Shown here in pieces: positions 1 through 64,000 of a stretch of 64,000 bases of DNA; within the stretch, counting starts at the first letter, position 1; each line of letters begins with the position of its first letter. This DNA comes from Gemmatimonadota bacterium. GTDB lineage: Bacteria; Gemmatimonadota; Gemmatimonadetes; Longimicrobiales; Gaopeijiaceae. Where the stretch lies: NCBI GenBank assembly GCA_022823225.1, contig JAJDXM010000092.1:124001-188000 (forward strand), given 5' to 3'. A program made the position numbers and the translations under genes. A model generated the notes under the pieces. It had not been told where the DNA came from, did not search any database, and worked only from the letters and a program-made list of their open reading frames with translations.

Positions 1-464
1 CCGATCAGGCGGGCGAGTCGCACCGTGCCCCCGTAACCGGGAATGATCCCGAGCCCCACCTCCGGCAACCCGAACCGGGCGCGATCGCTGACCACGCGAA
101 GATGGCACGCGATCGCCAGTTCGCAGCCGCCCCCCAGCGCGTAGCCGCCCACCGCGGCGATCACCGGCTTGGGGAAGCGCTCGATGCGCCGCAACACCTC
201 CTGCCCTTCGCGACTGACCTCCACCCCCGTGCGCGGTCCCATCTCCGCGAGCACCCCGATATCGGCCCCGGCCACGAAGGCCTTGTCTCCGGCACCGGTC
301 AGGATCACGGCGCGCACCGCGCGGTCCTCACGCAGCGCGCCAAACGCCACGTCCACCTCTGCGACCACCTGCGGGTTGAGAGCGTTCAGCTTCGCCTGCC
401 GGTCGATCGTGACGGTGGCGATCGAATCGGCGATCTCGGTCCGGACGTACTCGTTCTTGCTCAT
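1..464 (-). CDS. Enoyl-CoA hydratase/isomerase (crotonase family), 3' end cut by the window
   Basis: The first 154 residues are visible, reading leftward off the window edge. The ATG at 462-464 begins MSKNEYVRTE. The crotonase fold is clear: NALNPQV near residue 28, the oxyanion-hole segment KAFVAGADI, then GGGCELAIACHLR and FGLPEVGLGIIPGYGG. The Glu of GGGCE and the Glu of LPEVG match the two catalytic acids of classical enoyl-CoA hydratases. It should hydrate trans-2-enoyl-CoA in beta-oxidation or butyrate-type metabolism. The hydroxyacyl-CoA dehydrogenase and thiolase that would follow it lie at 4.8-7.8 kb on the same strand but in a separate block. It is divergent from ssb. Confidence 0.9.
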   Translation of the reverse strand, partial: MSKNEYVRTEIADSIATVTIDRQAKLNALNPQVVAEVDVAFGALREDRAVRAVILTGAGDKAFVAGADIGVLAEMGPRTGVEVSREGQEVLRRIERFPKPVIAAVGGYALGGGCELAIACHLRVVSDRARFGLPEVGLGIIPGYGGTVRLARLI

Positions 465-756
465 GGCATTCGTCGGGTGAGGGTGTCTGGGGGCGGCAGC
501 CCCGGATGTGATGGGCGGTCGCCATTCGGGAAGATGGAAGCTAGTGTTCCGTGCCGGAAGTTGGCGAGCCAACGCGACCAGCGTGGCGCGCGCTGGCGGC
601 TGACGACGACGGCGGTGCCGCTTCGGCCTGCCGACCTGGAGAAGTGGGCGCCGGCCAGCACGTTTTGGGACGGATTTCGGCGTGGGCGTGGCAATCCCGC
701 GCCGCGTGCCTTACCTTGCTTGCTGCTTTCGGACGACTACCCCGGATGGAGAAACC
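465..756. other. Divergent intergenic region between crotonase and ssb
   Basis: These 292 bp lie between two divergent starts and should hold promoters for both. No confident -35/-10 pair is visible. Positions 543-562 carry a short piece resembling the dispersed repeat found at 25.1 and 45.5 kb. Open frames here lack ribosome sites and recognisable motifs. Confidence 0.5.
543..562 (+). repeat. Partial copy of dispersed intergenic repeat
   Basis: AGTGTTCCGTGCCGGAAGTT differs at two of 20 positions from the left end of the fuller copy at 45457. It is too short to be sure on its own. Confidence 0.4.
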
Positions 757-1194
757 ATGGCGCGTTCGCTGAACAAGGTGACATTGATCGGGAACACGGG
801 AGGTGATCCCGATGTGCGTACTACCGCTTCGGGCAGCCGGGTCGCCAAGCTTTCCCTGGCTACCAGCCGGCAGTTCACGGACCGGTCCGGGCAACAGCAG
901 GAGCGCACCCAGTGGCACCGGCTGACCGTCTTCGGTCGCCTGGTCGACGTGGTGGAGCAGTGGGTCAAGAAGGGAGACCGGCTGTACATTGAGGGCCGCC
1001 TCGAGTACTCGCAGACACAGGACGAGCAAGGTGGCACCAGATACTGGACCGACATCATCGTCAATGAAATGATCATGCTGGGATCGGGAGGCCCCGGCCG
1101 GGGAGCACCCGAACCCGCCGGTCACTCCGGCGGCTACCGCGCACCGGCCCCGCAAACCCCCATCAGCGAACCCGAGGACGACCTGCCCTTCTAG
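757..1194 (+). CDS. ssb: Single-stranded DNA-binding protein SSB
   Basis: This 145-residue protein starts at the ATG at 757, behind GGAG at 748-751; a longer in-frame extension from 682 adds unrelated residues. The N-terminal OB fold opens with MARSLNKVTLIGNTGGDPDVR and contains ERTQWHRLTVFGRL and the GDRLYIEGRLEY strand. A Gly/Pro-rich linker follows. The protein ends in the acidic tip EPEDDLPF, which in SSBs recruits replication and repair partners. The length fits bacterial SSBs. It coats single-stranded DNA as a tetramer during replication, recombination and repair. infA follows 36 nt downstream on the same strand. Confidence 0.97.
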   Translation: MARSLNKVTLIGNTGGDPDVRTTASGSRVAKLSLATSRQFTDRSGQQQERTQWHRLTVFGRLVDVVEQWVKKGDRLYIEGRLEYSQTQDEQGGTRYWTDIIVNEMIMLGSGGPGRGAPEPAGHSGGYRAPAPQTPISEPEDDLPF

Positions 1195-1230
1195 CAGGCC
1201 CCGCCGCGACCGAAGAGCGAGGAAGGCATC

Positions 1231-1446
1231 TTGGCCAACGACGCAATCGAGATGGAAGGCACCGTAACCGAGGTCCTCCCCAACGCGAATTTCAGGGTGA
1301 AGCTGGAGAACGGCCATGAAATCCTGGCATACCTCTCCGGCAAGATGCGGAAATTCTACATCCGGGTGCTCGCGGGAGACCGGGTCAAGGTCGAGATGTC
1401 ACCGTACGACCTGACCCGCGGGAGGGTAACCTACCGGTACAAGTAG
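1231..1446 (+). CDS. infA: Translation initiation factor IF-1
   Basis: These 71 residues match the length and whole S1-type OB fold of IF-1: [18 protein letters not shown], then [21 protein letters not shown], and [18 protein letters not shown] at the end. IF-1 binds the ribosomal A site during initiation. The start is a TTG at 1231, preceded by GAGGAAGG at 1219-1226. No ATG or GTG near the conserved N-terminus gives a better fit. It lies directly downstream of ssb, so co-transcription is plausible. A rare start codon for a very highly expressed factor is worth noting. Confidence 0.97.
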
Positions 1447-1506
1447 CCGCGCGGGCCGGGAGGCACGAGACACGTCGCCGACCGGTCGTCCCCCAGCCGC
1501 GGGAGG

Positions 1507-1827
1507 CTACTCGGAGGGAGTCGGTCTCCGTTCCTCCGATTCCCAGAGCCCCAGGAGATCCGGATCGTAGCGGGAAGGATCCTCCCGGTACGAGCGGGCC
1601 CACTCTTCGTACTCGGGCAGGTTCAACTGCTCCCGGATCTTCCGTGTGGCAAAACGGATCGCGTCGTTGTAGGAGGCGGGCGCCGTCTGATCGGCCGCAC
1701 GGGCTTCGGCCTCGGCAAGAGCATACATTTCGGCGGGCGTCAGCGAGAGTATCGCGTCGGCCACCTTCGCGGAGCAGTAGTCTCTGTATTTGGCTCTAAG
1801 GACGGGATCGCCGTCTTGATCGACCAT
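1507..1827 (-). CDS. Small hypothetical protein, 106 aa
   Basis: I do not recognise a family. The ATG at 1825-1827 is chosen because GGAGGAGGA lies just upstream; a longer frame extends to 1878 without a better site. The protein is soluble and charged, with an Ala/Glu-rich helical middle (SLTPAEMYALAEAEARAA) and a Tyr/Asp/Trp-rich C-terminus (PSRYDPDLLGLWESEE). There is no signal peptide or membrane segment. It converges with infA, about 60 nt from the infA stop. The good ribosome site and normal codon use argue that it is real. Confidence 0.6.
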   Translation of the reverse strand: MVDQDGDPVLRAKYRDYCSAKVADAILSLTPAEMYALAEAEARAADQTAPASYNDAIRFATRKIREQLNLPEYEEWARSYREDPSRYDPDLLGLWESEERRPTPSE

Positions 1828-2093
1828 TCTCCTCCTCCGCCACAAGTCAGCCCGAAGCCACCTGTGTCCAATGCCCACCGGGGCGGAAACAGATGGCCTA
1901 CGCTACATGGGACGGTAACAGAGTAAGGTTGTCACTTTGGCGACGGGGGGTCAAGTACGGCTGTGGCGGGTCGTGGCGGCTGGCGGCCATCGACAATCCC
2001 CGCTGGGCACCGGGAGCGGTCTGGCCGGACGGGTTGCCGGCCGAACCCGCCGAGAACCCGCCGCCCGAAAGCCGCGGGGCTGTCCACGGGACG

Positions 2094-2327
2094 CTACGTC
2101 TGGGCAAACGTGGGCGAGGAGTCCGCGGACGGATCCATCAGACTGCGTTCACGGGCGTCGGCGTCTCTCAGCCGGCGGTAGATGGTGCGTCGCGTGAGCC
2201 CGTACTGAATGACGCGACCGAGAAAATCCGGGTCGGTCCGCTGCACCTCCTCGGCTTCTGCAGCTATATCGTTGGGGAGACGCACATTCAGTTGGACGGA
2301 TCGCGTGTTCCACATCCCAGATTCCAT
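2094..2327 (-). CDS. Small ribbon-helix-helix-like protein, 77 aa
   Basis: The core TRSVQLNVRLPNDIAAEAEE looks like the beta-strand plus first helix of a ribbon-helix-helix DNA-binding protein. It is followed by DPDFLGRVIQYGLTRRTIYRRLRD, which could be a second helix or a helix-turn-helix-like segment. That pattern is typical of antitoxins and small repressors. The start is uncertain: ATG 2327, ATG 2315 and an upstream TTG at 2348 are all in frame, and none has a strong ribosome site. No toxin-like partner lies next to it, so its role as antitoxin or repressor is open. Confidence 0.45.
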   Translation of the reverse strand: MESGMWNTRSVQLNVRLPNDIAAEAEEVQRTDPDFLGRVIQYGLTRRTIYRRLRDADARERSLMDPSADSSPTFAQT

Positions 2328-2348
2328 TCCGCGCTCTAATATTGGCAA

Positions 2349-2731
2349 AGGATTTCTCTTCGAATTATCGACTGCCGAGAGCGCCGCCCCGTCCGCTCCC
2401 CGGCCCTGCGGGACGGATCGGCTCTTCAGCCGGCAACGGCCTTTACGTTAGGGTGGCCCCGGGCGGTTCGCAAGTTGAGTCGTCCTGCGCCCGTATCTTG
2501 CTAAGTCGTTGATTCACAACATCTTAGCAAATCAGCGAAAACCGGTAATCCACCTGTTTCCCAACGGAACGGAAGCGCTGGCGTTACGTAATCGATACTC
2601 GCCTAAGTGGCAAGCTGATAAGCAGTTGGGAGGACACGCGCGGACGGGCGACACCGGCAGCTCACGACACATTTTTCCCAAAAAACGCAGACTCCGTCCA
2701 GACTCCCGACGGGACCCGCGTTTCGGGCGAA
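2349..2731. other. Gene-poor stretch with an inverted repeat
   Basis: No convincing gene was found in these 383 bp; the open frames here have no ribosome site or recognisable motif. The segment around 2490-2680 is richer in A/T than its surroundings. It contains the inverted repeat listed at 2498-2530 and the short palindrome TTACGTAA at 2584-2591. It lies upstream of the small RHH-like gene and downstream of the 195-aa hypothetical gene. Confidence 0.5.
2498..2530. promoter_or_regulatory. Inverted repeat TTGCTAAG-N17-CTTAGCAA
   Basis: Two perfect 8-bp arms at 2498-2505 and 2523-2530 are separated by 17 nt. The 17-nt spacing and A/T-rich arms suit either a dimeric regulator site or the ends of a small excised element. 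It lies about 170 bp upstream of the RHH-like gene start, so it could be that protein's operator, though the distance is long. Confidence 0.35.
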
Positions 2732-3319
2732 TCAGGGCAACACGGACCTCAGAAACGCCCCCAACGTGGTGCGGTCGAACTCCCTGAACCTCCGTTGCAC
2801 CTCCCTCGCGGTCTCCTCGAGGAAGATGTTGGCCGTGTGATACCGCCGCTTCAGCCCCAACTCGCGGAAACGGAGGAATCCGCGCCACACCGCACCGTCG
2901 CGGAAGACGTGCAGCGACACCGTCCAGGTTCGGCCGCCGTAGTCGAAGCGGCGGTCATCCAGCCGGCCCGGGGCACCGATACTCGCTGCGTGCGGACCGT
3001 CCGTGGAATCCTCGATGTGGCAGAGAGGGTACTGCTCGCGGTCCTTCAGCCATGCCTCGAAGGGTGGGAGGGGCAACAGGTGCTCGGCGAATCGGACCAG
3101 CGAGGCCATGGGATCCTGCGCGTCGTGGAGGCCCCGCTCCCTGGCCCACTCGCGTGCCTTGGCGTACAGATCCCGAACGGCTTCGCGCGGCATGATATGG
3201 AGGAGCCGCGTCGCCTGTCTCCGACGGTAGCCATGATACCGGAAATAGAGCACCTCCGGCGTCTCCGCCGGATGATCCTTCGGCGCCCTCCAACCGTGGG
3301 TCCTCGCCTGTTCGGCCAT
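2732..3319 (-). CDS. Hypothetical protein, 195 aa
   Basis: No family is recognised. The ATG at 3319 begins MAEQARTHGWRAPKDHP. The protein is soluble, basic and rich in Arg and aromatic residues, with no signal peptide. The middle (RFDYGGRTWTVSLHVF, then WRGFLRFRELGLKRRYHTA) reads like a beta-rich domain; the C-terminus is helical and charged (EETAREVQRRFREFDR). It starts 17 nt after the stop of the 298-aa gene upstream on the same strand, so the two probably form one transcript and may act together. Both are orphans in an accessory-looking stretch. Confidence 0.6.
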   Translation of the reverse strand: MAEQARTHGWRAPKDHPAETPEVLYFRYHGYRRRQATRLLHIMPREAVRDLYAKAREWARERGLHDAQDPMASLVRFAEHLLPLPPFEAWLKDREQYPLCHIEDSTDGPHAASIGAPGRLDDRRFDYGGRTWTVSLHVFRDGAVWRGFLRFRELGLKRRYHTANIFLEETAREVQRRFREFDRTTLGAFLRSVLP

Positions 3320-3336
3320 TTTCTTCCAGGCTGCTC

Positions 3337-4233
3337 CTAGTGCACCGATGTCGCCATGTCGTCGAATCCCGCAGCAACCGCACCGAATCCGGCTTCCCGG
3401 AACTCCAGCCGCTCGAGCGTGGCGCGTTCACCGAAGGTCGACACCAATCCGTTCACCATCCCGAACCTCTCTGGTTCGTAGCGAGCAACAAGGCTGCCGA
3501 GACCCCGCCGCATTGCCCGCAGACTTTCCAGCACCTCGTCGAAGTTGACGGGAACGCCAAGCCGCACCTGCCTTGTCCCGTAGCGTTGACGCACACCCTG
3601 CCGCAACCGCTCCACCGGAAGTCCCCCGAACGCGCTCCGGAGCGATCGATCCAACCCTTCGGCCGAGCCGATCCCGTGGGTCCTGAAAACCAGCGAATTC
3701 GCCTCGTAGTCGAGGTGGACCCGGGTAGTGGCATCGGGTCCGGTCACAATCCGCACCAACGTGCTCTCGTGGAGGTCCAGATCCCTGCAGAGGTCGCGGA
3801 ATCCGATCCGGAGCAGAATCGGGCGCGTGAGCGGACTGAAACCCCTCCGGTTCAGGACCCGCAGCGCCAGATCGAAGCAGTACCGGCGCAACTGGACGGG
3901 GCGCGACGGCGTCCTCTCGGCGGTTTCGCTCAGGAGCCGCAGATGCGCCAGAGTGGGTTCATGCACCCAGTCCAGGATCACCAGTTCGGACGTCAGGTTC
4001 AGGTACTTGACCTCCCCGGACCCCAGATCGACGACGCGTGACGAGGATGCGAACCGCCCCGACAGCACCAGCGCGAGGCCGATGTCCTGGATCCGGCCTC
4101 CCGGATGGTGCAGCTCGTGAACGTCACGGTACTGAACCACCGCCCTGGTCAGGGGAAGGTCGCAGATGCCCGGCACGTCGGCCAGCGCATCGGGGCGGCT
4201 CTCTGTGCTCTCTGTGACGGTGATGCCGTGCAT
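3337..4233 (-). CDS. Hypothetical protein, 298 aa
   Basis: The family is not recognised. The protein is predicted soluble, alpha/beta, without signal peptide or membrane segments. Visible features are a strand-rich N-terminal half ([19 protein letters not shown], then [12 protein letters not shown]), a basic helix-rich centre ([19 protein letters not shown]), and a C-terminal segment with [20 protein letters not shown]. No catalytic motif stands out. The ATG at 4233 has no clear ribosome site. It is the first gene of an apparent two-gene unit with the 195-aa protein. Confidence 0.6.
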
Positions 4234-4480
4234 TGTCAGGCCCGGGAAGAGGGGGGTTCTTCCAGCTACCGGCTTCAGGGGGGTTCATATCATAAGCATT
4301 TGTTTACCGGCGTGGCAAGCGGACGCCCCGGACTCCGCCGCTCCGCAAGCCCGCTGGCGAGCCCCGCCGAGTTGCTGCATCCCCGCCTCGGGCCTATCAT
4401 TATCGTTCGCTTCGGGAACTTCGTGCCGGGGTCGCGCCGCCGTCCCGGCGGTATCGCCCAGCTGGCCGGAGTTCCTCATC

Positions 4481-4711
4481 ATGGACAACGGCAGTACGTC
4501 AAGCGGGGTGATCCGGTTGGAAGTCTTCGTCAAGGAAAACGAGAGCCTGGAGCGGGCTCTTCGCAGATTCAAGCGAAAGGTACAGCGCTCCGGCCTCTAT
4601 TCGGAGTTGCGCAAGCGCCGGTTCTACGAGAATCCGAGCGCTCAGAGGAAGCGGAAGAGGGAAGCGGCGATACGGCGCGAGCGTCGGCGTCAGCGACGCG
4701 TCCGCCGGTAA
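4481..4711 (+). CDS. rpsU: 30S ribosomal protein bS21
   Basis: This is a 76-residue, very basic protein. [19 protein letters not shown] followed by [17 protein letters not shown] is the bS21 signature, and the Lys/Arg-rich tail ([19 protein letters not shown]) is typical. The ATG at 4481 is chosen because GGAG lies at 4468-4471; an in-frame GTG at 4508 is a possible shorter start. bS21 sits by the anti-Shine-Dalgarno end of 16S rRNA and aids initiation. It stands alone, convergent with the hydroxyacyl-CoA dehydrogenase gene. Confidence 0.95.
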
Positions 4712-4769
4712 CGGCGCCATCCGCGCGTCGGCCCCTGGCGCGCCCGCCAACGCGCCGGACGGGCAGGTC

Positions 4770-5648
4770 TCACACCCGTAGGGCGATCGGCCCTTCGGGC
4801 GTCCAGTCGTAGAACCCGGCACCCGTCTTTCGTCCATACCGCCCCATCGCGACGAGGCGCCGGAGAAGAGGCGGCGGCGCGTAGCGCTCTTCCCGGTACT
4901 CGCCGTACATGATCTCGGCGACCTGGCAGAGCGTGTCCAGCCCGACGAAGTCCCCGAGCGTGAACGGACCCATGGGATAGCCGCAGCCGAGCGTCATCGC
5001 CTTGTCGATGTCCTCGACCGTGGCGACGCCGCGCTCCAGCTGGCGGATCGCGTCGAGCATGTAGGGCACCAGAAGCAGGTTGACGACGAACCCGGAGTTG
5101 TCCCGGGCCGAGATGGGGGCCTTGCCCAGCTGCCTGGCAAAGGCGTGGGCCGCGTCGAAGGTCTCCCGGGTCGTTGCAATGGTCCGCACCACCTCGACCA
5201 GCTTCATGACCGGAACCGGATTGAAGAAGTGAAGGCCGACGAAGCGATCCGGCCGCGAAGTGGCCGCCGCCATGTCGGTCACCGTCAGCGAACTCGTGTT
5301 CGAAGCGAAGATCGTCCGTTCAGGGCATCGCCCGTCGAGGTATCCGAACAGTTGGTTCTTGGCGTCCAGCGACTCTATGATCGCCTCGATCACGAGGTCC
5401 CGGTCGGCGAAGTCCTCCAGCGAAGTGGTGAAGGTCATGCACGCCAGCGCATCGGCGCGGCCTTCCGCATCGAGCTTTCCCTTCCCGACGGCCCTGTCCA
5501 GAGACTTCTCCACCCTGTTCCGGCCGGCCGCCAGCGCGTCTCCGTCGACTTCGCGCACGACGACATCAAAGCCGGCCCTGGCCGCGACTTCGGCGATACC
5601 GCTTCCCATCAGGCCGCACCCGGCGACTCCCACCTTCCTGATCTCCAA
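4770..5648 (-). CDS. 3-hydroxybutyryl/3-hydroxyacyl-CoA dehydrogenase
   Basis: This 292-residue protein has the two-domain layout and length of short-chain 3-hydroxyacyl-CoA dehydrogenases. The N-terminal Rossmann fold carries GVAGCGLMGSGIAEVAARAG, and NTSSL precedes the catalytic segment FVGLHFFNPVPVMKLVEVV, which contains the active-site His. The C-terminal helical domain has SGFVVNLLLVPYMLDA and GPFTLGDFVGLD. The start is TTG at 5648 with GAGGAG about 8 nt upstream. It oxidises (S)-3-hydroxyacyl-CoA with NAD(P)+. With the thiolase at 6618-7823 it forms a CoA-pathway block, interrupted by a membrane-protein gene. Confidence 0.94.
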   Translation of the reverse strand: MEIRKVGVAGCGLMGSGIAEVAARAGFDVVVREVDGDALAAGRNRVEKSLDRAVGKGKLDAEGRADALACMTFTTSLEDFADRDLVIEAIIESLDAKNQLFGYLDGRCPERTIFASNTSSLTVTDMAAATSRPDRFVGLHFFNPVPVMKLVEVVRTIATTRETFDAAHAFARQLGKAPISARDNSGFVVNLLLVPYMLDAIRQLERGVATVEDIDKAMTLGCGYPMGPFTLGDFVGLDTLCQVAEIMYGEYREERYAPPPLLRRLVAMGRYGRKTGAGFYDWTPEGPIALRV

Positions 5649-5738
5649 TTCCGAACTCCTCTGTCCAAAGGTGAAGCGGGACCGCGCCTCGCCGCGGCCC
5701 GCAAAGCGTCCTGCCGGTCCGGCGGTCGCCTGGGGCTT

Positions 5739-6590
5739 TCAGCGTTCCCTCCCCATCATCTCCCGGGCGACTCCGTGGAAGTGGCGGCGAACCCACCGTC
5801 TCCACGCGGGCGGGGGCGGTTCCAGTCCGCCCGCGCTCTCGAGTCCGTCCAGTATGCCTTCGACCTCCAGGTGAATCTCGCGCAGTCGCCGCTGGAATCC
5901 CCGCCCGACCAGAACCGCCACCCCGAAGGCGGCCGCGCCGCCGGCGACCAGCCCCGCGACGACGGCGGCGGCTACCGAAGACAATGGGGCAATCAGGGTT
6001 ATTGCCAGCGACCCGGCCACGAATCCAACCATTCCCCCACCCACCAGTGCCCATCCCCGGTAGTTGCCGGCGATGCCGGGGTCGACCAGGATGTCCACCT
6101 GAGTGGATCCGTCTCCTGTCTCTTCGAAACGCGCCTCCACCAGCCGCGCGGCCGCCACGTAGTGCTGCCGCGAAGTCGAACTCGCGGCGCGCGCAACTCG
6201 CGACGCCCAGTCGATCGCCGGACGATACTGGAGCAGGTTGTCGCGGCGGCGCATCCGCTGCAGCAGCTGGCTCCCGACCATGAAGTCGTCGAGTTCCCGG
6301 TGCACGTGCGCCCGGGGGCGCCCGACCGCGCGGCTTCCACGCACTTCGCCCGGCGCGATCAGTTCCCGAATCCCGCTCCGGTCCCTCAGGGCACGCGGGC
6401 TCCCCGCGCGCAACTCCGCCAGCGCCCTGCGCACATGGCGTTCGGCCAGGCCGGCTTCACGACCGATGCGAACCAGCTCGGTGTCCGAGAACTCTCCCTC
6501 CGACCCGCCCGGCTCCTCCGCCGCGAGCTCCGACGCACGGCGCATCACCTGGTCGAAGTCCCTTCGCGAGATCGATCGTCCGTCGCTCAT
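5739..6590 (-). CDS. Hypothetical membrane protein, 283 aa
   Basis: The N-terminal 90 residues are charged and helical (SRRDFDQVMRRASELAAEE, then VRIGREAGLAERHVRRALAE) and resemble a regulatory or SHOCT-like segment. A beta-type region follows (ARLVEARFEETGDGSTQVDI), then two close hydrophobic helices near residues 180-230 (WALVGGGMVGFVAGSLAITL and VAAAVVAGLVAGGAAAFGVA), and a basic C-terminal tail. It is probably an inner-membrane protein with a cytosolic N-terminus. It lies between the thiolase and the hydroxyacyl-CoA dehydrogenase on their strand, but no catalytic link is visible. Confidence 0.65.
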   Translation of the reverse strand: MSDGRSISRRDFDQVMRRASELAAEEPGGSEGEFSDTELVRIGREAGLAERHVRRALAELRAGSPRALRDRSGIRELIAPGEVRGSRAVGRPRAHVHRELDDFMVGSQLLQRMRRRDNLLQYRPAIDWASRVARAASSTSRQHYVAAARLVEARFEETGDGSTQVDILVDPGIAGNYRGWALVGGGMVGFVAGSLAITLIAPLSSVAAAVVAGLVAGGAAAFGVAVLVGRGFQRRLREIHLEVEGILDGLESAGGLEPPPPAWRRWVRRHFHGVAREMMGRER

Positions 6591-6617
6591 CGGCGCCGTC
6601 CCTCGCCCTTCACCGCC

Positions 6618-7823
6618 TCAGTACGCCTCGACCACCACCGCACCCCCCTGCCCGCCCCCGATGCACGCCGCGCCGAGCCCGTAGCGGCCGCCACGCCGCC
6701 GCAGTTCGTGCACCAGGTGCAGCGTGATTCTTGCCCCGGAGGCCGCGAGAGGGTGCGTGATGGCGATCGCGCCGCCGTTCACGTTCGTGCGTTCGGGATC
6801 GAGTCCCAGCTCCTTCTCGACCGACTTGTACTGTGCCGCGAAAGCCTCGTTGATCTCGACCACATCCATATCCTCCAGCGAGAGGCCCGCCCGCTCGAGC
6901 GCCGCGCGTGCCGCCGGAGCGGGCCCCAGTCCCATGATCCTGGGATCCACCCCCGCGAACCCCCACGCCACCAGCCGCCCGATCGGGGCTGCCCCGCTGG
7001 CGTCCGCCCACCGGCGATCCGCGATCACCACAGATGCCGCGCCGTCTCCGATGCCGCTCGCATTCCCCGCGGTCACGAGCCCATCCTTCTTGAAATACGG
7101 ACGCAGACGCGCAAGTCCTTCCATCGTGGTGTCAGGCCGGATGTGCTCATCGACCTCGAAGGCGCGCTCGCCCTTGCGGGTGCGGACGGTCACCGGCACC
7201 ACTTCCGCCTCATAGCGGCCCCCGTCCCACGCGGCCTTCGCCCGCTTCTGGCTGCCGAGCGCGACCAGATCCGCCTCTTCGCGGGTCACGTGGTACTGTT
7301 CCGCAAGGCCTTCGGCCGTCTGCGCCATCGTAAGCCCGCAGTGCGAGTCCAGGAGCGCCTCCCACAGAGAGTCCTCGAACCCCTTGCCGGCCGGCCCCAG
7401 CCTGAGGTCGCCCCAGCGGGCGCCACGCACCACGTGCGGCGCCTGGCTCATTGACTCGGTGCCGCCACAGAGCGCCACCTCCGTACCTCCAAGCAGGATT
7501 TCCTGCGCACCCGAGACGATCGCCTGGAAGCCGGAGCCGCAGAGCCGGTTCACCGTCAGCGCGCCCGCTTCCAGGGGCACCCCCGCGCGCAGTCCCACAT
7601 GGCGCGCCAGATAGATCGCGTCCGCGGAGGTCTGGAGCGCATTGCCATAGAAGACGTGCCCCACCTCAGCGGGATCGACCCGGGCCGCATCCAGCGCGGC
7701 CCCGGCCGACAACACGCCCAGATCCGTCGCCGTGAATCCCTTCAGCGATCCGCCGAAGGTGCCGAAGGGAGTCCGCTTCCCGGAGAGGAAGACGACCTCC
7801 GTGTCAAAGCCCTGCGTACCCAT
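6618..7823 (-). CDS. Acetyl-CoA acetyltransferase / thiolase
   Basis: The 401 residues match full-length thiolases. The nucleophilic Cys is residue 95 in VNRLCGSGFQAI. NEAFAAQ, the general-base His in GGAIAITHPLAASGARI, and the second Cys in AACIGGGQG are all present. GHPLG is replaced by THPLA, a modest change that keeps His. It either condenses two acetyl-CoA or cleaves 3-ketoacyl-CoA at the last beta-oxidation step. The ATG at 7823 precedes MGTQGFDTEVVFLSG. It is the first gene of a leftward set with the membrane protein and 3-hydroxyacyl-CoA dehydrogenase. Confidence 0.95.
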   Translation of the reverse strand: MGTQGFDTEVVFLSGKRTPFGTFGGSLKGFTATDLGVLSAGAALDAARVDPAEVGHVFYGNALQTSADAIYLARHVGLRAGVPLEAGALTVNRLCGSGFQAIVSGAQEILLGGTEVALCGGTESMSQAPHVVRGARWGDLRLGPAGKGFEDSLWEALLDSHCGLTMAQTAEGLAEQYHVTREEADLVALGSQKRAKAAWDGGRYEAEVVPVTVRTRKGERAFEVDEHIRPDTTMEGLARLRPYFKKDGLVTAGNASGIGDGAASVVIADRRWADASGAAPIGRLVAWGFAGVDPRIMGLGPAPAARAALERAGLSLEDMDVVEINEAFAAQYKSVEKELGLDPERTNVNGGAIAITHPLAASGARITLHLVHELRRRGGRYGLGAACIGGGQGGAVVVEAY

Positions 7824-7911
7824 GAAACCTCCCTGTTATCTCGATGGAGCTCCCGTCACGGACGGGCCAGTAAGCTACCCCAATGCGGCCCAAGGTAGAA
7901 TCGGGCCGCGC

Positions 7912-8964
7912 TCACCGGCGGGCAGCGAGCCAGGCCACCATCCATTCGCCCACCCCACGCGTGGTCGCGCTCCCGCCCAGGTCGGGGGTCGTAACTCCTT
8001 CGCGGATCGACGTCGTGATGCAGCCGTCGATGTCCGCGGCGGCATCGTGCATGCCCAGATGGGTGAAGGCGAGACCGACGCACCCCACTGCTCCGAGAGG
8101 GTTCGCGATCCCCCGGCCCGCGATATCGGGGGCCGACCCGTGCACCGGCTCGAAGAGCGCCCACTTCCCCGGGTTGATGTTGCCCGACGGCGCCAGGCCG
8201 AGTCCGCCTGTCACCTGCGCCGCCAGATCGCTGAGGATGTCGCCGAAGAGATTGGAGGTGACCACCACCTGGTAGCACTCGGGACGGCGGACCAGATCCA
8301 TGGCCATCGCGTCGACGTACATGGCATCCTGCGCGATCTGCGGGAAGCCCCCTCCCACTTCGGCGAAAACGCGCCGCCAGAGCGCCCCCTCATGAACCAG
8401 CGCATTCGCCTTGTCGACCAGAGTGACCCGCTCCCGGCCCGTGGCCGCCGCATGTTCGAAGGCCGCCCGCACGATGCGCTCGACGCCGCGGTAGGTGTTG
8501 AGACTCTCCTGGATGGCGACTTCCTCGGTGGTGCCGGACTTGAAGTTGCCGCCCAGGCCCACGTACAGCCCCTCCGTATTCTCCCTGAAGAACACGATGT
8601 CGGTGTCCGGATGGGGGTCCCGGAGCGGGGAAAGGGCCGGGACGAGGAGCCTGCAGGGCCGGAAGTTGACGTAGAGGTCCGCGTGGAAGCGAAGGCCGAG
8701 CAGGATGTCGCGGATGTGGGCGTGGTCGGGGACGCGAGCGTCGCCGAGCGCGCCGAGGAGGGCCGCGTCGTAGTCGCGGATCAGGCGGTCCCGTTCCTCG
8801 TCGGTGATTGCGATGCCGTCGCGCAGATACCTGTCCGCACCGAGATCCCACCAGTCCAGCGTGAGGTCGATGGCGTGTCTCTCGGCGGCAGCGGAGAGGA
8901 CCGCCGCAGCGACCGCGACGACTTCGGGACCGATACCGTCTCCGCCGATGGCGGCGAGCTTCAC
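7912..8964 (-). CDS. Isocitrate/isopropylmalate dehydrogenase-family enzyme
   Basis: A complete 350-aa member of the beta-decarboxylating dehydrogenases. IGGDGIGPEV opens the protein. The substrate-loop region has FRENTEGLYVGLGG, the catalytic Lys segment is VTLVDKANAL, and NLFGDILSDLAAQVTGGLGL gives the metal-binding Asp residues. FEPVHGSAPDIAG binds the nicotinamide cofactor. It oxidatively decarboxylates a 2-hydroxy acid. ENTEGLY resembles the isocitrate and tartrate/homoisocitrate branches as much as LeuB, and no leucine genes are nearby, so the substrate is undecided. It reads in the same direction as the thiolase, 88 nt away. Confidence 0.9.
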   Translation of the reverse strand: MKLAAIGGDGIGPEVVAVAAAVLSAAAERHAIDLTLDWWDLGADRYLRDGIAITDEERDRLIRDYDAALLGALGDARVPDHAHIRDILLGLRFHADLYVNFRPCRLLVPALSPLRDPHPDTDIVFFRENTEGLYVGLGGNFKSGTTEEVAIQESLNTYRGVERIVRAAFEHAAATGRERVTLVDKANALVHEGALWRRVFAEVGGGFPQIAQDAMYVDAMAMDLVRRPECYQVVVTSNLFGDILSDLAAQVTGGLGLAPSGNINPGKWALFEPVHGSAPDIAGRGIANPLGAVGCVGLAFTHLGMHDAAADIDGCITTSIREGVTTPDLGGSATTRGVGEWMVAWLAARR

Positions 8965-8984
8965 GCCGCGGCGTGACGGCTGTC

Positions 8985-9368
8985 CTACGGGACCCTCCCG
9001 AACATGATGCTGCAGTGCGGGCAGAAGAAGTCCTTCCCGCGCCGAACCAGCCTGGGGCCGAGTTCACCGCGCGGGCACATCGGATCCAGGCCCTCGTCGG
9101 CCTGCATCCTCACCTTTCGCCGCTCCCTCCAGGTACTGATCCTGAGCGGCAGTTCGAAACGGAGCGCCGACGTCTTGCATTCGAAGAGAATCGTGCTGGT
9201 TCCGTCCTCCTCGGGACGCACGGCGAGCTCCATGAGGAACCCGCCCATGGGCGAGGGGACCTGGCGGTGGCTGCAGTGCAGCCGCTCCATTTTCTTGATC
9301 TGATCGAGTTCTTCAACGCCGAAACCGACACGTTCGGGCTTGTCCTGCACCTTCGAGGAAGCACTCAC
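8985..9368 (-). CDS. Hypothetical protein with a C-terminal zinc-ribbon-like motif, 127 aa
   Basis: No named family is recognised. The protein begins MSASSKVQDKPERVG and has LHCSHRQVPSPMGGFLMELA, a beta-strand region, then MCPRGELGPRL and FFCPHCSIMFG at the C-terminus. The CxxC of FCPHC together with the upstream Cys suggests a single metal-binding knuckle. No signal peptide is visible. It ends 20 nt before the dehydrogenase gene starts, so it is probably its operon partner. Confidence 0.6.
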   Translation of the reverse strand: MSASSKVQDKPERVGFGVEELDQIKKMERLHCSHRQVPSPMGGFLMELAVRPEEDGTSTILFECKTSALRFELPLRISTWRERRKVRMQADEGLDPMCPRGELGPRLVRRGKDFFCPHCSIMFGRVP

Positions 9369-9404
9369 CTTGGCATCTCGCTTCTTCGCCGCGCCGAGCG
9401 ACGG

Positions 9405-10508
9405 TCAGGGTCTCTGGTAGAGGTAGGCGGACTGCTCGCGGCGGGCTTCGCCGTCCACGCTGACCGCGAACCGCGCTCCGGACCAGATCGCCGCCCCGCC
9501 GTACTCTCCGTTCTTGTTCACCGCGTAATAGTTGACGTTGAAGCTCGGAAGCCCGTCCGCATTCTGCAGGCGGGGCTCGGCCGTGAAGGCCACGATGCGC
9601 CGAAGCGCCTCCAGGCAGGCATCGGTGGGGGACATGCCGGCGCGCATCATCTCGACCACGGTGTGCGAGCCGCAGGTCTTGATCACGGCTTCGCCGCGCC
9701 CCGTCGATCCCGCGGCACCGACATCGTTGTCCACGTAGAGCCCCGCCCCCACGATGGGAGAGTCGCCGACCCGTCCGGGCACCTTCCAGGACAGACCCGA
9801 TGTCGTGGTCACCCCGGAAAGGTCGCCGTCACTGTTGACGATGTTGCAGTTGATCGTGCCCTGAGGGCGCACGCCATCGTGCGAATCGAGGATCCCGAGG
9901 CCGTAGGTGTCCTCGTCCTCGAAGGGGGGCTCCGCGTCCGCGTGCCCCGTCTCCTCGGGAGTGAGGTAGTCGTCGGTGTTGCTCATCCTGGCGCGCCACT
10001 GGATCCAGCGCTGCCGGGAAGCCTCCGTCAGCAGATCCTCGATGTCGTAGCCCATCGACACGGCGAAGCGCTGCGCCCCCTTGCCCACGAGCAGCACGTG
10101 GTCGGTGTAGCGCATCACGTCCACGGCCACGCTGGACGGCGTCTTGATGCCCTCCAGGCAGGCGACCGCCCCGGCGCCACGGCTCGGGCCGTGCATCACG
10201 GAAGAGTCGAGCTGGACCACTCCGTCCAGGTTCGGCAGGCCGCCGAATCCAACGGACCGATCGTTCGGGTCGCGCTCGACGATGTTCACTCCCCGTACCA
10301 CCGCGTCAAGCGTGTCGCCCCCCTCGCTGACCACCTGCATCGCCGTGGACACGGCCTCCAGCCCGTTGCCGCTTGCGATCGCCACCGGCGTCACCGCGCT
10401 GCGACGGATGGCGGGCGCCCCGAGCAGCGGCTGGGCGGAACCCATCCCGACCGCGGCACCCACGCCGACCCCGGCGGAAGTCTTCAGAAAATCGCGACGT
10501 GTTGTCAT
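9405..10508 (-). CDS. Glycosylasparaginase / isoaspartyl peptidase-like N-terminal hydrolase, Tat-exported
   Basis: The ATG at 10506-10508 gives a 367-aa protein starting MTTRRDFLKTSAG, a twin-arginine (RRDFLK) signal ending near LLGAPA. The Ntn-hydrolase core follows: AIASGNGLEAV, GFGGLPNLDGVVQLD, and GRVGDSPIVGAGLYVD with GAAGSTGRGE. Known glycosylasparaginases self-cleave just before a nucleophilic Thr; here the aligned Thr is residue 218 in QGTINCNIV, so the bond would be Gly-Thr rather than the classic Asp-Thr. TTTSGLSWK matches the family's TSTNG loop. Expected role: periplasmic cleavage of N-linked Asn or isoaspartyl bonds. A longer frame to 10646 lacks a signal and is rejected. Confidence 0.88.
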   Translation of the reverse strand: MTTRRDFLKTSAGVGVGAAVGMGSAQPLLGAPAIRRSAVTPVAIASGNGLEAVSTAMQVVSEGGDTLDAVVRGVNIVERDPNDRSVGFGGLPNLDGVVQLDSSVMHGPSRGAGAVACLEGIKTPSSVAVDVMRYTDHVLLVGKGAQRFAVSMGYDIEDLLTEASRQRWIQWRARMSNTDDYLTPEETGHADAEPPFEDEDTYGLGILDSHDGVRPQGTINCNIVNSDGDLSGVTTTSGLSWKVPGRVGDSPIVGAGLYVDNDVGAAGSTGRGEAVIKTCGSHTVVEMMRAGMSPTDACLEALRRIVAFTAEPRLQNADGLPSFNVNYYAVNKNGEYGGAAIWSGARFAVSVDGEARREQSAYLYQRP

Positions 10509-10658
10509 GAACGGCTCTCCATGTAGCTGATGTGGATCGGAACGGGTCGCAGGCCCGCGCGGATCGCTCCGCCGCCTGCGAGCCCCCGATGGTTGTGCCT
10601 TCTGCCAGCCGGGTGCCTTGCCGCGCTCCGTGCGACGCGGCGTCAATTCACCGGCTGT

Positions 10659-10985
10659 TCAGGCCTCCCGCGGCTCCCCGAGCAGAGCTTCACCTGTGCC
10701 GGTGAGGGTGTCCGCTTCAGGCGTCACAGCGTCTTCGACGGGGGTTTCGGCGGTTGACCTGGATCTCTTCAGTCGCGAAATCACGGGTTGGCAGAACTGC
10801 ATTCCCACCTTTTTCAGCCTGGCGAGATCGGTCACGCCGAGGTCCGGATACCGCTCGGCAAGGTACTCGACGGTCTCGGTCATCCATACATCCTGGTCGG
10901 CGGCGTCCGCGTTCAGCACGCCGCAACGGTGGATGTGACTGAACAGTTCGTCTCTGGCCCGCTCAATGGGTTCTTGCTTCGCCAC
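10659..10985 (-). CDS. Small hypothetical protein, 108 aa
   Basis: A soluble, charged protein of unknown family. The GTG at 10983-10985 is chosen because AAGGAGGAG lies immediately upstream. The N-terminal 70 residues look alpha-helical (ERARDELFSHIHRCGV, VEYLAERYPDLGVTDLARL) and the C-terminal 35 are low-complexity and acidic (STAETPVEDAVTPEADTLTG). It stands alone between the glycosylasparaginase gene and the divergent DUF6941-like gene. The palindrome ACAATTGT lies at 10998-11005, just upstream of the ribosome site. Confidence 0.6.
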   Translation of the reverse strand: MAKQEPIERARDELFSHIHRCGVLNADAADQDVWMTETVEYLAERYPDLGVTDLARLKKVGMQFCQPVISRLKRSRSTAETPVEDAVTPEADTLTGTGEALLGEPREA

Positions 10986-11138
10986 TACTCCTCCTTAACA
11001 ATTGTGCGCTCGCTCCGATCCCACCCCGCGGCACCGGCAACCGGACACGGGGTCGGCGAAGCCATGTAAACTAAGCGCCGAGTCCACAATGGCAAGAAAC
11101 CCCATGGATATTCCTTCTCCGACGACCGCGGCACGCCG

Positions 11139-11543
11139 ATGAGAATACTCGCCTCGTCGCTCTGCGACCACGCATCCGCAGCCGCGGACGGCAAGCTCGA
11201 CATGCACGGGGTCTTCCACGACCTGTACGCCCCGGGCTTCCCCGCCCGCCAGGACAGCATGACCCTCGTGCTCGTCCTGGAATGGGGTCGCGGCGACAAC
11301 GGGCGCTACAGTTTCCGGGTTGACGTGACGGGGCCCGGCGGGCGCCCCACGCTGACTGTCGAGGGGCGGTCGGAGGTGTCTCCCAGGCCTGCGGACAGGC
11401 CCCCGCCAAGGACACGGGTGATCCTGCCACTGGAGGATGTGGTGTTTCCGTCGCCGGGACGCTACGAATTCCGCATCACGGCCAAGGGCCGGACACTGCG
11501 CGGACCGGTACTCTACCTTACGGAGGCCACCCAGCCGCCTTGA
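11139..11543 (+). CDS. DUF6941-like hypothetical protein, 134 aa
   Basis: The pattern LCDHASAAADGKLDMHGVFH, then FPARQDSMTLVLVLEW, followed by a beta-rich stretch (GRYSFRVDVTGPGGRPTL) and FPSPGRYEFRITAKGR, fits the small beta-sandwich family annotated as DUF6941. Its function is unknown. There is no signal peptide. The ATG at 11139 has no strong ribosome site. Its 3' end overlaps the convergent methyltransferase gene by 26 nt (11518-11543). Confidence 0.6.
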   Translation: MRILASSLCDHASAAADGKLDMHGVFHDLYAPGFPARQDSMTLVLVLEWGRGDNGRYSFRVDVTGPGGRPTLTVEGRSEVSPRPADRPPPRTRVILPLEDVVFPSPGRYEFRITAKGRTLRGPVLYLTEATQPP

Positions 11544-12075
11544 GCAGGAGGAGTGCCATCCCCGCGACGGCGCCCAGCAGCGCCTCGTACTCCCGGTTGC
11601 GAAGGTAGCGCGCCGGCGAGAAGCCGGTGTCGGCAGCTCCGTGGTCCCCGGCCGGTCGAAAGGGGGTCAGCCGGGGCAGCAGCACCGGCACCGATTCGCG
11701 GTAGCGGGCGTAGCTCTCGCCGAAGCGCGCGGCGAGTTCGCCGGATTCGCGCGCCATCGTGCTCCCGTAGATCCACGCGAACCAGGCGATGAACCCCAGG
11801 CCGAGCCAGAGGCGTCCCCCGGCGACCACCGCCCCGACGCCGATCAGGAACGTCCCCAGGTACAGAGGGTTGCGGGTGAAGGCGTAGGGGCCGGAAACCG
11901 CGAGCTCCCGGTCCTTCTGCAGGACCCCCGCGGCCCACCCGCGGACCAGGAGACCGACGAGTACCACGGCGGCACCGAGCCCGAGCGTCAGGTAGTCCGG
12001 TCTGGCCAGCCAGAAGAACGCAATCGCGAGGATCCAGGCGCTGCCGATGCGAACGCCCCGGTGGCTGGGCTTCAA
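11518..12075 (-). CDS. Isoprenylcysteine carboxyl methyltransferase-family membrane protein
   Basis: A 185-aa integral membrane protein with several hydrophobic helices (AWILAIAFFWLA, LGLGAAVVLVGLLVRG, GTFLIGVGAVVAGGRLW). The family hallmark GPYAFTRNPLYLG sits mid-protein, and RFGESYARYRESVPVLLP near the C-terminus is the second cofactor-contact region of ICMT/PEMT-type enzymes. In bacteria these methylate lipids or other membrane substrates with SAM; the substrate here is unknown. Its ATG overlaps the stop of the DUF3108 gene by 4 nt, placing it at the end of the envelope operon. Confidence 0.83.
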   Translation of the reverse strand: MKPSHRGVRIGSAWILAIAFFWLARPDYLTLGLGAAVVLVGLLVRGWAAGVLQKDRELAVSGPYAFTRNPLYLGTFLIGVGAVVAGGRLWLGLGFIAWFAWIYGSTMARESGELAARFGESYARYRESVPVLLPRLTPFRPAGDHGAADTGFSPARYLRNREYEALLGAVAGMALLLLKAAGWPP

Positions 12076-12920
12076 GGCCCCTTGCCCGCCGGCCCCGACG
12101 GCACGCCTTCCGTGAACGCGGCAAGCTCCATCGTCACCGGCACGATCCAGTACTTCACTCTCATGTACACGACCAGGCGCCGCTCGTCGTCGGAAAAGTG
12201 GATTTCCGCCCTGACGCCCTGCTCGAACAGGTCGCTCCCGGGGATGACAGGATTCACCACGATGGTGTTGAATTCGCCGGCCCCGGTCTGCACCCGATCC
12301 TTGCGGAGGACCTCCAGAATAACCGGGTTGCCGTCGTCCTTGAAGTAGCGGTTGTAGGTGTAGCTCGCTCCCACCTCAAGTGGAAGCGTCCGCGCGAAGA
12401 AGACAAACGACAGATCGTCCAGCGGGAGGATGGACGGGAGCGCCCAGGTCGTGTCAACGTCGATTCGCCGGACCAGTCGTTCCTCCGGGAAGAACTCCAG
12501 TTCGCGAACCTTGCGGCCGTGATCGTTGATCTTGTGGAACCGGCGCGAGAACAGCCCCTGGGTGTCGAGCCAGCTGTAGTATTCCTCATCGAACTTGACC
12601 GCGCCCAGGACCGTCGCTCCACGGAGGTGGAACTCGAGTGGCAAGGTCGGGAATCCGTGGATCGAATCGATGGGCCCGACACGCATCACCGCGTCTCCCT
12701 TCCCCAGGACGCTTGCCCTGACCCGGAATACCATCTCCTCCCCCGGATGGAAGGGGATCTTTCCGATTCGGGGGCCGAGGGCGGTGAGGGAGTCGCGGAT
12801 CAGGGCGCCCTGCTGGGCGGAAAGGACTTGCGGCCGGACCGGCGCGAGACCGACCAGCAACGTCATGGCCAGCGCCGGCAACACAGCCAGGAGCAGCCGG
12901 GCGGGGGAATCACGCCGCAT
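12072..12920 (-). CDS. DUF3108 domain-containing exported protein
   Basis: A 282-aa protein with an N-terminal signal (LLLAVLPALAMTLLVG, cleavage near VLSAQ). The body matches DUF3108: PFHPGEEMVFRVRASVLGKG, then FHKINDHGRKVRELEFFPE, and a C-terminal half with QTGAGEFNTIVVNPVIPGSD and FSDDERRLVVYMRVKY. DUF3108 proteins are periplasmic beta-barrel-fold proteins of unclear function, often near lipid or envelope genes. The start overlaps the end of the glycosyltransferase gene by 11 nt, so translation is coupled. Confidence 0.82.
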   Translation of the reverse strand: MRRDSPARLLLAVLPALAMTLLVGLAPVRPQVLSAQQGALIRDSLTALGPRIGKIPFHPGEEMVFRVRASVLGKGDAVMRVGPIDSIHGFPTLPLEFHLRGATVLGAVKFDEEYYSWLDTQGLFSRRFHKINDHGRKVRELEFFPEERLVRRIDVDTTWALPSILPLDDLSFVFFARTLPLEVGASYTYNRYFKDDGNPVILEVLRKDRVQTGAGEFNTIVVNPVIPGSDLFEQGVRAEIHFSDDERRLVVYMRVKYWIVPVTMELAAFTEGVPSGPAGKGP

Positions 12921-13668
12921 GGGGCCGCTCCGGTTCCAGAGGGGACACCTTCCTCACGCGGAGAATCTCCCGCACGGTGGCCAGTACGCGCACTCGACTG
13001 CGCCGCCAGCGAACATCGTAGCGTGGCGCCGCCGGAACATGCGCGACCCGGCGCGCGAACGGCGCCAACACCTTCATCAGTTCGGCGTTGGCGGCCCATC
13101 CATCGGTCGTCACCAGGCGGTTGTCGCCCGCGATCCTCAAGGCCTTCCTGACGACCACGGCCCGGTAGGCGCGGAACCCCTGGAAGGGGTTGTCGCCGAG
13201 CGCCCGGGTTTGCGCGCGCCCCAGCGCGATCCGGCCGAGCGCGCGCGCCAGACGCACCGCCCGGGGCGGCGGCGGTCCGGGAGTTTCCGGGTTGGCCATG
13301 CCCACGACGATGTCGGCTCCCCCCTCGAAGGTCCTGAGCAGGGGGCGAAGGTGATCGGGGTGTTCGGTGAAGTCGCCCTGCATGGTCACGATCGCATCTC
13401 TCTTGGGGTACCGCGCACGTCCGGCGGCGCTGCGCAGCAGCTTCTCGACCGCGGCGCCGTAGCCAACCGGCTTCCGCAGCGAAAGCACGCTGAGCGGCAT
13501 CACTCGCTCGTACTTCCTCAGCAGCGCCAGGGTTCCGTCGCGGGACGCGCCGTCGAGCACGATCACCTCGTAGTCGCGCTCCATCTCCGCCATTACGTCA
13601 CGGATCTTCCACAGCAGCACGCCAATGGTGCGGTCCTCGTCCCGGCAGGGGATGCAGATATAGACCAT
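12910..13668 (-). CDS. Family 2 glycosyltransferase
   Basis: The GT-A fold begins at once: MVYICIPCRDEDRTIGVLL, then DYEVIVLDGASRDGTLALL, and TMQGDFTEHPDHL in place of a classical DxD. GDNPFQGFRAYR and NRLVTTDGWAANAELM form the acceptor-side region. At 252 aa it is short and has no C-terminal membrane segments, in contrast to dolichol-phosphate-mannose-type enzymes with anchors. The ATG at 13668 fits the family start; an ATG at 13701 is also in frame, and neither has a strong ribosome site. It probably transfers a sugar to a lipid or LPS precursor. Confidence 0.85.
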   Translation of the reverse strand: MVYICIPCRDEDRTIGVLLWKIRDVMAEMERDYEVIVLDGASRDGTLALLRKYERVMPLSVLSLRKPVGYGAAVEKLLRSAAGRARYPKRDAIVTMQGDFTEHPDHLRPLLRTFEGGADIVVGMANPETPGPPPPRAVRLARALGRIALGRAQTRALGDNPFQGFRAYRAVVVRKALRIAGDNRLVTTDGWAANAELMKVLAPFARRVAHVPAAPRYDVRWRRSRVRVLATVREILRVRKVSPLEPERPHAA

Positions 13669-13703
13669 TTTGGCAGCCCGTAGACAAATCCCCCGTGGCA
13701 TTC

Positions 13704-13728
13704 GCGTTCGTGGACAAACTCCGCGTCC
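13704..13728 (-). repeat. Possible partial copy of dispersed repeat (right-end core)
   Basis: On the minus strand this reads ACGCGGAGTTTGTCCACG, close to ACGCGGAGATTATCCACG at 45532-45549. It lies between the acyltransferase stop and the glycosyltransferase start. Being short, it could be chance or a DnaA-box-like sequence. Confidence 0.3.
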
Positions 13729-13741
13729 AAGATAACGCAAG

Positions 13742-14695
13742 TCAGACGCCTGCCGCCCGCCGCTCCGTTGCCCCATCCCCCGGCGGCGGCGTCTTCCATC
13801 GCTTGTGGAGCCAGAAGTACTGGTCCGGGTAGCGCCGAACGTATTCCTCGATGCGCGTGGTGTAGGCCTGCGTGATCGCGGCGACGCGAGCGGCGCGACC
13901 CGTGGCGGCGGTTCCCTCGAGCGCCTCGAGATGGACGTGATAGCGGGGCTTCCAACCCGGAAGACGTACCGCGAAGAGGGTAACGATGAGCGCGTCGGAC
14001 CGAAGTGCAAGTACGGCGGGCCCGCGCGCGGTCGACGCCGGCCGCCCGAAGAAGTCCACGAAGACTCCGGCTCGGCGCGCGTCCTGGTCTCCGAGGATCC
14101 CGGCGAGGCGGCCCGCCTTAAGTGCCGCGAGCACGCCGCGCCGACCCTCGTTGCGCGGGATGATTCCGAATCCGAGCCGTTCCCGCGACCGCGTGAGGTG
14201 GCGGTCGAAGAGCTCGTTGCGCTGGCGCGCGACCACCACGTCGAGGGGGAACCCCCGCGCGACCAGCGCGGATCCGCCGATCTCCCAGTTTCCGAGGTGT
14301 GCACTCAGAATGATCACGCCGCGGCCCTGGCGCACCGCGCTCTCCACGACCCCCAATCCCGTCACGCGGGTCCGCTCCCGCACCTGGGCCCGCCCCATCC
14401 CGGCCAGGCGGAACAACGCCACCGCCTCCGCGCCCAGATGGGCATAGCAACGCCGCCCGATGTCGCGCCGCCAGCGCTCGCCGGCTTCCGGGAAGGCCGT
14501 TTGCAGATGTTCGCGGACCACCTCCCAGCGGGGTCGTCCCACGCGCGCCACCACCCAGCCGAGCGCCGCCCCCGCCCGGTCGGCAAGCACCTCGGGCACG
14601 ATCGCACAGAAACCCGCCACGGCCCGCAGGAACACGTATTCGATCCGGTGCCGCAGGGCCCGCCCTCGCGACCCGCCCAGCCGCCTTTTCGTCAC
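13742..14695 (-). CDS. LpxL/LpxM (HtrB)-type lysophospholipid acyltransferase
   Basis: A 317-aa member of the lipid A biosynthesis acyltransferase family. An N-terminal hydrophobic helix anchors it (FLRAVAGFCAIVPEVLADR). VIILSAHLGNWEIGG carries the catalytic His and the acidic partner of the HX4-(D/E) motif. GILGDQDARRAGVFVDFFGRPA is the conserved second block, and YVRRYPDQYFWLHKRWK is the C-terminal signature. It should acylate lipid A or a related membrane lipid on the inner leaflet. Its start overlaps the MsbA-like exporter's stop by 4 nt, which supports a joint role in lipid A maturation and flipping. Confidence 0.9.
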   Translation of the reverse strand: MTKRRLGGSRGRALRHRIEYVFLRAVAGFCAIVPEVLADRAGAALGWVVARVGRPRWEVVREHLQTAFPEAGERWRRDIGRRCYAHLGAEAVALFRLAGMGRAQVRERTRVTGLGVVESAVRQGRGVIILSAHLGNWEIGGSALVARGFPLDVVVARQRNELFDRHLTRSRERLGFGIIPRNEGRRGVLAALKAGRLAGILGDQDARRAGVFVDFFGRPASTARGPAVLALRSDALIVTLFAVRLPGWKPRYHVHLEALEGTAATGRAARVAAITQAYTTRIEEYVRRYPDQYFWLHKRWKTPPPGDGATERRAAGV

Positions 14696-16494
14696 CGGAA
14701 CTGGAGTTCCCGAAGGCGGCGATAGAGCCCCTCTTCGCGCATCAGGGACTCGTGGCTTCCCTGCTGCACGACCCGGCCGTCGTCGACCACCACGATCAGG
14801 TCCGCGCGCCGGATCGTCGACAGCCGGTGCGCGATGACGAAGACGGTCCGCCCGGTGAGCAGCCGCTCGATGGCCTCCTGCACCATGCGCTCGGATTCGG
14901 TGTCGAGCGCGCTGGTCGCCTCATCCAGCACGAGGATCGGAGGATCCCGCAGAATGGCCCGGGCGATCGCGATCCGCTGGCGCTGGCCCCCGGAGAGCGT
15001 GGCGCCGCGTTCCCCCACAACCGTTTCGTAGCCGTCCGGAAGCCGCTGAACGAAGTCGTGCGCGAGCGCGGCGCGGGCGGCCTCCTCGACCCTTTCCATG
15101 GGGACGTCCTTCATCCCATAGGCGATATTGGCGCGCACGGTGTCGTGAAAGAGCACCGTGTCCTGGGCGACCACTCCCAGCCCCGCGCGCAGACTGGCCA
15201 GCTTCAGGTCGCGAATGTCGGTCCCGTCGATCTCGATCGAACCGGCCGAGCGCTCATGGAAGCGGCCCAAAAGGTCCACGATGCTTGTCTTGCCCGCTCC
15301 GCTGGGTCCGACGAGGGCCACCATCGAACCTGCCGGAACCCGGAAGCTCACACCGCGCAGCACCGGCTCTCCTTCCCGGTATTCGAGGCGCACGTCCCGG
15401 TAGCGGACTGCGTCGCGCACGCCGGTGAAGTCCCGGGCGCCTTCCCGGTCCGGACTCTCGGCCGGAGCGTCGAGGAACTCGAAGACGCGCTCGCCACCGA
15501 CAAGCCCGGGCTGAATCAGCGTGGGGAGCTTGCTCAGGTACTTTACCGGCGCGTAGAGCCGGGTGCTCAGAACGATGAACGCGATGAAGTCTCCTCCGGA
15601 CAGGATCCCGTCCACCACGACCATGCTGGCTCCGTACCAGAGGAGTATTCCGGTGCCCAGGGCGACGAAGAGCTCCGTGACCGGCACCGCCAGCGCACGC
15701 AGACGCACCGTCCGCAGGAAAGTCTCGAAGTAGCTGCCCGTGAGCTCGCGGAAACGTTCGCGCTCGTGAGGCTCGCTGGTGGCCGTCTTGACCAGGCGGA
15801 TCCCGGCCACGGTCTCCTGAATGTGTGCCCCCACCTCACCGGCCATGTCCAGGACGGCACGGTCGCCCTTTCGGAGCCTTCGCACCAGCGGCCCCCAGAT
15901 CACCATCGTCAGCGGAATCACCACGAAGGCGGCCACAGTAAGCCGGAACGAAATCTCGACCATCCAGTAGAGCACGATCCCGAACTGGAGCAACGCGGAG
16001 ATCGACTTGATGACCTCCGAGGTGACCAGCGTGCGCATCTGCTCGACATCGTGGGTCAGCCGGGACACGATCTGTCCGGTCCGCATCCGTCCGAAGAAGC
16101 CGAGATCCAGCTTCAGCAGGTGCCCGTACACTTCGTTGCGGAGGTCGCGCGTCACGCCCTGCTCGACCCGCGCCGCCAGGCAGGCTCGCCCGAACTCGAT
16201 GGCGTTCTTCAGCGCGACCGTGGCTACAATGAAGACGATCACCCCGGCCACCACCGCCTGCGCCTCGCCCTCCAGGTCCACGAAGCGTCCGACCGTGGCC
16301 TCCAACACCCGGTCGATCCGGTCCGGTTCCTCGCCGGCGCCTTCCCCGAAGACCGTCTCCAGGAACGGAATCAACACGACGATCGAGAAGGCGTCCAGGA
16401 GTGCTACGAGCGCGGTCGCGACGGCCGCCAGAACGAGGATCCCGCGATGCGGCCGGAGGTATGAGAGAATCCGCCGCCAGAGGCGCGCAGTCAC
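14692..16494 (-). CDS. msbA: MsbA-like ABC exporter (fused permease and ATPase)
   Basis: A 600-aa half-transporter. The N-terminal ~330 residues form a type IV exporter membrane domain with about six helices. The ATPase domain follows from about residue 350: Walker A GPSGAGKTS, Q-loop VVAQDTVLF, signature LSGGQRQRIAIARA, Walker B ILVLDEATSALD, and the switch His in FVIAHRLSTI. MsbA-type proteins flip lipid A-core across the inner membrane. The neighbouring lipid A acyltransferase gene, with a 4-nt overlap, supports that substrate, though multidrug or lipid export cannot be excluded from sequence. Confidence 0.9.
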   Translation of the reverse strand: MTARLWRRILSYLRPHRGILVLAAVATALVALLDAFSIVVLIPFLETVFGEGAGEEPDRIDRVLEATVGRFVDLEGEAQAVVAGVIVFIVATVALKNAIEFGRACLAARVEQGVTRDLRNEVYGHLLKLDLGFFGRMRTGQIVSRLTHDVEQMRTLVTSEVIKSISALLQFGIVLYWMVEISFRLTVAAFVVIPLTMVIWGPLVRRLRKGDRAVLDMAGEVGAHIQETVAGIRLVKTATSEPHERERFRELTGSYFETFLRTVRLRALAVPVTELFVALGTGILLWYGASMVVVDGILSGGDFIAFIVLSTRLYAPVKYLSKLPTLIQPGLVGGERVFEFLDAPAESPDREGARDFTGVRDAVRYRDVRLEYREGEPVLRGVSFRVPAGSMVALVGPSGAGKTSIVDLLGRFHERSAGSIEIDGTDIRDLKLASLRAGLGVVAQDTVLFHDTVRANIAYGMKDVPMERVEEAARAALAHDFVQRLPDGYETVVGERGATLSGGQRQRIAIARAILRDPPILVLDEATSALDTESERMVQEAIERLLTGRTVFVIAHRLSTIRRADLIVVVDDGRVVQQGSHESLMREEGLYRRLRELQFR

Positions 16495-18059
16495 CGGAGC
16501 CTTGGCCTCAGGACAGCGACGGGTACGATCATCTCCTCGGGAGAGATGCCGCCGTGCAGAAACGAGTTGCGGTATCGCCGCTGGTATTCCCGGAGCTTCG
16601 TGGGGTATACGAAGAAGTAATCGTCCAGGGCCACAAGGTGTGTGGTCCCCAGAGGCCCGGGGGGGACGCGCAGGTCCGCTGCCCGCGTGGTGGAGAAGGC
16701 GGACCCCCGATCCTGCGCCCGCAGGTTGTTGCCGGATTTGTATCGCAGGTTCGCGCTGGCTCCTCGCCGGGCATAGACGGTGGCGGGCCGGCGGCAGTGG
16801 ATGGACCCATGGTCGGTGGTCAGGACGACCCGGAACCCCTGGGCCGCGGCCTCCTTGAGCACCGCGAAGGCGGTGGAGCGTTCGAACCAGGACCGGGTGA
16901 GCTGCCTCAGAGCCGCTTCGTCCTTCGCCACTTCCATCAGAATCGGAGATTCCGAGCGCCCGTGCGTCATGAGGTCCACGAAATTGAAGACCAGGGCGAT
17001 CACGGCGCCGCGGATTCGCGCCGCGGAGCGGATGCGGGCGCGCACCTGGTCGGATTTGCGGTCCGTAAAGATCTTCTCATAGTGAACAATGACCTCCCGT
17101 CCGGTCAGGCGCCGGAGCTGATCCCGGAGCAGGTCGTCCTCGAAGGCGTTCATGGACCCCTCGTCCCCCGACGCGTCCCACAGGTCCGGATACTCCCTGG
17201 CGATCTCGTCGGGGAAGCGTCCCGCGAAGATGGCGTTGCGCGCATAGGGGGTGGCCGTAGGCAGGATGGAATAGTGGTAGCCCTCGTCGACATCGAAGAA
17301 ATCACTCAGCAGAGGCGCGATCGCCCGCCACTGGTCGAGGCGCATGCAGTCCAGCACGACGAAGAAAACCGGCTCCTTGCCGAGCAGGGGCAGGAGGCGG
17401 CGTTCCACGATATCCACCGACATCTCGGGCGGGTTTTCCTCGCCCCACACCCAGCTCGGGTACTTCCTGGTGACCCAGCGGCCAAAGTCGTGACGGAGGT
17501 CGTCGTGGAGCGCCTCGACCGTGCCCAGCAGACCCGTCTCGCCCGCCCCTTCCAGCCTCAGGTGCCACTCCACCAGTTCCTGGTAGATGCGTGCGAAATC
17601 GGCGTGGCCGGCCGCCTGCTCGCGCATCCGCGTGAGCGCCGGCCAGCGCTTGGCGAAATCCTGGGCGGCGCGCTGCTGTTGAATCGACGATCCCTCGAGA
17701 ATGCGCGTCACCACGGACAGCACCTGGCGCGGGCTGGTCGGCTTGACCAGGTAGTCCTCGACCTGGCGGCCGATCGCCTCGGTCATGGTGCGGTCCTCCT
17801 CCGACTTGGTAACCATCACCACCCGCGCATGGGGATCGTCGCGCCGAATCATCTCGAGGACTTCCAGGCCGCGCCGCCCGGGCATCTGCTCGTCGAGGAG
17901 AATCAGGTCGTAGGCGTATCCGCGCAGCAGCGCCAGGGCGTCGTCTCCGTTGGAGACCGCGTCGACCTGATAGCCGCGCTGCTGCAGGAAGAGGAGGTGG
18001 GGGCGCAGGAGGTCGATTTCGTCATCCACCCACAGAACCCTCTTGGCCGCTCGTCGCAC
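16491..18059 (-). CDS. porX: PorX-like bifunctional response regulator / alkaline-phosphatase-superfamily (PglZ) protein
   Basis: At 522 aa it has the length and domain order of PorX. The N-terminal receiver has the acidic pair in VLWVDDEID, the phospho-acceptor Asp56 in LILLDEQMPG, and the conserved Lys in DYLVKPTSP. A helical linker follows, then a PglZ/alkaline-phosphatase-fold domain: FFVVLDCMRLDQWRAI, TATPYARNAIFAGRFP, ALVFNFVDLMTHGR and VVLTTDHGSIHC, giving metal and nucleophile positions. In Bacteroidota PorX regulates the type IX secretion system and has nucleotide phosphodiesterase activity. Here its stop overlaps the MsbA-like gene start by 4 nt, tying it to the envelope operon. No sensor kinase gene lies nearby. 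Confidence 0.9.
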   Translation of the reverse strand: MRRAAKRVLWVDDEIDLLRPHLLFLQQRGYQVDAVSNGDDALALLRGYAYDLILLDEQMPGRRGLEVLEMIRRDDPHARVVMVTKSEEDRTMTEAIGRQVEDYLVKPTSPRQVLSVVTRILEGSSIQQQRAAQDFAKRWPALTRMREQAAGHADFARIYQELVEWHLRLEGAGETGLLGTVEALHDDLRHDFGRWVTRKYPSWVWGEENPPEMSVDIVERRLLPLLGKEPVFFVVLDCMRLDQWRAIAPLLSDFFDVDEGYHYSILPTATPYARNAIFAGRFPDEIAREYPDLWDASGDEGSMNAFEDDLLRDQLRRLTGREVIVHYEKIFTDRKSDQVRARIRSAARIRGAVIALVFNFVDLMTHGRSESPILMEVAKDEAALRQLTRSWFERSTAFAVLKEAAAQGFRVVLTTDHGSIHCRRPATVYARRGASANLRYKSGNNLRAQDRGSAFSTTRAADLRVPPGPLGTTHLVALDDYFFVYPTKLREYQRRYRNSFLHGGISPEEMIVPVAVLRPRLR

Positions 18060-18095
18060 GGGGAATTCAGCGTGGGCACCGCGGCGAGCCGCCGC

Positions 18096-18806
18096 TCAAT
18101 GACCGACCGTGATCTTGTACTTGGCCCAGGCCGCGATCGGAAGGCCACCCTTCGTCCCGGGCCTGAAGCGCCACTCGGCGGCTTCCCGAATCAGCCGGCT
18201 GTTGTACCGGCGGTCCCGGGTCGGCGGATCCAGCCGGGTCGAGTCGGCGACCACCTCTCCATGTTCAGTGACGAAGACCCAGACGTCGGTCGACTTGCCA
18301 CGCAGGCTTCGCGGTGCGTCAGGCGGAAGGATGAAACCTCTCGGAAGGGGGGGCACGAGGACGTTGAGCCCTTCATCTGCAGTACCACCGTCTCCGGCAC
18401 CCTCTCCGGTCTCGGTGCCTGCATTGGCCGCGCCCGGCCGTTCTCCGACGAACGCCGGCTCCGAGAATGCCTCTTCAAAGGAGACCTCAATCGGATCGGT
18501 TGCGATATCCACAGGCCTGGGGCGCACAGGCCGCTCGATGGGCCGGGACGGCGGAGTCACGACGTTCATGGCCTGAACCCCGCCCGCGGCCGCACGGTTA
18601 TCGCCCGCCTTGGGTCCTGCCGCGGCATACGGGGACAGCGGTATCGGCCGGCCTCCACCCAGAAACAGCACCAGAAGGTGAACCAGAATGGATGTACCCA
18701 ACGCGTACCGCCAGATACGGTTCTCCTTGCGCCGGCGCGTCCGTACATCCTGATCATGCATAGCGCGCGCCACCTTCTGATCCGGTTTTCTCTTCGCTCG
18801 ATCCAT
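18096..18806 (-). CDS. TonB-like energy-transducer protein
   Basis: About 236 aa from the ATG at 18804-18806; in-frame starts at 18761 and 18917 are possible. The layout is TonB-like: a short basic N-terminus (RTRRRKENRIWRYALG), one membrane helix (TSILVHLLVLFLGGG), a long Pro/Gly/Glu-rich periplasmic spacer (TPPSRPIERPVRPRPVDIA), and a C-terminal domain with DVWVFVTEHGEVVADSTRL and REAAEWRFRPGTKGGLPIAA, which matches TonB C-terminal domains. ExbB/ExbD are not in the window. It would couple proton-motive force to receptors such as the one at 32.5 kb. It is upstream of porX on the same strand. Confidence 0.8.
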   Translation of the reverse strand: MDRAKRKPDQKVARAMHDQDVRTRRRKENRIWRYALGTSILVHLLVLFLGGGRPIPLSPYAAAGPKAGDNRAAAGGVQAMNVVTPPSRPIERPVRPRPVDIATDPIEVSFEEAFSEPAFVGERPGAANAGTETGEGAGDGGTADEGLNVLVPPLPRGFILPPDAPRSLRGKSTDVWVFVTEHGEVVADSTRLDPPTRDRRYNSRLIREAAEWRFRPGTKGGLPIAAWAKYKITVGH

Positions 18807-18948
18807 ACAAGCTAATACCCCGGGGAGCACCACGCTGTTTCCCGAATCCCCGGATACCTTGCCGATGCACCGCTCCGCTGGCAAGATTTCCGGCCCTGCC
18901 GACGGTCTTCCGCGCACGACATCAGGTGCTCGCTCACAGGAGGGTTTC

Positions 18949-19740
18949 GTGAATCTGGGAATTCAAGACAGGGTGGCCCTGGTCACCGGCGCATCCACGG
19001 GACTGGGACGCGCGATCGCCGAGCGACTCGCTCGCGAGGGGGCGCATGCGGTCGTCAACGCCCGCTCCGAGGACACTCTGGCAGAGACGGCCAGGCGAAT
19101 CGCGCAGGACACGGACCGGAGGATCGTTCCCGTGTCCGGTGACGTCTCGAGCCCCGATTTCTGCAGGGCGATCGTGGAGCGGGCGGTGGCCGAATTCGGC
19201 CGGCTGGACATCCTGGTCGCGAACGCCGGCGGACCCCCGCCCGGCGGCGTCGATGACTTCGAGCCGGCGGCCTACCGGGATGCACTGGAAGTGAATCTGA
19301 TGTCGACCGTGCAACTCACGCTGGCCGCGCTTCCCTCCATGCGCGCCAACCGGTGGGGGCGGATCGTTGCGCTCACCTCCGTGTCGGTCAAGCAGCCGAT
19401 CAGGGGGCTGCTGCTATCGAACACGGCCCGTCCCGGCGTGGTCGGGTTCATCAAGACGATCTCCCAGGACCTGGCCGCGGACGGCATTCTCTGCAACGTG
19501 GTTGCGCCGGGCTACATTCACACCGCGCGGGTCGAATCGCTGCTGGCCGCCCAGGCCGAGGCACGCGGCACCTCCCGGGAGACCGTGCTGGAGGGGATAA
19601 CGGCCAATATCCCCGCAGGGCGGATCGGGCGGCCGGAGGAGTTCGCGAGCGCGGTCGCCTTCCTCGCCTCCGAAGCGGCTTCCTACATCACCGGCCACAC
19701 GCTGCAGGTCGACGGCGGACTGGTCCAGGGACTCCTGTGA
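18949..19740 (+). CDS. Atypical short-chain dehydrogenase/reductase lacking the YxxxK motif
   Basis: 263 aa from the GTG at 18949, behind CAGGAGG. The Rossmann fold is intact: ALVTGASTGLGRAIAERLA, the NAG motif in LVANAGGPPPGG, and the C-terminal YITGHTLQVDGG. At the active site, where SDRs have Ser then YxxxK, this protein reads TSVSVKQPIRGLLLSNTARP: SNTAR sits at the YxxxK position, so Tyr becomes Ser and Lys becomes Arg. SDRs of this SNxxR type are known as a subset annotated only by homology. It may reduce a special substrate or bind without classical catalysis. Its stop overlaps the heme O synthase start (GTGA). Confidence 0.88.
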   Translation: MNLGIQDRVALVTGASTGLGRAIAERLAREGAHAVVNARSEDTLAETARRIAQDTDRRIVPVSGDVSSPDFCRAIVERAVAEFGRLDILVANAGGPPPGGVDDFEPAAYRDALEVNLMSTVQLTLAALPSMRANRWGRIVALTSVSVKQPIRGLLLSNTARPGVVGFIKTISQDLAADGILCNVVAPGYIHTARVESLLAAQAEARGTSRETVLEGITANIPAGRIGRPEEFASAVAFLASEAASYITGHTLQVDGGLVQGLL

Positions 19741-20618
19741 CGCTTGAGGACCGCCTGCGTTCCGGGCGTCCCCGCGGGGTGCGCGCCTACCTTGAACTGA
19801 CCAAGCCCGGCATCACCCTGTTCGTGGCGGTCACCGCAGCCGCCGGATACCTCGTTGCCGCCCTTCCGGCAGCCATCCCCGGCCGCGCCCTCCACCTCGC
19901 GCTGGGAATCGTTCTGAGCACGTCGGGCGCCCTCGCGCTCAACCAATACCTTGAGCGCGGCCCCGACAGCCTCATGATCCGTACGCAGCCCCGTCCCGTA
20001 CCTTCGGGACGGATCCCGGCCCCCCGCGCCGCACTCTTCGGCGGCCTCCTCCTCGCGGCGGGGATCGGGCATCTCTGGTACTGGGTCGGGTGGCTGCCGG
20101 CGCTCATCACGATGGCATCGGCCGTGCTGTACGACGCCGTCTACACCCCCCTCAAGCTTCGCTCCCCCCTTGCCACCCCCGTCGGCGCCGTCCCGGGAGC
20201 GCTCCCCGCGCTGATCGGCTGGACGGCCCACACCGGTGGTATCGACGCGCGCGGGATGACCCTGTTCGGGATCCTGTTCCTGTGGCAGCTGATCCACGTG
20301 CTGGCGCTGGGATGGAACCTGCGCGAGGACTACAAGCGCGCCGGGTTCCAGCTGATTCCGCCGGGTTCCGCATCCCTGATCTCGGGGATGATGGTCGGCT
20401 ACGCAGTGGCCCTGCTTGCGCTCAGCGCCGCGCCGGTCCTGTTCGGGATGGCCGGCAACGTCTACCTCGCGGGCGCGCTTGCCCTGGGGACTGGAATGGT
20501 TGCGGTCTGTATCGCCTTTCTGGTCAACCCCACGCGGCAGCGCTGCCAGCGCGTCTTCGTGGGTTCCCTCCTCTACCACCCGCTGCTTCTCGGCCTGATG
20601 GTCGCCGGGGCCTTGTGA
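19737..20618 (+). CDS. ctaB: Protoheme IX farnesyltransferase (heme O synthase)
   Basis: 293 aa from the GTG at 19737, which overlaps the SDR stop. This UbiA-superfamily membrane protein has about nine hydrophobic helices. The first Asp-rich prenyl-diphosphate site is NQYLERGPDSLMIRTQPRP followed by PSGR. The second conserved region is YTPLKLRSPLATPVGAVPGA, and NLREDYKRAGFQLIPPG is the family's third signature. It adds a farnesyl group to heme B to make heme O for terminal oxidases. No oxidase genes lie nearby; coupling to the SDR is positional only. Confidence 0.94.
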   Translation: MTLEDRLRSGRPRGVRAYLELTKPGITLFVAVTAAAGYLVAALPAAIPGRALHLALGIVLSTSGALALNQYLERGPDSLMIRTQPRPVPSGRIPAPRAALFGGLLLAAGIGHLWYWVGWLPALITMASAVLYDAVYTPLKLRSPLATPVGAVPGALPALIGWTAHTGGIDARGMTLFGILFLWQLIHVLALGWNLREDYKRAGFQLIPPGSASLISGMMVGYAVALLALSAAPVLFGMAGNVYLAGALALGTGMVAVCIAFLVNPTRQRCQRVFVGSLLYHPLLLGLMVAGAL

Positions 20619-20672
20619 CGACCCGGCCGGCCCCTGGAATTGAAAGAGACTCACAGCTTCGCCAGGACTGCC

Positions 20673-21962
20673 ATGCACCTCCAGAATGATCCGATCCGCG
20701 AGCGCTGCGTCCCGGCAGGCCGGGCCGCCACGACCCATCGAACCCGTGTGGCGCGCGCCGTCTCGAGGACGGCCGTACTTGCATTCGCCACGCTGGCCCC
20801 CGGCGCCCCCCTTGGGGGCCAGGAGGACCCCCGCCCCCGCGCCCGCGACATCGGGATCGAGGTGGGCATCTTCACGCCCGGGGCCGACAACGCGATCACC
20901 GACGTCGCCGGGGTCCTGGTCGGCCACACCACCATCGTCTCGGGGGACGACATCCGCACCGGCGTGACCGCGATCCGCCCTCACGGCGGCAACCTCTACC
21001 GGGACCGCGTCCCGGCCGCGATCCATGTCGGCAACGGCTTCGGCAAGCTCCTCGGCGTCACGCAGGTGCGGGAACTCGGAGAACTCGAAACCCCCATCCT
21101 GCTGACCTGTACGCTGTGCGTCTGGAAGGCCGCCGACGCGATGGTCGAATGGGCCCTCGGCATGGACGGAATGGACGGTGTGCGCTCGATCAACCCGGTT
21201 GTGGGGGAAACCAACGACGGTGGGCTCAACGACATCCGCAGCCGTCCGGTTGCGCCGGCGCACGTCCGGGAAGCGCTCGAAGGCGCCACGTCCGGGGCGG
21301 TGGAGGAAGGGGCGGTCGGAGCCGGAACCGGCACCTCCGCGTTTGGCTGGAAGGGCGGAATCGGGACCAGCTCCCGGGTGTTGCCGGCGTCGCTGGGCGG
21401 CTACACCGTGGGTGTGCTCGTGCAATCCAACTTCGGCGGCATCCTGCAGATCGCCGGTGCGCCGGTCGGGCGGGAACTTGGGCGTTACTCCTTCCGCGGC
21501 CAGGTGGAATCGGGAAGGGGAGGCGACGGCGCGCACGGCAACGATTCCCGCTCCCCGGCCCCGCACGAGGAGCGCGAGGGCGAATCGCAGGGCTCCATCA
21601 TGATCGTCGTCGCTACGGACGCACCGCTTTCGGAGCGCAATCTCGAACGTGTGGCCAGGCGCGCGATCATGGGGCTCTCCCGCACCGGTTCGTATGCCAG
21701 CAACGGATCGGGCGACTACGTGATCGGCTTTTCGACGGCTCCCGAGGTGCGCAGGCAGCCGGACGGCCCCGTGAGGTCGGTCCGGGATCTCGCAAACAAC
21801 AACATTTCCGCGATCTTCCAGGCCACCGTCGAGGCCACCGAGGAGGCGATCTACAACTCGATGCTCAAGGCAGTCACCGTGAGCAGCCGCTGGGGCACCC
21901 GCGAAGCCCTGCCGATCGACGCCACGCTGGATGTCCTGAGACGGCACGGAGTGGTTCGCTAG
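20673..21962 (+). CDS. P1 family (DmpA-type) aminopeptidase, exported
   Basis: 429 aa from the ATG at 20673 (AGGA upstream); an in-frame TTG at 20640 is possible. A basic N-terminus and the hydrophobic stretch TAVLAFATLAPGAPLGG suggest a signal peptide. The S58/DmpA pattern follows: NAITDVAGVLVGHTTI, GNGFGKLLGVTQVRELG, VVGETNDGGLNDIR, and GVLVQSNFGGILQIAGAPVG. The self-processing site is QGSIMIVVATDAPL; by analogy with DmpA, cleavage falls between Gly and Ser308, which becomes the nucleophile. It should release N-terminal amino acids, possibly beta- or D-residues. It converges with a D-aminoacylase-like gene. Confidence 0.9.
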   Translation: MHLQNDPIRERCVPAGRAATTHRTRVARAVSRTAVLAFATLAPGAPLGGQEDPRPRARDIGIEVGIFTPGADNAITDVAGVLVGHTTIVSGDDIRTGVTAIRPHGGNLYRDRVPAAIHVGNGFGKLLGVTQVRELGELETPILLTCTLCVWKAADAMVEWALGMDGMDGVRSINPVVGETNDGGLNDIRSRPVAPAHVREALEGATSGAVEEGAVGAGTGTSAFGWKGGIGTSSRVLPASLGGYTVGVLVQSNFGGILQIAGAPVGRELGRYSFRGQVESGRGGDGAHGNDSRSPAPHEEREGESQGSIMIVVATDAPLSERNLERVARRAIMGLSRTGSYASNGSGDYVIGFSTAPEVRRQPDGPVRSVRDLANNNISAIFQATVEATEEAIYNSMLKAVTVSSRWGTREALPIDATLDVLRRHGVVR

Positions 21963-21965
21963 CCC

Positions 21966-21999
21966 GTGCTGCGGGGGGTTGTCCACGGGCTGTTCAGCC
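21966..21999 (+). repeat. Degenerate copy of dispersed repeat in a convergent gene gap
   Basis: GTGCTGCGGGGGGTTGTCC followed by ACGGGCTG resembles GTGCTACGCGGAGATTATCC followed by ACGGACTG at 45527-45554. It fills the 31-bp gap between the P1 peptidase stop and the amidohydrolase stop. Similarity is moderate. Confidence 0.35.
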
Positions 22000-23619
22000 A
22001 CCCCGCGACAATACCCGCCCGGCGCGGGCGCCCGTGAACTCGCCGTCCAGAATCGCGGCTGTGCCGTTGACGAACAGGTGGACCACGCCGGTCGACAGCT
22101 GGTGCGGCTCGGTGAAGGTCGCCTGGTCGCGAAAGTCTCCCGAAAAGACAACCAGGTCGGCGATCCTGCCCTCTGCGATGGTGCCCCGGTCCACCATCTC
22201 CATCACCTCGGCGGGAAGTCCGGTCATGGAGCGGATCGCCGCCTCCAGGGTCATGACCCCATCCTCGAACACGTATTTCGCCAACTTGCGCGCGAATGCA
22301 CCGTAGGAGCGCGGATGCGGGACGCCGACGCCAAAGGTAGGCAGATCCCCGTCCGACGACGTCATCGTCCAATCGCGGACCATCAGATTCAGGACATCTT
22401 CCTCGCTCATGTTGAAGGAGACGATCGAGGGGCCGCCCTGGAGGACAAGCTCGAGCGACAGGTCCACCGGATCGGCGCCGCGTTCGGCCGCCAGGTCGGA
22501 CAGCAATCTACCCTCGATCGAAGGGTCCGGAACGAAGCGGCGAAACTGGATCCTTTCTGCTCCGCCGCGCCGTGCCAGGTTCTCGACCATGGCCTCACGG
22601 ATCCGCGCCCGGGTTTGCGGGTCCGCGGCCCGCTGGGCGAAGGCCTGTCCTCCCCCCGCCTGCGCCCATCGCGGTACCAGCGCGGCTGAAAGACCGGTCG
22701 CCGAGGCCATGTAGGGGTACTGGTCCGCAAACACCGGCAACCCCTCCGCGCGAGCCGCCTCGATCCGTTCCACGATCTCGGCCGAGGCGCCCCACACCGG
22801 CGGGCCCAGCGCCTTGATGTGGGTCACCACCGCGGTGATCCCGGCCTCCCGACTCACGTCGATCACCTCTTCGACCGCCGCCACCACACCGATCGTGTAG
22901 TCGGACTCATCGCGGATATGGCTCGTATACAGTCCCCCGTATTCCGCAACCACGCGTCCGAGTTCGATCAGCTCCGAGTTGTCGGAGTAGCTGCCCGGCG
23001 CGTAGAAGGTGCCGGAAGAGAGTCCCCACGCGCCGGCCTCCATCCCGGCACGGACCAGCGCACGCATCGCCCCGAGCTCGCCCGCGTCCGGGGCCCGGTC
23101 CTCCGACCCGATGACGCGCCCGCGAATCGACCCGTGCGGCACGAGCTGCGCGACGTTGACCCCCGGACCGTTGGCTTCCAGCGCGGCCCGCTGTTCGGCC
23201 AGGTCGACCGGGCCACCGCCGTCAGGATTCACCACCACGGTCGTGAGACCCTGGGCCAGAAGCGGCTCGGCGTCACTGCGTTCCGGCATCGCGAGCGCGG
23301 GCCCGGCATGCGAATGGACGTCGATGAAGCCGGGGCTGACATGAAGGCCGCTGACGTCGAGGGTGGTGTTCGCCATGGCGCCGCTGAGGTCGCCGACCGC
23401 TTCTATGCGGTCCGCCCTGATGCCGATGTCGACCTGGCGGGCGGGGGCGCCGGTGCCGTCCAGCACCTGACCGCCCAGCAGAATGGTGTCGTAGACGGGT
23501 ACGTCGCAGGCGGCTACCGCGAAGGCAGCTGCCAGGGCGGCGATGCCGGCGGTTGGCCGATCGACAGGCCTGCGCGGCCTGCGTCCGTTAGCTGACGAAG
23601 CTGGAAGGCAGCGCGTCAC
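21994..23619 (-). CDS. N-acyl-D-amino-acid deacylase-like amidohydrolase, lipoprotein
   Basis: 541 aa from the GTG at 23617-23619, chosen because AAGGAGG lies 5 nt upstream; a longer frame exists but crosses a repeat. The lipobox FAVAACDVP predicts a lipoprotein. The amidohydrolase barrel follows: TILLGGQVLDGTGAPAR, the HxH metal motif in GFIDVHSHAGPAL, YTSHIRDESDYT, and AVVTHIKALG, then the C-terminal GTIAEGRIADLVVFSG. This matches the D-aminoacylase/dihydroorotase-like group, which hydrolyses N-acyl-D-amino acids. Together with the convergent P1 peptidase it suggests scavenging of unusual peptides. Confidence 0.9.
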   Translation of the reverse strand: MTRCLPASSANGRRPRRPVDRPTAGIAALAAAFAVAACDVPVYDTILLGGQVLDGTGAPARQVDIGIRADRIEAVGDLSGAMANTTLDVSGLHVSPGFIDVHSHAGPALAMPERSDAEPLLAQGLTTVVVNPDGGGPVDLAEQRAALEANGPGVNVAQLVPHGSIRGRVIGSEDRAPDAGELGAMRALVRAGMEAGAWGLSSGTFYAPGSYSDNSELIELGRVVAEYGGLYTSHIRDESDYTIGVVAAVEEVIDVSREAGITAVVTHIKALGPPVWGASAEIVERIEAARAEGLPVFADQYPYMASATGLSAALVPRWAQAGGGQAFAQRAADPQTRARIREAMVENLARRGGAERIQFRRFVPDPSIEGRLLSDLAAERGADPVDLSLELVLQGGPSIVSFNMSEEDVLNLMVRDWTMTSSDGDLPTFGVGVPHPRSYGAFARKLAKYVFEDGVMTLEAAIRSMTGLPAEVMEMVDRGTIAEGRIADLVVFSGDFRDQATFTEPHQLSTGVVHLFVNGTAAILDGEFTGARAGRVLSRGG

Positions 23620-23642
23620 AGGTTCCTCCTTGCTGGCATTGG

Positions 23643-23680
23643 GTGTCCCGGGTGGCAAGCGGAGACTATCCACCGACTGC
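23643..23680 (+). repeat. Internally deleted copy of dispersed repeat
   Basis: GTGTCCCG at 23643-23650 joins directly to GGTGGCAAG and then to CGGAGACTATCCACCGACTGC at 23660-23680. These match the left end, the GGCTGGCAAG block and the right core (45534-45554) of the full copy, with the middle missing. It lies just upstream of the amidohydrolase start. Confidence 0.55.
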
Positions 23681-23735
23681 GAGGGCGGCAACCCGCGCCG
23701 AATCACGTGACTTCATCGGCAACGAGTCAGCGTTT

Positions 23736-23764
23736 CATCATCTAACCATCATCGTCTCATCATC
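23736..23764. promoter_or_regulatory. Three CATCATC direct repeats on an 11-nt period
   Basis: CATCATC occurs at 23736-23742, 23747-23753 and 23758-23764, exactly 11 nt apart, so each copy faces the same side of the helix. The array lies in the divergent gap between the amidohydrolase (start 23619) and the DUF4143 ATPase (start 23902). It is a plausible iteron-type operator for either gene. Confidence 0.5.
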
Positions 23765-23901
23765 GGCCAGGATGCGGGGTACACGACATTTGGCGGCAAG
23801 CCGGTTTGGGCCCGGGTCCAATACCCCTGGTTGCATGTAATTGACACACACGCACCGGCGTTCTATCGTTGAAGCGCCGATCTTCCAATATCCCGCCACT
23901 A

Positions 23902-25086
23902 ATGGAACTGATCAGCCGATTCTTCAAGATTCCGCGAGAGAGCTTCATACTCATGGGCCCTCGTGGGACGGGCAAGTCGACATGGCTGCGCGACAGCCTG
24001 CCCGACGCGATTCAACTTGATGTCGAGACGCCGTCCCTGCGCCACACACTGGCTGCCCGACCCCAGCGACTCCGTGAACTGTTGGCCGAACCGCCGGCTC
24101 CCCGGACGGTGGTGATCGACGAGATCCAGCATGTGCCCAAGCTCCTCCGGACGGTGCGGCAAACCCTCGCCAGGCCGTCACCCCCGCATTTCGTTCTGGC
24201 GGCCTCGGGTTCGCGCGTTTTTTCGCGAGGCACCGATGGCCACTCCGATTTGCGGTTGCCACGGCACAGCTTCCACCCCCTGATGGCCGCCGAACTCCGG
24301 AACTTCGATCTGGACCGCGCCCTGAGGCACGGAATGCTCCCGGAGGCGGTCACGGCTTCCAACCCGCAGCGCGTGATCGAGGAATACACCCACGTCTACA
24401 TCGCGGACGTGATGGCGCGTGGGCTGACGCGGCACATCGGGCGCTTCCGTCGCTTCCTCCAGGCCCTGAGTACTGCGCACGGCAAGCCGCTGAACATCGC
24501 TTCGGTGGCCCGAGGGTGTGCGGTGGAGCGCAAGATCGTCGCCGGGTACATTGCCATTCTCGAGGACCTCATGCTGGCATTCCGCGTGCCCGTGTACGCC
24601 AAGCGCACCATCGCGAGTGGTGCGGGCGTGTCCGATACGAGGCGCATCACCGTCTCCCGCGACAAGCTCTTCCTCTTCGACGCGGGTTTTTTCCGTGCGC
24701 TACTCCCGGAAGACTCAACCGGCCGTCAGGCCGAGCATGATCTTCAGGCGCTTGCGGGGCTCGTGGCCCAGCACATTCTCGCCTGGTCGGCCTACTCGCG
24801 CTTCGACGCGAAGTTGTGCTACTGGAGGACGCGGGCCGGCACCGAAGTCGACCTTGTCGTGCACGGGGCGACCGGCATCCAGGCCTTTCGGATCCAGAAT
24901 GGTGAAGACGTGGGCCCGCGCGACCTCAAGGCGCTGCACGCCTTGCGCAAGGACCACCCGGACGTGGAGGCCGCCATCCTGTACCGCGGTTCCGAAACGA
25001 ACCGGATCGACGGTGTCCACTGCCTTCCCGTCGAGGACTTTCTCCGGCGCATGCGCCCCGATCGGGGGCTGTTGGAGCTGGTGTGA
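23902..25086 (+). CDS. DUF4143-type AAA ATPase (copy 1)
   Basis: 394 aa from the ATG at 23902; an in-frame TTG at 23869 would add 11 residues. Walker A is FILMGPRGTGKSTWLR, Walker B is RTVVIDEIQHVP, and sensor-like FVLAASGSR follows. The C-terminal DUF4143 half contains the winged-helix-like segment NIASVARGCAVERKIVAGYI and YWRTRAGTEVDLVVHG. In related proteins the end of this block is a PD-(D/E)XK-like E-x-K; here it reads AFRIQN, so the lysine is lost. These ATPases are widespread, of uncertain function and sometimes linked to mobile DNA. It stands alone behind a CATCATC array. Confidence 0.85.
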   Translation: MELISRFFKIPRESFILMGPRGTGKSTWLRDSLPDAIQLDVETPSLRHTLAARPQRLRELLAEPPAPRTVVIDEIQHVPKLLRTVRQTLARPSPPHFVLAASGSRVFSRGTDGHSDLRLPRHSFHPLMAAELRNFDLDRALRHGMLPEAVTASNPQRVIEEYTHVYIADVMARGLTRHIGRFRRFLQALSTAHGKPLNIASVARGCAVERKIVAGYIAILEDLMLAFRVPVYAKRTIASGAGVSDTRRITVSRDKLFLFDAGFFRALLPEDSTGRQAEHDLQALAGLVAQHILAWSAYSRFDAKLCYWRTRAGTEVDLVVHGATGIQAFRIQNGEDVGPRDLKALHALRKDHPDVEAAILYRGSETNRIDGVHCLPVEDFLRRMRPDRGLLELV

Positions 25087-25093
25087 ATCCCTG

Positions 25094-25151
25094 GTGTCCC
25101 GTCCCGGAAGCTCGCACGCCAACGAGAGTGCCGAGGCGCCGGGCTGGCAAG
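25094..25151 (+). repeat. Dispersed repeat, left half (58 bp)
   Basis: It aligns with 45458-45515 at 53 of 58 positions. The right 30 bp (ACGAGAGTGCCGAGGCGCCG and on to GGCTGGCAAG) are almost identical. It fills the 69-bp gap between the convergent stops of the DUF4143 ATPase and the gamma-glutamyltransferase. TGCCG...TGGCA could form a short hairpin. Confidence 0.75.
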
Positions 25152-25155
25152 CCGG

Positions 25156-26880
25156 CTAGCCGCCCGGCACGATCGCCGCGCCCTCCCAGTCGGGATCGGC
25201 GGCGCCCACGATCTCGCCTGTCGCGAGATCAACCCATATCCCGTGGATCCGGCCGAACGCGCCCTCCCGTTCCTGCTCCTGCACCGTGATTCCCCACGAT
25301 TCCACCATTGCCACTTCTTCGTCGGCCCATCCGATCACCGGCGATGTTTCCATTGCGATGCCCCCCGCGATCGGGTGTACGCGCGCGGCGGCGAGCGCGT
25401 CCGGTAGAGTCATCCCCTGGTCCACAACGCGAAGGACGGCCTGGACGACAGCCGAGATGATCCTGGCTCCTCCGGCGGCCCCGAGGACCAGCACGGGCTG
25501 GCCGTCGCTCAGCACCATCAGAGGAGAGATGCTGGACCTTGCGCGCTCCCCGGGCTCCATGTGGCCCAGGTAGCCACCCAGGGTGGCCGCGTAGAGGAAC
25601 CCCAGGCCGGGCGTCGCAACCCTGGAGCCCAGGCTGGGACCGATCGTCTGCGTGAGCGCGACGAACATTCCGTTGCCATCGGCGGTCGAGAGGTGGGTCG
25701 TGTGGCCCGGCGTACCCTGAAGCGCCGGCCATGACGGCTCGCCCGGCACCGCGGCGGGCGGCGACGCAGACATCCTGTCGCGCGTTAGCACCGTCGCCGC
25801 TCCCGCCATGTGGCGAATCGCTCCGGGTACGTCGATTCCGGCCGCGATGTCGGCGGCCCACTCCTTGTCGGTCATGAAGGACAGGTCGTCGAGGCCGTTC
25901 TGACGCGCCAACATCCTTTCCTCGAATGCGCGGGCGATCGCGGTTCCGATCAGCGCGGCCCAGGTCTCGTCCTCCACGGCGGACATGTCGAAGCGCTCCA
26001 GGATGTGGAGTATGCCTATGCTGACCGCACCCGAGGCGGGGATGTCGGTGCCGACCAGTTCGAATCCGCGGTAGCTCCCCCGCACAACGGGGGCATCCAG
26101 CGCCTCGTAAGCCGCCAGCGACGCCCGCGTCACCGCACCGCCGTGCGCCTCCATGTCGTCCGCGATGCGTGCGGCGATCTGGCCCCGGTAGAAGGCATCT
26201 TCGCCGCCGGTCGCGATCGCGCGCAGGGTGGTGGCCAGGTCCGGCTGCACAAAGATCGCACCGGCGGCGCGAGGCTCCCCGCCGGCGCTCAGGAAATGGG
26301 CGTGCGAGCCCTCGAACTCGGCCAGTTGCGCGGCCCCGGCGGCGTGGCGCGCGGCCTCGCCGGGCAGCAGTCGGAACCCCTGCTCCGCCAACTCGATGGC
26401 TGGCGCCATGACCTCCTCCAGGGACATCGTGCCGTGTTCGCGAAGCAGCCTGGCGAGCCCCGCCACCGCGCCCGGAACGCCCACCGTCGGGTATCCGTAC
26501 GACGCCTGTGGCGCTGTCTCGGGATCGTAGGTTGCGGGTGCCTGCGTGGTCGCGTCGATCCCGGCGACCGAGCCGTCCGGGAGCCGGATCAGGATCTGTG
26601 TACGGCCTCCAATGCTGTTCATCGACGGCTCGACCACCGAAACGGCAAATGCCGCCGCGACGGCCGCATCGGCCGCGTTTCCCCCCGCGTCCAGCATGCG
26701 CGCGCCTGCTTCCGCCGCCCGCGGCTGCGCAGCCACGACCACCCCATTCGGCGACGATGCCACCTGCGCGGGCTGCCGGGGGACATCTCCCGTCCCGGAA
26801 TCCGAACCCGGGCCGCAGCCGCACACCACGGCCAACGGCGCCATCCACCACATCCGAAATGTTCCGATCCGTCTCATCAT
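25156..26880 (-). CDS. Gamma-glutamyltransferase family protein, lipoprotein
   Basis: 574 aa from the ATG at 26878-26880 (MM; GGTGGAGG upstream). The signal ends in a lipobox-like VVCGCGPG. The Ntn-hydrolase pattern follows: PNGVVVAAQPRAAEAGARM, LDAGGNAADAAVAAAF, GYPTVGVPGAVAGLARLL, and the autocleavage/nucleophile region GTPGHTTHLSTADGNGMFVA, where Thr of TTH begins the small subunit. PGLGFLYAATLGG and LGAAGGARIISAVVQ complete the fold. It would hydrolyse or transfer gamma-glutamyl groups (glutathione and gamma-Glu peptides) in the periplasm. The start overlaps the upstream gene's stop. Confidence 0.92.
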   Translation of the reverse strand: MMRRIGTFRMWWMAPLAVVCGCGPGSDSGTGDVPRQPAQVASSPNGVVVAAQPRAAEAGARMLDAGGNAADAAVAAAFAVSVVEPSMNSIGGRTQILIRLPDGSVAGIDATTQAPATYDPETAPQASYGYPTVGVPGAVAGLARLLREHGTMSLEEVMAPAIELAEQGFRLLPGEAARHAAGAAQLAEFEGSHAHFLSAGGEPRAAGAIFVQPDLATTLRAIATGGEDAFYRGQIAARIADDMEAHGGAVTRASLAAYEALDAPVVRGSYRGFELVGTDIPASGAVSIGILHILERFDMSAVEDETWAALIGTAIARAFEERMLARQNGLDDLSFMTDKEWAADIAAGIDVPGAIRHMAGAATVLTRDRMSASPPAAVPGEPSWPALQGTPGHTTHLSTADGNGMFVALTQTIGPSLGSRVATPGLGFLYAATLGGYLGHMEPGERARSSISPLMVLSDGQPVLVLGAAGGARIISAVVQAVLRVVDQGMTLPDALAAARVHPIAGGIAMETSPVIGWADEEVAMVESWGITVQEQEREGAFGRIHGIWVDLATGEIVGAADPDWEGAAIVPGG

Positions 26881-27725
26881 CGCCTCCACCTTGTGAAGTA
26901 TCGCGCCACGAGCGTGGACCCGGCCGGTATGTTGCGGCCGCGCACGCTGAACCGAACTCCGAGTTCCGCCTCCCCGGGACCGATCTTGCGGAGCAGCGAC
27001 GGCTGCAGCTGCGACAGGTCTCGTTGGAAACTCGGAACCCACACGCCCTCGGTCACTCCCGACCCCCCGTCCCATCCGTCCACGGAGAACCTGAACCCCC
27101 ACCGTCCCATCATCGCGCCGGCCTGCACGAAGTAGAACAACTCGTCTCCGTGATGTTTCAGCGACTCCGTGTTCTCCTCGCGCCATCGGTATCCGATCCA
27201 CCCCGAAACGTAGCCCGAACGCGGCCAGAAGGAGTGGCCCACCTCCGCCATCAGCTCCCAGTCGCGCTGGCCGTCGCCCAGAGGGATGAAGTCGGCAACG
27301 ACATCGAAGTCGCCCACCGGCAACTTGACGCCCCCGCGGATCGCCAGGGGGAAGGACGACCCGAACCAGGCGAGCGGGGCCCCGCGGAGCCAGAGGCGCG
27401 CGTCGCCGGGCCCGGTGGCCAGACGATCCGTGACGCCATCGTCGTAGCGCAGCCTCTGCCAGGACAGCTGCGCCCAGGCGTCCAGCCCCGGGAGCAGTCC
27501 CACCGCGCCGGTCAGGAACGAGGCCGTGGAGATCGCGCGGCCGTCGGCGAAGAAGTCCTGCAGCTCGCCGCTGCTGTCGTAGCGCTGGCGCGTGTCCTGA
27601 TGGTACACGGCCAACGTGATCCACCCATCCCCCGGACGCTCCACCCACTGGGCCTGCGCCGTGGCCACCGACAACGCGCCCGCGACAAGCGCCGACGCTG
27701 CCGCCCGCCGCGGGCGGCTATTCAA
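26877..27725 (-). CDS. Exported beta-barrel-like protein (DUF3187-like), 282 aa
   Basis: The signal peptide AAASALVAGALSVATAQAQ is clear. The rest is rich in alternating aromatic/Gly strands (WVERPGDGWITLAVYHQDT, RWGFRFSVDGWDGGSG), and the C-terminus ends in ARYFTRWRR. Such a pattern suggests an outer-membrane barrel; DUF3187 is the nearest family I can name, without certainty. It overlaps the DUF3179 gene's stop by 8 nt and the gamma-glutamyltransferase start by 4 nt, so the three genes are probably one transcript. Confidence 0.65.
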   Translation of the reverse strand: MNSRPRRAAASALVAGALSVATAQAQWVERPGDGWITLAVYHQDTRQRYDSSGELQDFFADGRAISTASFLTGAVGLLPGLDAWAQLSWQRLRYDDGVTDRLATGPGDARLWLRGAPLAWFGSSFPLAIRGGVKLPVGDFDVVADFIPLGDGQRDWELMAEVGHSFWPRSGYVSGWIGYRWREENTESLKHHGDELFYFVQAGAMMGRWGFRFSVDGWDGGSGVTEGVWVPSFQRDLSQLQPSLLRKIGPGEAELGVRFSVRGRNIPAGSTLVARYFTRWRR

Positions 27726-28824
27726 TCACCAGCTCCGTTTCGGGATGATAGGCTGCCCAGGCCTGCCAGAAGGCGACGTACGCCTCAGGAATCGGTTCCA
27801 GGCGCGCGCCCATGAGCTCGCCGACCCGGGCATGGCCCGTAACCGCCCACACCGAACCCGTTTCCCTGTCCACGAACCGCCCATCCCGGATCTCGAAGGT
27901 GAGCTGCCGGCCATCGGTTTCCGGTCGCGCCGGGACCGCAGCGCGGACCGCCGCGTCCCAGAACACGACGGCCGGCCGGCCCCGGTATTCGAACTCGACG
28001 ACCGATCGCTCGCCCAGAGCCTCCAGCGCACCGAACGGAACCGCGAGGGGCGGCCGGTCCCCGGCGGCCGGAAGACCGACGACCCGTTCCTTCGGAAGGC
28101 GGCGCAAATCCTGCCGCGGAATCGGGAATCCGAGGTAGCTGGCGTTGTCCGGCGCCTCATAGGAGGCACCGTAGGGGTTGAAGCTGTATCCCGCGGCAAC
28201 GATCGAGTCCACGCCGATGACCATCGACCCGGGGAAGTGCTCCCGCCATCCGCCCCACGTCATCTCGATCACCGGCCGGGTCGCCAGCGACTGTCCCGCA
28301 CGCGGTCCGCACCCGGCCTCTCCGGCCATCTGCGGCCACAGCGACGCGACGTCGGTCCTGTCATACATGATCAGGTTGGCCTGGTAGAGGAGTCCGGAGA
28401 CCCCGAACTCGAGGCCGCCGACCCCGCCTCTGTCGAAGACCAGAGCGGAGCCGGTCAGGGGACAGTAGGTCACCGCAACCTGCTCCGCGCCGCGGTTCAG
28501 GTTCACGATCTCGTGCCGGTACATGATGTTGTGGGGAATGGCCAGCCACTCCCCGCCCACCTCGGCCCCGATGACCCTGTCGTCGTCGGTGAGGTAGCGG
28601 ATCATCGCCTCTCGATCGAGCGCCACGAACTCCGGATCGGTCATTGCGGGAATCCCGTCGCGCCCTACTCCGCCATCGGCCAGATAGGCGGGATCGAGCA
28701 GGCCACAGGCAAGCGACGGTGCGTCGGGCTCACCGAATACCGTGCTGGAGCAGGCCGCCGCGGCAAACAGCAGCGCCGACGACGAGATCGGCTTCCACTC
28801 ATATTTCTTTCGAGACAATTCCAC
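27718..28824 (-). CDS. DUF3179 domain-containing lipoprotein
   Basis: 368 aa from the GTG at 28822-28824 (GAGG upstream), or from the TTG at 28818. The lipobox ALLFAAAACSS ends the signal. DUF3179 hallmarks: IPHNIMYRHEIVNLNRG, VAVTYCPLTGSALVFDR, LIMYDRTDVASLWPQM, and the SFNPYGASYEA region. Family members are exported proteins of unknown activity with a conserved Cys in TYCPL. Longer reading upstream to 29691 is only a shadow of the opposite-strand ATPase. The start is 24 nt from the divergent ABC-ATPase start. Confidence 0.88.
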   Translation of the reverse strand: MELSRKKYEWKPISSSALLFAAAACSSTVFGEPDAPSLACGLLDPAYLADGGVGRDGIPAMTDPEFVALDREAMIRYLTDDDRVIGAEVGGEWLAIPHNIMYRHEIVNLNRGAEQVAVTYCPLTGSALVFDRGGVGGLEFGVSGLLYQANLIMYDRTDVASLWPQMAGEAGCGPRAGQSLATRPVIEMTWGGWREHFPGSMVIGVDSIVAAGYSFNPYGASYEAPDNASYLGFPIPRQDLRRLPKERVVGLPAAGDRPPLAVPFGALEALGERSVVEFEYRGRPAVVFWDAAVRAAVPARPETDGRQLTFEIRDGRFVDRETGSVWAVTGHARVGELMGARLEPIPEAYVAFWQAWAAYHPETELVIE

Positions 28825-28848
28825 CGCCTTCCTCAAACCTCGAAACCC

Positions 28849-30600
28849 ATGGGCCGGAACGAAGACGACCTCAGGCGCATCCTGCGCCGGATCGATGGAC
28901 GGGGCTATCCCGCCTACAGGGACCTCAAGGGTACCTGGATCCTGCCTCGATTCAAACTGATCGTTCGGCGGGTTCAGGGCGATCCCTTCGCAGCCCCGAG
29001 CCGTATCTCGGTCATCCTGGAGCCGTCTCGCGCGGGGTTCGCCCCCGAGTCCGTCGCGACCGCTTCCCGGCGAACGGGCCTTTCCTGTCTGCTCGCCCGC
29101 TCCTTCGCGGCCGAGGCGCGCAAGATCCGTCCCGGCCGTTCGGCCCGCGGGGGCAGCGGCCGAAGCGGTGAGATCTTCATGACCGGACCGGGCCAGGTCG
29201 TTCTCCCCAACACCGCCGTGATCGTCGCGTCCGACGGTGCCGTCGAGGCCCGCTTCACCGTTGGGCTTCCCGCAGCGGGCCGGCGCGTGCTGGGCCGGCA
29301 GGCGGAAAAGCTGCTCCTGGAGACGGTGCCCGCGCTCGTCGACGCCACCCTGGTGAGCGCGGCGCACGCTCCCGGCGATGTCCGGCGCTCGGTGGAGGTG
29401 AATGAAGACGCCGACCACCTGCGCTCCCAGCTGGCCGACCGCGGACTGGTGGCGTTCATCGGCAACGGCGCACTGCTCCCGCGCCGGAGCGGCGTCGATG
29501 ACCGCCCCCTTGACGAGCGCCGCGCGACGCCCTTCGCCTCGCCTCCGAGCCTGGAGGTCACCCTTGCGCGGCTGAACGCGCCACCTCTTGCCGGAATGGG
29601 AGTCCCAAAGGGGGTCACCCTTCTGGTCGGCGGGGGCTATCATGGCAAGTCCACCGTACTCGATGCGGTGGCGCGGGGCGTGTACAACCACCGTCCCGGC
29701 GACGGGCGGGAGTGCGTGGTGACCGACCCGGGCGCGGCCAAGATCCAGGCCGAGGACGGGCGCTCCGTCGCGGGGGTGGACATCTCCCCCTTTATCGGCG
29801 CGCTTCCCGGAGGGCAGGACACGGCGCGCTTCTCCTCACCCAACGCCTCCGGCTCGACCAGCCAGGCCGCCGCGATCGTCGAGGCCCTGGAAGCCGGGAC
29901 GCGGCTGATCCTCATCGACGAGGACACCGCCGCTACGAACTTCATGATCCGCGACCGACGCATGCAGGCGCTGGTCCGGGGCGACGACGAACCCATCACG
30001 CCGTTCATCGACCGGGTCGGGAGTCTCTGCGCCGACGCCGGGGTCAGCACGCTCCTGGTGATCGGCGGCTCGGGCGACTATCTGGATGTGGCCGACCGCG
30101 TCGTGGCCATGGTTCGGTACCGTCCCCACGACCTCACAGACGAGGCGCGCGCCGTAGCGGCCGCACACCCGACGGGGCGGATCAGCGAAGCCGGACCGGT
30201 TCGCTGGCCCTCCCGCCACCGCTGCCCGGACCCTCGCTCGGTGCGGCCGGGACGCGGGCGGCGCCTGCGCCACATCAAGGTGTTCGACCGCTCCACAGTG
30301 GCCTTCGGCGACGACCGCATCGAGCTGGCCGGCGTGGCGCAGATCGTGTCGCGCGCCCAGACCAGGGCGGTGGCGCTGGCAGTGGCGCACGCGCGCCGGT
30401 TCATGGGCGACGGGGTGGCCATGGAGGACGTGCTGGCCGCCCTTGCCGCCGAATTGCAACAGCGCGGACTGGACCTGCTCGACACCGGAATGCCGGGCAA
30501 TCTGGCCCTGCCGCGCATGCACGAGGTCGGGGCCGCCCTGTCCCGGCTGAGGTCGCTGCATGTGTCAGCGGCCGATTCGCGCCGACGGAGCGTGGACTAG
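28849..30600 (+). CDS. ABC-ATPase domain protein (MRB1590/PF09818 family)
   Basis: 583 aa. The N-terminal domain has the family opening LRRILRRIDGRGYPAYRDLK and VRRVQGDPFAAPSRI. The ATPase core has an unusual Walker A, LLVGGGYHGKSTVLDAVARG, with YNHRPGDGRE and, further on, FSSPNASGSTSQAAAIVEAL and Walker B LILIDEDTAATNFM. The C-terminal domain contains FGDDRIELAGVAQIVSRAQT. MRB1590, the trypanosome homologue, is an RNA-editing accessory ATPase that binds RNA; the bacterial role is unknown. A start at 28849 fits the family N-terminus but has no ribosome site. Confidence 0.87.
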   Translation: MGRNEDDLRRILRRIDGRGYPAYRDLKGTWILPRFKLIVRRVQGDPFAAPSRISVILEPSRAGFAPESVATASRRTGLSCLLARSFAAEARKIRPGRSARGGSGRSGEIFMTGPGQVVLPNTAVIVASDGAVEARFTVGLPAAGRRVLGRQAEKLLLETVPALVDATLVSAAHAPGDVRRSVEVNEDADHLRSQLADRGLVAFIGNGALLPRRSGVDDRPLDERRATPFASPPSLEVTLARLNAPPLAGMGVPKGVTLLVGGGYHGKSTVLDAVARGVYNHRPGDGRECVVTDPGAAKIQAEDGRSVAGVDISPFIGALPGGQDTARFSSPNASGSTSQAAAIVEALEAGTRLILIDEDTAATNFMIRDRRMQALVRGDDEPITPFIDRVGSLCADAGVSTLLVIGGSGDYLDVADRVVAMVRYRPHDLTDEARAVAAAHPTGRISEAGPVRWPSRHRCPDPRSVRPGRGRRLRHIKVFDRSTVAFGDDRIELAGVAQIVSRAQTRAVALAVAHARRFMGDGVAMEDVLAALAAELQQRGLDLLDTGMPGNLALPRMHEVGAALSRLRSLHVSAADSRRRSVD

Positions 30601-30628
30601 CGGCCCAAACCGGTCGACCGTCCGCCGA

Positions 30629-30820
30629 CTACGCCGCGGTCAGGTGCCCCCCCTCCCTCAGCAGTTCCCTGAGCTTCTCCTCGCGTTCGGGGAGGGTTGT
30701 CCGGGCGATCTTTCTCGCCAACCCGATCCGCTCCTCCTCCGAGATCCTGTCCAGCACGGATATGGGCGTGCCATAGCGCAGCAGGATGCGCTTGGCGTCA
30801 ACGGCTACCGAATCTTCCAC
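30629..30820 (-). CDS. Small hypothetical protein, 63 aa
   Basis: The GTG at 30818-30820 follows AAGGAGG by 4 nt, strong support for a real start. The product is charged and helical, VEDSVAVDAKRILLRYGTPI, then RISEEERIGLARKIARTTLP, and EREEKLRELLREGG at the end. No family is recognised. It is divergent from the DtxR-like gene with only 15 nt between starts, so their control regions overlap, and it converges with the ABC-ATPase gene. Confidence 0.65.
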   Translation of the reverse strand: MEDSVAVDAKRILLRYGTPISVLDRISEEERIGLARKIARTTLPEREEKLRELLREGGHLTAA

Positions 30821-30835
30821 CTTGCCTCCTTGACC

Positions 30836-31534
30836 ATGATCGACCGCATTATGTTCCCTACCATGAAGGACACCGGACTCTCGCGCTCTGCTGAAGACTA
30901 CCTCAAGGCGGTCTACTCGCTGAACGAGCGGGGCGAACCCGCGGGGACCAGCGAACTTGCCCGCGCCCTGGACGTGCAGCCGGGGTCGGTGAGCGGAATG
31001 ATCCGCCGCCTCGCCGAGGACGGCCTCCTCGAACACGAGCCCTACCACGGCGTTCGCCTGACCCCCGAGGGAAGCCGCGAGGCGCTCAAGGTCCTGCGGC
31101 GCCACCGGATCATCGAGTCATTCCTGGTGCGTCGGCTCGGGTACGACTGGGAGGACGTGCACGCCGAGGCCGAGCGTCTGGAGCATGCCGCATCCGACCG
31201 CCTCATCGAACGCATGGCCGAGGCGATGGATCACCCCACCACCGATCCGCACGGCGCCCCGATCCCCACCCGGCATGGCAAGATCGCGGCGACTCCCTGG
31301 CCGCGGCTCGACGAGGTGGCGGCGGGAACGCGGGTCACCGTACGCGCGGTCTCGGACGAAGATCCCGAGTGGCTCCGCTATTTCAAGTCTGTGAGTGTCG
31401 TCCCGGGGGCCCGGGCGTTGGTGCAGCGCAGCGGGGCGGACGGCGGCCCGGTCACCTTGATGGTGGACGGCGCTTCGGAGCCGCTGTCGATGCGCCCGGC
31501 GGTGGCCCGCCGCGTGGCCGTTACGGAGGCGTAG
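30836..31534 (+). CDS. DtxR/MntR-family metal-dependent transcriptional regulator
   Basis: 232 aa from the ATG at 30836; ATGs at 30851 and 30863 are also in frame and none has a clear ribosome site. The winged-helix N-terminus has LSRSAEDYLKAVYSLNERGE, TSELARALDVQPGSVSGMIR and GVRLTPEGSREA. The dimerisation/metal domain has RHRIIESFLVRRLGYDWEDV, AERLEHAASDRLIERM and HPTTDPHGAPIP, with the His and Glu ligands of the family. An FeoA/SH3-like C-terminus follows. It would repress metal-uptake or activate efflux genes when bound to Fe2+ or Mn2+. No transporter target is adjacent. Confidence 0.92.
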   Translation: MIDRIMFPTMKDTGLSRSAEDYLKAVYSLNERGEPAGTSELARALDVQPGSVSGMIRRLAEDGLLEHEPYHGVRLTPEGSREALKVLRRHRIIESFLVRRLGYDWEDVHAEAERLEHAASDRLIERMAEAMDHPTTDPHGAPIPTRHGKIAATPWPRLDEVAAGTRVTVRAVSDEDPEWLRYFKSVSVVPGARALVQRSGADGGPVTLMVDGASEPLSMRPAVARRVAVTEA

Positions 31535-32507
31535 CGGCCCCGGGCCCGCAGAGCGGCGGCGCCCCTTCGCTCCCCGGCTGAGCGATGACATTCACCACCC
31601 GCTGGGTCGCCGTTCCGAAGAATCCCGTCCCGTCCCCGAATACCGAGGGGATGCGGATGATCCCCGAGGGGTTGAAGTTGCCGCCCCGGGCCCAGTTCAC
31701 CCAGTTCCGGTCGGTGGCGGCGAACGCGACCTCCGCCCAGCTGCCGCCCGGGAGCCCGTCGTCGAGAACGCGGAGCAGGTCCGTGATGGATTCCTCTTCG
31801 GAGTCGAAGTCGAAGAGCCCGTATTCGCCCGGAAAGAGGATGTCGGTGTCCTTCTCGCCGATCGCGAACCCCGAGAGGTAGAGTGAATCGGGCCCTGGGG
31901 GGAGGTTCGGCCCGAGCGCCTGCTCCAGACCGAGGATCCAGGTATCGGACAGATACGACCAGGTCCCCGCCGCCTCTGTCCAATTGAACCGGTAGTTCGT
32001 GTCGGGCTCCACGCGGCACCGGCCGTTCTCCTGCGCCAGCCCCACGAAGTCGAAGGCGTCGGGGATCCGGCTCACTCCGGAGAGTCGGCCGCCGTCGGCG
32101 AGGATCACCTCGAGCTCCACGACCTCCCGGGGGGTGAAGGGGGACGGGGAGACGTTCGCCAGGTAGCATGACCCGACACTGCTCTCCGACGAAAACCGGT
32201 CGCGGGCGAGGCACACGCCGCCGCTGTCCGCCTCCGCGAGACGCACGACCGTGCCCGATGCGCCGGACACGCGGACCGCGGCCCCCTCCACCTCGTCCGG
32301 ACGCCCGGCGCTCAGCGTGCGGTGCAGGTATGCGTACAGGAAGAGCTCGGTCGTCCCATCGTCTTCGAGGCTAACGGTCAGCTGCGACTCCACGATGACC
32401 ACGTCTTCAGATTCGGTGAGCGTCACCTCGGTGAGCGCACAACCCCCGAGCAGCGCGGCGGATGCAGCGGTCGCCGCGAGCGTGCACGCATGGAGCCTGC
32501 GGACCAT
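31521..32507 (-). CDS. DUF4249-like lipoprotein, partner of the TonB receptor
   Basis: 328 aa from the ATG at 32505-32507, which overlaps the receptor's stop (ATGA). The signal ends in the lipobox SAALLGGCALTE. A beta-sandwich region follows (DVVIVESQLTVSLEDDGTTE, EGAAVRVSGASGTVV) and later YRFNWTEAAGTWSYLSDT. DUF4249 proteins are surface lipoproteins that accompany TonB-dependent receptors in the FCB group, presumably capturing the ligand. The match is by pattern and context, so the DUF number is tentative. It ends overlapping the convergent DtxR-like gene by 14 nt. Confidence 0.7.
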   Translation of the reverse strand: MVRRLHACTLAATAASAALLGGCALTEVTLTESEDVVIVESQLTVSLEDDGTTELFLYAYLHRTLSAGRPDEVEGAAVRVSGASGTVVRLAEADSGGVCLARDRFSSESSVGSCYLANVSPSPFTPREVVELEVILADGGRLSGVSRIPDAFDFVGLAQENGRCRVEPDTNYRFNWTEAAGTWSYLSDTWILGLEQALGPNLPPGPDSLYLSGFAIGEKDTDILFPGEYGLFDFDSEEESITDLLRVLDDGLPGGSWAEVAFAATDRNWVNWARGGNFNPSGIIRIPSVFGDGTGFFGTATQRVVNVIAQPGSEGAPPLCGPGAATPP

Positions 32508-34849
32508 CAGAACGAGACCTCGAAGCCAATCGTGGGCAGGAAGGGGATCATGGACACGCCCGTTCGCTTCGGTGGCGAGGCGCCGTAGTCGAAGAAGTAG
32601 AAGAGCACGTTCTTCTGGTTGTATACGTTGATGATGCTCAGGTACGGCGTCATCGTGCCCCAGCTCCTCGTCATGGTCTTGCGAAACGAAAGGTCGAGCC
32701 GGTGCCTCGGCGGATAGCGCGCGCCGTTGCGCGGCCCGAGCACCACCGCGTTCCCGTCGTCGCTGTCCAGGGCGCGTGTTACGAACTGCGTGCGATAGAC
32801 GTTGTACAGGCCGAGCGGCCTGGTGTACGGAAGACCGGTCCCGAAGTTGGCCCTGACGCCCGCCTCCAGCCCCCACCAGCCGAGTGGGCGCCGCACTGCG
32901 AGGTCGACCTCGAAACGGCGGTCGAACACGGGAGGGTACGTGATCCACGGCTGCGGCTCGATTCCGACGCGGGTGTCCGGGAACGACCGAACGGTCTTCA
33001 GCAGGGAAACCGAGATCCAGCCCGTAGTGGTGCCCCGGTCCCGCTTGATGTAGAGGTCCGCTCCGTAGGCGTTTCCGTCACCCGCCACCAGCGCATCGGT
33101 GTCGTCGTTTGGATCCTCGGCTGCGTTCAGCGACGCCACCCCGTCGAAGGTACGGTAGTAGGCCTCCACCGAGGCGAACCAGCCGTCGTCATCTCCGAAG
33201 AAGCTCTCGGCCCCGACCTGCATCTGGTCGGATACGACGCGAGGAGCCTCCGCACCCGCCAGAACCCATGTGTCGAGCCCGAAGGGGAACTCTTCGTCAC
33301 GCGTGGAGTGGATGAACTGACTGTAGCGGCCCGCGGCCAGACGCACCGCCGAACTCCGGTCCCGCAGGAAGCGCCTCACCGCGAAGCGGGGCGACAGCGT
33401 CGCTTCCGTCTTGCCGGCATTCGGCCGCCAGTAGTCGGCGCGCACCCCACCCTCCACAAGCCAGTTGGGACTGGGGTCCCAGTGTATCTGGCTGTATCCG
33501 GCGATCTCGACGCCACTCCCCTGCTGATCCAGAAAGGTCGAGCCGCCCCCCAGCAGCCCGTTGTCGTAGGCGACCCGGTTGACCGCCACGCCCGACTTCC
33601 AGCGCGTCGCCCACGAGGGACGGTGCTCGATGTCGGCGCCGAGGGTGGCCTGCTCGATCCCGGTCTGGAACTCGGTGTCGATCTCCGGAAACTCGAGATC
33701 GGACCCGAAGCGGGAGAATGACGCGCGGACCGCCATGGAAGCGCCGCCGTCCATGGACTGGGTCCACGATCCACCGATCGCGTCGTTCCCCCACCACCAT
33801 CGGATTGGAACGGGTGTGTCGGCGATTCCCGAAAGGTCCACGATGTCCCGCCCGCTGTAGCCGACGAACCGGAGCCGGCTGCCGCCTTCCGTCCAGGCTT
33901 CGAAAACGCCCTGCAGGTCCGACAGGTGATATGGGAAGTCGGCCACCGGCTTTATGAGCAGGTCGAGATAGGAACGGCGCACTGAAGCGCGGGCGCGTGT
34001 CGCCGTGAATCCCAGCTTTTCCGCCGCGGCTCCCGGAAGCGCCCCCTTGACCGCGACGCGGGTCGCCAGAAGGCTGACCCCCGCGTCCACCCCGAAATCC
34101 CCGTCGCCGGGATCGCTCGCTATGGTGAGCACCGACGAAACGCGCCCGCCGTATTCGGCCTGGAAGCCCCCCGACTGCAGTTCCACCCGATCGACCATAT
34201 CCGCGTTGAACACCGAAAAGATGTTGCCCAGGTGAAACGGACTGAAGATCGGGACCTGGTCGAGAAGGATGAGGTTCTGGTCCGCCGAGCCGCCCCGCAC
34301 GTTGAAGGACGCGGAAAAGTCGGACACACTGGTCACGCCCGGCAGCACCTCGATGGCCCTGAGCGGATCCGATTCGGCGATCACCGGGATCGACTTGAGG
34401 GCCGCAGACCCGATCTCCTGCACCGTGATCCCGGCCGACTCCTCGAAGCGGGTCCTGGCACGGCTGCGTTCGGCTTCCACGGTCACGCCCCGCAGGGCGA
34501 CGGGCCGTCTTTCCAGGGTGACCTCGAAGAGGGCCGCCCCCGCCTCGACATCGACCTGCTCGCGGTAATCCCTGAAGCCGATCCGGGTCACCGAAAGCAC
34601 GTAGGCGCCCGGCGTCAGGTCGCGGAACGCGAAAAAGCCGAGTTCGCTGGTCAGGGTGTATTCCGCCCGGGTCGAATCGGAGGAGGGGTGGATCTCCGCC
34701 AGGGCACTGGCGATCGGCCGGCCGTCGTCGCCCCGGACCCGGCCGGTCAGATGCGTCTGCGCCTCGGCAGCCGGCGCGGCGGAAAGAAGGGGAATCAGGA
34801 GCAGGGCGAGCGCGCCCAGCCGGTGCGCTGACAGGATTTGCCGTTCCAT
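32507..34849 (-). CDS. TonB-dependent receptor with CarboxypepD-like N-terminal domain
   Basis: 780 aa from the ATG at 34847-34849 (GGAGG upstream); upstream in-frame residues are ignored. Signal peptide LGALALLLIPLLSAAPAAEA. Residues ~30-110 form a carboxypeptidase-regulatory-like beta-sandwich (LTGRVRGDDGRPIASALAEI, YVLSVTRIGFRDYREQV). The plug domain contains EVLPGVTSVSDFSASFNVRG and QNLILLDQVPIFSPFHLGN, and the rest is a 22-strand-type barrel ending PFLPTIGFEVSF, with a terminal Phe. It imports an unknown large ligand using TonB energy, with the translation-coupled lipoprotein as partner. Confidence 0.93.
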   Translation of the reverse strand: MERQILSAHRLGALALLLIPLLSAAPAAEAQTHLTGRVRGDDGRPIASALAEIHPSSDSTRAEYTLTSELGFFAFRDLTPGAYVLSVTRIGFRDYREQVDVEAGAALFEVTLERRPVALRGVTVEAERSRARTRFEESAGITVQEIGSAALKSIPVIAESDPLRAIEVLPGVTSVSDFSASFNVRGGSADQNLILLDQVPIFSPFHLGNIFSVFNADMVDRVELQSGGFQAEYGGRVSSVLTIASDPGDGDFGVDAGVSLLATRVAVKGALPGAAAEKLGFTATRARASVRRSYLDLLIKPVADFPYHLSDLQGVFEAWTEGGSRLRFVGYSGRDIVDLSGIADTPVPIRWWWGNDAIGGSWTQSMDGGASMAVRASFSRFGSDLEFPEIDTEFQTGIEQATLGADIEHRPSWATRWKSGVAVNRVAYDNGLLGGGSTFLDQQGSGVEIAGYSQIHWDPSPNWLVEGGVRADYWRPNAGKTEATLSPRFAVRRFLRDRSSAVRLAAGRYSQFIHSTRDEEFPFGLDTWVLAGAEAPRVVSDQMQVGAESFFGDDDGWFASVEAYYRTFDGVASLNAAEDPNDDTDALVAGDGNAYGADLYIKRDRGTTTGWISVSLLKTVRSFPDTRVGIEPQPWITYPPVFDRRFEVDLAVRRPLGWWGLEAGVRANFGTGLPYTRPLGLYNVYRTQFVTRALDSDDGNAVVLGPRNGARYPPRHRLDLSFRKTMTRSWGTMTPYLSIINVYNQKNVLFYFFDYGASPPKRTGVSMIPFLPTIGFEVSF

Positions 34850-35028
34850 GGACCTCCGCCGGGGCAGGAAGGGGTTCGCGGGCTGGTACCGCCTTGACGA
34901 TGGCCCCGGCCCCCACCCGACTTCCTGCAAATGCGTCAATGCGTCTATCCTCATAATGTAAGGTAAAAACACCTCAGGCGGTTCCCGGGCCGTCCGGGCG
35001 CACAGATTGTATGGAACACATGACACAA

Positions 35029-35046
35029 TGTAAACTCGACTTTACA
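35029..35046. promoter_or_regulatory. TyrR-box-like palindrome TGTAAA-N6-TTTACA
   Basis: A perfect TGTAAA at 35029-35034 and TTTACA at 35041-35046 with a 6-nt spacer. This equals the consensus strong TyrR box of enterobacteria. It ends 8 nt before the GTG start of the PLP-enzyme gene, covering the ribosome-site position, so it would act as an operator. Whether the organism has TyrR is unknown. Confidence 0.5.
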
Positions 35047-35054
35047 CACGCAAA

Positions 35055-36101
35055 GTGAGTTCGACCCCTTTGGGCCCAGCGCTCGACCAGCCGGGCAAGG
35101 TCGCCCTGCGTCGGCTGGCCCCAATCGGGCGAACGCCCCTGGCTGTGGTCCCGACGCCTCTGCTCCCGGCGCCGGCGCTGGCGGCCCGCCTGCGGCCCGA
35201 TCTGCGGATCTCGATCAAGGCGGATGCGTGGACGGGGTTCGGCCTCGGTGGAAACAAGGTGCGGAAGCTCGAGTACGAACTCGACCCCGCCCGCCTGCGC
35301 AGCGCAACCGAGCTTGTTACCGCCGGGGGGCCGCACTCGAATCATTGCCGCGTGACCGCGGCGGCGGCCGCGCACCTGGGCCTTCGCTGCACCCTGGTCA
35401 TCAACGGCGAGCCGGAGGATCCCCGGCGCGGCAACGCGGGTCTGCACCGGCTCCTCGGGGCGCGCATCGTCACGGTCGCCGACCGGGAGGCGCGCGCGCT
35501 GGCCATGGCCGAGGAATCCGCCCGGATCGAGGCGGAGGGCGGCCGCGCCCTCGCCGTGCCGCTGGGTGCCTCGACCCCCCGGGGCGCCCTCGGGTACGTG
35601 CACGCCACGGTGGAGATGCGCACGCAGTTGGGGGGCGATCGCCGTCCGGTCTGGATCTTCACCGCCGCCTCGTCGGGGGGCACCATCGCCGGCCTGATCC
35701 TCGGCTGCGCCATCCTGGGCTGGCAGGTGCGGCTCGTGGGCGTGAGTCCCGACGAGCCCGCCGCGACCGTCCGCGCCGCCGCGACCGAAGTCGCGCTCGC
35801 GGCGGCCGGCCGGCTGGCGCCGCAGGATGGCGATGGTCCGGGCCTTGTGGACGCGGTCGGGCGGATAGCCGCCGCGACACACTTCACCGATGATTTCGTG
35901 GGCGAGGGCTACGGGATCCCCACCCGCGCGGCCAACGACGCCATCGCGCTGTTCGGTTCGCGGGCGGGCGTGATCCTCGACCCGGTCTACACCGCGAAGG
36001 CGGCCGCCGCGATGACCGCCTGGATACGCGAAGGGATCGTCCCGCGCGGGGCGCACGTCATCTTCCTGCACACCGGGGGGCATCCCGCGCTTTTCCGGTA
36101 G
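35055..36101 (+). CDS. D-cysteine desulfhydrase / ACC deaminase-family PLP enzyme
   Basis: 348 aa from the GTG at 35055, with no visible ribosome site because a palindrome occupies that position. Fold-type II PLP features: RISIKADAWTGFGLGGNKVR with the PLP Lys in GGNKVRKLEYEL, the substrate loop TAGGPHSNHCRVTAAAA, and the phosphate-binding TAASSGGTIAGL. GEGYGIPT and LDPVYTAKAAAAM complete the ACC-deaminase/D-cysteine desulfhydrase signature. It probably eliminates from D-cysteine or a related amino acid to give pyruvate, ammonia and H2S, or deaminates ACC; sequence alone does not decide. Confidence 0.9.
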   Translation: MSSTPLGPALDQPGKVALRRLAPIGRTPLAVVPTPLLPAPALAARLRPDLRISIKADAWTGFGLGGNKVRKLEYELDPARLRSATELVTAGGPHSNHCRVTAAAAAHLGLRCTLVINGEPEDPRRGNAGLHRLLGARIVTVADREARALAMAEESARIEAEGGRALAVPLGASTPRGALGYVHATVEMRTQLGGDRRPVWIFTAASSGGTIAGLILGCAILGWQVRLVGVSPDEPAATVRAAATEVALAAAGRLAPQDGDGPGLVDAVGRIAAATHFTDDFVGEGYGIPTRAANDAIALFGSRAGVILDPVYTAKAAAAMTAWIREGIVPRGAHVIFLHTGGHPALFR

Positions 36102-36124
36102 CCGAAAGCCGGATCCGGCCGGAT

Positions 36125-37372
36125 TCAGTTGATGGGAAAACCCACCAGCCGGATGACCCTCACCACGGGCACATCGAGCTCGCCGGTCTCGACATAGGCC
36201 ATCAGCCCGTCGGGTCCGAAGGCGTCCGGGACTTGGATTCCGTCGGCGGGCAGAGTCCCCATGTAGCTGCCTTCGGAGGTCAGGAGATCGATGGGGCCGG
36301 GCCCGCCAGCCCCGGGACCGGTCCGGGCGATCCAGATCACGTCGTTCCGGTCCACGGCCAGGTTCGCAATCACCGGAATCACGTCGGTGAAGACCATGTC
36401 CTCGACCTGCGCTGCCTGGTTTGCCATCAACGCCTCCACCATCCCGGGCTCCAGCATGCCCGCGGGTCCGGAGAACTCCACGGTCGCGTCCCCGGAAAAC
36501 GCTTCGGTGCGCCGCTCCTTCTCCGCGGCCATGACCGCCGCGGTCACCGGTTCGGGATCGACCTGGCGTTCAAGCACCGCCGACACCGTCCCGTCCATGC
36601 CGATCAGCTTCACCCTGTACCCGGTCGAGTCCGCGACCGCCAGGCGGCCGTCGGAAAGCGCGCCCAGGTGCAGCCCCGGCTCGAAGGCCCGCATCCGGCC
36701 CAGGGAAAAGCTCATCTGCCGCTGTCCCTCTTCGTTCTCCGATACGACCTCCTCGTCTTCGGGCGTCGGCGGCAGGTTCCACGCGCGGTAGAGCACCTGT
36801 CTGGCGGAACCGTCCAGCGCGAACAGATCGATGTCGCGAAGGTGGTCGTCCTCGGCTTCCTCCCCCGGCCCGGTCGCCCGCATGCCGCCCCGCGACACGA
36901 AGTGCACGTCGGAGACCGGCAGCATCATTTCGCCGGGAAGGCCATCAAACGGACTGAGCGTAACGACCTCCGCAAACTCGCCTTCGCTGTCGAACACGTG
37001 AAGGCCGGCCATGAAATCGTGGACGACGATCCGGCCATCGCCCATGATCCCGAAGCCCCACGGGTTGCTGAACTCACCCGGCCCCTCGCCCTCGCGGCCG
37101 ATTGTGCGAACGAGGTTGCCCTCCTGGTCCACCACGACGATCCGCTTGGCGTCGCGGTCGAGGATGTGGAGATTGCCCGCGTCGTCGAAGGCCACACCGG
37201 CGACCGTGCCAAGCGTCTCCCAGTCCTCGCCCGAATAGGCGCCGATGGTGTAGAGGTCCTCGGTCGTCGGCGTCAGCGGGTCGTCCGCGTCGCCCAGACC
37301 CGATGACGTGTCGCCGCACGCCGGCAACAGGGAACACATGGTCAGCAGCGGAAGTGCACGCACTCGATTCAT
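36125..37372 (-). CDS. Six-bladed beta-propeller lipoprotein
   Basis: 415 aa from the ATG at 37370-37372. The lipobox LLPACGDT marks it as a lipoprotein. Repeated NHL/TolB-like blades are visible: VAGVAFDDAGNLHILDRDAK, the family hallmark IGREGEGPGEF, WGFGIMGDGRIVVHDF, and LAVDRNDVIWIARTG. The REGEGPGEF motif is typical of the 6-bladed propeller proteins expanded in this kind of genome. No enzymatic residues are evident; ligand binding or sensing is likely. It converges with the PLP-enzyme gene and is divergent from the S9 peptidase. Confidence 0.85.
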   Translation of the reverse strand: MNRVRALPLLTMCSLLPACGDTSSGLGDADDPLTPTTEDLYTIGAYSGEDWETLGTVAGVAFDDAGNLHILDRDAKRIVVVDQEGNLVRTIGREGEGPGEFSNPWGFGIMGDGRIVVHDFMAGLHVFDSEGEFAEVVTLSPFDGLPGEMMLPVSDVHFVSRGGMRATGPGEEAEDDHLRDIDLFALDGSARQVLYRAWNLPPTPEDEEVVSENEEGQRQMSFSLGRMRAFEPGLHLGALSDGRLAVADSTGYRVKLIGMDGTVSAVLERQVDPEPVTAAVMAAEKERRTEAFSGDATVEFSGPAGMLEPGMVEALMANQAAQVEDMVFTDVIPVIANLAVDRNDVIWIARTGPGAGGPGPIDLLTSEGSYMGTLPADGIQVPDAFGPDGLMAYVETGELDVPVVRVIRLVGFPIN

Positions 37373-37518
37373 TGGATGTCCCTTCTTCCCGTTTTCGCTG
37401 GCCCTGTGGACAATACGCCCGGACACCCGCAAGGGTTTCGCCTGGGGATCCGGCTGCCTACCTTGCGCTTCAAACCGGCCCGCCGCACGGGGCCGGACCG
37501 TTCAAACCGGAGGCACCG

Positions 37519-39540
37519 ATGTCCCGACTGCGCGCGACGCTCACACTGTTGCTTACCCCGATTCTGCTCCCGGCGGTCCTGGCCGCCCAGAATGAGCCCG
37601 ACGGCACCCTCAAGCTGGTCACCTACCTGGACTGGGAGACGGTGTCGAACCCGCAGATTTCGCCGGACGGCACCGAGATCATCTTCACCAAGGGCTGGGT
37701 GGACAAGATCAACGACCGGCGCAGTTCGTCGATCTACATCATGAACGCCGACGGCAGCCGCATGCGCGTGCTGGTTGAGGACGGATCGTCGCCGAAGTGG
37801 TCGCCGAGCGGGGACCGGATCCTCTACACGGCGGGCACCGAGTCCGAAGGGACCGAGATCTTCGTGCGCTGGATGGACGACGAGGGCGCGGCAAGCCAGA
37901 TCACCCACCTGGAAAACAGCCCCGGGAACGTCGAGTGGTCACCCGACGGGACGCAGATTGCGTTCACCATGTCGGTCGACTCCGACCACCCCTGGCCGAT
38001 CAGCCTGCCCGGGCGGCCGGACGGGGCGAATTGGACAGAGGGGCCGAAGGTGGTGGACCGGCTGGTCTACCGGAGGGACCGCCGCGGCTACATCGACGGG
38101 GGCTATTCCCACCTCTTCGTCGTTCCCGCGGACGGCGGCACCGCGCGCCAGCTCACCGACGGCGACTGGAACCACAACGGCGTCGCATGGACGCCCGACG
38201 GCGCCGAAATCCTCTTCACCTCTCTGCGCGTCGAGGACGCCGAGCACGAGTGGCGACAGTCGGACATCTACTCGGTCGAAGTCTCCAGCGGCGACATCAC
38301 CCGGCTGACCGACCGCTCCGGCCCCGACGGATCCCCGCTCCCCTCCCCGGACGGCCGGCTGATCGCGTTCACCGGCAACGACCTCACCACCGACACTTAC
38401 ATCACGCCGAAGCTCTACGTAATGAACCGGGACGGCTCGAACGTCCGCATGATCAGCGACGGCTTCGACCGCCGCGGCTCCGGGATGATCTGGGCCGACG
38501 ACGGCAGCGGCTTCTACATGACGGTGCGCACCGAGGGGACCAGCAACCTGTACTTTGCGTCGGTGCGCGGCGGCGTGCGGCCGGTCACCGAGGGCAACCA
38601 CATGCTGAGCGTCTCGACGATCGGGTCGGGGATGGCGGTGGGGACGCTGTCGGACTACCACCGCCCTGGCGACCTGGTCTCGTTCCCTCTGACCGACCCG
38701 GGCCGGATCACCCAGCTGACAGAGGTGAACGCCGACGTGCTGCACGGCGTCGCGCTCGGCGAGGTCGAGGAGGTCTGGTACAAGTCGGTCGAGGACTACG
38801 ACATCCAGGGGTGGATCATCAAGCCGCCCGACTTCGACCCGTCGAAGAAGTACCCGCTGATCCTGGCCATCCACGGCGGGCCGCACGGCATGTACCACGT
38901 CGGCTTCAACTTCGGCTGGCAGAACCACGCCGCGAACGGCTACGTCGTGCTGTACACGAATCCGCGCGGCTCATCCGGCTACGGCAGCGCCTTCGGCAAC
39001 GCGATCAAGAACGCGTACCCGGGCAAGGACTTCGACGACCTCATGGCCGGCGTCGACCTGGTGGTCGAGCGCGGCTACATCGACGAGCAGAACATGTTCG
39101 TGTACGGGTGCTCGGGGGGCGGCGTGCTGACTTCGTGGGTCGTGGGACACACGGACCGGTTCGCGGCTGCCTCGGCCAACTGCCCGGTGACGAACTGGCT
39201 CTCCTTCGTCGGCACGACCGACGGCGCCAGCTGGTACCGCAACTTCGAGCACTTCCCCTGGGACGACCCGTCCGAGCACCTGCGCCGCTCCCCGCTCATG
39301 TACGTCGGCAACGTCACCACCCCCACCATGCTCATGACCGGCGAGGGCGACCTGCGCACCCCGATGCCCCAGACCGAGGAGTACTACCAGGCGCTGCGCG
39401 TGCTGAAGGTCCCGACCGCGATGATCCGCTTCAGGAACGAGTGGCACGGCACGAGTTCAATGCCGTCGAACTTCCTGCGGACGCAGATCTACCTGAGGGA
39501 GTGGTTCGAGAAGCATCGGAGAGGGGGGCCGGTTACGTAG
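37519..39540 (+). CDS. S9 family (prolyl oligopeptidase/acylaminoacyl peptidase-type) exported peptidase
   Basis: 673 aa from the ATG at 37519, with GGAGG at 37509-37513. Signal peptide LTLLLTPILLPAVLAAQ. Residues ~30-400 form a TolB-like propeller (SNPQISPDGTEIIFTKG, GNVEWSPDGTQIAFTM). The C-terminal alpha/beta hydrolase has LAIHGGPHGMYHVGF, TNPRGSSGYG, the nucleophile Ser532 in YGCSGGGVL, Asp611 in GEGDLRTPMPQ, and His643 in NEWHGTSSMP. It should cleave short peptides in the periplasm. The stop lies 14 nt from the convergent GPP34 gene. Confidence 0.95.
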   Translation: MSRLRATLTLLLTPILLPAVLAAQNEPDGTLKLVTYLDWETVSNPQISPDGTEIIFTKGWVDKINDRRSSSIYIMNADGSRMRVLVEDGSSPKWSPSGDRILYTAGTESEGTEIFVRWMDDEGAASQITHLENSPGNVEWSPDGTQIAFTMSVDSDHPWPISLPGRPDGANWTEGPKVVDRLVYRRDRRGYIDGGYSHLFVVPADGGTARQLTDGDWNHNGVAWTPDGAEILFTSLRVEDAEHEWRQSDIYSVEVSSGDITRLTDRSGPDGSPLPSPDGRLIAFTGNDLTTDTYITPKLYVMNRDGSNVRMISDGFDRRGSGMIWADDGSGFYMTVRTEGTSNLYFASVRGGVRPVTEGNHMLSVSTIGSGMAVGTLSDYHRPGDLVSFPLTDPGRITQLTEVNADVLHGVALGEVEEVWYKSVEDYDIQGWIIKPPDFDPSKKYPLILAIHGGPHGMYHVGFNFGWQNHAANGYVVLYTNPRGSSGYGSAFGNAIKNAYPGKDFDDLMAGVDLVVERGYIDEQNMFVYGCSGGGVLTSWVVGHTDRFAAASANCPVTNWLSFVGTTDGASWYRNFEHFPWDDPSEHLRRSPLMYVGNVTTPTMLMTGEGDLRTPMPQTEEYYQALRVLKVPTAMIRFRNEWHGTSSMPSNFLRTQIYLREWFEKHRRGGPVT

Positions 39541-39554
39541 GGAGGGCCTGAAGC

Positions 39555-40199
39555 TCAGCCGCCCGGCAGCGTCCGCCCGACTCGCCAGATGTCCGAGATG
39601 GCCGCCAAGACCTCTCGGCCGATCAGGTCCATCCTGCGGACCAGCTCGATGCGCCCAAGCGCCTGCCGGTATCTGTGAGCGGGAAGCAGTTCCGTGAAGA
39701 GGCCGCAGGCGTCGGCCAGACAGATGATTACGACATCACGGGGTGTGGGAACCACCTCTTCGAAGAGCACCTCCAGGATGCGCAGCCTCACCTCGACCTC
39801 GACCGTGCCGTCCACCACCGGATAGCGTCGCGCCCTCAACACCCACAGGAACCGGTCTTCCCGGCGCTCCAGGATTCCGCGCGCGACCAGCCTCTCAATG
39901 GCAGCAGTCCGTGTCTCCCAGGCGCGTTCGGCGGCACGCTCCACCCAATACCGCGAGTCGCGGGTCTCCCCGGCGTTGGCTATGTCGGCCAGCACGGGGT
40001 CAAGGATGTCGTCCCCGAGCGGGGTCGCGTCCACCAGGATCAGCCTGTCCAGGTCGGTGTCGATCCGGTCTTCCATCGCGAGATCCATCAGCACCCCGCC
40101 GGCGAGCGCATAGCGCAGCGACAAGTCGGGCACTCGCAGGAACTTCTCCCCCTCGTTGTCGAGGAGCAGAAGCATGATCTCTTCGGCGAATCTCAGCAT
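39555..40199 (-). CDS. GPP34 (GOLPH3-like) family protein
   Basis: 214 aa from the ATG at 40197-40199 with AAGAGG about 8 nt upstream. LRFAEEIMLLLLDNEGEKFL followed by LRYALAGGVLMDLAMEDRI is the GPP34 N-terminal signature, and ERLVARGILERREDRFLWVL matches the central helix-hairpin. RDVVIICLADACGLFTELLP resembles the C-terminal helix pair. In eukaryotes GOLPH3 binds PI4P and Golgi glycosyltransferases; bacterial members, best known in actinobacteria, have no settled role but may bind membranes. It stands alone behind a repeat-rich promoter region. Confidence 0.85.
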   Translation of the reverse strand: MLRFAEEIMLLLLDNEGEKFLRVPDLSLRYALAGGVLMDLAMEDRIDTDLDRLILVDATPLGDDILDPVLADIANAGETRDSRYWVERAAERAWETRTAAIERLVARGILERREDRFLWVLRARRYPVVDGTVEVEVRLRILEVLFEEVVPTPRDVVIICLADACGLFTELLPAHRYRQALGRIELVRRMDLIGREVLAAISDIWRVGRTLPGG

Positions 40200-40337
40200 T
40201 GCGGGGCCTCTTGGGGTGAGTTGGGTTGCGGCGGCGACGTGGACCCTATCCAGGCGGCAGGATGTCCGCAAGATCGAGCGGCGCCTTCCTTCAGGCTGCG
40301 CGTCGCTTGGCGGCCGTGCCGCGGCAATGATGCACTC

Positions 40338-40370
40338 GTCATGTAATGAAAACATTACCACTTGTCATGT
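40338..40370. promoter_or_regulatory. Nested repeats upstream of the GPP34 gene
   Basis: GTCATGT occurs at 40338-40344 and again at 40364-40370. Between them is the inverted repeat GTAATG-AAAA-CATTAC (40343-40358). The whole 33-bp block is A/T-rich and lies about 140 bp upstream of the GPP34 start and 45 bp downstream of the DUF4143 stop. It is a plausible operator. Confidence 0.4.
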
Positions 40371-40413
40371 TTACTTTACTTTCAGCGTTCCCCGGGCGTC
40401 GTGCTCGCGGGAC

Positions 40414-41691
40414 TTACGGTCCGAGCACGCCGATCGGGATGACGCCCACGCCGTCCGGGCGCTGGTAGCCATACCCCGTGGCGGTGATGACCCCGAGCGC
40501 CGCCGGCGCCCCGCAACGGGCTGTGTCGATCCGATCGGCGAAGGTCAGCAGCGTTCGCGCGGCGTCTTCAACCCTTCCCGTTCCCAACTTGATCTCGAAC
40601 GCCGCCCATCGCCCGGGTCCGGCGTCAACGACGGCGTCGACCTCCAGACCGGTGTTGTCGCGGTAATGATGGACCCTGGCGCGAGTCGCCTGGGAGTAGA
40701 CCCGCAAGTCCCTCACGACCATGGACTCGAACACGAAGCCGAACCAGGGGACATCCTCCAGGAGGTGCTCGGGCGCCGCGCCCAGTGCCGCGGTGGCAAG
40801 CGATGGATCCACGAAGTGCCGCTTGCGCGAGATCCTGAGCCGCGAACGGGATCGAAGGTGGGGCGCCCAGGCCGGCTGCTGCTCGACGACCATGAGCTGC
40901 TCGAGCGCCGCCAGGTAGGATCTCGCGGTCTGCTCGGTGAATGACCCGTCGGAGCCCTGGGTGTCGCGCGCCATCGTGGCCGCCGAGACGACGGTCGCCG
41001 TGTTTCGAGCCAGGGATTGAAGGAACCGGTGGACCTTCTCGGGATCGCGGCCAACCCCGCCGACCCGTGTCATGTCGATCCGGCAGATCTCCGCAAGGTA
41101 GTCCTCGTTGGCGAGCACGGCCGCTTCCATTGAACGGCGGCGAAGATGCCCGGGCCACCCTCCCACGCAGACCAGTTCCGCCACCTCCGCCAGAGACAAC
41201 TCGCTCGCGATGCCCGGTACGGGCCGGCCGTTCATCAGGCGCTTCAGCGACACCCCTCCGGAGGAGTGCCCCAGCTCGAAGAGCGACATCGGACGGAGTC
41301 GAAGCCGGCTCATCCGCCCGGCCCCGGTGTGCCGGGTCACGTCGTCGGCCGGAAGCGCCGAGCCGGTAAGGATGAAGTGCCCCAGGCCCGGGCGGTCATC
41401 GACGGCCCGGCGGACGTAATTCCAGATCGCCGGTTCGGCCTGCCACTCGTCGATCAGGCGCGGAGACGAGCCGGTCAGCAACAGCGTCGGATCCGCCGAC
41501 ATCGTCTCCGTGACGCGCGGATCCGCATCCATCAGAACTTCGCTCGCCGCCGCTTGCCGCGCGGTCGTGGTCTTTCCGGATACCCTTGGCCCTTCGATAA
41601 CGACGGCACCCGAAGCAGCGAGCCGCGAGGCCAACTCCTTATCGGCGATTCGGGGCCGGTACGCCGGCTGACTTCTTCTCCCAGGATCCAT
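40414..41691 (-). CDS. DUF4143-type AAA ATPase (copy 2)
   Basis: 425 aa from the ATG at 41689-41691; an in-frame TTG at 41700 is possible. Walker A is VVIEGPRVSGKTTTARQ, Walker B is PRLIDEWQAEP, followed by FILTGSALPADD and RLRLRPMSLFELGHSS. The C-terminal DUF4143 domain has TARSYLAALEQLMVVEQQPA and YRDNTGLEVDAVVDAG followed by WAAFEIKLG, an intact PD-(D/E)XK-like E-V-D...E-x-K pattern. Its start codon lies inside an inverted repeat, suggesting self-control. Function is unknown; such ATPases have been proposed as nucleases or toxin-like accessory genes. Confidence 0.88.
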   Translation of the reverse strand: MDPGRRSQPAYRPRIADKELASRLAASGAVVIEGPRVSGKTTTARQAAASEVLMDADPRVTETMSADPTLLLTGSSPRLIDEWQAEPAIWNYVRRAVDDRPGLGHFILTGSALPADDVTRHTGAGRMSRLRLRPMSLFELGHSSGGVSLKRLMNGRPVPGIASELSLAEVAELVCVGGWPGHLRRRSMEAAVLANEDYLAEICRIDMTRVGGVGRDPEKVHRFLQSLARNTATVVSAATMARDTQGSDGSFTEQTARSYLAALEQLMVVEQQPAWAPHLRSRSRLRISRKRHFVDPSLATAALGAAPEHLLEDVPWFGFVFESMVVRDLRVYSQATRARVHHYRDNTGLEVDAVVDAGPGRWAAFEIKLGTGRVEDAARTLLTFADRIDTARCGAPAALGVITATGYGYQRPDGVGVIPIGVLGP

Positions 41692-41713
41692 GACATGCAA
41701 TATGCCATGTCAT
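41690..41713. promoter_or_regulatory. Inverted repeat ATGACATG-N8-CATGTCAT at the ATPase start
   Basis: Perfect 8-bp arms at 41690-41697 and 41706-41713. The left arm overlaps the start codon of DUF4143 copy 2, so a bound protein would block initiation. The arms share the ATGAC/GTCAT core with the repeats upstream of the GPP34 gene. Confidence 0.5.
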
Positions 41714-41851
41714 CATCGGAATTGCAAGGATATTGATAATTGATTGGCAACGCCTGTGGCAATGGTAATGCAACGGACGTGAACGCGGAAACGCAGGATT
41801 TGCACCGGATGGAATTCGTCGCCCCTATGCAGCGTCGACTTATGCGGACCC

Positions 41852-43141
41852 CTAGAACCGCGGCCGGATCCGGTTGTTCACCACGTTGTTGTAGATCGAG
41901 CCGAACTGGTAGCTGAAGCCGACCTCGGTGCCGTAGTCGAAGTCGGTCGGGCGGCGCTGGAGCCGCAGCAGGGCTTCCTCGTCGGTGGCGCCGCGCGCGG
42001 AGAGGAAGATCTGGTCGTTCACCCAGGACGCGTTGCCCGAGATGTTGACCGTGAAGCCACGCACGATACGGATCGAGGCGCCGCCCCAGATGGAGAACCG
42101 TCGCAGATCGGTGTTGTGCAGGTAGAGCGAGCCGCTGGCGCCCGCGCCGACGCTGCCCCAGGGCTGCCTCTGGTCGAGCCGCAGCTCCATCGACTCCACC
42201 CAGCGAGTCTCCTGGGTAACGTCGTAGATGGTGCGCTCCGAGTACTCGTTGTGGATCCTCGCCATGCTGTACCGGAAGGTGAATGAGCGGCGAGTGGCTT
42301 CTTCATAGGGGAAGACGCTGAACTCGAGCGTCGGGGTCACCGCAAAGCGCCGGTTCAGGTTGTAGGTGAGGAAGCGCCCGGCCGAGCCCATAAGGCCCAC
42401 CGACCAGTGCTCGGCCAGGGAATAGACCAGCCGGGTATCCACGTTCCAGCGTGTGCGGTTGTCCCGGAACTCTCTGTCGGAAAGTTCGATCCGCAGCCGG
42501 TTGTGGGCCATTCCCCCGGAGATGCTGAACTTCCAGACCGGCGCGGTGCGCCAGGCCGTGAATCGGCCCTCTATTTCGGTGTTGGAACGAGACGACTCCC
42601 CGTCGATGCCGGCGCCGCCGTTGAGGCGGAACACCCAGAGATTCCAGGGGTCGTCCACCTCGTCCGCCGACACCATCCCCGCGACCTGCTCGGGCTGCCC
42701 GGCCGCGAGCGGGACGACCGATGCAAGTCCCCGGTACCCGGACCGGTTCGCGAACACGGCCAATCCCAGCGCCAGTGTGTTGGAGACGGCGTCCAGCACC
42801 TCCCGGTCGGTGTCGGTCGGGAGCGACTGATAGGTCTGCTGGTCGCTGTACGGGGACTCGTCGTCGGTCCCGATGAAATCCATGAGATATTCCCTGCCCC
42901 CGGCCCCCGTACCCTGGCTGGTCATGATGACGTGAACATCGGCGACATTCCTGTCGTTGACCCAGTTCACCCAGGCGATCTCGGTGCGGTAGTACTGGCG
43001 GTTGCAGCGCGGCCCGTTGCAGTCGAAGAAGACATTGGGGCGGGACTGCTGGGCACCGAGCGGCTCGGGGGACCAGCCGGCCAGCGCGACGGTGGCCGCG
43101 GCAACCGCGATTGCGCCCCGGACACCTGCCAGGCGGATCAC
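41852..43141 (-). CDS. Exported outer-membrane-type hypothetical protein, 429 aa
   Basis: The GTG at 43139-43141 overlaps the upstream stop (GTGA). Signal peptide AIAVAAATVALAGWSPEPLG, cleaved near GAQQS. The N-terminal region has a Cys pair, FFDCNGPRCNRQYYRTE, and AWVNWVNDRNVADVHVIMTS. The C-terminal ~230 residues alternate aromatic and polar strands (RWNVDTRLVYSLAEHWSVGL, WGGASIRIVRGFTVNISG) and end NNRIRPRF with a terminal Phe, typical of outer-membrane barrels. I do not know a named family. It is coupled to the 137-aa protein and helicase genes upstream. Confidence 0.75.
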   Translation of the reverse strand: MIRLAGVRGAIAVAAATVALAGWSPEPLGAQQSRPNVFFDCNGPRCNRQYYRTEIAWVNWVNDRNVADVHVIMTSQGTGAGGREYLMDFIGTDDESPYSDQQTYQSLPTDTDREVLDAVSNTLALGLAVFANRSGYRGLASVVPLAAGQPEQVAGMVSADEVDDPWNLWVFRLNGGAGIDGESSRSNTEIEGRFTAWRTAPVWKFSISGGMAHNRLRIELSDREFRDNRTRWNVDTRLVYSLAEHWSVGLMGSAGRFLTYNLNRRFAVTPTLEFSVFPYEEATRRSFTFRYSMARIHNEYSERTIYDVTQETRWVESMELRLDQRQPWGSVGAGASGSLYLHNTDLRRFSIWGGASIRIVRGFTVNISGNASWVNDQIFLSARGATDEEALLRLQRRPTDFDYGTEVGFSYQFGSIYNNVVNNRIRPRF

Positions 43142-43551
43142 CCTGGACCCGCCTTCCCGTAGATCCCCACCCTCAGCGGCGGATCCACCCACCAGTGGAA
43201 GTGGAAGCGATTCTCGCCGTCCACGATGACCCCTTCGCGCCGCTCGCGCGTCTTCGGCCAGTCGCTGCGGCCGTTCTTCACGACCAGCAGCTGTCCGGGC
43301 CCGAGCCGGGCAGCCCAATCCCGGAGACTGCTCTCCAGATTGGCCAGCAGTGTCCGCTCCGCGTCGCGCTGCACGTCGGCGTTGGTGTCCGCGGCCAACT
43401 CGCCCGCCGTCAGCTCCTCATAGTCCTGCTCCAGCTGGTCGGCGCCAATGGAGAAGGCGCGGTCGCGCTGAAAACCGATTTCGGTCATCGCGGTGGGATT
43501 GAAGTTGGGCCGGACGCTGTGGTACCACTTCCCGTATCGCCTGACGATCAT
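43138..43551 (-). CDS. Conserved hypothetical protein, 137 aa
   Basis: Begins MIVRRYGKWYHSVRPNFNP and contains MTEIGFQRDRAFSIGADQLE, a Glu/Asp-rich helical centre, and a C-terminus with ENRFHFHWWVDPPLRVGIYG. There is no signal peptide or membrane segment. The start overlaps the helicase stop (ATGA) and its own stop overlaps the next gene's GTG, so it is translated as the middle gene of a three-gene set. Function is unknown. Confidence 0.7.
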   Translation of the reverse strand: MIVRRYGKWYHSVRPNFNPTAMTEIGFQRDRAFSIGADQLEQDYEELTAGELAADTNADVQRDAERTLLANLESSLRDWAARLGPGQLLVVKNGRSDWPKTRERREGVIVDGENRFHFHWWVDPPLRVGIYGKAGPG

Positions 43552-44819
43552 TCCCCCGATTCCTCCGTGGCGTGACTCAGCAGTGCGGCCAGCTCCTCCG
43601 GATCGAGGCGCTCCCCGGCCTTGCTCCCAGTCCCCCGGCCCGACCGCGTACGCTTGCGCGAGCCGTCCTGCCGGTCGGTTGGCGAGCCACCCGCGAAGTC
43701 GAAGTCGGGGTGGTGGATCTTCTCCAGCTTGCGTTCCAGCTCGTACTCCAGAGTGCGGAAGGCGCCCAGGTCGGCGGAGGTGACGAAGGTGACGGCCTCG
43801 CCGGTCGCGCCTGCCCGGGCGGTGCGGCCCACGCGGTGGACGTAGTCGCCGGGGTCGAGCGGCACGTCATAGTTGACCACATGCGAGATCCCCTCGATGT
43901 CGAGGCCGCGCTGCGCGATGTCGGTGGCGACCAGCACCCGGACCTCGCCCTCGGTGAAGCGGTCGATCGCGCGGGTGCGGTGGCGCATGTGCCGATCCCC
44001 GTGGATCACGTCGCAGGAGATGCGGGCGCGGTCGAGCCGGGTCTTGAGGACGTCCGCGCCGACCTTGGTGCGGGTGAAGACGAGCACCTGGTCCCAGCCG
44101 GGCTGGTCCAGCAGGTGGACGAGAAGGTCGGGCTTGCGGTCAGGGCGCACCGAGTAGGCGATCTCGGATATGCCATGCGCGGTTGTGCCGGAGGGAGAAG
44201 CCTCGACCCACGCCGGGTCGCGGGTCATGCGGAGCGCCAGGGCGTGGACCGCGTTGGGCATCGTCGCCGAAAAGAGCAGCGTCTGGGGGCGCTTGCCGAG
44301 GCCTCTCACCACCGCCTCGATCTGTGGACGGAAGCCCATGTCGAGCATCCGGTCGGCTTCGTCGAGAATGAGCCGGCGGACGCCCTTCAGGCGGGCACTG
44401 CCCCGGTTCTGGAGGTCGATCAGGCGTCCGGGGGTCGCCACGATGACCTCGTCGCCCCGTTTCAGGGCGTCCAACTGGGGTCCGTAGGCCACGCCGCCGC
44501 AGATCACCGTGGACCGGAAGCTCGATCCCCGGGCAAGGGCCACCGTGTCCTCGGACACCTGCTGGGCGAGCTCCCTGGTCGGACAGAGAACCAGCACCTG
44601 AAGTCCCCCGCCGGCTTTCAGAGAATCGAGCACCGGAAGCATGAACGCTCCGGTCTTCCCCGTCCCTGTCCGGGCAATCCCCACCACGTCCCGTCCGGCC
44701 ATAACCAATGGGATGGCCTGTTGCTGAATGGGGGTCGGCGTGGTCCAACCCAATGCCTGCACAGCGGCCAGCCTGAGTTCGGACAGGCCGAAGGCGGCGA
44801 AGTCTGTAGGTTGCGTCAA
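43548..44819 (-). CDS. DEAD-box ATP-dependent RNA helicase
   Basis: 423 aa from the TTG at 44817-44819, the only fitting start. All helicase motifs are present: Q motif TPTPIQQQAIPL, Walker A ARTGTGKTGAF, CPTRELAQQV, TPGRLIDL, DEAD box LILDEADRMLDMGF, SAT in LLFSATMPN, VLVFTRTK, and HRVGRTARAG. The C-terminal tail is short, basic and low in complexity (DGSRKRTRSGRGTGSKAG). It unwinds structured RNA, perhaps in ribosome assembly or cold response. It leads the coupled set with the 137-aa protein and barrel protein, and is divergent from the phosphatase. Confidence 0.94.
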   Translation of the reverse strand: MTQPTDFAAFGLSELRLAAVQALGWTTPTPIQQQAIPLVMAGRDVVGIARTGTGKTGAFMLPVLDSLKAGGGLQVLVLCPTRELAQQVSEDTVALARGSSFRSTVICGGVAYGPQLDALKRGDEVIVATPGRLIDLQNRGSARLKGVRRLILDEADRMLDMGFRPQIEAVVRGLGKRPQTLLFSATMPNAVHALALRMTRDPAWVEASPSGTTAHGISEIAYSVRPDRKPDLLVHLLDQPGWDQVLVFTRTKVGADVLKTRLDRARISCDVIHGDRHMRHRTRAIDRFTEGEVRVLVATDIAQRGLDIEGISHVVNYDVPLDPGDYVHRVGRTARAGATGEAVTFVTSADLGAFRTLEYELERKLEKIHHPDFDFAGGSPTDRQDGSRKRTRSGRGTGSKAGERLDPEELAALLSHATEESGE

Positions 44820-44969
44820 ACCGTGTCCAGCTTCTCTGCGAATGCTTTCCGGGCGAGCGGCCACTGCTCTTCCTTCGCCCTGCTTCGGCCCTCGACCCGG
44901 CGCCGCTGGCCCGGTCTCGAATGTAACCGTGTCGGATGACGGGGGACACGGGCCGTGCCATCTTTGTTC

Positions 44970-45458
44970 ATGTCCTCCCATACCGTCTCGGTGCTGTTCG
45001 TCTGCCTCGGGAACATCTGCCGCTCCCCCCTCGCCGAGGGGGTCTTCATGGCTGCCGCGGAGTCCCGCGGTCTTGGTTCCCGATTCAATGCCGACTCGGC
45101 GGGGACCGCGGCCTACCATTCCGGCGAGCCCCCCGATCCCCGCACCACCGCCGTCGCGGCGCACCATGGGGTTCATCTCACCAGCGTGGCACGGCAGGTG
45201 ACGAGACGCGACTTCGAGCGGTTCGACCTCGTCGTCGCCATGGATCGAAGCAATCGGCGCTCGCTGGAGCGGTTGCGGGGCCACCGCCCCGGACCCGGGT
45301 CCGATGCGGCGCGGATCGTGATGATGCGCGACTTCGACCCCGACCTGGGCAGTCCGGACGTCCCCGACCCGTACTACGGCGGGGCGGAGGGATTCGAGCG
45401 CGTGTACCGGATCCTCGAGCGGTGCTGCGGGGGGCTGCTCGACGACCTCGCCGACTAG
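44970..45458 (+). CDS. Low-molecular-weight protein-tyrosine phosphatase
   Basis: 162 aa from the ATG at 44970; a GTG at 44955 is also in frame. VLFVCLGNICRSPLAEG is the P-loop: Cys12 nucleophile, Arg18 of CX5R and Ser19. DSAGTAAYHSGEPPDPRT is the second conserved block, FDLVVAMDRSNRRSL the third, and DVPDPYYGG supplies the general-acid Asp. It dephosphorylates tyrosines, often on BY-kinases that govern polysaccharide export; no such kinase is visible here. A full copy of the dispersed repeat follows the stop. Confidence 0.95.
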   Translation: MSSHTVSVLFVCLGNICRSPLAEGVFMAAAESRGLGSRFNADSAGTAAYHSGEPPDPRTTAVAAHHGVHLTSVARQVTRRDFERFDLVVAMDRSNRRSLERLRGHRPGPGSDAARIVMMRDFDPDLGSPDVPDPYYGGAEGFERVYRILERCCGGLLDDLAD

Positions 45459-45559
45459 TGTCCCGTCCCGGAAGTTCGCGTGCTACCGAGAGTGCCGAGG
45501 CGCCGGGCTGGCAAGGCGCGACGAAGGTGCTACGCGGAGATTATCCACGGACTGCTACC
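45457..45559 (+). repeat. Dispersed repeat, fullest copy (~100 bp)
   Basis: It fills the 96-bp gap between the convergent phosphatase and O-methyltransferase stops, running into the latter's stop codon. Left half (45458-45515) matches 25094-25151; right core CGGAGATTATCCACGGACTGC at 45534-45554 matches 23660-23680. In one frame it reads VSRPGSSRATESAEAPGWQ, and the copy at 25.1 kb reads nearly the same, so it may be a degenerate coding relic. Confidence 0.75.
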
Positions 45560-46235
45560 GCCGCACCGCCACCATCAGCCCGTCACCCACCGGCAGAATC
45601 GTCGCGTCGAATCGCGGCTCGGAGGCCACGATCTCGCTGAAGCGGTTGAGCAGGGCGGCGATGCGGTCATCGCCGGGTTCGAGGACCCGGCCCTTCCAGA
45701 ACGCGTTGTCGGCCACGAGCAGTCCGCCGCGCCGCAGGAGCCGCGCGGCCTCCTCCATGTACTGCGCGTAGCGCTCCTTGTCCGCGTCCAGGAAGACCAT
45801 GTCGACGGATGCGTCCCGTCCCATCCGGGCCAGGGCCTCCGCGGCGTCCCCGACCCGAACCTCGACCCGGTCCGCCACGCCTGCTTCCTCCAGCGACCGT
45901 CGCGCAACCTCCGCGTGGCCGGGATTGATCTCGAGGGTGACGAGCCGGCCGCCGGGCGGGAGCGCGCGCGCGATCCAGATCGCGGAATAGCCCGCGAGCG
46001 TGCCGACCTCGACGACCCGCGTCGCACGGACGGCCCTCACGAGGATCTGCAGCGCGCGCGCGGTGGCGGGGGGGAGCTGGATCCGCGGCAGCCCCGCTGC
46101 GTCGGCGCGTGCCCGCACGCTGCGCAGCACATCGTCTTCTCCCGCGAAGAGGCGCTGGACGTAGAGGTCGAGCGCGTCATGGTCGAGTGCGGAGGGGTCG
46201 GGTGCCCCGGAAGGAACGCGCGCCTCCTCAGTCAC
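45555..46235 (-). CDS. SAM-dependent O-methyltransferase (CCoAOMT-like)
   Basis: 226 aa. The class I SAM fold shows RVVEVGTLAGYSAIWIARAL (motif I, with GTLAGYS), RLVTLEINPGHAEVARRSLE, VEVRVGDAAEALARM, and the metal-site segment DMVFLDADKERYAQYMEEA. LLVADNAFWKGRVLEPG has the family's DN pair, and FDATILPVGDGLMVAVRR ends the protein. These enzymes methylate hydroxyls of catechol-like or other small molecules with Mg2+; the bacterial substrate is unknown. Its start overlaps the aminotransferase stop by 8 nt, suggesting an operon. Confidence 0.92.
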   Translation of the reverse strand: MTEEARVPSGAPDPSALDHDALDLYVQRLFAGEDDVLRSVRARADAAGLPRIQLPPATARALQILVRAVRATRVVEVGTLAGYSAIWIARALPPGGRLVTLEINPGHAEVARRSLEEAGVADRVEVRVGDAAEALARMGRDASVDMVFLDADKERYAQYMEEAARLLRRGGLLVADNAFWKGRVLEPGDDRIAALLNRFSEIVASEPRFDATILPVGDGLMVAVRR

Positions 46236-47421
46236 CGGCCAGCACCGTCGCCATCCGGCGCACCCCTTCCTCGATCTCCTCGTCCGACGAAGCGGTGCTC
46301 ATGCGCGCGTAGCGCGGGTCGCCGAACGCCTCTCCCGGCACGATGGCCACGCCGGTCTCCTCCAGGATTCGTGCGCAGACATCGTTGGCGCAGGTGAGAT
46401 TGCCGTCGAAGATCCCGTCCACACGAAAGTACAGGTAGAAGGCCCCTTCCGGGCGGACATACGCGCACGCGGGGATCAGTTCGTCGAAGAGGCGCGTGAC
46501 CAGGTCGCGGCGGCGGCGGAAAGCTTCGAACATATGCGCCCTGGAACGTGTTGCGGCGCCCCCCTGCGCGAGCCCCTCCAGGGCGGCCACCTGCGACGGC
46601 GTGGCGGCGTTCAGCGAAACGTGGCTCTGGAAGGCGGACATCCTGGCGGCGAGCTCGGCGGTCGTGTAGGAGAAGCCGACCCGCCAGCCCGTCATTGCAT
46701 ACGCCTTGGACATCCCGTTGGTCACGACCAGGTGGCCGACCGAGGCGGGATCGAGGTCGAGCGCCCCGGGCGCCTTCGCCCCGCCCCCTCCGAAATGGAT
46801 CTCCTGGTAGATCTCGTCGGAGATCAGCGTGACGCCGCGGTCCCTGGCCCACTCGGCCAGGGTGCCCAGCTGCCCCTTCGTGTAGACGGCACCGGTCGGG
46901 TTGGAAGGGGTGGAGATGATCAGGCCCCGGGTACGCGCCGTCGCCGCCCCTTCGAGATCGTCCGGGGTGAGACGGAAGTCGCGGTCTTCGCTGCCCGCCA
47001 CCGGCACCGGCTCCGCCCGCGCCAGCGTCACCATCTCCGGGTACGAAGTCCAGTAGGGCGCCCCGATCAGCACCTCGTCGCCGGGTCCGAAGAGACAGAA
47101 GCAAGCGTTGAAAAGCGACTGCTTTGCGCCTGCGGACACGACGACCCTGGCGGCCTCCGCCGGGTGGTCCGTCCCGTCGGTCATGTAGCGCGCCGCGGCC
47201 GCCCTCAACTCCGGGAGTCCCGCGGCGGGCGTATAGCGGGTGCGGCCGCCTCGGATCCCCTCGATCGCAGCCGACGAGATCCATTCGGGGGTGTCGAAAT
47301 CGGGCTCGCCGGCGCTGAGGTTGATGATATCCCTCCCGGCCGCCGCAAGCTTCTTTGCGAGGGTGCTCACCGCGACGGTGGCCGATGGCGTAAGTCTGGC
47401 AATGTTCTCGGACAAGGTCAT
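46228..47421 (-). CDS. Class I/II pyridoxal-phosphate aminotransferase (aspartate aminotransferase-type)
   Basis: 397 aa from the ATG at 47419-47421; an in-frame GTG at 47457 would extend it. Fold-type I features: IINLSAGEPDFDTPEWI, RYTPAAGLPELRAA, SAGAKQSLFNACFCLFGPGD, SNPTGAVYTKGQL, SDEIYQEIHF, and the PLP-lysine segment NGMSKAYAMTGWRVGF, with the phosphate Arg in its R. It probably transaminates aspartate or a related amino acid. It is followed by, and overlaps, the O-methyltransferase, and is divergent from the DsbA-like gene. Confidence 0.94.
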   Translation of the reverse strand: MTLSENIARLTPSATVAVSTLAKKLAAAGRDIINLSAGEPDFDTPEWISSAAIEGIRGGRTRYTPAAGLPELRAAAARYMTDGTDHPAEAARVVVSAGAKQSLFNACFCLFGPGDEVLIGAPYWTSYPEMVTLARAEPVPVAGSEDRDFRLTPDDLEGAATARTRGLIISTPSNPTGAVYTKGQLGTLAEWARDRGVTLISDEIYQEIHFGGGGAKAPGALDLDPASVGHLVVTNGMSKAYAMTGWRVGFSYTTAELAARMSAFQSHVSLNAATPSQVAALEGLAQGGAATRSRAHMFEAFRRRRDLVTRLFDELIPACAYVRPEGAFYLYFRVDGIFDGNLTCANDVCARILEETGVAIVPGEAFGDPRYARMSTASSDEEIEEGVRRMATVLAGD

Positions 47422-47595
47422 CTTGGAACCTGGTGGTTTTCTGTTGGAGGTGGTCACAGGAGCCTCGGACGATTCGCCGGGGCGACCGCACCTGAGCCGA
47501 GCCGACAATAAGACCGGTAACCGTTATGTTCGCAACCCCGCCCGTCGCTCCCACGGAGCCCGACGGCCCACGGCCAAGTCCAATGGAGCAGCGAG

Positions 47596-48258
47596 GTGAG
47601 CCCCAAGCCGCCGGCCCTCTACTTCGACCTCGTCGATCCCCTCTCGTTGCTGGTCAGCGCCGTCATGGACCAGTCGGGAGTCGCCGAAGCGGTGAGCTGG
47701 CGCGGCCTGGAGCTTCGCCCACCCCCGGCGGCGCTGATCGATCCGGAAACGGCCGAATGGAGGGCGCGGCGCGAATTCGCGGCCCGGCAGGCGGAGCGAC
47801 TGACACGGCCGGCCGGTCCGCTCGCTCGCGCTTCCGCCGCGACCGCCGGGGCTGCGAACTTCACCGCCATGGGTTCGCCGGCCGTCGTTCCCTGGACCCG
47901 CAAGGCCCATGAATTGTGCGAATTCGCCCGTGAGAGGGATTGCCTCCACGCCGTTCGCCGCGCACTCTTCCGCGCCCACTTCATCGACCGGATCGACATC
48001 GGGCGGATAGATTTGCTTGTGGAGGTCGCGCGGCGAGCCGGGCTGGACGCGTCCGAAACCCGGGCGGTGCTGGATGTCGACCGCTACACCGTGGCCGTTC
48101 TCGGCAATCGGAGCAAAGCGCTCACGCAAGGGGTCGCGGTGGTGCCGGCACTGGTCCTGAACGAAGGACGGCTGGAAGGACCGGCGGTCCTGGGCCAGAT
48201 TGAGCGGGCGGTCGAGTTGCTGACGCGGACCGCGCGAGCGAACAGAGAACAGGAGTAG
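47596..48258 (+). CDS. DsbA/HCCA-isomerase-family thioredoxin-fold protein without CxxC
   Basis: 220 aa from the GTG at 47596. YFDLVDPLSLLVSAVMDQSG resembles the thioredoxin strand of the FrnE/2-hydroxychromene-2-carboxylate isomerase group, but the CxxC is replaced by DPLSLL, as in the isomerase/GST-kappa branch. An inserted helical domain has TRKAHELCEFARERDC and ALFRAHFIDRIDIGRIDLLV, and the C-terminal VVPALVLNEGRLEGP has the cis-Pro (VP). It is likely a glutathione- or thiol-dependent isomerase or reductase of unknown substrate. Confidence 0.8.
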   Translation: MSPKPPALYFDLVDPLSLLVSAVMDQSGVAEAVSWRGLELRPPPAALIDPETAEWRARREFAARQAERLTRPAGPLARASAATAGAANFTAMGSPAVVPWTRKAHELCEFARERDCLHAVRRALFRAHFIDRIDIGRIDLLVEVARRAGLDASETRAVLDVDRYTVAVLGNRSKALTQGVAVVPALVLNEGRLEGPAVLGQIERAVELLTRTARANREQE

Positions 48259-48268
48259 TCAGGGACAG

Positions 48269-48571
48269 ATGGCAGGGTATCAGCGAAAAACGGCTCTGGG
48301 ACCCCGGGAAATCCTGGAAAAGGCCGCGGAGCATCTTCCCGAATTCATCGGTCTGCAGTGCTCGCGGAAGTCGTCGCACGGGGCGACCTACACAGGTCAG
48401 GAGGGCACGGTCACCATTCAGGCGCATCGCCACGGCCCCTTCACCGACGTCACGGCCCAGACCGACCGGCTGAGGACATCGCGCATGGACTACGAGATTC
48501 AGCGCTTCCTCAACATGCTGCCCTACGAGCACGGCGACGCCGGCGGCCCGGGATCGGGAGAGCGCGGCTGA
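48269..48571 (+). CDS. Conserved hypothetical protein, 100 aa
   Basis: The ATG at 48269 follows AGGGAC. The product is soluble; GPREILEKAAEHLPEFIGLQ looks helical, followed by a beta-rich part (ATYTGQEGTVTIQAHRHGPF) and a helix in TSRMDYEIQRFLNMLPYE. No family is recognised. It lies 10 nt downstream of the DsbA-like gene and ahead of the helicase-like gene, in the same direction, so the three may form one transcript. Confidence 0.65.
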   Translation: MAGYQRKTALGPREILEKAAEHLPEFIGLQCSRKSSHGATYTGQEGTVTIQAHRHGPFTDVTAQTDRLRTSRMDYEIQRFLNMLPYEHGDAGGPGSGERG

Positions 48572-48586
48572 GGTGCGACCGGACCC

Positions 48587-48606
48587 TGGCAGCCCGTGGA
48601 CAAGTC
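48587..48606 (-). repeat. Possible fragment of dispersed repeat core
   Basis: Read on the minus strand the segment contains GACTTGTCCACGGGCTGCC, similar to GGTTGTCCACGGGCTG at 21978. It lies just before the helicase-like gene's likely start. It is too short for a firm call. Confidence 0.25.
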
Positions 48607-48622
48607 CCCTGCGGTCCCGATC

Positions 48623-50239
48623 ATGAACTCCTTCGACGATCTTCCGCTCGGCCCGGAGGCCGTGGCGTCGCTGGCGGCCGAGGGGATCGAGGTTCCCACG
48701 CCCTTCCAGGCCGCCGCCATACCGGTGATCGCTCGCGGAAACGACCTGCTCGGAAGGGCGGGACCCGGAAGCGGCACCCTGGTCGCGTATGGCGCGCCCC
48801 TCCTCGACCGCCTCGAGTGCGGCGCCGGATCACCCGTTTGCCTTGTGATCTGCACCGGCGCCCGGCAGGCCACGGACCTTGCCCGCTCCTTCGCGCGGCT
48901 GTGTGAGGCCTCCGGCGCCCGCGCGGCTGCGCTCGCTCCGTCCTGGAACCTGCCGGAGCGCGCCGACTTCCTCTTCGTGCCCGCCGACCGGTTCGGCGCC
49001 CTATACGATGGTACGGTAGCTGTCGCGACTGTCGGCGCGGTCGTCCTTCACGACGGCGACGGGGTGCTGCGCGGCGTGCGGACCGACCGGATGGAGACCT
49101 TCCTGCGGGGGTTGCCGCGCGAGTGCCAGCGAATCTTCTGCGGCCTCCCCTTCGGACCGGATCTTCGATCGCTCGCGCGGCGCTTCACCCGCCACGCCGT
49201 GACGATTCCGCCCGGCGCCGGCGCGGCGCGGCGGGATGGGGGCTCGACCGGAAAGGCAAGGGCACCCCGGACGGCGACGGACAGCCGCTCCGGCCCGCAG
49301 CGCGGCCTCCACTTTGTGGTCGTGGAGGGAGACCGCGCGGAGGCGGTGCTGGAGCTGGCCGCCTCGCTCCTGGAGGATCCCGGCACGGTGCGCCACGTGC
49401 TCCTGCACACCGCATCCGCGGATCAGGCAGCCGACCTGGGAGACTTTCTCGCCATGCACGGCTACCACTCCGGCCCCCCTGGCGACGAGACCGTGCCAGT
49501 GTGGCTGTCTTCCGGCGAGGACGAAGCGGCGGCCGCTGTGCTCGACGCGATGGACGGCGCGGAAAGCGTGGCGACGGTGTCGTGCTCGGTGCCGGGAGGC
49601 GCGCCCTCGGCACGGCGTCGCCACCTCGGCGCGGGACCCGCGTGGGCGCTCATTGCCGTGCGCGAACTCGGTCACCTGCGTGAGGTGGCGGCGGGAGCGG
49701 GACTGCGTCTCAAACGCGTTCGCCCCGTTCGCCCGCAGCGTGTGTCGGCAAGACTGGACGAGTTGGCCGACCGGTTGCACGCAGTGCTCAGCGGGCCGGA
49801 GACCGCACCGTACTACCTGCTCGTCGAATCGCTCCTGGACCGCTTCACGGCGGCGGAGGTGGCCGCGGCGTCCCTGCTGCTCCTCGATCGCGAAGCGGCC
49901 GCGAAGAAGACGCCCCCGAAGGAGGGCGTACCCGAACCGTGGTCGCGCCTGTTCGTGTCGGCTGGCCAGCACGACGAGATCGGGCCGCGCGAACTCCTGG
50001 GCGCCATCACCAGCGAATCGGGGATCGCAGGGAACCGCGTCGGGCGCATCGATGTCCGTGAGCGCCACTCACTGGTCGAAGTGCGCGAAAGCGCGGCCAG
50101 CAAGGTGATCGCGGCTCTCAATGGAACCACGCTGGGAGGCCGCGCCCTGCGCGTGGACTACGACCGGCCCCGCGACCGGCGGCGCGGCAAGGGGGGGCCG
50201 AAGGGGCCACCGAGGAAACCGGGACGACGTCCCTCGTAG
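48623..50239 (+). CDS. Catalytically dead DEAD-box-like protein with C-terminal DbpA RNA-binding domain
   Basis: 538 aa from the ATG at 48623; an in-frame GTG at 48596 is possible. The helicase layout is recognisable: FDDLPLGPEAVASLAAEGIE, a Q-motif-like VPTPFQAAAIPVIARGNDLL, and two RecA-like halves. But Walker A reads GRAGPGSGTLVAYG (no Lys-Thr), the DEAD site reads VVLHDGDGVL, SAT is absent, and HRxGRxxR is lost. The C-terminal DbpA-type RNA-binding domain is intact: SRLFVSAGQHDEIGPRELLG to LGGRALRVDYDRP, then a basic tail. The frame is uninterrupted, so it is not a recent pseudogene. It probably binds RNA without unwinding it. Confidence 0.85.
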   Translation: MNSFDDLPLGPEAVASLAAEGIEVPTPFQAAAIPVIARGNDLLGRAGPGSGTLVAYGAPLLDRLECGAGSPVCLVICTGARQATDLARSFARLCEASGARAAALAPSWNLPERADFLFVPADRFGALYDGTVAVATVGAVVLHDGDGVLRGVRTDRMETFLRGLPRECQRIFCGLPFGPDLRSLARRFTRHAVTIPPGAGAARRDGGSTGKARAPRTATDSRSGPQRGLHFVVVEGDRAEAVLELAASLLEDPGTVRHVLLHTASADQAADLGDFLAMHGYHSGPPGDETVPVWLSSGEDEAAAAVLDAMDGAESVATVSCSVPGGAPSARRRHLGAGPAWALIAVRELGHLREVAAGAGLRLKRVRPVRPQRVSARLDELADRLHAVLSGPETAPYYLLVESLLDRFTAAEVAAASLLLLDREAAAKKTPPKEGVPEPWSRLFVSAGQHDEIGPRELLGAITSESGIAGNRVGRIDVRERHSLVEVRESAASKVIAALNGTTLGGRALRVDYDRPRDRRRGKGGPKGPPRKPGRRPS

Positions 50240-50262
50240 ACGGCGAAGCGCCGGAACGGCTG

Positions 50263-50469
50263 TCAGGCCACCACTTCTTCCCGGCGTCTCCGGAACATCC
50301 AGTAGACAAAGAAGGCCAGGGCGACGAAGAACCCGATCTTGAGCGCCGTTGCCACGAAGCCGAGCATCATTCCGAAGAGCGGGGCCGCCGCGATCAGCAG
50401 GACCTTGAGCAGGAGATAGCCCACCGTCCCGACCGCTGCGACCGCGCCGAAAGCCTTTGCGTAGTGCAT
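50263..50469 (-). CDS. Small two-helix membrane protein, 68 aa
   Basis: ATG at 50467-50469 with AGGAGGG 7 nt upstream, so translation is well supported. Two hydrophobic helices fill most of it (AVGTVGYLLLKVLLIAAAPL and ALKIGFFVALAFFVYWMF), and it ends with a positive tail RRRREEVVA, implying a cytosolic C-terminus. Function unknown. It converges with the helicase-like gene and precedes the DUF5916 gene on the same strand. Confidence 0.75.
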   Translation of the reverse strand: MHYAKAFGAVAAVGTVGYLLLKVLLIAAAPLFGMMLGFVATALKIGFFVALAFFVYWMFRRRREEVVA

Positions 50470-50533
50470 TCAATTCCCTCCTGGGAGAAGTGGACCGGCC
50501 AACAGCGGTCCAACCGTCATGTCGGTTCTGACA

Positions 50534-52945
50534 CTACCGCCTGAAGCGGTAGGATAGTTTCATGAACATCCCTTCCGACTCGGGCCGCAGGTTGCGGAAA
50601 CGGAAGGCTTCGGGGTCGTCCATGAGCCGGGTGTACCCCAGGAAGAAGACGGTACCGGGAGTCGGCTCGTAGCTCAGAAGCGCCTCGGCCGAGATGTCGT
50701 TCGACCCCGATCCGCCCAGGCCGAAGCATGATTCGCCGGTGCAGTAGGAGACCTGCCGGCCGCCCTCGGGGGTCTTCAGGAGGCCACGTTCCTGGCTGCC
50801 GTACTCCACGATCGTGCGCACGAACAGCGCGCGGCTGAACTGGTACTGAATCCTCGCCCTGGGGATCGTCGCCTCCGAATAGAGCGACCCGTCGCGCTGA
50901 CGGTAGAGGCGCGAGAAGCGGACCCCGAGTTCCGCGCTGAGCTGCGTCGTGGGAAAGAGCGTCAGCCCCGCGTCGCCGGACCACGAGTCGGCCACGTCCA
51001 CCGGAGTGTCCGTGATGAAGTCGAAGAGCGGCGTCTCCGACCAGGTGCCCCGAAGATTCACGCGGGCCCAGTTCAGGGGATTCACCCACATGAAGGCGGT
51101 TCCCGACTGAAGTCCCTGGAAGATCGTCTGGTCCGGATAGAACGGCTGGCGGCCACCTTCGGAATCGGTGTAGAAGAGACCCTGGTAGTCCTCCGCCGGG
51201 AAATCGTAGAAGGAGCGCGCGTAGTTCCCGAAGATCGTGATGTTTCCGCGAAATGACATGCTCCCGCCCAGGCGCACCCTGCGCTCCTCGGCCCACCGGC
51301 GCTCCCAGAAGTCCTCGTGATCCCAGAAACCCTCGGCCTCGATGCTCGGACCCCAGCGCTCGAGCAGATCTCCGGGCCGTCCCCGGAAGTTGTAGCTGAT
51401 CCGGCCCTGGGCCTGAGAAGCGCCGGTGCGGCGAATGAAGCCGCTGCCGGCCACGAAGTCGTCGCTCACGTCCTGGACGCTGGCGCTGTATTGCAGGCTG
51501 CGGCCGGTGCGCCCGAAGTTGGCCGAGAAGAGAGTGCCTCCGTCCGCGCCGGGCTCCCCCGCCGCCGTGGTGCTGCGCGCGGCGAGCAGGGTCAGCGTGT
51601 GCCGCTGGTCCAGCTGGAAGCGGCCGTCCACGCCCGCGACGCGGTTGTAGCGGTCTCCATGGTAGGTGCGGTCCGTGTAGACCATCCCGACGTTCGAGTT
51701 CCCGATGTCACGCCGCAGGCGCACGATGTTGACGAGCGGGCGAACGTGTCCCTCCCCGCCGTCCGGATCCGCGACCCGATCCACCGCGCCCAGGTACCCG
51801 GCGTTCATGGCACCGACCTTCCCCTGCACCTTGGCGCCCCACACCGGACTGACGATCGACCGCGTGTACACCAGCTGCTGGGGAAGCTGGAAGATCTCGG
51901 TTCCCTCCAGGAAGAACGGGCGCTTCTCCCGCAGGAAGATCGCAAAGCGTTCGTTCACGACGATCTGGCCTTCATCGGCCTCGACCTGCGAGAAGTCCGG
52001 GTTGTAGGTGCCGTCCAGGGTGAGGTTCGAGGTGATTCCGTAGGTAATGTTGAACCCGAAGTCGCGATGCAGCTTTCCACGCTCCAGCCCGCCCGCCTCG
52101 TCGCTATGGAAGGAGGTCTGCCGGTACGTCTGCACCGGGTTGAACTCCATGAGCCGCCCCGGTTCCAGGCCGCTCAGCCCGGTCAGCTTGCCGGACTGCT
52201 CGAGCCGGTTGGCCACGTCGGCCGAGACCGGCGCCCACGACTCGTTGTAGCCGTTGCGCGCGATGCGGCGCTCGACCTGCAGCCCCCAGTCCTGCACCTC
52301 GGCCGGGCTGAACTTGATGCTCTTGAGCGGCACCTTGACTTCGATCGAATAGCCCCAGTCATGCACCTGCCCGCTCGACTCCCACACGAAGTCGGGATTC
52401 CAGTCGATGGGGGGGCCCATCCTGCCCCGGCGCCCGCCCCCGCCGCCCACATTCCAGAGACCGTCCTGCTGCACGCCGAGGGGGTTCACCATGATCACGT
52501 ACGCCCGGCGCTGGTCGTCGAAGGTGTCCAGGATGAAGCGCACATAGTCGTCGGAGAAGGCGAACGAGTCGCGGTCGCCCAAAGTGCCGCGGATGCCCCC
52601 CTCCTCGTCGTCGTAGGCCTCGACGGCGAAATAGATGGCGTCGCTGGTGACCAGGATTCGAGCTTCGGTTCGCTGCGTGGCGGGCACGCCCTCGACCGGG
52701 TCGAACTGCGTGAAGCCGGTGAGCAGCGGCGCGGATTCCCACACGGGCTCGCCCAGATCGCCGTCGATGGCGATGTTCGGCTCGGCCACCGCCGGGCTGG
52801 GCACCTCCAACTGGCCCGCGCTGCCGACGTATTCCGTGGCCGTGGCGGCCGCTTCGCCTCCGTTCGCGACCCCACCCGCCCGCACGGAGTCCTGTTGCGC
52901 GCCCAGTGCCGTCGCCGCGGTGACGGCTGCCGCAAGTATCGTCAT
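50534..52945 (-). CDS. DUF5916 outer-membrane protein with CBM9-like N-terminal domain
   Basis: 803 aa from the ATG at 52943-52945; a short signal MTILAAAVTAATALGAQQ follows at once. Residues ~55-250 form a family 9 carbohydrate-binding-like domain (IAIDGDLGEPVWESAPLLTG, TSDAIYFAVEAYDDE, DDYVRFILDTFDDQRR). The remaining ~550 residues are a DUF5916 barrel: FGFNITYGITSNLTLDGTYN, PDFSQVEADEGQIVVNERFA, FLREKRPFFLEGTEIFQLP, ending FMKLSYRFRR. Function is unknown; a role in surface carbohydrate or glycan interaction is an inference from the N-terminal domain. Confidence 0.9.
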   Translation of the reverse strand: MTILAAAVTAATALGAQQDSVRAGGVANGGEAAATATEYVGSAGQLEVPSPAVAEPNIAIDGDLGEPVWESAPLLTGFTQFDPVEGVPATQRTEARILVTSDAIYFAVEAYDDEEGGIRGTLGDRDSFAFSDDYVRFILDTFDDQRRAYVIMVNPLGVQQDGLWNVGGGGGRRGRMGPPIDWNPDFVWESSGQVHDWGYSIEVKVPLKSIKFSPAEVQDWGLQVERRIARNGYNESWAPVSADVANRLEQSGKLTGLSGLEPGRLMEFNPVQTYRQTSFHSDEAGGLERGKLHRDFGFNITYGITSNLTLDGTYNPDFSQVEADEGQIVVNERFAIFLREKRPFFLEGTEIFQLPQQLVYTRSIVSPVWGAKVQGKVGAMNAGYLGAVDRVADPDGGEGHVRPLVNIVRLRRDIGNSNVGMVYTDRTYHGDRYNRVAGVDGRFQLDQRHTLTLLAARSTTAAGEPGADGGTLFSANFGRTGRSLQYSASVQDVSDDFVAGSGFIRRTGASQAQGRISYNFRGRPGDLLERWGPSIEAEGFWDHEDFWERRWAEERRVRLGGSMSFRGNITIFGNYARSFYDFPAEDYQGLFYTDSEGGRQPFYPDQTIFQGLQSGTAFMWVNPLNWARVNLRGTWSETPLFDFITDTPVDVADSWSGDAGLTLFPTTQLSAELGVRFSRLYRQRDGSLYSEATIPRARIQYQFSRALFVRTIVEYGSQERGLLKTPEGGRQVSYCTGESCFGLGGSGSNDISAEALLSYEPTPGTVFFLGYTRLMDDPEAFRFRNLRPESEGMFMKLSYRFRR

Positions 52946-53085
52946 CTATTCGTCACTCTCATCGTTGAAACGCTTGTGATGGGCCTGCTCGAAACGAGAA
53001 GGACACAGTTAAAGTAGACACCCGGCGCACCGGCATCGTTGACCGCCGTCCCGGGAATCGCCACGATGGCCCGAAACGACCGCTC

Positions 53086-53298
53086 ATGACTTCGTACACG
53101 ACCTCCGAACGGCGCGCACTGCTGGACCTGGTCTCGGGAGGGGCCATTGACCCGCCCTGCCCCCGCTGCGGCGCGCCCTGCACGGTCATCCGGACCCGCC
53201 CCCGTGCCGACGTCGCATACGTGCGCGACCGGGTCGTGGTGCGGTGCACCCGGTGCCTGTGCAGCTGCGCCGCCGACGCGGACGGGCCTCCAGGGTAG
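53086..53298 (+). CDS. Small zinc-ribbon-like protein, 70 aa
   Basis: The protein has two Cys clusters, PPCPRCGAPCTV and RCTRCLCSCAA, about 25 residues apart, joined by a basic strand (IRTRPRADVAYVRDRVVV). This CxxC...CxxC spacing fits a zinc ribbon. The ATG at 53086 has only a weak ribosome site. There is no signal peptide. It is divergent from the DUF5916 gene across a 140-bp gap and upstream of the PorV-like gene. Function is unknown. Confidence 0.6.
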   Translation: MTSYTTSERRALLDLVSGGAIDPPCPRCGAPCTVIRTRPRADVAYVRDRVVVRCTRCLCSCAADADGPPG

Positions 53299-53467
53299 CT
53301 CCCGTCGGATTCCGGCCGAATGCAACCGCCGCTGCTTGCCCCCGCGGCGAGTGGCATTCAGCTTGATGGGGTTCAACCCACCGGGCACCCCGCAAGCGGG
53401 TGCGCGGAGCGACCAAGGAGACGACCATTCAGCCGATGGACCGGATTCCCACGTGACGGCGCGCCGA

Positions 53468-54496
53468 ATGCGGTGCTCGCCGCTGTTACTGTCGCTGGGA
53501 CTGGCGGCGGTTCTTGCGACGCAGACGGCGCCTCTCCAGGCCCAGGACCGGGACGTGCGGGAATCTCCGCCGCCGGGCCCCTCCGTTCTCAAGCTCACGA
53601 CGAGCACCCGCGCCCTGGCGCTGGGCGGCGCCTTCCTCATGGGCGGCGGCCGTCACGGCGTCTTCCACCACCCCTCGCTGATCTCCGGACAGGGGTTCGA
53701 TGTCACCCTGGGCGGCTCCCGTGCCGGACCTGCCGACGGCGACCGGGACCGCGCGCCCGACGATCTCGATGACGACGACGAACCCGGTCACAAACGGGAC
53801 GCGCTGTACGGCGCATTGAGCACGGGCGCGGCGTGGATGGGGGGCACGGTCGCCGTCGGGATTGCGGTCTTCAACTACGGGTCCGACCGGGATGGGGACG
53901 CACCACGGGAGTGGGATCTCGACCGCGACCGGAGGGTCGCCGCCTCGCGGGTCTGGCCCGCGGGGACCGAGTTCGTGGGGGCGGTGGGGTACAGGCGCGC
54001 GTTCTTCGGCTTCGATTTCGGCGCCGCCGCCAAGGTGGTCGGGCAGTCGGTCGCGGGCACCGCGGCCCGCACGGGTGCGGTGGACGCCGGCATGTCGAGG
54101 GGGATCGGGCGCCTCACCGCCGCGCTCACAGTGCAGAATCTGGGCCCGGACCTGGATCTTGCGGGCCGCAAGGTGCCGCTCCCGGCCCGCGTCACGATGG
54201 GCGCGGGGACGCGGAGCCGCGCGCCGGTGGGGCCGCTGGACATCGGTGCCGCGGCGCAGGTGTCCTACGAGCGCGACGGCGCGATCGTGCCGGGCGGCGG
54301 GGTGGAGGTGGCCTACTGGCCGATCCAGCGCCGGATCTTCATCGTGCGAATCGGGGCGGTCCGGGTGGTGGAGGGGGACGGCCTGCCGCTGACCTTCGGG
54401 GCGGGCTTCGAGGGGGACCGGATCAGGCTTGACTACGCGTACAGCGAACACGATCCGGCCGCGGGATCGCACCGGTTCGGAATCTCGATAGGGTAA
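53468..54496 (+). CDS. PorV/FadL-like outer-membrane protein, 342 aa
   Basis: Starts at the ATG at 53468 (GTG 53453 also in frame). Signal peptide LLLSLGLAAVLATQTAPLQA. The opening of the mature protein, KLTTSTRALALGGAFLMGGG and HGVFHHPSLISG, resembles the conserved ALGGAF...NPS start of PorV/PorQ and FadL-type barrels. Strand-rich regions follow (GALSTGAAWMGGTVAVGIAV, VGAVGYRRAFFGFDFGAAAK), and the protein ends DPAAGSHRFGISIG. PorV carries type IX secretion substrates in Bacteroidota. An Asp/Arg-rich loop sits near residue 90. Family membership is by pattern only. Confidence 0.7.
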   Translation: MRCSPLLLSLGLAAVLATQTAPLQAQDRDVRESPPPGPSVLKLTTSTRALALGGAFLMGGGRHGVFHHPSLISGQGFDVTLGGSRAGPADGDRDRAPDDLDDDDEPGHKRDALYGALSTGAAWMGGTVAVGIAVFNYGSDRDGDAPREWDLDRDRRVAASRVWPAGTEFVGAVGYRRAFFGFDFGAAAKVVGQSVAGTAARTGAVDAGMSRGIGRLTAALTVQNLGPDLDLAGRKVPLPARVTMGAGTRSRAPVGPLDIGAAAQVSYERDGAIVPGGGVEVAYWPIQRRIFIVRIGAVRVVEGDGLPLTFGAGFEGDRIRLDYAYSEHDPAAGSHRFGISIG

Positions 54497-54595
54497 GGGC
54501 GCGTCACGAGCCCCCGTTGGCCCTCCACCACCTCGCGTACGGCCCCTCTTCGCCCCCAGCGGGTTCCGAGTGCACTCCCTGGTCGATTCATCCTG

Positions 54596-56710
54596 TCACC
54601 TCTTTTGTGTCTGCGGCACCCTCGCCGACAGAAACCCCGGATGCAACTGCGCGAGCCCCACGTCGTCCACCACCACCGTCCCCTTCTCCGCCTGGTCGAA
54701 CACGAGCGAGACGGCGCGCAGCGTCCTCGGTTCGAAGGCCGCGTTCTCCGCCGCAAAGTCCGAGAGCGGAATGGAGAAGTGTTGCAGAATCAGTTCCCAC
54801 GGATCCGCAAAGCGTTGCCTCTCCAGGTCCTGGCGGCGCAGGACGCGGATGGTGAGGGGTCGGCGAAGAGGCCCGTAGTCCGTAAGGCTGACGCGGGCGG
54901 TGTCTCCGTCCGCGTCGACGGCCGCGATGGTCAGCGCCAGAGGGGGTTTCTCCTCCTCCTCGCCGCGCTGGCCCTCGCGGCCTTCCTCTTCGGACTCCTC
55001 GGCGGCGCGTTCCTCGTCGCCCCCATCCCCCTCCCCTTCTCCCTCCTCGCCTTCCTCTTCCGGGGGCCTTCTCGGGCCCGGTTCCCGATCCAGGCCGCCC
55101 ACATGCAGCTCGAGGGTGGTTTGGGCGCCCGCGGACCACGACTCGGCCAGCCCGTCGGGCAGCGTCACGGTGAACACCGGCGGCGGCGCGGGCTCGTCCG
55201 AGCCCCGGTAGCTGTTGTTCCAGCCCAGCCAGAGCGCCTGGTTCAGCTGTGACGACGAGGTGCTGGTGCGGTTCGCGGAGCGCAGGTCGAGCTGGCCCTC
55301 GCGCCAGGTGCTGAAGTCGGCGCCGTGGAGGGTCACGCCCGGCGCCGACCCGGTGGTCACGTCGATGTCCTCCTCGAAGTCGGCGAGCGGGCGGAAAGAC
55401 GAGTCCATGAAGCGCGTGATGTACATCGTCGGGGGCAGCCAGCCCCCCGCGACGCGGTGGTCGCGGAAGATCGGGCGGTAGCGGTCGTCGCCCTTCAGCG
55501 TGATGTCGAGGAAGGACGAGACGAAGACGCGGCCGAACTCGCGCTGGTCCTCGGGCGGAAGCAGGCCCCTGAGCTCCAGGATGCGGGGACTGCGCGGACC
55601 GTTGTCGTGCGCGCCCCAGACCGTGTTCCACTGCCCGTGGTTGGCGCGGTAGACGTAGACGGCGGACTTGAAGAAGTCGGGGGGATCGGCGGTGGCGGTC
55701 GGCTGGGCCGAGCCGTTGCCGGCAGCGACCGCGTGGGCCCGCGCGCCCGTGTCGCCGAACCGCACCCGGTTGAACTGGCGCAGCCCGTGGAAGCTGGTCA
55801 CGTCGCCGTCGTGCGAGCCGTGGAAGACGAGGTAGTTGACATCGTGGACGGGCGCGCGCTGGTCGGCCGGCAGGTACTGGCCGTCGACCGGCGCGATCGC
55901 GATCACCGCCTTGATACGGAAGCCGAAGTCGAACTCGAACGATGCGTCGTCCGGGTAGCGGGTCAGGCGGTTGAAGGCGGCCGCGAGCGCCACCGCTTCG
56001 CCGCCGCGCGAGTGGCCGATGAGCGCGATGTTGCCCATGTCGACCCGGCCGTGGAAGGGATTCTCCGGGTCGTCGGCGAAGCGCCGCCACGCCTGCAGGT
56101 GCTTCAGGAGCATCCATCCGCGCCCGTCGTTCTCGCCGCGGATGCCGCCGTTGATGAAGTTCATGTCCACCGACGCGAGGATGTACCCGCGGCTGGCGAG
56201 CAGCTCCCCGAGCCAGTCGTAGCCGGGGTCCGAGAAGTCGCGCATGTTGTGGTTGCCGTGCACGACCAGGACGAGGGGGTGGGGGCCGGGGTCGTCGGGG
56301 TACCAGACGCGCGCGTTGACGGGGAAGCTGTCGGGCGAGAACCCCCAGTAGCGGTTCCGGGACCTGGCCGAGCTGCCGAGGCTCACCAGCTTGGACGCAT
56401 CCACGCTCTCGGTCACGATCGCCACCGAATCGCGGTACTCGGCGCGGTTCTTGTCCGTGCCGGAGCCGTAGTAGAGGGTGAGGACGTCGTGGGGGCCGGG
56501 GAGGGCGGGGCTGGGCGCGTCGAGGTGGTGGCCGGACAGGATCGTGGGCGCGTCCGAGGGCGTGAGTTCAAGGGAGCCGGCGCAGGCGGTGGAGAACAGG
56601 GCGGCGGCGAGCGCGGCGGGCAGGCCCACTACCGCGGCACGGGGCCAACCCCCGGCGGATGCGGGGGCGGCGGGCTGGCCGCTACTTCGGATCCGTCGTC
56701 GAACTCGCAT
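54596..56710 (-). CDS. Alpha/beta hydrolase-fold lipoprotein with acidic low-complexity insert
   Basis: 704 aa. Signal peptide with lipobox ALFSTACAGS. The hydrolase region begins FPVNARVWYPDDPGPHPLVL with VVHGNHNMRDFSDPGYDWL, and the nucleophile elbow is IALIGHSRGGEAVALAA. APVDGQYLPADQRAP and LVFHGSHDGDV may hold the acidic residue, and NHGQWN a His. A C-terminal beta-rich part follows. About residues 545-595 are almost only Glu, Gly, Arg and Asp (GEEGEGEGDGGDEERAAEES), unlike the rest. It is probably an esterase or lipase on the periplasmic face; the substrate is unknown. Confidence 0.8.
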   Translation of the reverse strand: MRVRRRIRSSGQPAAPASAGGWPRAAVVGLPAALAAALFSTACAGSLELTPSDAPTILSGHHLDAPSPALPGPHDVLTLYYGSGTDKNRAEYRDSVAIVTESVDASKLVSLGSSARSRNRYWGFSPDSFPVNARVWYPDDPGPHPLVLVVHGNHNMRDFSDPGYDWLGELLASRGYILASVDMNFINGGIRGENDGRGWMLLKHLQAWRRFADDPENPFHGRVDMGNIALIGHSRGGEAVALAAAFNRLTRYPDDASFEFDFGFRIKAVIAIAPVDGQYLPADQRAPVHDVNYLVFHGSHDGDVTSFHGLRQFNRVRFGDTGARAHAVAAGNGSAQPTATADPPDFFKSAVYVYRANHGQWNTVWGAHDNGPRSPRILELRGLLPPEDQREFGRVFVSSFLDITLKGDDRYRPIFRDHRVAGGWLPPTMYITRFMDSSFRPLADFEEDIDVTTGSAPGVTLHGADFSTWREGQLDLRSANRTSTSSSQLNQALWLGWNNSYRGSDEPAPPPVFTVTLPDGLAESWSAGAQTTLELHVGGLDREPGPRRPPEEEGEEGEGEGDGGDEERAAEESEEEGREGQRGEEEEKPPLALTIAAVDADGDTARVSLTDYGPLRRPLTIRVLRRQDLERQRFADPWELILQHFSIPLSDFAAENAAFEPRTLRAVSLVFDQAEKGTVVVDDVGLAQLHPGFLSARVPQTQKR

Positions 56711-56769
56711 GAGGGAATGTTACGGGGAGGACAGCCGCCGGGCCACTGGGGACCCCATCCGCCACCCGG

Positions 56770-57915
56770 TCAGATGACCTCCCCGGCGTGCAGCTCCAGC
56801 AGAAAGTCCTGGTAGGGGATCAGGTCGGTTCCATCGATCCGGCGCCGGTCGCGCTCCGCCGTGACTATTATCGCCCGGCGCGGCCGAAACTCCTCCCGGA
56901 ACGCCCTCATCGGCCGCAGGTCGCCCCGCCGGACCCGGCCCTTCACCTCCACCGCCACCTCTCCGCGGTTCAGGACGAAGTCCACCTCCAGTCCCGTCTT
57001 GGTCCGCCAGAACTGGATGGGAAAGTCCTTTTCCCGATAGCCCCGGAAGGCGACGATCTCCTGAAGAATGAAGTGTTCGAACGCCCGGCCGAATTCCGCC
57101 CCGGCGGCTTGCGCGACCCGCCGCCCGCACACCCGTCCCGCGACGCCCACATCGAAGAGGTAGAACTTCGGTGCCGCCGAAATGCTCTGCCGCCCCGCCC
57201 GTCGGTGAAACGGCCGAATCAGGTAGCCGAGCAGCGTGTCCTCAAGTATCTCGAAGTAGGTCCGGACGGTCTTCGCAGCCACGCCACAGTCCCGGGCAAT
57301 GCTGGCGTAGTTGAGCAGTTCGCCGTGCGAGAATCGCAGCGCCTCGAAGAACCGCATGAAGGCGTCGGTGTTGCGGGTCAGGGCCTCGCCGATGACTTCC
57401 TGGGCGAGGAAGTCGCGGAGATAGGCGGCGAGAGAGCGCCCGGCGTGCCGCCTCCCGTAAATGCCCGGCAGCAGACCGTCGTTCAACGCCGTGAGGAGAT
57501 GGAAGCCCGGGATCTCCGCATACGTCAACGGGAACATCTCGAAGCGCCAGGCCCGGCCCCCAAGGAGGTTGACTCCGGCGCGCCTGATCTTGCGCGCACT
57601 TGATCCGCACAGGATGAAGGACAGGCCCCGCGACTCGATGAGCCGATGCACCTCATCGAGCAGCCCCGGCACCTTCTGGACTTCGTCGATGACCACGGGC
57701 GCTTTCCGGGCGTCCGGCATCGAAGCGAGCTGCTCGCCGAGCCGTGAAGGACGGGCGCTGAGCGGAAACCGGACGTCGAAGTCGAGCAGGTCCAGGTGCA
57801 CGCTGTCCGGGAAGCGCGCCTGCAGCCAGGTCGACTTGCCGGTCTGACGCGCGCCCCACAGGAACGCGGATTGTCCAGGGGGCAGGTCGATGTCGAGGAT
57901 TCGTATGTAACCCAT
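56770..57915 (-). CDS. DUF4143-type AAA ATPase (copy 3)
   Basis: 381 aa. Walker A is FLWGARQTGKSTWLQARF, Walker B is APVVIDEVQKVPGLL, and LSFILCGSSARK is the sensor strand. RFEMFPLTYAEIP is a family hallmark. The C-terminal DUF4143 domain shows NYASIARDCGVAAKTVRTY, FYLFDVGVAGRVCG, RAFEHFILQEIVAFRGY and FWRTKTGLEVDFVLNRG followed by VAVEVKGR, an intact PD-(D/E)XK-like pattern. It stands alone behind an inverted repeat plus extra half-sites. Function unknown. Confidence 0.9.
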   Translation of the reverse strand: MGYIRILDIDLPPGQSAFLWGARQTGKSTWLQARFPDSVHLDLLDFDVRFPLSARPSRLGEQLASMPDARKAPVVIDEVQKVPGLLDEVHRLIESRGLSFILCGSSARKIRRAGVNLLGGRAWRFEMFPLTYAEIPGFHLLTALNDGLLPGIYGRRHAGRSLAAYLRDFLAQEVIGEALTRNTDAFMRFFEALRFSHGELLNYASIARDCGVAAKTVRTYFEILEDTLLGYLIRPFHRRAGRQSISAAPKFYLFDVGVAGRVCGRRVAQAAGAEFGRAFEHFILQEIVAFRGYREKDFPIQFWRTKTGLEVDFVLNRGEVAVEVKGRVRRGDLRPMRAFREEFRPRRAIIVTAERDRRRIDGTDLIPYQDFLLELHAGEVI

Positions 57916-57926
57916 AGTGATCGCAA

Positions 57927-57975
57927 TTCTGATTGGTGATACTAATCAGAAATGTAATGTGAGAATCAGAATCAG
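57927..57975. promoter_or_regulatory. AATCAG-type operator array upstream of DUF4143 copy 3
   Basis: TTCTGATT (57927-57934) and AATCAGAA (57944-57951) form a perfect 8-bp inverted repeat with a 9-nt spacer. Two more AATCAG half-sites follow in tandem at 57964-57969 and 57970-57975. The array begins 11 nt upstream of the ATPase start, a position suited to autorepression. Confidence 0.55.
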
Positions 57976-58084
57976 CAACGACCGGACTGGTCGCCGCCAA
58001 GGGCCCACGGTAGGCTGGCGATCCACCCGGCCACACCATACCGTACAATCAAACACACCGTAAACCAGCAACAGGAGCAGCTGG

Positions 58085-58720
58085 ATGAACCGGTGGAGTG
58101 CGGTGATTGTGTCGGGAATCCTTTTGACCGGATGCGGTCCGGACGTCGCCGACCCCCCCAGGCCCGACGTGCCGGGCAACAGGCCGGACACCCTGACCAC
58201 GGCGTGCCCACCCGGGTCCGAGGTATGGATGGGCATCCCCGTCTGCGCCGAGGGGAGCCGCGCCGGCTACAATCGCGACGACTTCGGGAGCGCCTCCCGG
58301 TACCAGCGGTGGGAGGACGAGATCATCGCCGGGATGCCGAAGTCGGGCGGACAGGTTTACACGCCGTACACATGCACGCTGTACGACATCAGGGACGACG
58401 GCACCGCGGCCACTGACATCGACCACGTCGTGGCCCTCTCGGAGGCCTACGACTCGCGACTCGACAGAGAGCGGTTCCAGGAGTTCGGGGAGGACTCCCT
58501 GAACCTCACGATCGCGGTCCCCGCGGTGAACCAGAACCAGAAGTCGGACAAGGACGCCGCGGACTGGAGCCCGACGTACAACAGGGGGTGGTTCGCGGCC
58601 AAGGTCGTGGCCGTCAAGCAGAAGTACGGGATTTCGATCAATCCGGCCGAGCGGGACTCGCTGGCCGCAATGCTCGCCGCCGACTCGAGCCGCACGGTGG
58701 TGTGCGGCCAATCCGGCTGA
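58085..58720 (+). CDS. HNH-type nuclease (DUF1524/GmrSD-like), lipoprotein
   Basis: 211 aa from the ATG at 58085. Signal peptide with lipobox VSGILLTGCGPD. The nuclease core contains QVYTPYTCTLYDIRDDGTAA, then DIDHVVALSEAYDSRL, where the DH pair is the HNH beta-strand histidine, and LNLTIAVPAVNQNQKSDKDA with the Asn of NQNQKSDKDP-type motifs. YTPYTCTLYD matches the region before the HNH finger in DUF1524 exported nucleases. It probably degrades DNA outside the cytoplasm, for nutrient use or against incoming DNA. It is divergent from DUF4143 copy 3, about 170 bp apart. Confidence 0.88.
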   Translation: MNRWSAVIVSGILLTGCGPDVADPPRPDVPGNRPDTLTTACPPGSEVWMGIPVCAEGSRAGYNRDDFGSASRYQRWEDEIIAGMPKSGGQVYTPYTCTLYDIRDDGTAATDIDHVVALSEAYDSRLDRERFQEFGEDSLNLTIAVPAVNQNQKSDKDAADWSPTYNRGWFAAKVVAVKQKYGISINPAERDSLAAMLAADSSRTVVCGQSG

Positions 58721-58779
58721 CAGGGGCCGACTTGCGCCGGCTGGCGCCCGCTAGCCGTTCGGCTCTACGATGGGACGCC

Positions 58780-59505
58780 ATGAAACGCGTTGCACCCAGA
58801 CTCCGGACCGGCACGAGCGGCTTCTCCTACAAGGAGTGGAAGGGAAGCTTCTACCCCGAGAAGCTGCCCGCCACGAAGATGCTGGAGTACTACTCGCGGC
58901 GCCTGAGCAGCGTGGAGATCAACAACACCTTCTACCGCATGCCGAGGGCCGAGATGCTGGAGAAGTGGGCCTCGCAGGTGCCCCGCGACTTCTCCTTCGT
59001 CCTGAAGGCAAACCGGCGAATCACGCACATGAAGCGGCTGAAGGACGCCGACGATCCACTGGACTACCAGGTGCGGACGGCCGTCGGCGCGCTCGGCGAC
59101 CGGCTCGGCCCGATTCTCTTCCAGCTGCCCCCGTACCTGCGCAAGGGGGTGGAGCGTCTGCGCGACTTTCTCGCGATCCTGCCGGACGGCCTCCGCGCCG
59201 CCTTCGAGTTCCGCCACGAGAGCTGGTTCGTGGACGAGGTCTACCAGGCGCTGGCCGACCGCGGCGCGGCCCTGGTCACCGCCGACACCGGCGAAGGCGA
59301 CGCCCCGGTCGTGGAGACCGCTTCGTTCGGGTACGCGAGGCTGCGGCGGCCCGGGTACGACGAGGAGGCGCTGCGCGAGTGGGCCGAAGCGCTGAACCGC
59401 CCCGCCTGGAGCGACGTCTTCGTCTTCTTCAAGCACGAGGACGAGGGCGCGGGCCCGCGGATGGCGGGAGCGTTTCGAGACGTGTGGCAGGTCGGGGGCA
59501 GTTAG
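58780..59505 (+). CDS. DUF72 family protein
   Basis: 241 aa from the ATG at 58780. The TIM-barrel-like DUF72 signature is clear: RTGTSGFSYKEWKGSFYPEK, MLEYYSRRLSSVEINNTFYR, PRDFSFVLKANRRITHMKRL, LGPILFQLPPYLRKG, AAFEFRHESWFVDEVYQAL, and DVFVFFKHEDEG with the C-terminal ND/KH-type motif. DUF72 proteins are widespread and of unknown activity. Its end overlaps the convergent PIN gene by 4 nt. Confidence 0.93.
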   Translation: MKRVAPRLRTGTSGFSYKEWKGSFYPEKLPATKMLEYYSRRLSSVEINNTFYRMPRAEMLEKWASQVPRDFSFVLKANRRITHMKRLKDADDPLDYQVRTAVGALGDRLGPILFQLPPYLRKGVERLRDFLAILPDGLRAAFEFRHESWFVDEVYQALADRGAALVTADTGEGDAPVVETASFGYARLRRPGYDEEALREWAEALNRPAWSDVFVFFKHEDEGAGPRMAGAFRDVWQVGGS

Positions 59506-59912
59506 TCCGCTTCCGGCGACCTGAGCGCCTCCCAGAACCCTCGGGGGCTCACGACGGACACCGGCGCCCGACCTGCAATCGCCAGGAGGTCCCGGTCGCC
59601 CGTGACAAGGAAGCGTACCCTGCCCGCCACGGCCTCCTCCAGAATCGCGACGTCGTCCGGATCGCAAAGCTCGATCCCGAGCGGGGCAGCTGCGTCAATC
59701 ACATCCCCCTCACGACGCAGAAACTCCTCGGCCTCTTCGATCGTGCCGGGAGGGACGCCGAACTTGTCATCGAGCACGCGGCGCAACTCGCGGAGCACGG
59801 TCCCGCTCACCACCAGGACGTGCTCCGCGATGACGATCCTGAGCAGGTCGGCGCAGATCCCCCGGGTCGCGAACGCACTGACCAGGACGTTCGTGTCAAG
59901 AAATACCCTCAA
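59502..59912 (-). CDS. PIN-domain putative toxin
   Basis: 136 aa. MRVFLDTNVLVSAFATRG has the first PIN Asp in LDTN, GTVLRELRRVLDDKFG the acidic middle, and DPDDVAILEEAV with FLVTGDRDLL the last Asp pair. This matches the putative PIN toxin family (COG1569). It would cleave RNA when not neutralised. The ATG overlaps the antitoxin stop (ATGA), a classic type II toxin-antitoxin arrangement. Confidence 0.9.
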   Translation of the reverse strand: MRVFLDTNVLVSAFATRGICADLLRIVIAEHVLVVSGTVLRELRRVLDDKFGVPPGTIEEAEEFLRREGDVIDAAAPLGIELCDPDDVAILEEAVAGRVRFLVTGDRDLLAIAGRAPVSVVSPRGFWEALRSPEAD

Positions 59913-60130
59913 GAGATGTCGCGGAAGACGTCTTCATCCGTCAGATAGCCACGGGCCTCCGCGAACGGGGTGATCCGACTACGAAGCTCCGCCAGTTGGT
60001 CCATTGCCAATCGACGCTCCAGGGCCTCGCGGACGATGGCGCTCCTGCTCCGGCCGCTCTTCCTGGCAGCACGATCCAGGCGGCGATCGAGCTTCCGGCC
60101 GATCCTGATGGTAAGGGTTGAAGTCTTCAT
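59909..60130 (-). CDS. Ribbon-helix-helix antitoxin
   Basis: 73 aa from the ATG at 60128-60130; an in-frame TTG at 60139 is possible. MKTSTLTIRIGRKLDRRLDR followed by SGRSRSAIVREALERRLA is a standard ribbon-helix-helix DNA-binding domain; the C-terminal part (MDQLAELRSRITPFAEARGY) would wrap the toxin. It should repress its own operon together with the PIN toxin. A short palindrome sits directly upstream. Confidence 0.88.
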   Translation of the reverse strand: MKTSTLTIRIGRKLDRRLDRAARKSGRSRSAIVREALERRLAMDQLAELRSRITPFAEARGYLTDEDVFRDIS

Positions 60131-60134
60131 GTCA

Positions 60135-60143
60135 TACAATGTA
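60135..60143. promoter_or_regulatory. Short palindrome TACAATGTA upstream of the toxin-antitoxin pair
   Basis: TACA and TGTA arms around a central A lie 4 nt upstream of the antitoxin ATG. It is a possible RHH operator half-site pair, but the arms are only 4 bp. Confidence 0.35.
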
Positions 60144-60275
60144 GTACACCATCGGGTGCGGCGACAGACCGGGGCGTGACCGGCCCCGGCCGACTTCAGC
60201 GTTGCGGCGGCTCGGACAAGCCGGTGGCCCCGGGCTCAAGGACCCAGGATGCAATGTGGGCAACACGCCGGAGTC

Positions 60276-60971
60276 TCAACGCACTCCGCAGGGCCCTCCC
60301 GCCTCGCGGACGCTGTCGGCCGCCCCCTCCAGAGAGAACGTGTAGCTCACCGTCCCCACCTCCTTCCAGTCCAATTCGATCTCCACGGCGCCGGCACCCG
60401 TCGGACCGCTCCGGAGCAGGCGCCTGAGAAACTCCGCGCTGGAACTCCGGCGGGCTGCCCGGTCGGCCGCATCCATCTGGTCGAACACGATCGCATTGCG
60501 GACGACGTGCGCTTGCAGCGTGACCACTTGCCCGTTCCAGATGGTGCGCACCTCCAGGGGAATCGGCCCCCCCTTCCCTTCCTGCACGCCCTCCATCATG
60601 ACCGGCCGCGGCTCAGCCTCAAACTGAATGGAGACCGCTTGAAAGCGAAAGGAGACCCCCCCGCTGTCGCTAAGGCACATGTAGCGGATGGAGCTGCTGA
60701 AATCGTCATCCGCGTCCGCGAGCAATTCCGGGGCGCTTGCCACGGGGGACCAGGCATTGCCCGTCGTGGTCCCGGTCTGGTCGGAGGCGATGTCGACCCG
60801 CCACGCGCTGCGGGACGCCTGTACGGTGCTCGCCGACCCTTCGGCAGCGCTCACCCGCGCATCGCCCGCATTGGCCGATCCGGCCTGCCGGTCGGCCCAG
60901 GCCCAGGCGGCGGTCAGGAAGACCATCGCGGCCAGCGCCACGACGACTCGTGTGTTTGATCCTCGGTCCAT
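60276..60971 (-). CDS. Exported protein with VasI/TagO-like domain
   Basis: 231 aa from the ATG at 60969-60971 (AGGAG upstream). Signal peptide VVVALAAMVFLTAAWAWA. The mature part shows the layout of VasI/TagO-like proteins: a WRV strand (SAWRVDIASDQTGT), SSIRYMCLSDSGGVSFRF, and near the end SSAEFLRRLLRSGP, VEIELDWKEVGTVSYTFSLE and GAADSVREAGGPCG. The last ~55 residues are almost the same as the end of the next gene's product. A role linked to type VI secretion, as in VasI, is only inferred; no T6SS genes are visible. Confidence 0.75.
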   Translation of the reverse strand: MDRGSNTRVVVALAAMVFLTAAWAWADRQAGSANAGDARVSAAEGSASTVQASRSAWRVDIASDQTGTTTGNAWSPVASAPELLADADDDFSSSIRYMCLSDSGGVSFRFQAVSIQFEAEPRPVMMEGVQEGKGGPIPLEVRTIWNGQVVTLQAHVVRNAIVFDQMDAADRAARRSSSAEFLRRLLRSGPTGAGAVEIELDWKEVGTVSYTFSLEGAADSVREAGGPCGVR

Positions 60972-60998
60972 CTTGCTGCTCCTGTCTTCTTGAGAGTC

Positions 60999-62849
60999 TC
61001 AACCCACCCCGCAGGGCCTGCCCGCCTCGCGGATCGCGTCGGCCGCCCCTTCCAGAGAGAAAGTGTAGCTCACGCGCCCGATGTCCTCCCAGTCCAACTC
61101 GATCTCTACAGCGTCGTCCGCCGTCGAACCGCTGGCCAGCAGGCGCCTGAGAAACTCGGCGTGCGAACTCTCGCCCGTATCCCTCTCGGTCCCGTCCTCC
61201 TGTTCGAGATAGATGAACCAGCCGCGAGGCACGGCATATGCGTTCATCCCAACCGTTTCGTCGCCCCAGTGCGTGGACACCTCCAGACGCTGGGAGGCCC
61301 CACCAAGCTGTAGCTCCTCCCCGCCCGCAAGACGGGGCGGCGCCCCGAACGTCACCCGGAGTGGCACGTCCACATTACCGATCTCCCTTTCCTGCGCGTC
61401 GAGGCACCTGTACAGGATCCTGCTGCGAAGATCGGCGTCCGAGGGGCCGAGCGCCGCGGGCTCCTCAGCCCACGGAGACCTGGCAACGCGCGTGGTGTCC
61501 CTGAGGTCCCCTTCGTCAATGTCGAGTTCCACGGTCCATCCGGAGGTATCCGTCTCGGCAACAGCGGAGGCGTCGGACTGCATCGTTGGCCCAGTCTCGT
61601 CCGGTGCCGCTGTCAGCTCGATCCCCGCGGTCGTCTGCGGGACTTCGACAGGGTCAGCCGCACCTGTCCGCGGCGCATCCCCATCGGGCGCGCCCGAGCC
61701 CCCGCCCCGCATCCCGATCCGCTTGAGATTGACCAGCGGAGCCCCCTCGGGAGTAAACTCCACATCCGCGACCAGCCCGTCCTCCACGAAGTCCAGAAAG
61801 AAGGGGTCCTGCTCCTGCGACGCAAGCAGGGTGCACGTTTCGACATCGATCACATCGACCCGGGTCCGGAACCAGTTGAGGATATCCATGCCGGCAGGCA
61901 TCAGGCCTCCAGAGGGATCCTCCTCCGACCTCTCCACCCAGTCCGCGCGGCGGTCCAGCCGGGATACCCACACCCTGCCGGAGGCGTCGACGTGCAGATC
62001 CACCAGCTGGTTCGGGAGCGGGTTATCGGGCGTGACCCCACCGGGTTCGAACCTGGTGGTCCCGAGATCGGGTCCGGCAAGGCTTCCCAGGAGCCGGCCG
62101 TCGCGGGACCACGCCTCGATCCGGTACTTCCTCTGGTGCGCGACCATGATCGAGCCGTCGGGCGCGGTGGCGGCGTACCTCTCATCGACGGGATTGAAGC
62201 CCAGGGGGTCGTCCCCCGGTCCGTACTCTGCGCCGAACGAGAGGAGCACGTCCCGTCCATCGACAATGTGCAGCGGCTGGCCCGGGTTGGCTGGGTCGCG
62301 GCTCCACATCTGCATGACGTACAGATCGCCGTCGTCGAGGGCCATCATGTCGTTGATCTGCTGACCGGTGATCGGCTTTTCGTCCACGAGCTCGAAGGCC
62401 GGCGAGATGATCGACACCCGGAGATTGTGCGGATCCCAGACATGCACGTTGCCGGCGGCGTCGGCATGGAAGGGATAGGCTCGCTCGAACTCCATCGGCC
62501 CCTCGCCCTGGCTGCCCACCGACCGGATGAATGTCCCGTCGGGACCGTACACGTTCATGTAGTCGCGCTGGCCGAGCCAGAAGTTGCCGGCACCGTCCCG
62601 GACGACCTGGTCTTCGCCCCCGCGCCCCGAGATGAAGCCCGGTCCGTCGACCGATCCGATCCGGAACACCTGTTCGAATTCCAGACAGTCGTCGCAGGCG
62701 TCGGCGGTGTTGAGGACGCACCCTTCGGCGAAGGAGGCGGCGGGCTGCGAGTCGTCGGGGGCGCAGGCGATACCCGCAGCGGCAACGAAGGGAAGCCAGA
62801 GTGTCGAGCGCGGCGGAGCGTGGCGGAAAGCGGCGACTGGCAGGGCCAT
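60999..62849 (-). CDS. Six-bladed beta-propeller lipoprotein fused to a VasI/TagO-like domain
   Basis: 616 aa from the ATG at 62847-62849 (GGGAGGA upstream). Lipobox AAAGIACAPDD. Residues ~40-350 form the propeller: FWLGQRDYMNVYGPDG, SVGSQGEGPMEFERAYPF, RVWVSRLDRRADW, with a further blade in TPEGAPLVNLKRIGM. After a low-complexity linker the VasI-like domain begins SGWTVELDIDEGDLRD, with RSRILYRCLDAQEREIG, SSHAEFLRRLLASG and VSYTFSLEGAADAIREAGRP. The neighbouring gene, 27 nt downstream, encodes a stand-alone copy of this domain. Confidence 0.8.
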   Translation of the reverse strand: MALPVAAFRHAPPRSTLWLPFVAAAGIACAPDDSQPAASFAEGCVLNTADACDDCLEFEQVFRIGSVDGPGFISGRGGEDQVVRDGAGNFWLGQRDYMNVYGPDGTFIRSVGSQGEGPMEFERAYPFHADAAGNVHVWDPHNLRVSIISPAFELVDEKPITGQQINDMMALDDGDLYVMQMWSRDPANPGQPLHIVDGRDVLLSFGAEYGPGDDPLGFNPVDERYAATAPDGSIMVAHQRKYRIEAWSRDGRLLGSLAGPDLGTTRFEPGGVTPDNPLPNQLVDLHVDASGRVWVSRLDRRADWVERSEEDPSGGLMPAGMDILNWFRTRVDVIDVETCTLLASQEQDPFFLDFVEDGLVADVEFTPEGAPLVNLKRIGMRGGGSGAPDGDAPRTGAADPVEVPQTTAGIELTAAPDETGPTMQSDASAVAETDTSGWTVELDIDEGDLRDTTRVARSPWAEEPAALGPSDADLRSRILYRCLDAQEREIGNVDVPLRVTFGAPPRLAGGEELQLGGASQRLEVSTHWGDETVGMNAYAVPRGWFIYLEQEDGTERDTGESSHAEFLRRLLASGSTADDAVEIELDWEDIGRVSYTFSLEGAADAIREAGRPCGVG

Positions 62850-63028
62850 TTCAAATCCTCCCGGTAAGGCGGATCGTCACGATTTGGCGATGGATCCCGC
62901 CACCCCGTCCGCCCCACGCTGCTCCCGTGACGATGTCGCGTCTACGACCGAACTACGACCGCGCCTGCGCCGGAGTTTCGGCCTGCCGCGGCACCCCGCG
63001 AAGCGGCCAAGGCCAAGGCCGCGTCAGG

Positions 63029-63580
63029 CTACCGCGGTATCAGCACACCGCCCGCCAGCACGAACTGCCTCCCGCCGGCCCGCGCTTCCACAAAGGGCGT
63101 GTACTCGTGCTCGGGGAACTTCAGCCCGCCGACCAGATTGAGCCCCAGGGTCGTCCGCGAGCGGGTTCTTGCGATGTTTTCCGACTCGGAACTGCGCCCG
63201 ATCACCGCGCCGACCCCGAGATAGGACTTCAGCTTGCGAACCGGGATGTCCCGGACGACGCTGCCCGCAATCTCCCAGTAATCGAGGTCCCGCGCAGGAT
63301 CGCGTCCGGAGTCGGGGAAGAAGTAGTCGAAGGAGTAGACCGCACGCAGCTTCGGGTGAATTGAGGTGAGGGGCGTGAGCACGCGCGGACCGAGCCCGAG
63401 CTGCGAGTCGTTGCCGAAGCTGAGCTGCGCGCCGACGTCGAAGTCCTGGGCGGCGAGAGGGGTGGTGACAGGGGTGAGGGCGGTGAGGGCGAGGGCGGCG
63501 AGGGCGAGGACGGGCGCCCGGGCGCGGGTGGGGATGAGGGGTCGGGCGGGTCTGGGCGTTTGGCTTGCTCTTCTGCGCAT
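63029..63580 (-). CDS. Exported outer-membrane-type hypothetical protein, 183 aa
   Basis: ATG at 63578-63580 with AGAGG upstream. Signal peptide VLALAALALTALTPVTTPLA, cleaved near AAQDF. The mature part alternates polar and hydrophobic residues (FDVGAQLSFGNDSQLGLGPR, KLRAVYSFDYFFPD, KSYLGVGAVIGRSSES, TLGLNLVGGLKFPEHEYTPF) and ends VLAGGVLIPR, like a small eight-strand opacity/OmpA-type barrel. The family is not identified. It is downstream of an unknown partial gene and about 180 bp upstream of the propeller gene. Confidence 0.7.
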   Translation of the reverse strand: MRRRASQTPRPARPLIPTRARAPVLALAALALTALTPVTTPLAAQDFDVGAQLSFGNDSQLGLGPRVLTPLTSIHPKLRAVYSFDYFFPDSGRDPARDLDYWEIAGSVVRDIPVRKLKSYLGVGAVIGRSSESENIARTRSRTTLGLNLVGGLKFPEHEYTPFVEARAGGRQFVLAGGVLIPR

Positions 63581-63796
63581 TGGAGAACCTCTGAGACGGG
63601 CCGGGAGGGATGGAACCTGTAGTTCAGACGAGTGGGCAGGGCTCCAGGTTGCAGGGGGTGCTCGCCGACCGTTCGTCAACGGTGACGACATCGCGGCATG
63701 CTCAGGCCCCGGAACCCGGCCGGAGTGGAGCTGGAGGCAGCGCGGATCGCGCTCCGGCAAATGCGAAAGCACGTCGCCAGCGGGGAGACCACCCGG

Positions 63797-64000
63797 TCAG
63801 CCCTTCACCTCCCACCTCACCCGGCGGAGATTGCTGTCCACGCCCGCCACCACCTCACGCGGCACGTCCCCGCGCGCCCTGGCGGCATCCCACACGTCGC
63901 CAAAGCGCGCCGCCGTCTCGCGGGCCGTGCTCACCACGGGCTGCCGCGCGAGCCGCGCCCCCGAGGCCAGCCGCGCCATCAGTTCGTCCGAGAGATCGGC
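63797..64000 (-). CDS. Unknown protein, C-terminal part only
   Basis: The frame is open to the window edge and ends at 63797. The visible 67 residues read ADLSDELMARLASGARL and onward to GVDSNLRRVRWEVKG. It is helical and basic, without recognisable motifs. An in-frame ATG at 63977-63979 could be an internal start, but the residues before it continue smoothly, so I treat it as a partial gene. Confidence 0.4.
   Translation of the reverse strand, partial: ADLSDELMARLASGARLARQPVVSTARETAARFGDVWDAARARGDVPREVVAGVDSNLRRVRWEVKG

What the first reader, a model, noticed from the sequence alone, without database searches (positions are those of the whole stretch)
48623..50239. A full-length DEAD-box-like protein with every catalytic motif lost but an intact DbpA RNA-binding domain
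The two-RecA layout and Q-motif region remain, but Walker A (GPGSGTL), the DEAD site (LHDGDG), SAT and HRxGRxxR are all gone. The C-terminal DbpA-type domain is well preserved and the frame is open over 538 codons. This suggests selection for RNA binding without unwinding: a pseudo-helicase. It may act as a 23S rRNA-binding scaffold, or as a decoy or regulator of the active helicase 4 kb away.
Basis: partly seen in the sequence, partly recalled or inferred. Interest (0 to 1): 0.62.

Follow-up and report, generated by a model that had tools for sequence, protein, structure and literature searches.

The report
Conserved bacterial DEAD-box RNA pseudohelicase family
This gene makes a protein shaped like an RNA-unwinding motor that has lost every part needed to use ATP fuel, yet Gemmatimonadota bacteria have kept it intact, with its RNA-gripping end, over very long evolutionary time, so it probably works as an RNA-binding scaffold rather than a motor.

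Summary
The 538-codon frame at 48623-50239 (+) encodes RecA1, RecA2, dimerisation helices and a DbpA RNA-binding domain (RBD), with motifs I, II, III, V and VI gone. It is not decaying. Of 22 other species of its genus, 21 carry it, as do most genomes of its family, order and class. All 69 named homologues checked are uninterrupted; all 70 aligned members match the DbpA RBD and none the C-terminal helicase domain. Purifying selection is clear: dN/dS is 0.25 overall, 0.10 in the RBD, about 0.2 in the dead RecA lobes. On a tree the pseudohelicases form one clade (100), apart from ordinary DeaD-type helicases (96): one ancient loss, inherited. A gradient survives: one family keeps the P-loop lysine, others only the Q motif, outer families neither. 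AlphaFold gives a confident DEAD-box fold (pLDDT 88.9). In this genus it is the only DbpA-domain protein in the genome. Known pseudohelicases are few (eukaryotic Utp25, Deinococcus PriA); I found no bacterial DEAD-box RNA pseudohelicase in the papers held. Best reading: a dimeric, ATP-independent RNA-binding scaffold, possibly on 23S rRNA. RNA target, dimerisation and absence of ATPase activity are untested.

The parts
48623..50239 (+). pseudohelicase gene, 538 aa (GTG 48596 is a possible but less likely start; homologues align from the ATG)
48623..49222 (+). RecA1 lobe, residues 1-200; fold kept, catalytic motifs lost
   Evidence: AlphaFold model; Z 28.2 and 1.9 A over 195 residues to DeaD 5gju; dN/dS 0.18
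48695..48709 (+). intact Q motif PTPFQ, residues 25-29
   Evidence: Q 100% in f1, f2 and f3
48761..48781 (+). dead P-loop GPGSGTL, residues 47-53; glycines G49 and G51 invariant, Lys and Thr lost
49049..49060 (+). former DEAD site, now HDGD, residues 143-146
   Evidence: DEAD glutamate 0% in all pseudohelicase groups
49142..49150 (+). former SAT motif, now GLP, residues 174-176
49298..49732 (+). RecA2 lobe, residues 226-370, motif V unrecognisable
   Evidence: AlphaFold; dN/dS 0.23 for 226-375; no Helicase_C match in 70 members
49613..49642 (+). motif VI position, about six residues with the second and third arginines deleted
49733..49912 (+). DeaD-like dimerisation helices, residues 371-430
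   Evidence: weak PF25399, 38 of 70 members match; dN/dS 0.22
49940..50167 (+). DbpA RNA-binding domain, residues 440-515
   Evidence: PF03880 8.7e-21; 70 of 70 members; dN/dS 0.10
50168..50236 (+). basic disordered C-terminal tail, residues 516-538
   Evidence: low pLDDT; sequence rich in R and K
48269..48571 (+). 100-aa conserved protein of unknown family directly upstream; neighbour, not an obligate partner

Best explanation
The gene encodes a pseudohelicase. A DeaD/DbpA-type RNA helicase was duplicated early in the class that holds this genome; one copy lost ATP hydrolysis (DEAD glutamate, motif III, motifs V and VI) before the families split and was then kept by selection. Shown by sequence: shared loss in every homologue, one clade, purifying selection, a confident DEAD-box fold and a preserved RNA-binding domain. 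Inferred: it works without ATP turnover as an RNA-binding scaffold. The RBD and basic tail hold a structured RNA, the helical domain pairs two copies into a bivalent dimer, and the dead RecA lobes serve as a platform for protein or RNP contacts, since their canonical RNA-contact arginines (motifs Ia and Ib) are lost too. The most likely RNA is 23S rRNA in a pre-50S particle, because the RBD keeps the guanine-binding loop of DbpA-type domains; other structured RNAs remain possible. My odds: about 0.95 that it is a selected pseudoenzyme, about 0.6 for the scaffold mechanism, about 0.35 for 23S rRNA as the target.
For: 21 of 22 other genus members carry it, 66-76% identical; 69 of 69 named homologues open; motif losses shared; dN/dS 0.25 overall, 0.10 RBD, 0.18 RecA1, 0.23 RecA2, 0.22 dimer helices; one clade of 48 pseudohelicases, SH-aLRT 100; pLDDT 88.9 and DEAD-box matches in the PDB; G474 and I476 invariant, aligned to the YxiN residues G437 and I439 whose main-chain amides bind a guanine (PMC3695512); DbpA domain in 70 of 70 members; it is the only DbpA domain in each genus genome that has one.
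Against: No RNA-binding, ATPase or dimerisation data exist. The dimer domain match is weak in this protein. YxiN K427, which contacts the hairpin 92 loop, is S464 here, so hairpin 92 specificity cannot be assumed. Reduced genomes G011 and G138 lost the gene, so it is not essential. The tree was a quick search with long inner branches.
Confidence: 0.6

Rival explanations
1. Helicase cofactor or competitor: the protein occupies the RNA site of an active DEAD-box helicase, or pairs with it through the dimerisation helices, and so activates or restrains it.
For: The ancestor was a DeaD-type helicase and most f3 genomes keep an active DbpA-domain paralogue; the RhlE-like gene is close by in most f1 loci; Utp25 is proposed to be a helicase cofactor (PMC9539457).
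Against: In this genus no active DbpA-domain helicase remains to compete with. Within the pieces fetched, the RhlE-like gene is not next to the f4, f5 and f7 members. It is kept in G011, which lost the pseudohelicase.
Confidence: 0.17
2. Nucleotide-responsive switch: it still binds an adenine nucleotide through the intact Q motif and glycine-rich loop, without hydrolysis, and this sets the position of the two lobes or of the RBD.
For: F4, P25, Q29, G49 and G51 are invariant or nearly so across the order; f3 members keep the whole GSGKT or GAGKT loop.
Against: The phosphate-binding lysine and threonine are gone in the genus and family f1; f4, f5 and f7 lost the Q motif as well, so nucleotide binding cannot be the family's common function.
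Confidence: 0.13
3. Decaying pseudogene that happens to be still open.
For: dN is about twice that of the neighbouring RhlE-like helicase on the same species pairs; two reduced genomes lost the gene.
Against: 69 of 69 frames open; dN/dS 0.25 with the dead RecA lobes near 0.2; one ancient origin and class-wide retention; confident fold.
Confidence: 0.02

Closest known systems
DbpA / YxiN, DeaD and Hera DEAD-box helicases (E. coli DbpA, PDB 7pli and 7pmq; B. subtilis YxiN RBD, 3moj; T. thermophilus Hera)
   Same: Same order of parts: two RecA lobes, then a DbpA-type RBD; DeaD, CshA and Hera also have a dimerisation domain. The guanine-binding loop of the RBD is kept.
   Different: Every ATP-hydrolysis motif is lost, motifs V and VI are largely deleted, and RecA-lobe RNA-contact arginines are gone.
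Utp25/Def, eukaryotic SSU processome pseudohelicase (PMC9539457)
   Same: DEAD-box fold with vestigial motifs, conserved by selection; RNA-related role.
   Different: Eukaryotic nucleolar protein, no DbpA-type RBD; an independent origin is likely but was not tested. Essential in yeast, whereas this gene is lost in some reduced genomes.
Deinococcus radiodurans PriA pseudohelicase (PMC4504706)
   Same: A bacterial helicase that lost ATPase and unwinding activity but kept nucleic-acid binding.
   Different: A DNA replication-restart protein; loss of activity was shown biochemically there and is only inferred here.

Membership tests
DEAD-box ATP-dependent RNA helicase | Walker A with GKT/S | tested here: not met
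   GPGSGTL; Lys 0% in genus and family f1, 100% in f3
DEAD-box ATP-dependent RNA helicase | motif II DEAD | tested here: not met
   HDGD; DEAD glutamate 0% in all pseudohelicase groups
DEAD-box ATP-dependent RNA helicase | motif VI HRxGRxxR | tested here: not met
   second and third arginines deleted; no Helicase_C match in 70 members
DEAD-box ATP-dependent RNA helicase | Q motif | tested here: met
   PTPFQ with upstream F4
DEAD-box ATP-dependent RNA helicase | two RecA-like lobes | tested here: met
   AlphaFold pLDDT 88.9, PDB matches
DEAD-box ATP-dependent RNA helicase | RNA-stimulated ATPase and unwinding activity | not testable with these tools
   needs purified protein
DbpA-type RNA-binding domain proteins | PF03880 over its curated cut-off | tested here: met
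   74.2 bits against 25.6; 70 of 70 members match
DbpA-type RNA-binding domain proteins | specific binding of 23S rRNA hairpin 92 | not testable with these tools
   guanine-binding loop kept, K427 of YxiN not kept
DeaD/CshA/Hera dimeric helicases | DeaD dimerisation domain PF25399 | tested here: inconclusive
   16.3 bits here, cut-off 23; 38 of 70 homologues match at E up to 0.01
Pseudohelicase (pseudoenzyme) | helicase fold kept, catalytic residues lost, gene kept by selection | tested here: met
Pseudohelicase (pseudoenzyme) | no ATPase or unwinding activity in an assay | not testable with these tools
   needs purified protein

The most novel reading that the evidence does not exclude
A bacterial class carries an ATP-independent, DEAD-box-derived rRNA assembly factor, and in this genus it has fully replaced the motor: the only DbpA-domain protein left is catalytically dead, so a step of large-subunit assembly driven elsewhere by an ATP-dependent helicase would be done by a passive scaffold.
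Probability: 0.25. Interest if true: 0.82.

Novelty: new variant of a known kind. Interest (0 to 1): 0.66.

Why it matters
Pseudohelicases are rarely described: a 2022 paper called Utp25 only the second one proposed (PMC9539457). This would be a whole bacterial family of DEAD-box RNA pseudohelicases, with living intermediates from P-loop-intact to P-loop-free and active paralogues in some of the same genomes. It would let one test which parts of a DEAD-box protein's work need ATP and which need only binding.

Tried and rejected
Decay: rejected. Assembly or contamination artefact: rejected, since single-contig genomes G001, G022, G026, G114 and G119 carry it. Obligate pair with the 100-aa neighbour: rejected, because single-contig genome G026 has the pseudohelicase with no detected neighbour, G011 and G138 have the neighbour without the pseudohelicase, and G036 has the two on different contigs. 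Tight link to the RhlE-like gene: not general. I did not fold f4, f5 or f7 members, because the tool names only other sources of loci as allowed. Searches for a bacterial DEAD-box pseudohelicase in papers found none, but most subscription papers are not held. Reach outside the phylum was not tested well: the 80 best loci of one scan are titled Gemmatimonadota or share their gene block, a further 53 were not shown, and 6 genomes of another group of the phylum have no DbpA domain.

Full report
WHAT IS THERE. The + strand frame 48623-50239 encodes 538 residues. Pfam gives a DbpA RNA-binding domain (RBD) at 442-511 (E 8.7e-21), a DEAD domain just under its cut-off and a weak DeaD dimerisation domain. 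Walker A is GPGSGTL, the DEAD site HDGD, SAT is GLP, motif V is unrecognisable and the arginine part of motif VI is deleted.

NOT DECAY. The genome search finds the protein in 21 of 22 other species of the genus at 66-76% identity, and in full-length matches across the family (about 38-45%) and order (about 30-39%). A genome-contig scan returned 80 loci, titled Gemmatimonadota, Gemmatimonas or Longimicrobiales and the like, apart from four titled Gammaproteobacteria that share the same gene block. All 69 homologues taken from it are open over 503 to 615 codons. Nei-Gojobori dN/dS within the genus (22 species; medians over the 40 closest pairs) is 0.25 for the gene, 0.10 for the RBD, 0.18 for RecA1, 0.23 for RecA2 and 0.22 for the dimer helices, against 0.43 for the second linker and 0.52 for the tail. 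By the same method on a second set of genus loci, neighbouring genes range from 0.146 (RhlE-like) to 0.465 (DsbA-like), with the pseudohelicase at 0.233. The dead lobes are under selection.

ONE ANCIENT LOSS. More degenerate members were fetched from families f4, f5 and f7 of the class. Nine of these sit about 2 kb from an aminotransferase gene homologous to the one at 46228-47508, in the same orientation, which supports orthology by position. A tree of 65 proteins puts all 48 pseudohelicases in one clade (SH-aLRT 100) and 16 active DeaD-type paralogues in another (96) (quick search, long inner branches, so the inner order is less sure). The residue table shows the path: the DEAD glutamate and the second and third motif VI arginines are lost nearly everywhere; the P-loop lysine survives in f3 (100%) but not in the genus, the rest of f1 or f2; the Q-motif glutamine is 100% in f1, f2 and f3 but lost in f4, f5 and f7. 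The RNA-contact arginines of motifs Ia and Ib are mostly lost too.

FOLD AND RNA END. AlphaFold2 on 70 aligned homologues gives pLDDT 88.9, with both RecA lobes and the RBD above 90 and the dimer helices at about 72-79. RecA1 matches DeaD 5gju at Z 28.2, 1.9 A over 195 residues. Foldseek's best match is DbpA 7pli over 543 columns, with poor global superposition (rmsd 23.5 A), as expected if the lobes are placed differently. The family profile finds CshA at 3.1e-51 and DbpA at 1.3e-42. In the RBD, G474 and I476 are invariant; aligned to YxiN they are G437 and I439, two of the three residues whose main-chain amides read a guanine (PMC3695512). YxiN K427 corresponds to S464 here, so hairpin 92 specificity cannot be assumed. 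All 70 members match DbpA, 38 match DeaD_dimer and none matches Helicase_C.

GENOME SETTING. Each genus genome has exactly one DbpA domain, that of the pseudohelicase, except G011, which has none. PF00270 finds one strong canonical DEAD-box helicase, the RhlE-like one, in each of the four genus genomes scanned. Most f3 genomes keep a second DbpA-domain protein, and those examined have all motifs intact. Two reduced genomes, G011 (2.8 Mb) and G138 (2.6 Mb), lost the gene but keep the 100-aa neighbour. So the gene is useful but not essential.

MECHANISM. Shown: a conserved pseudoenzyme with a preserved RNA-binding domain. Inferred: an ATP-independent, probably dimeric RNA-binding scaffold; 23S rRNA is the first candidate target by analogy with DbpA, whose RRM binds hairpin 92 (PMC7973409). 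Rivals are a helicase cofactor or competitor, and a nucleotide-responsive switch suggested by the intact Q motif. The idea of a decoy for the nearby RhlE-like helicase is weak because linkage is limited to nearer relatives.

KNOWN OR NEW. Pseudohelicases are described for Utp25 (PMC9539457) and D. radiodurans PriA (PMC4504706). I found no bacterial DEAD-box RNA pseudohelicase in the held library. I therefore call it a new variant of a known kind.

Noticed in passing
window 48269-48571 (+): A 100-aa protein with no Pfam or NCBIfam match is more conserved than the pseudohelicase next to it (mostly 60-89% identity across f1 loci) and is present in most genomes of the order; weak distant matches occur in other families of the class.
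   Followed up: partly
window 43138-43551 (-): A 137-aa frame beside the RhlE-like helicase has no Pfam or NCBIfam match but is conserved in many relatives (29-86% identity).
   Followed up: no
L165, L166; genomes G060, G076, G078: Some f4 members are only about 400-456 codons long, as if the dead RecA1 lobe is being worn away while the DbpA domain stays.
   Followed up: partly
window 49049-49063: Within the genus the former DEAD site is a new invariant sequence, HDGDG, instead of free drift; its role is unknown.
   Followed up: no
L084, L087, L091, L108: Metagenome bins titled Gammaproteobacteria carry the Gemmatimonadota gene block around this gene and are probably mislabelled.
   Followed up: no
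L175 (G011) and L176 (G138): Two reduced genomes lost the pseudohelicase with no detectable remnant beside the 100-aa gene.
   Followed up: yes
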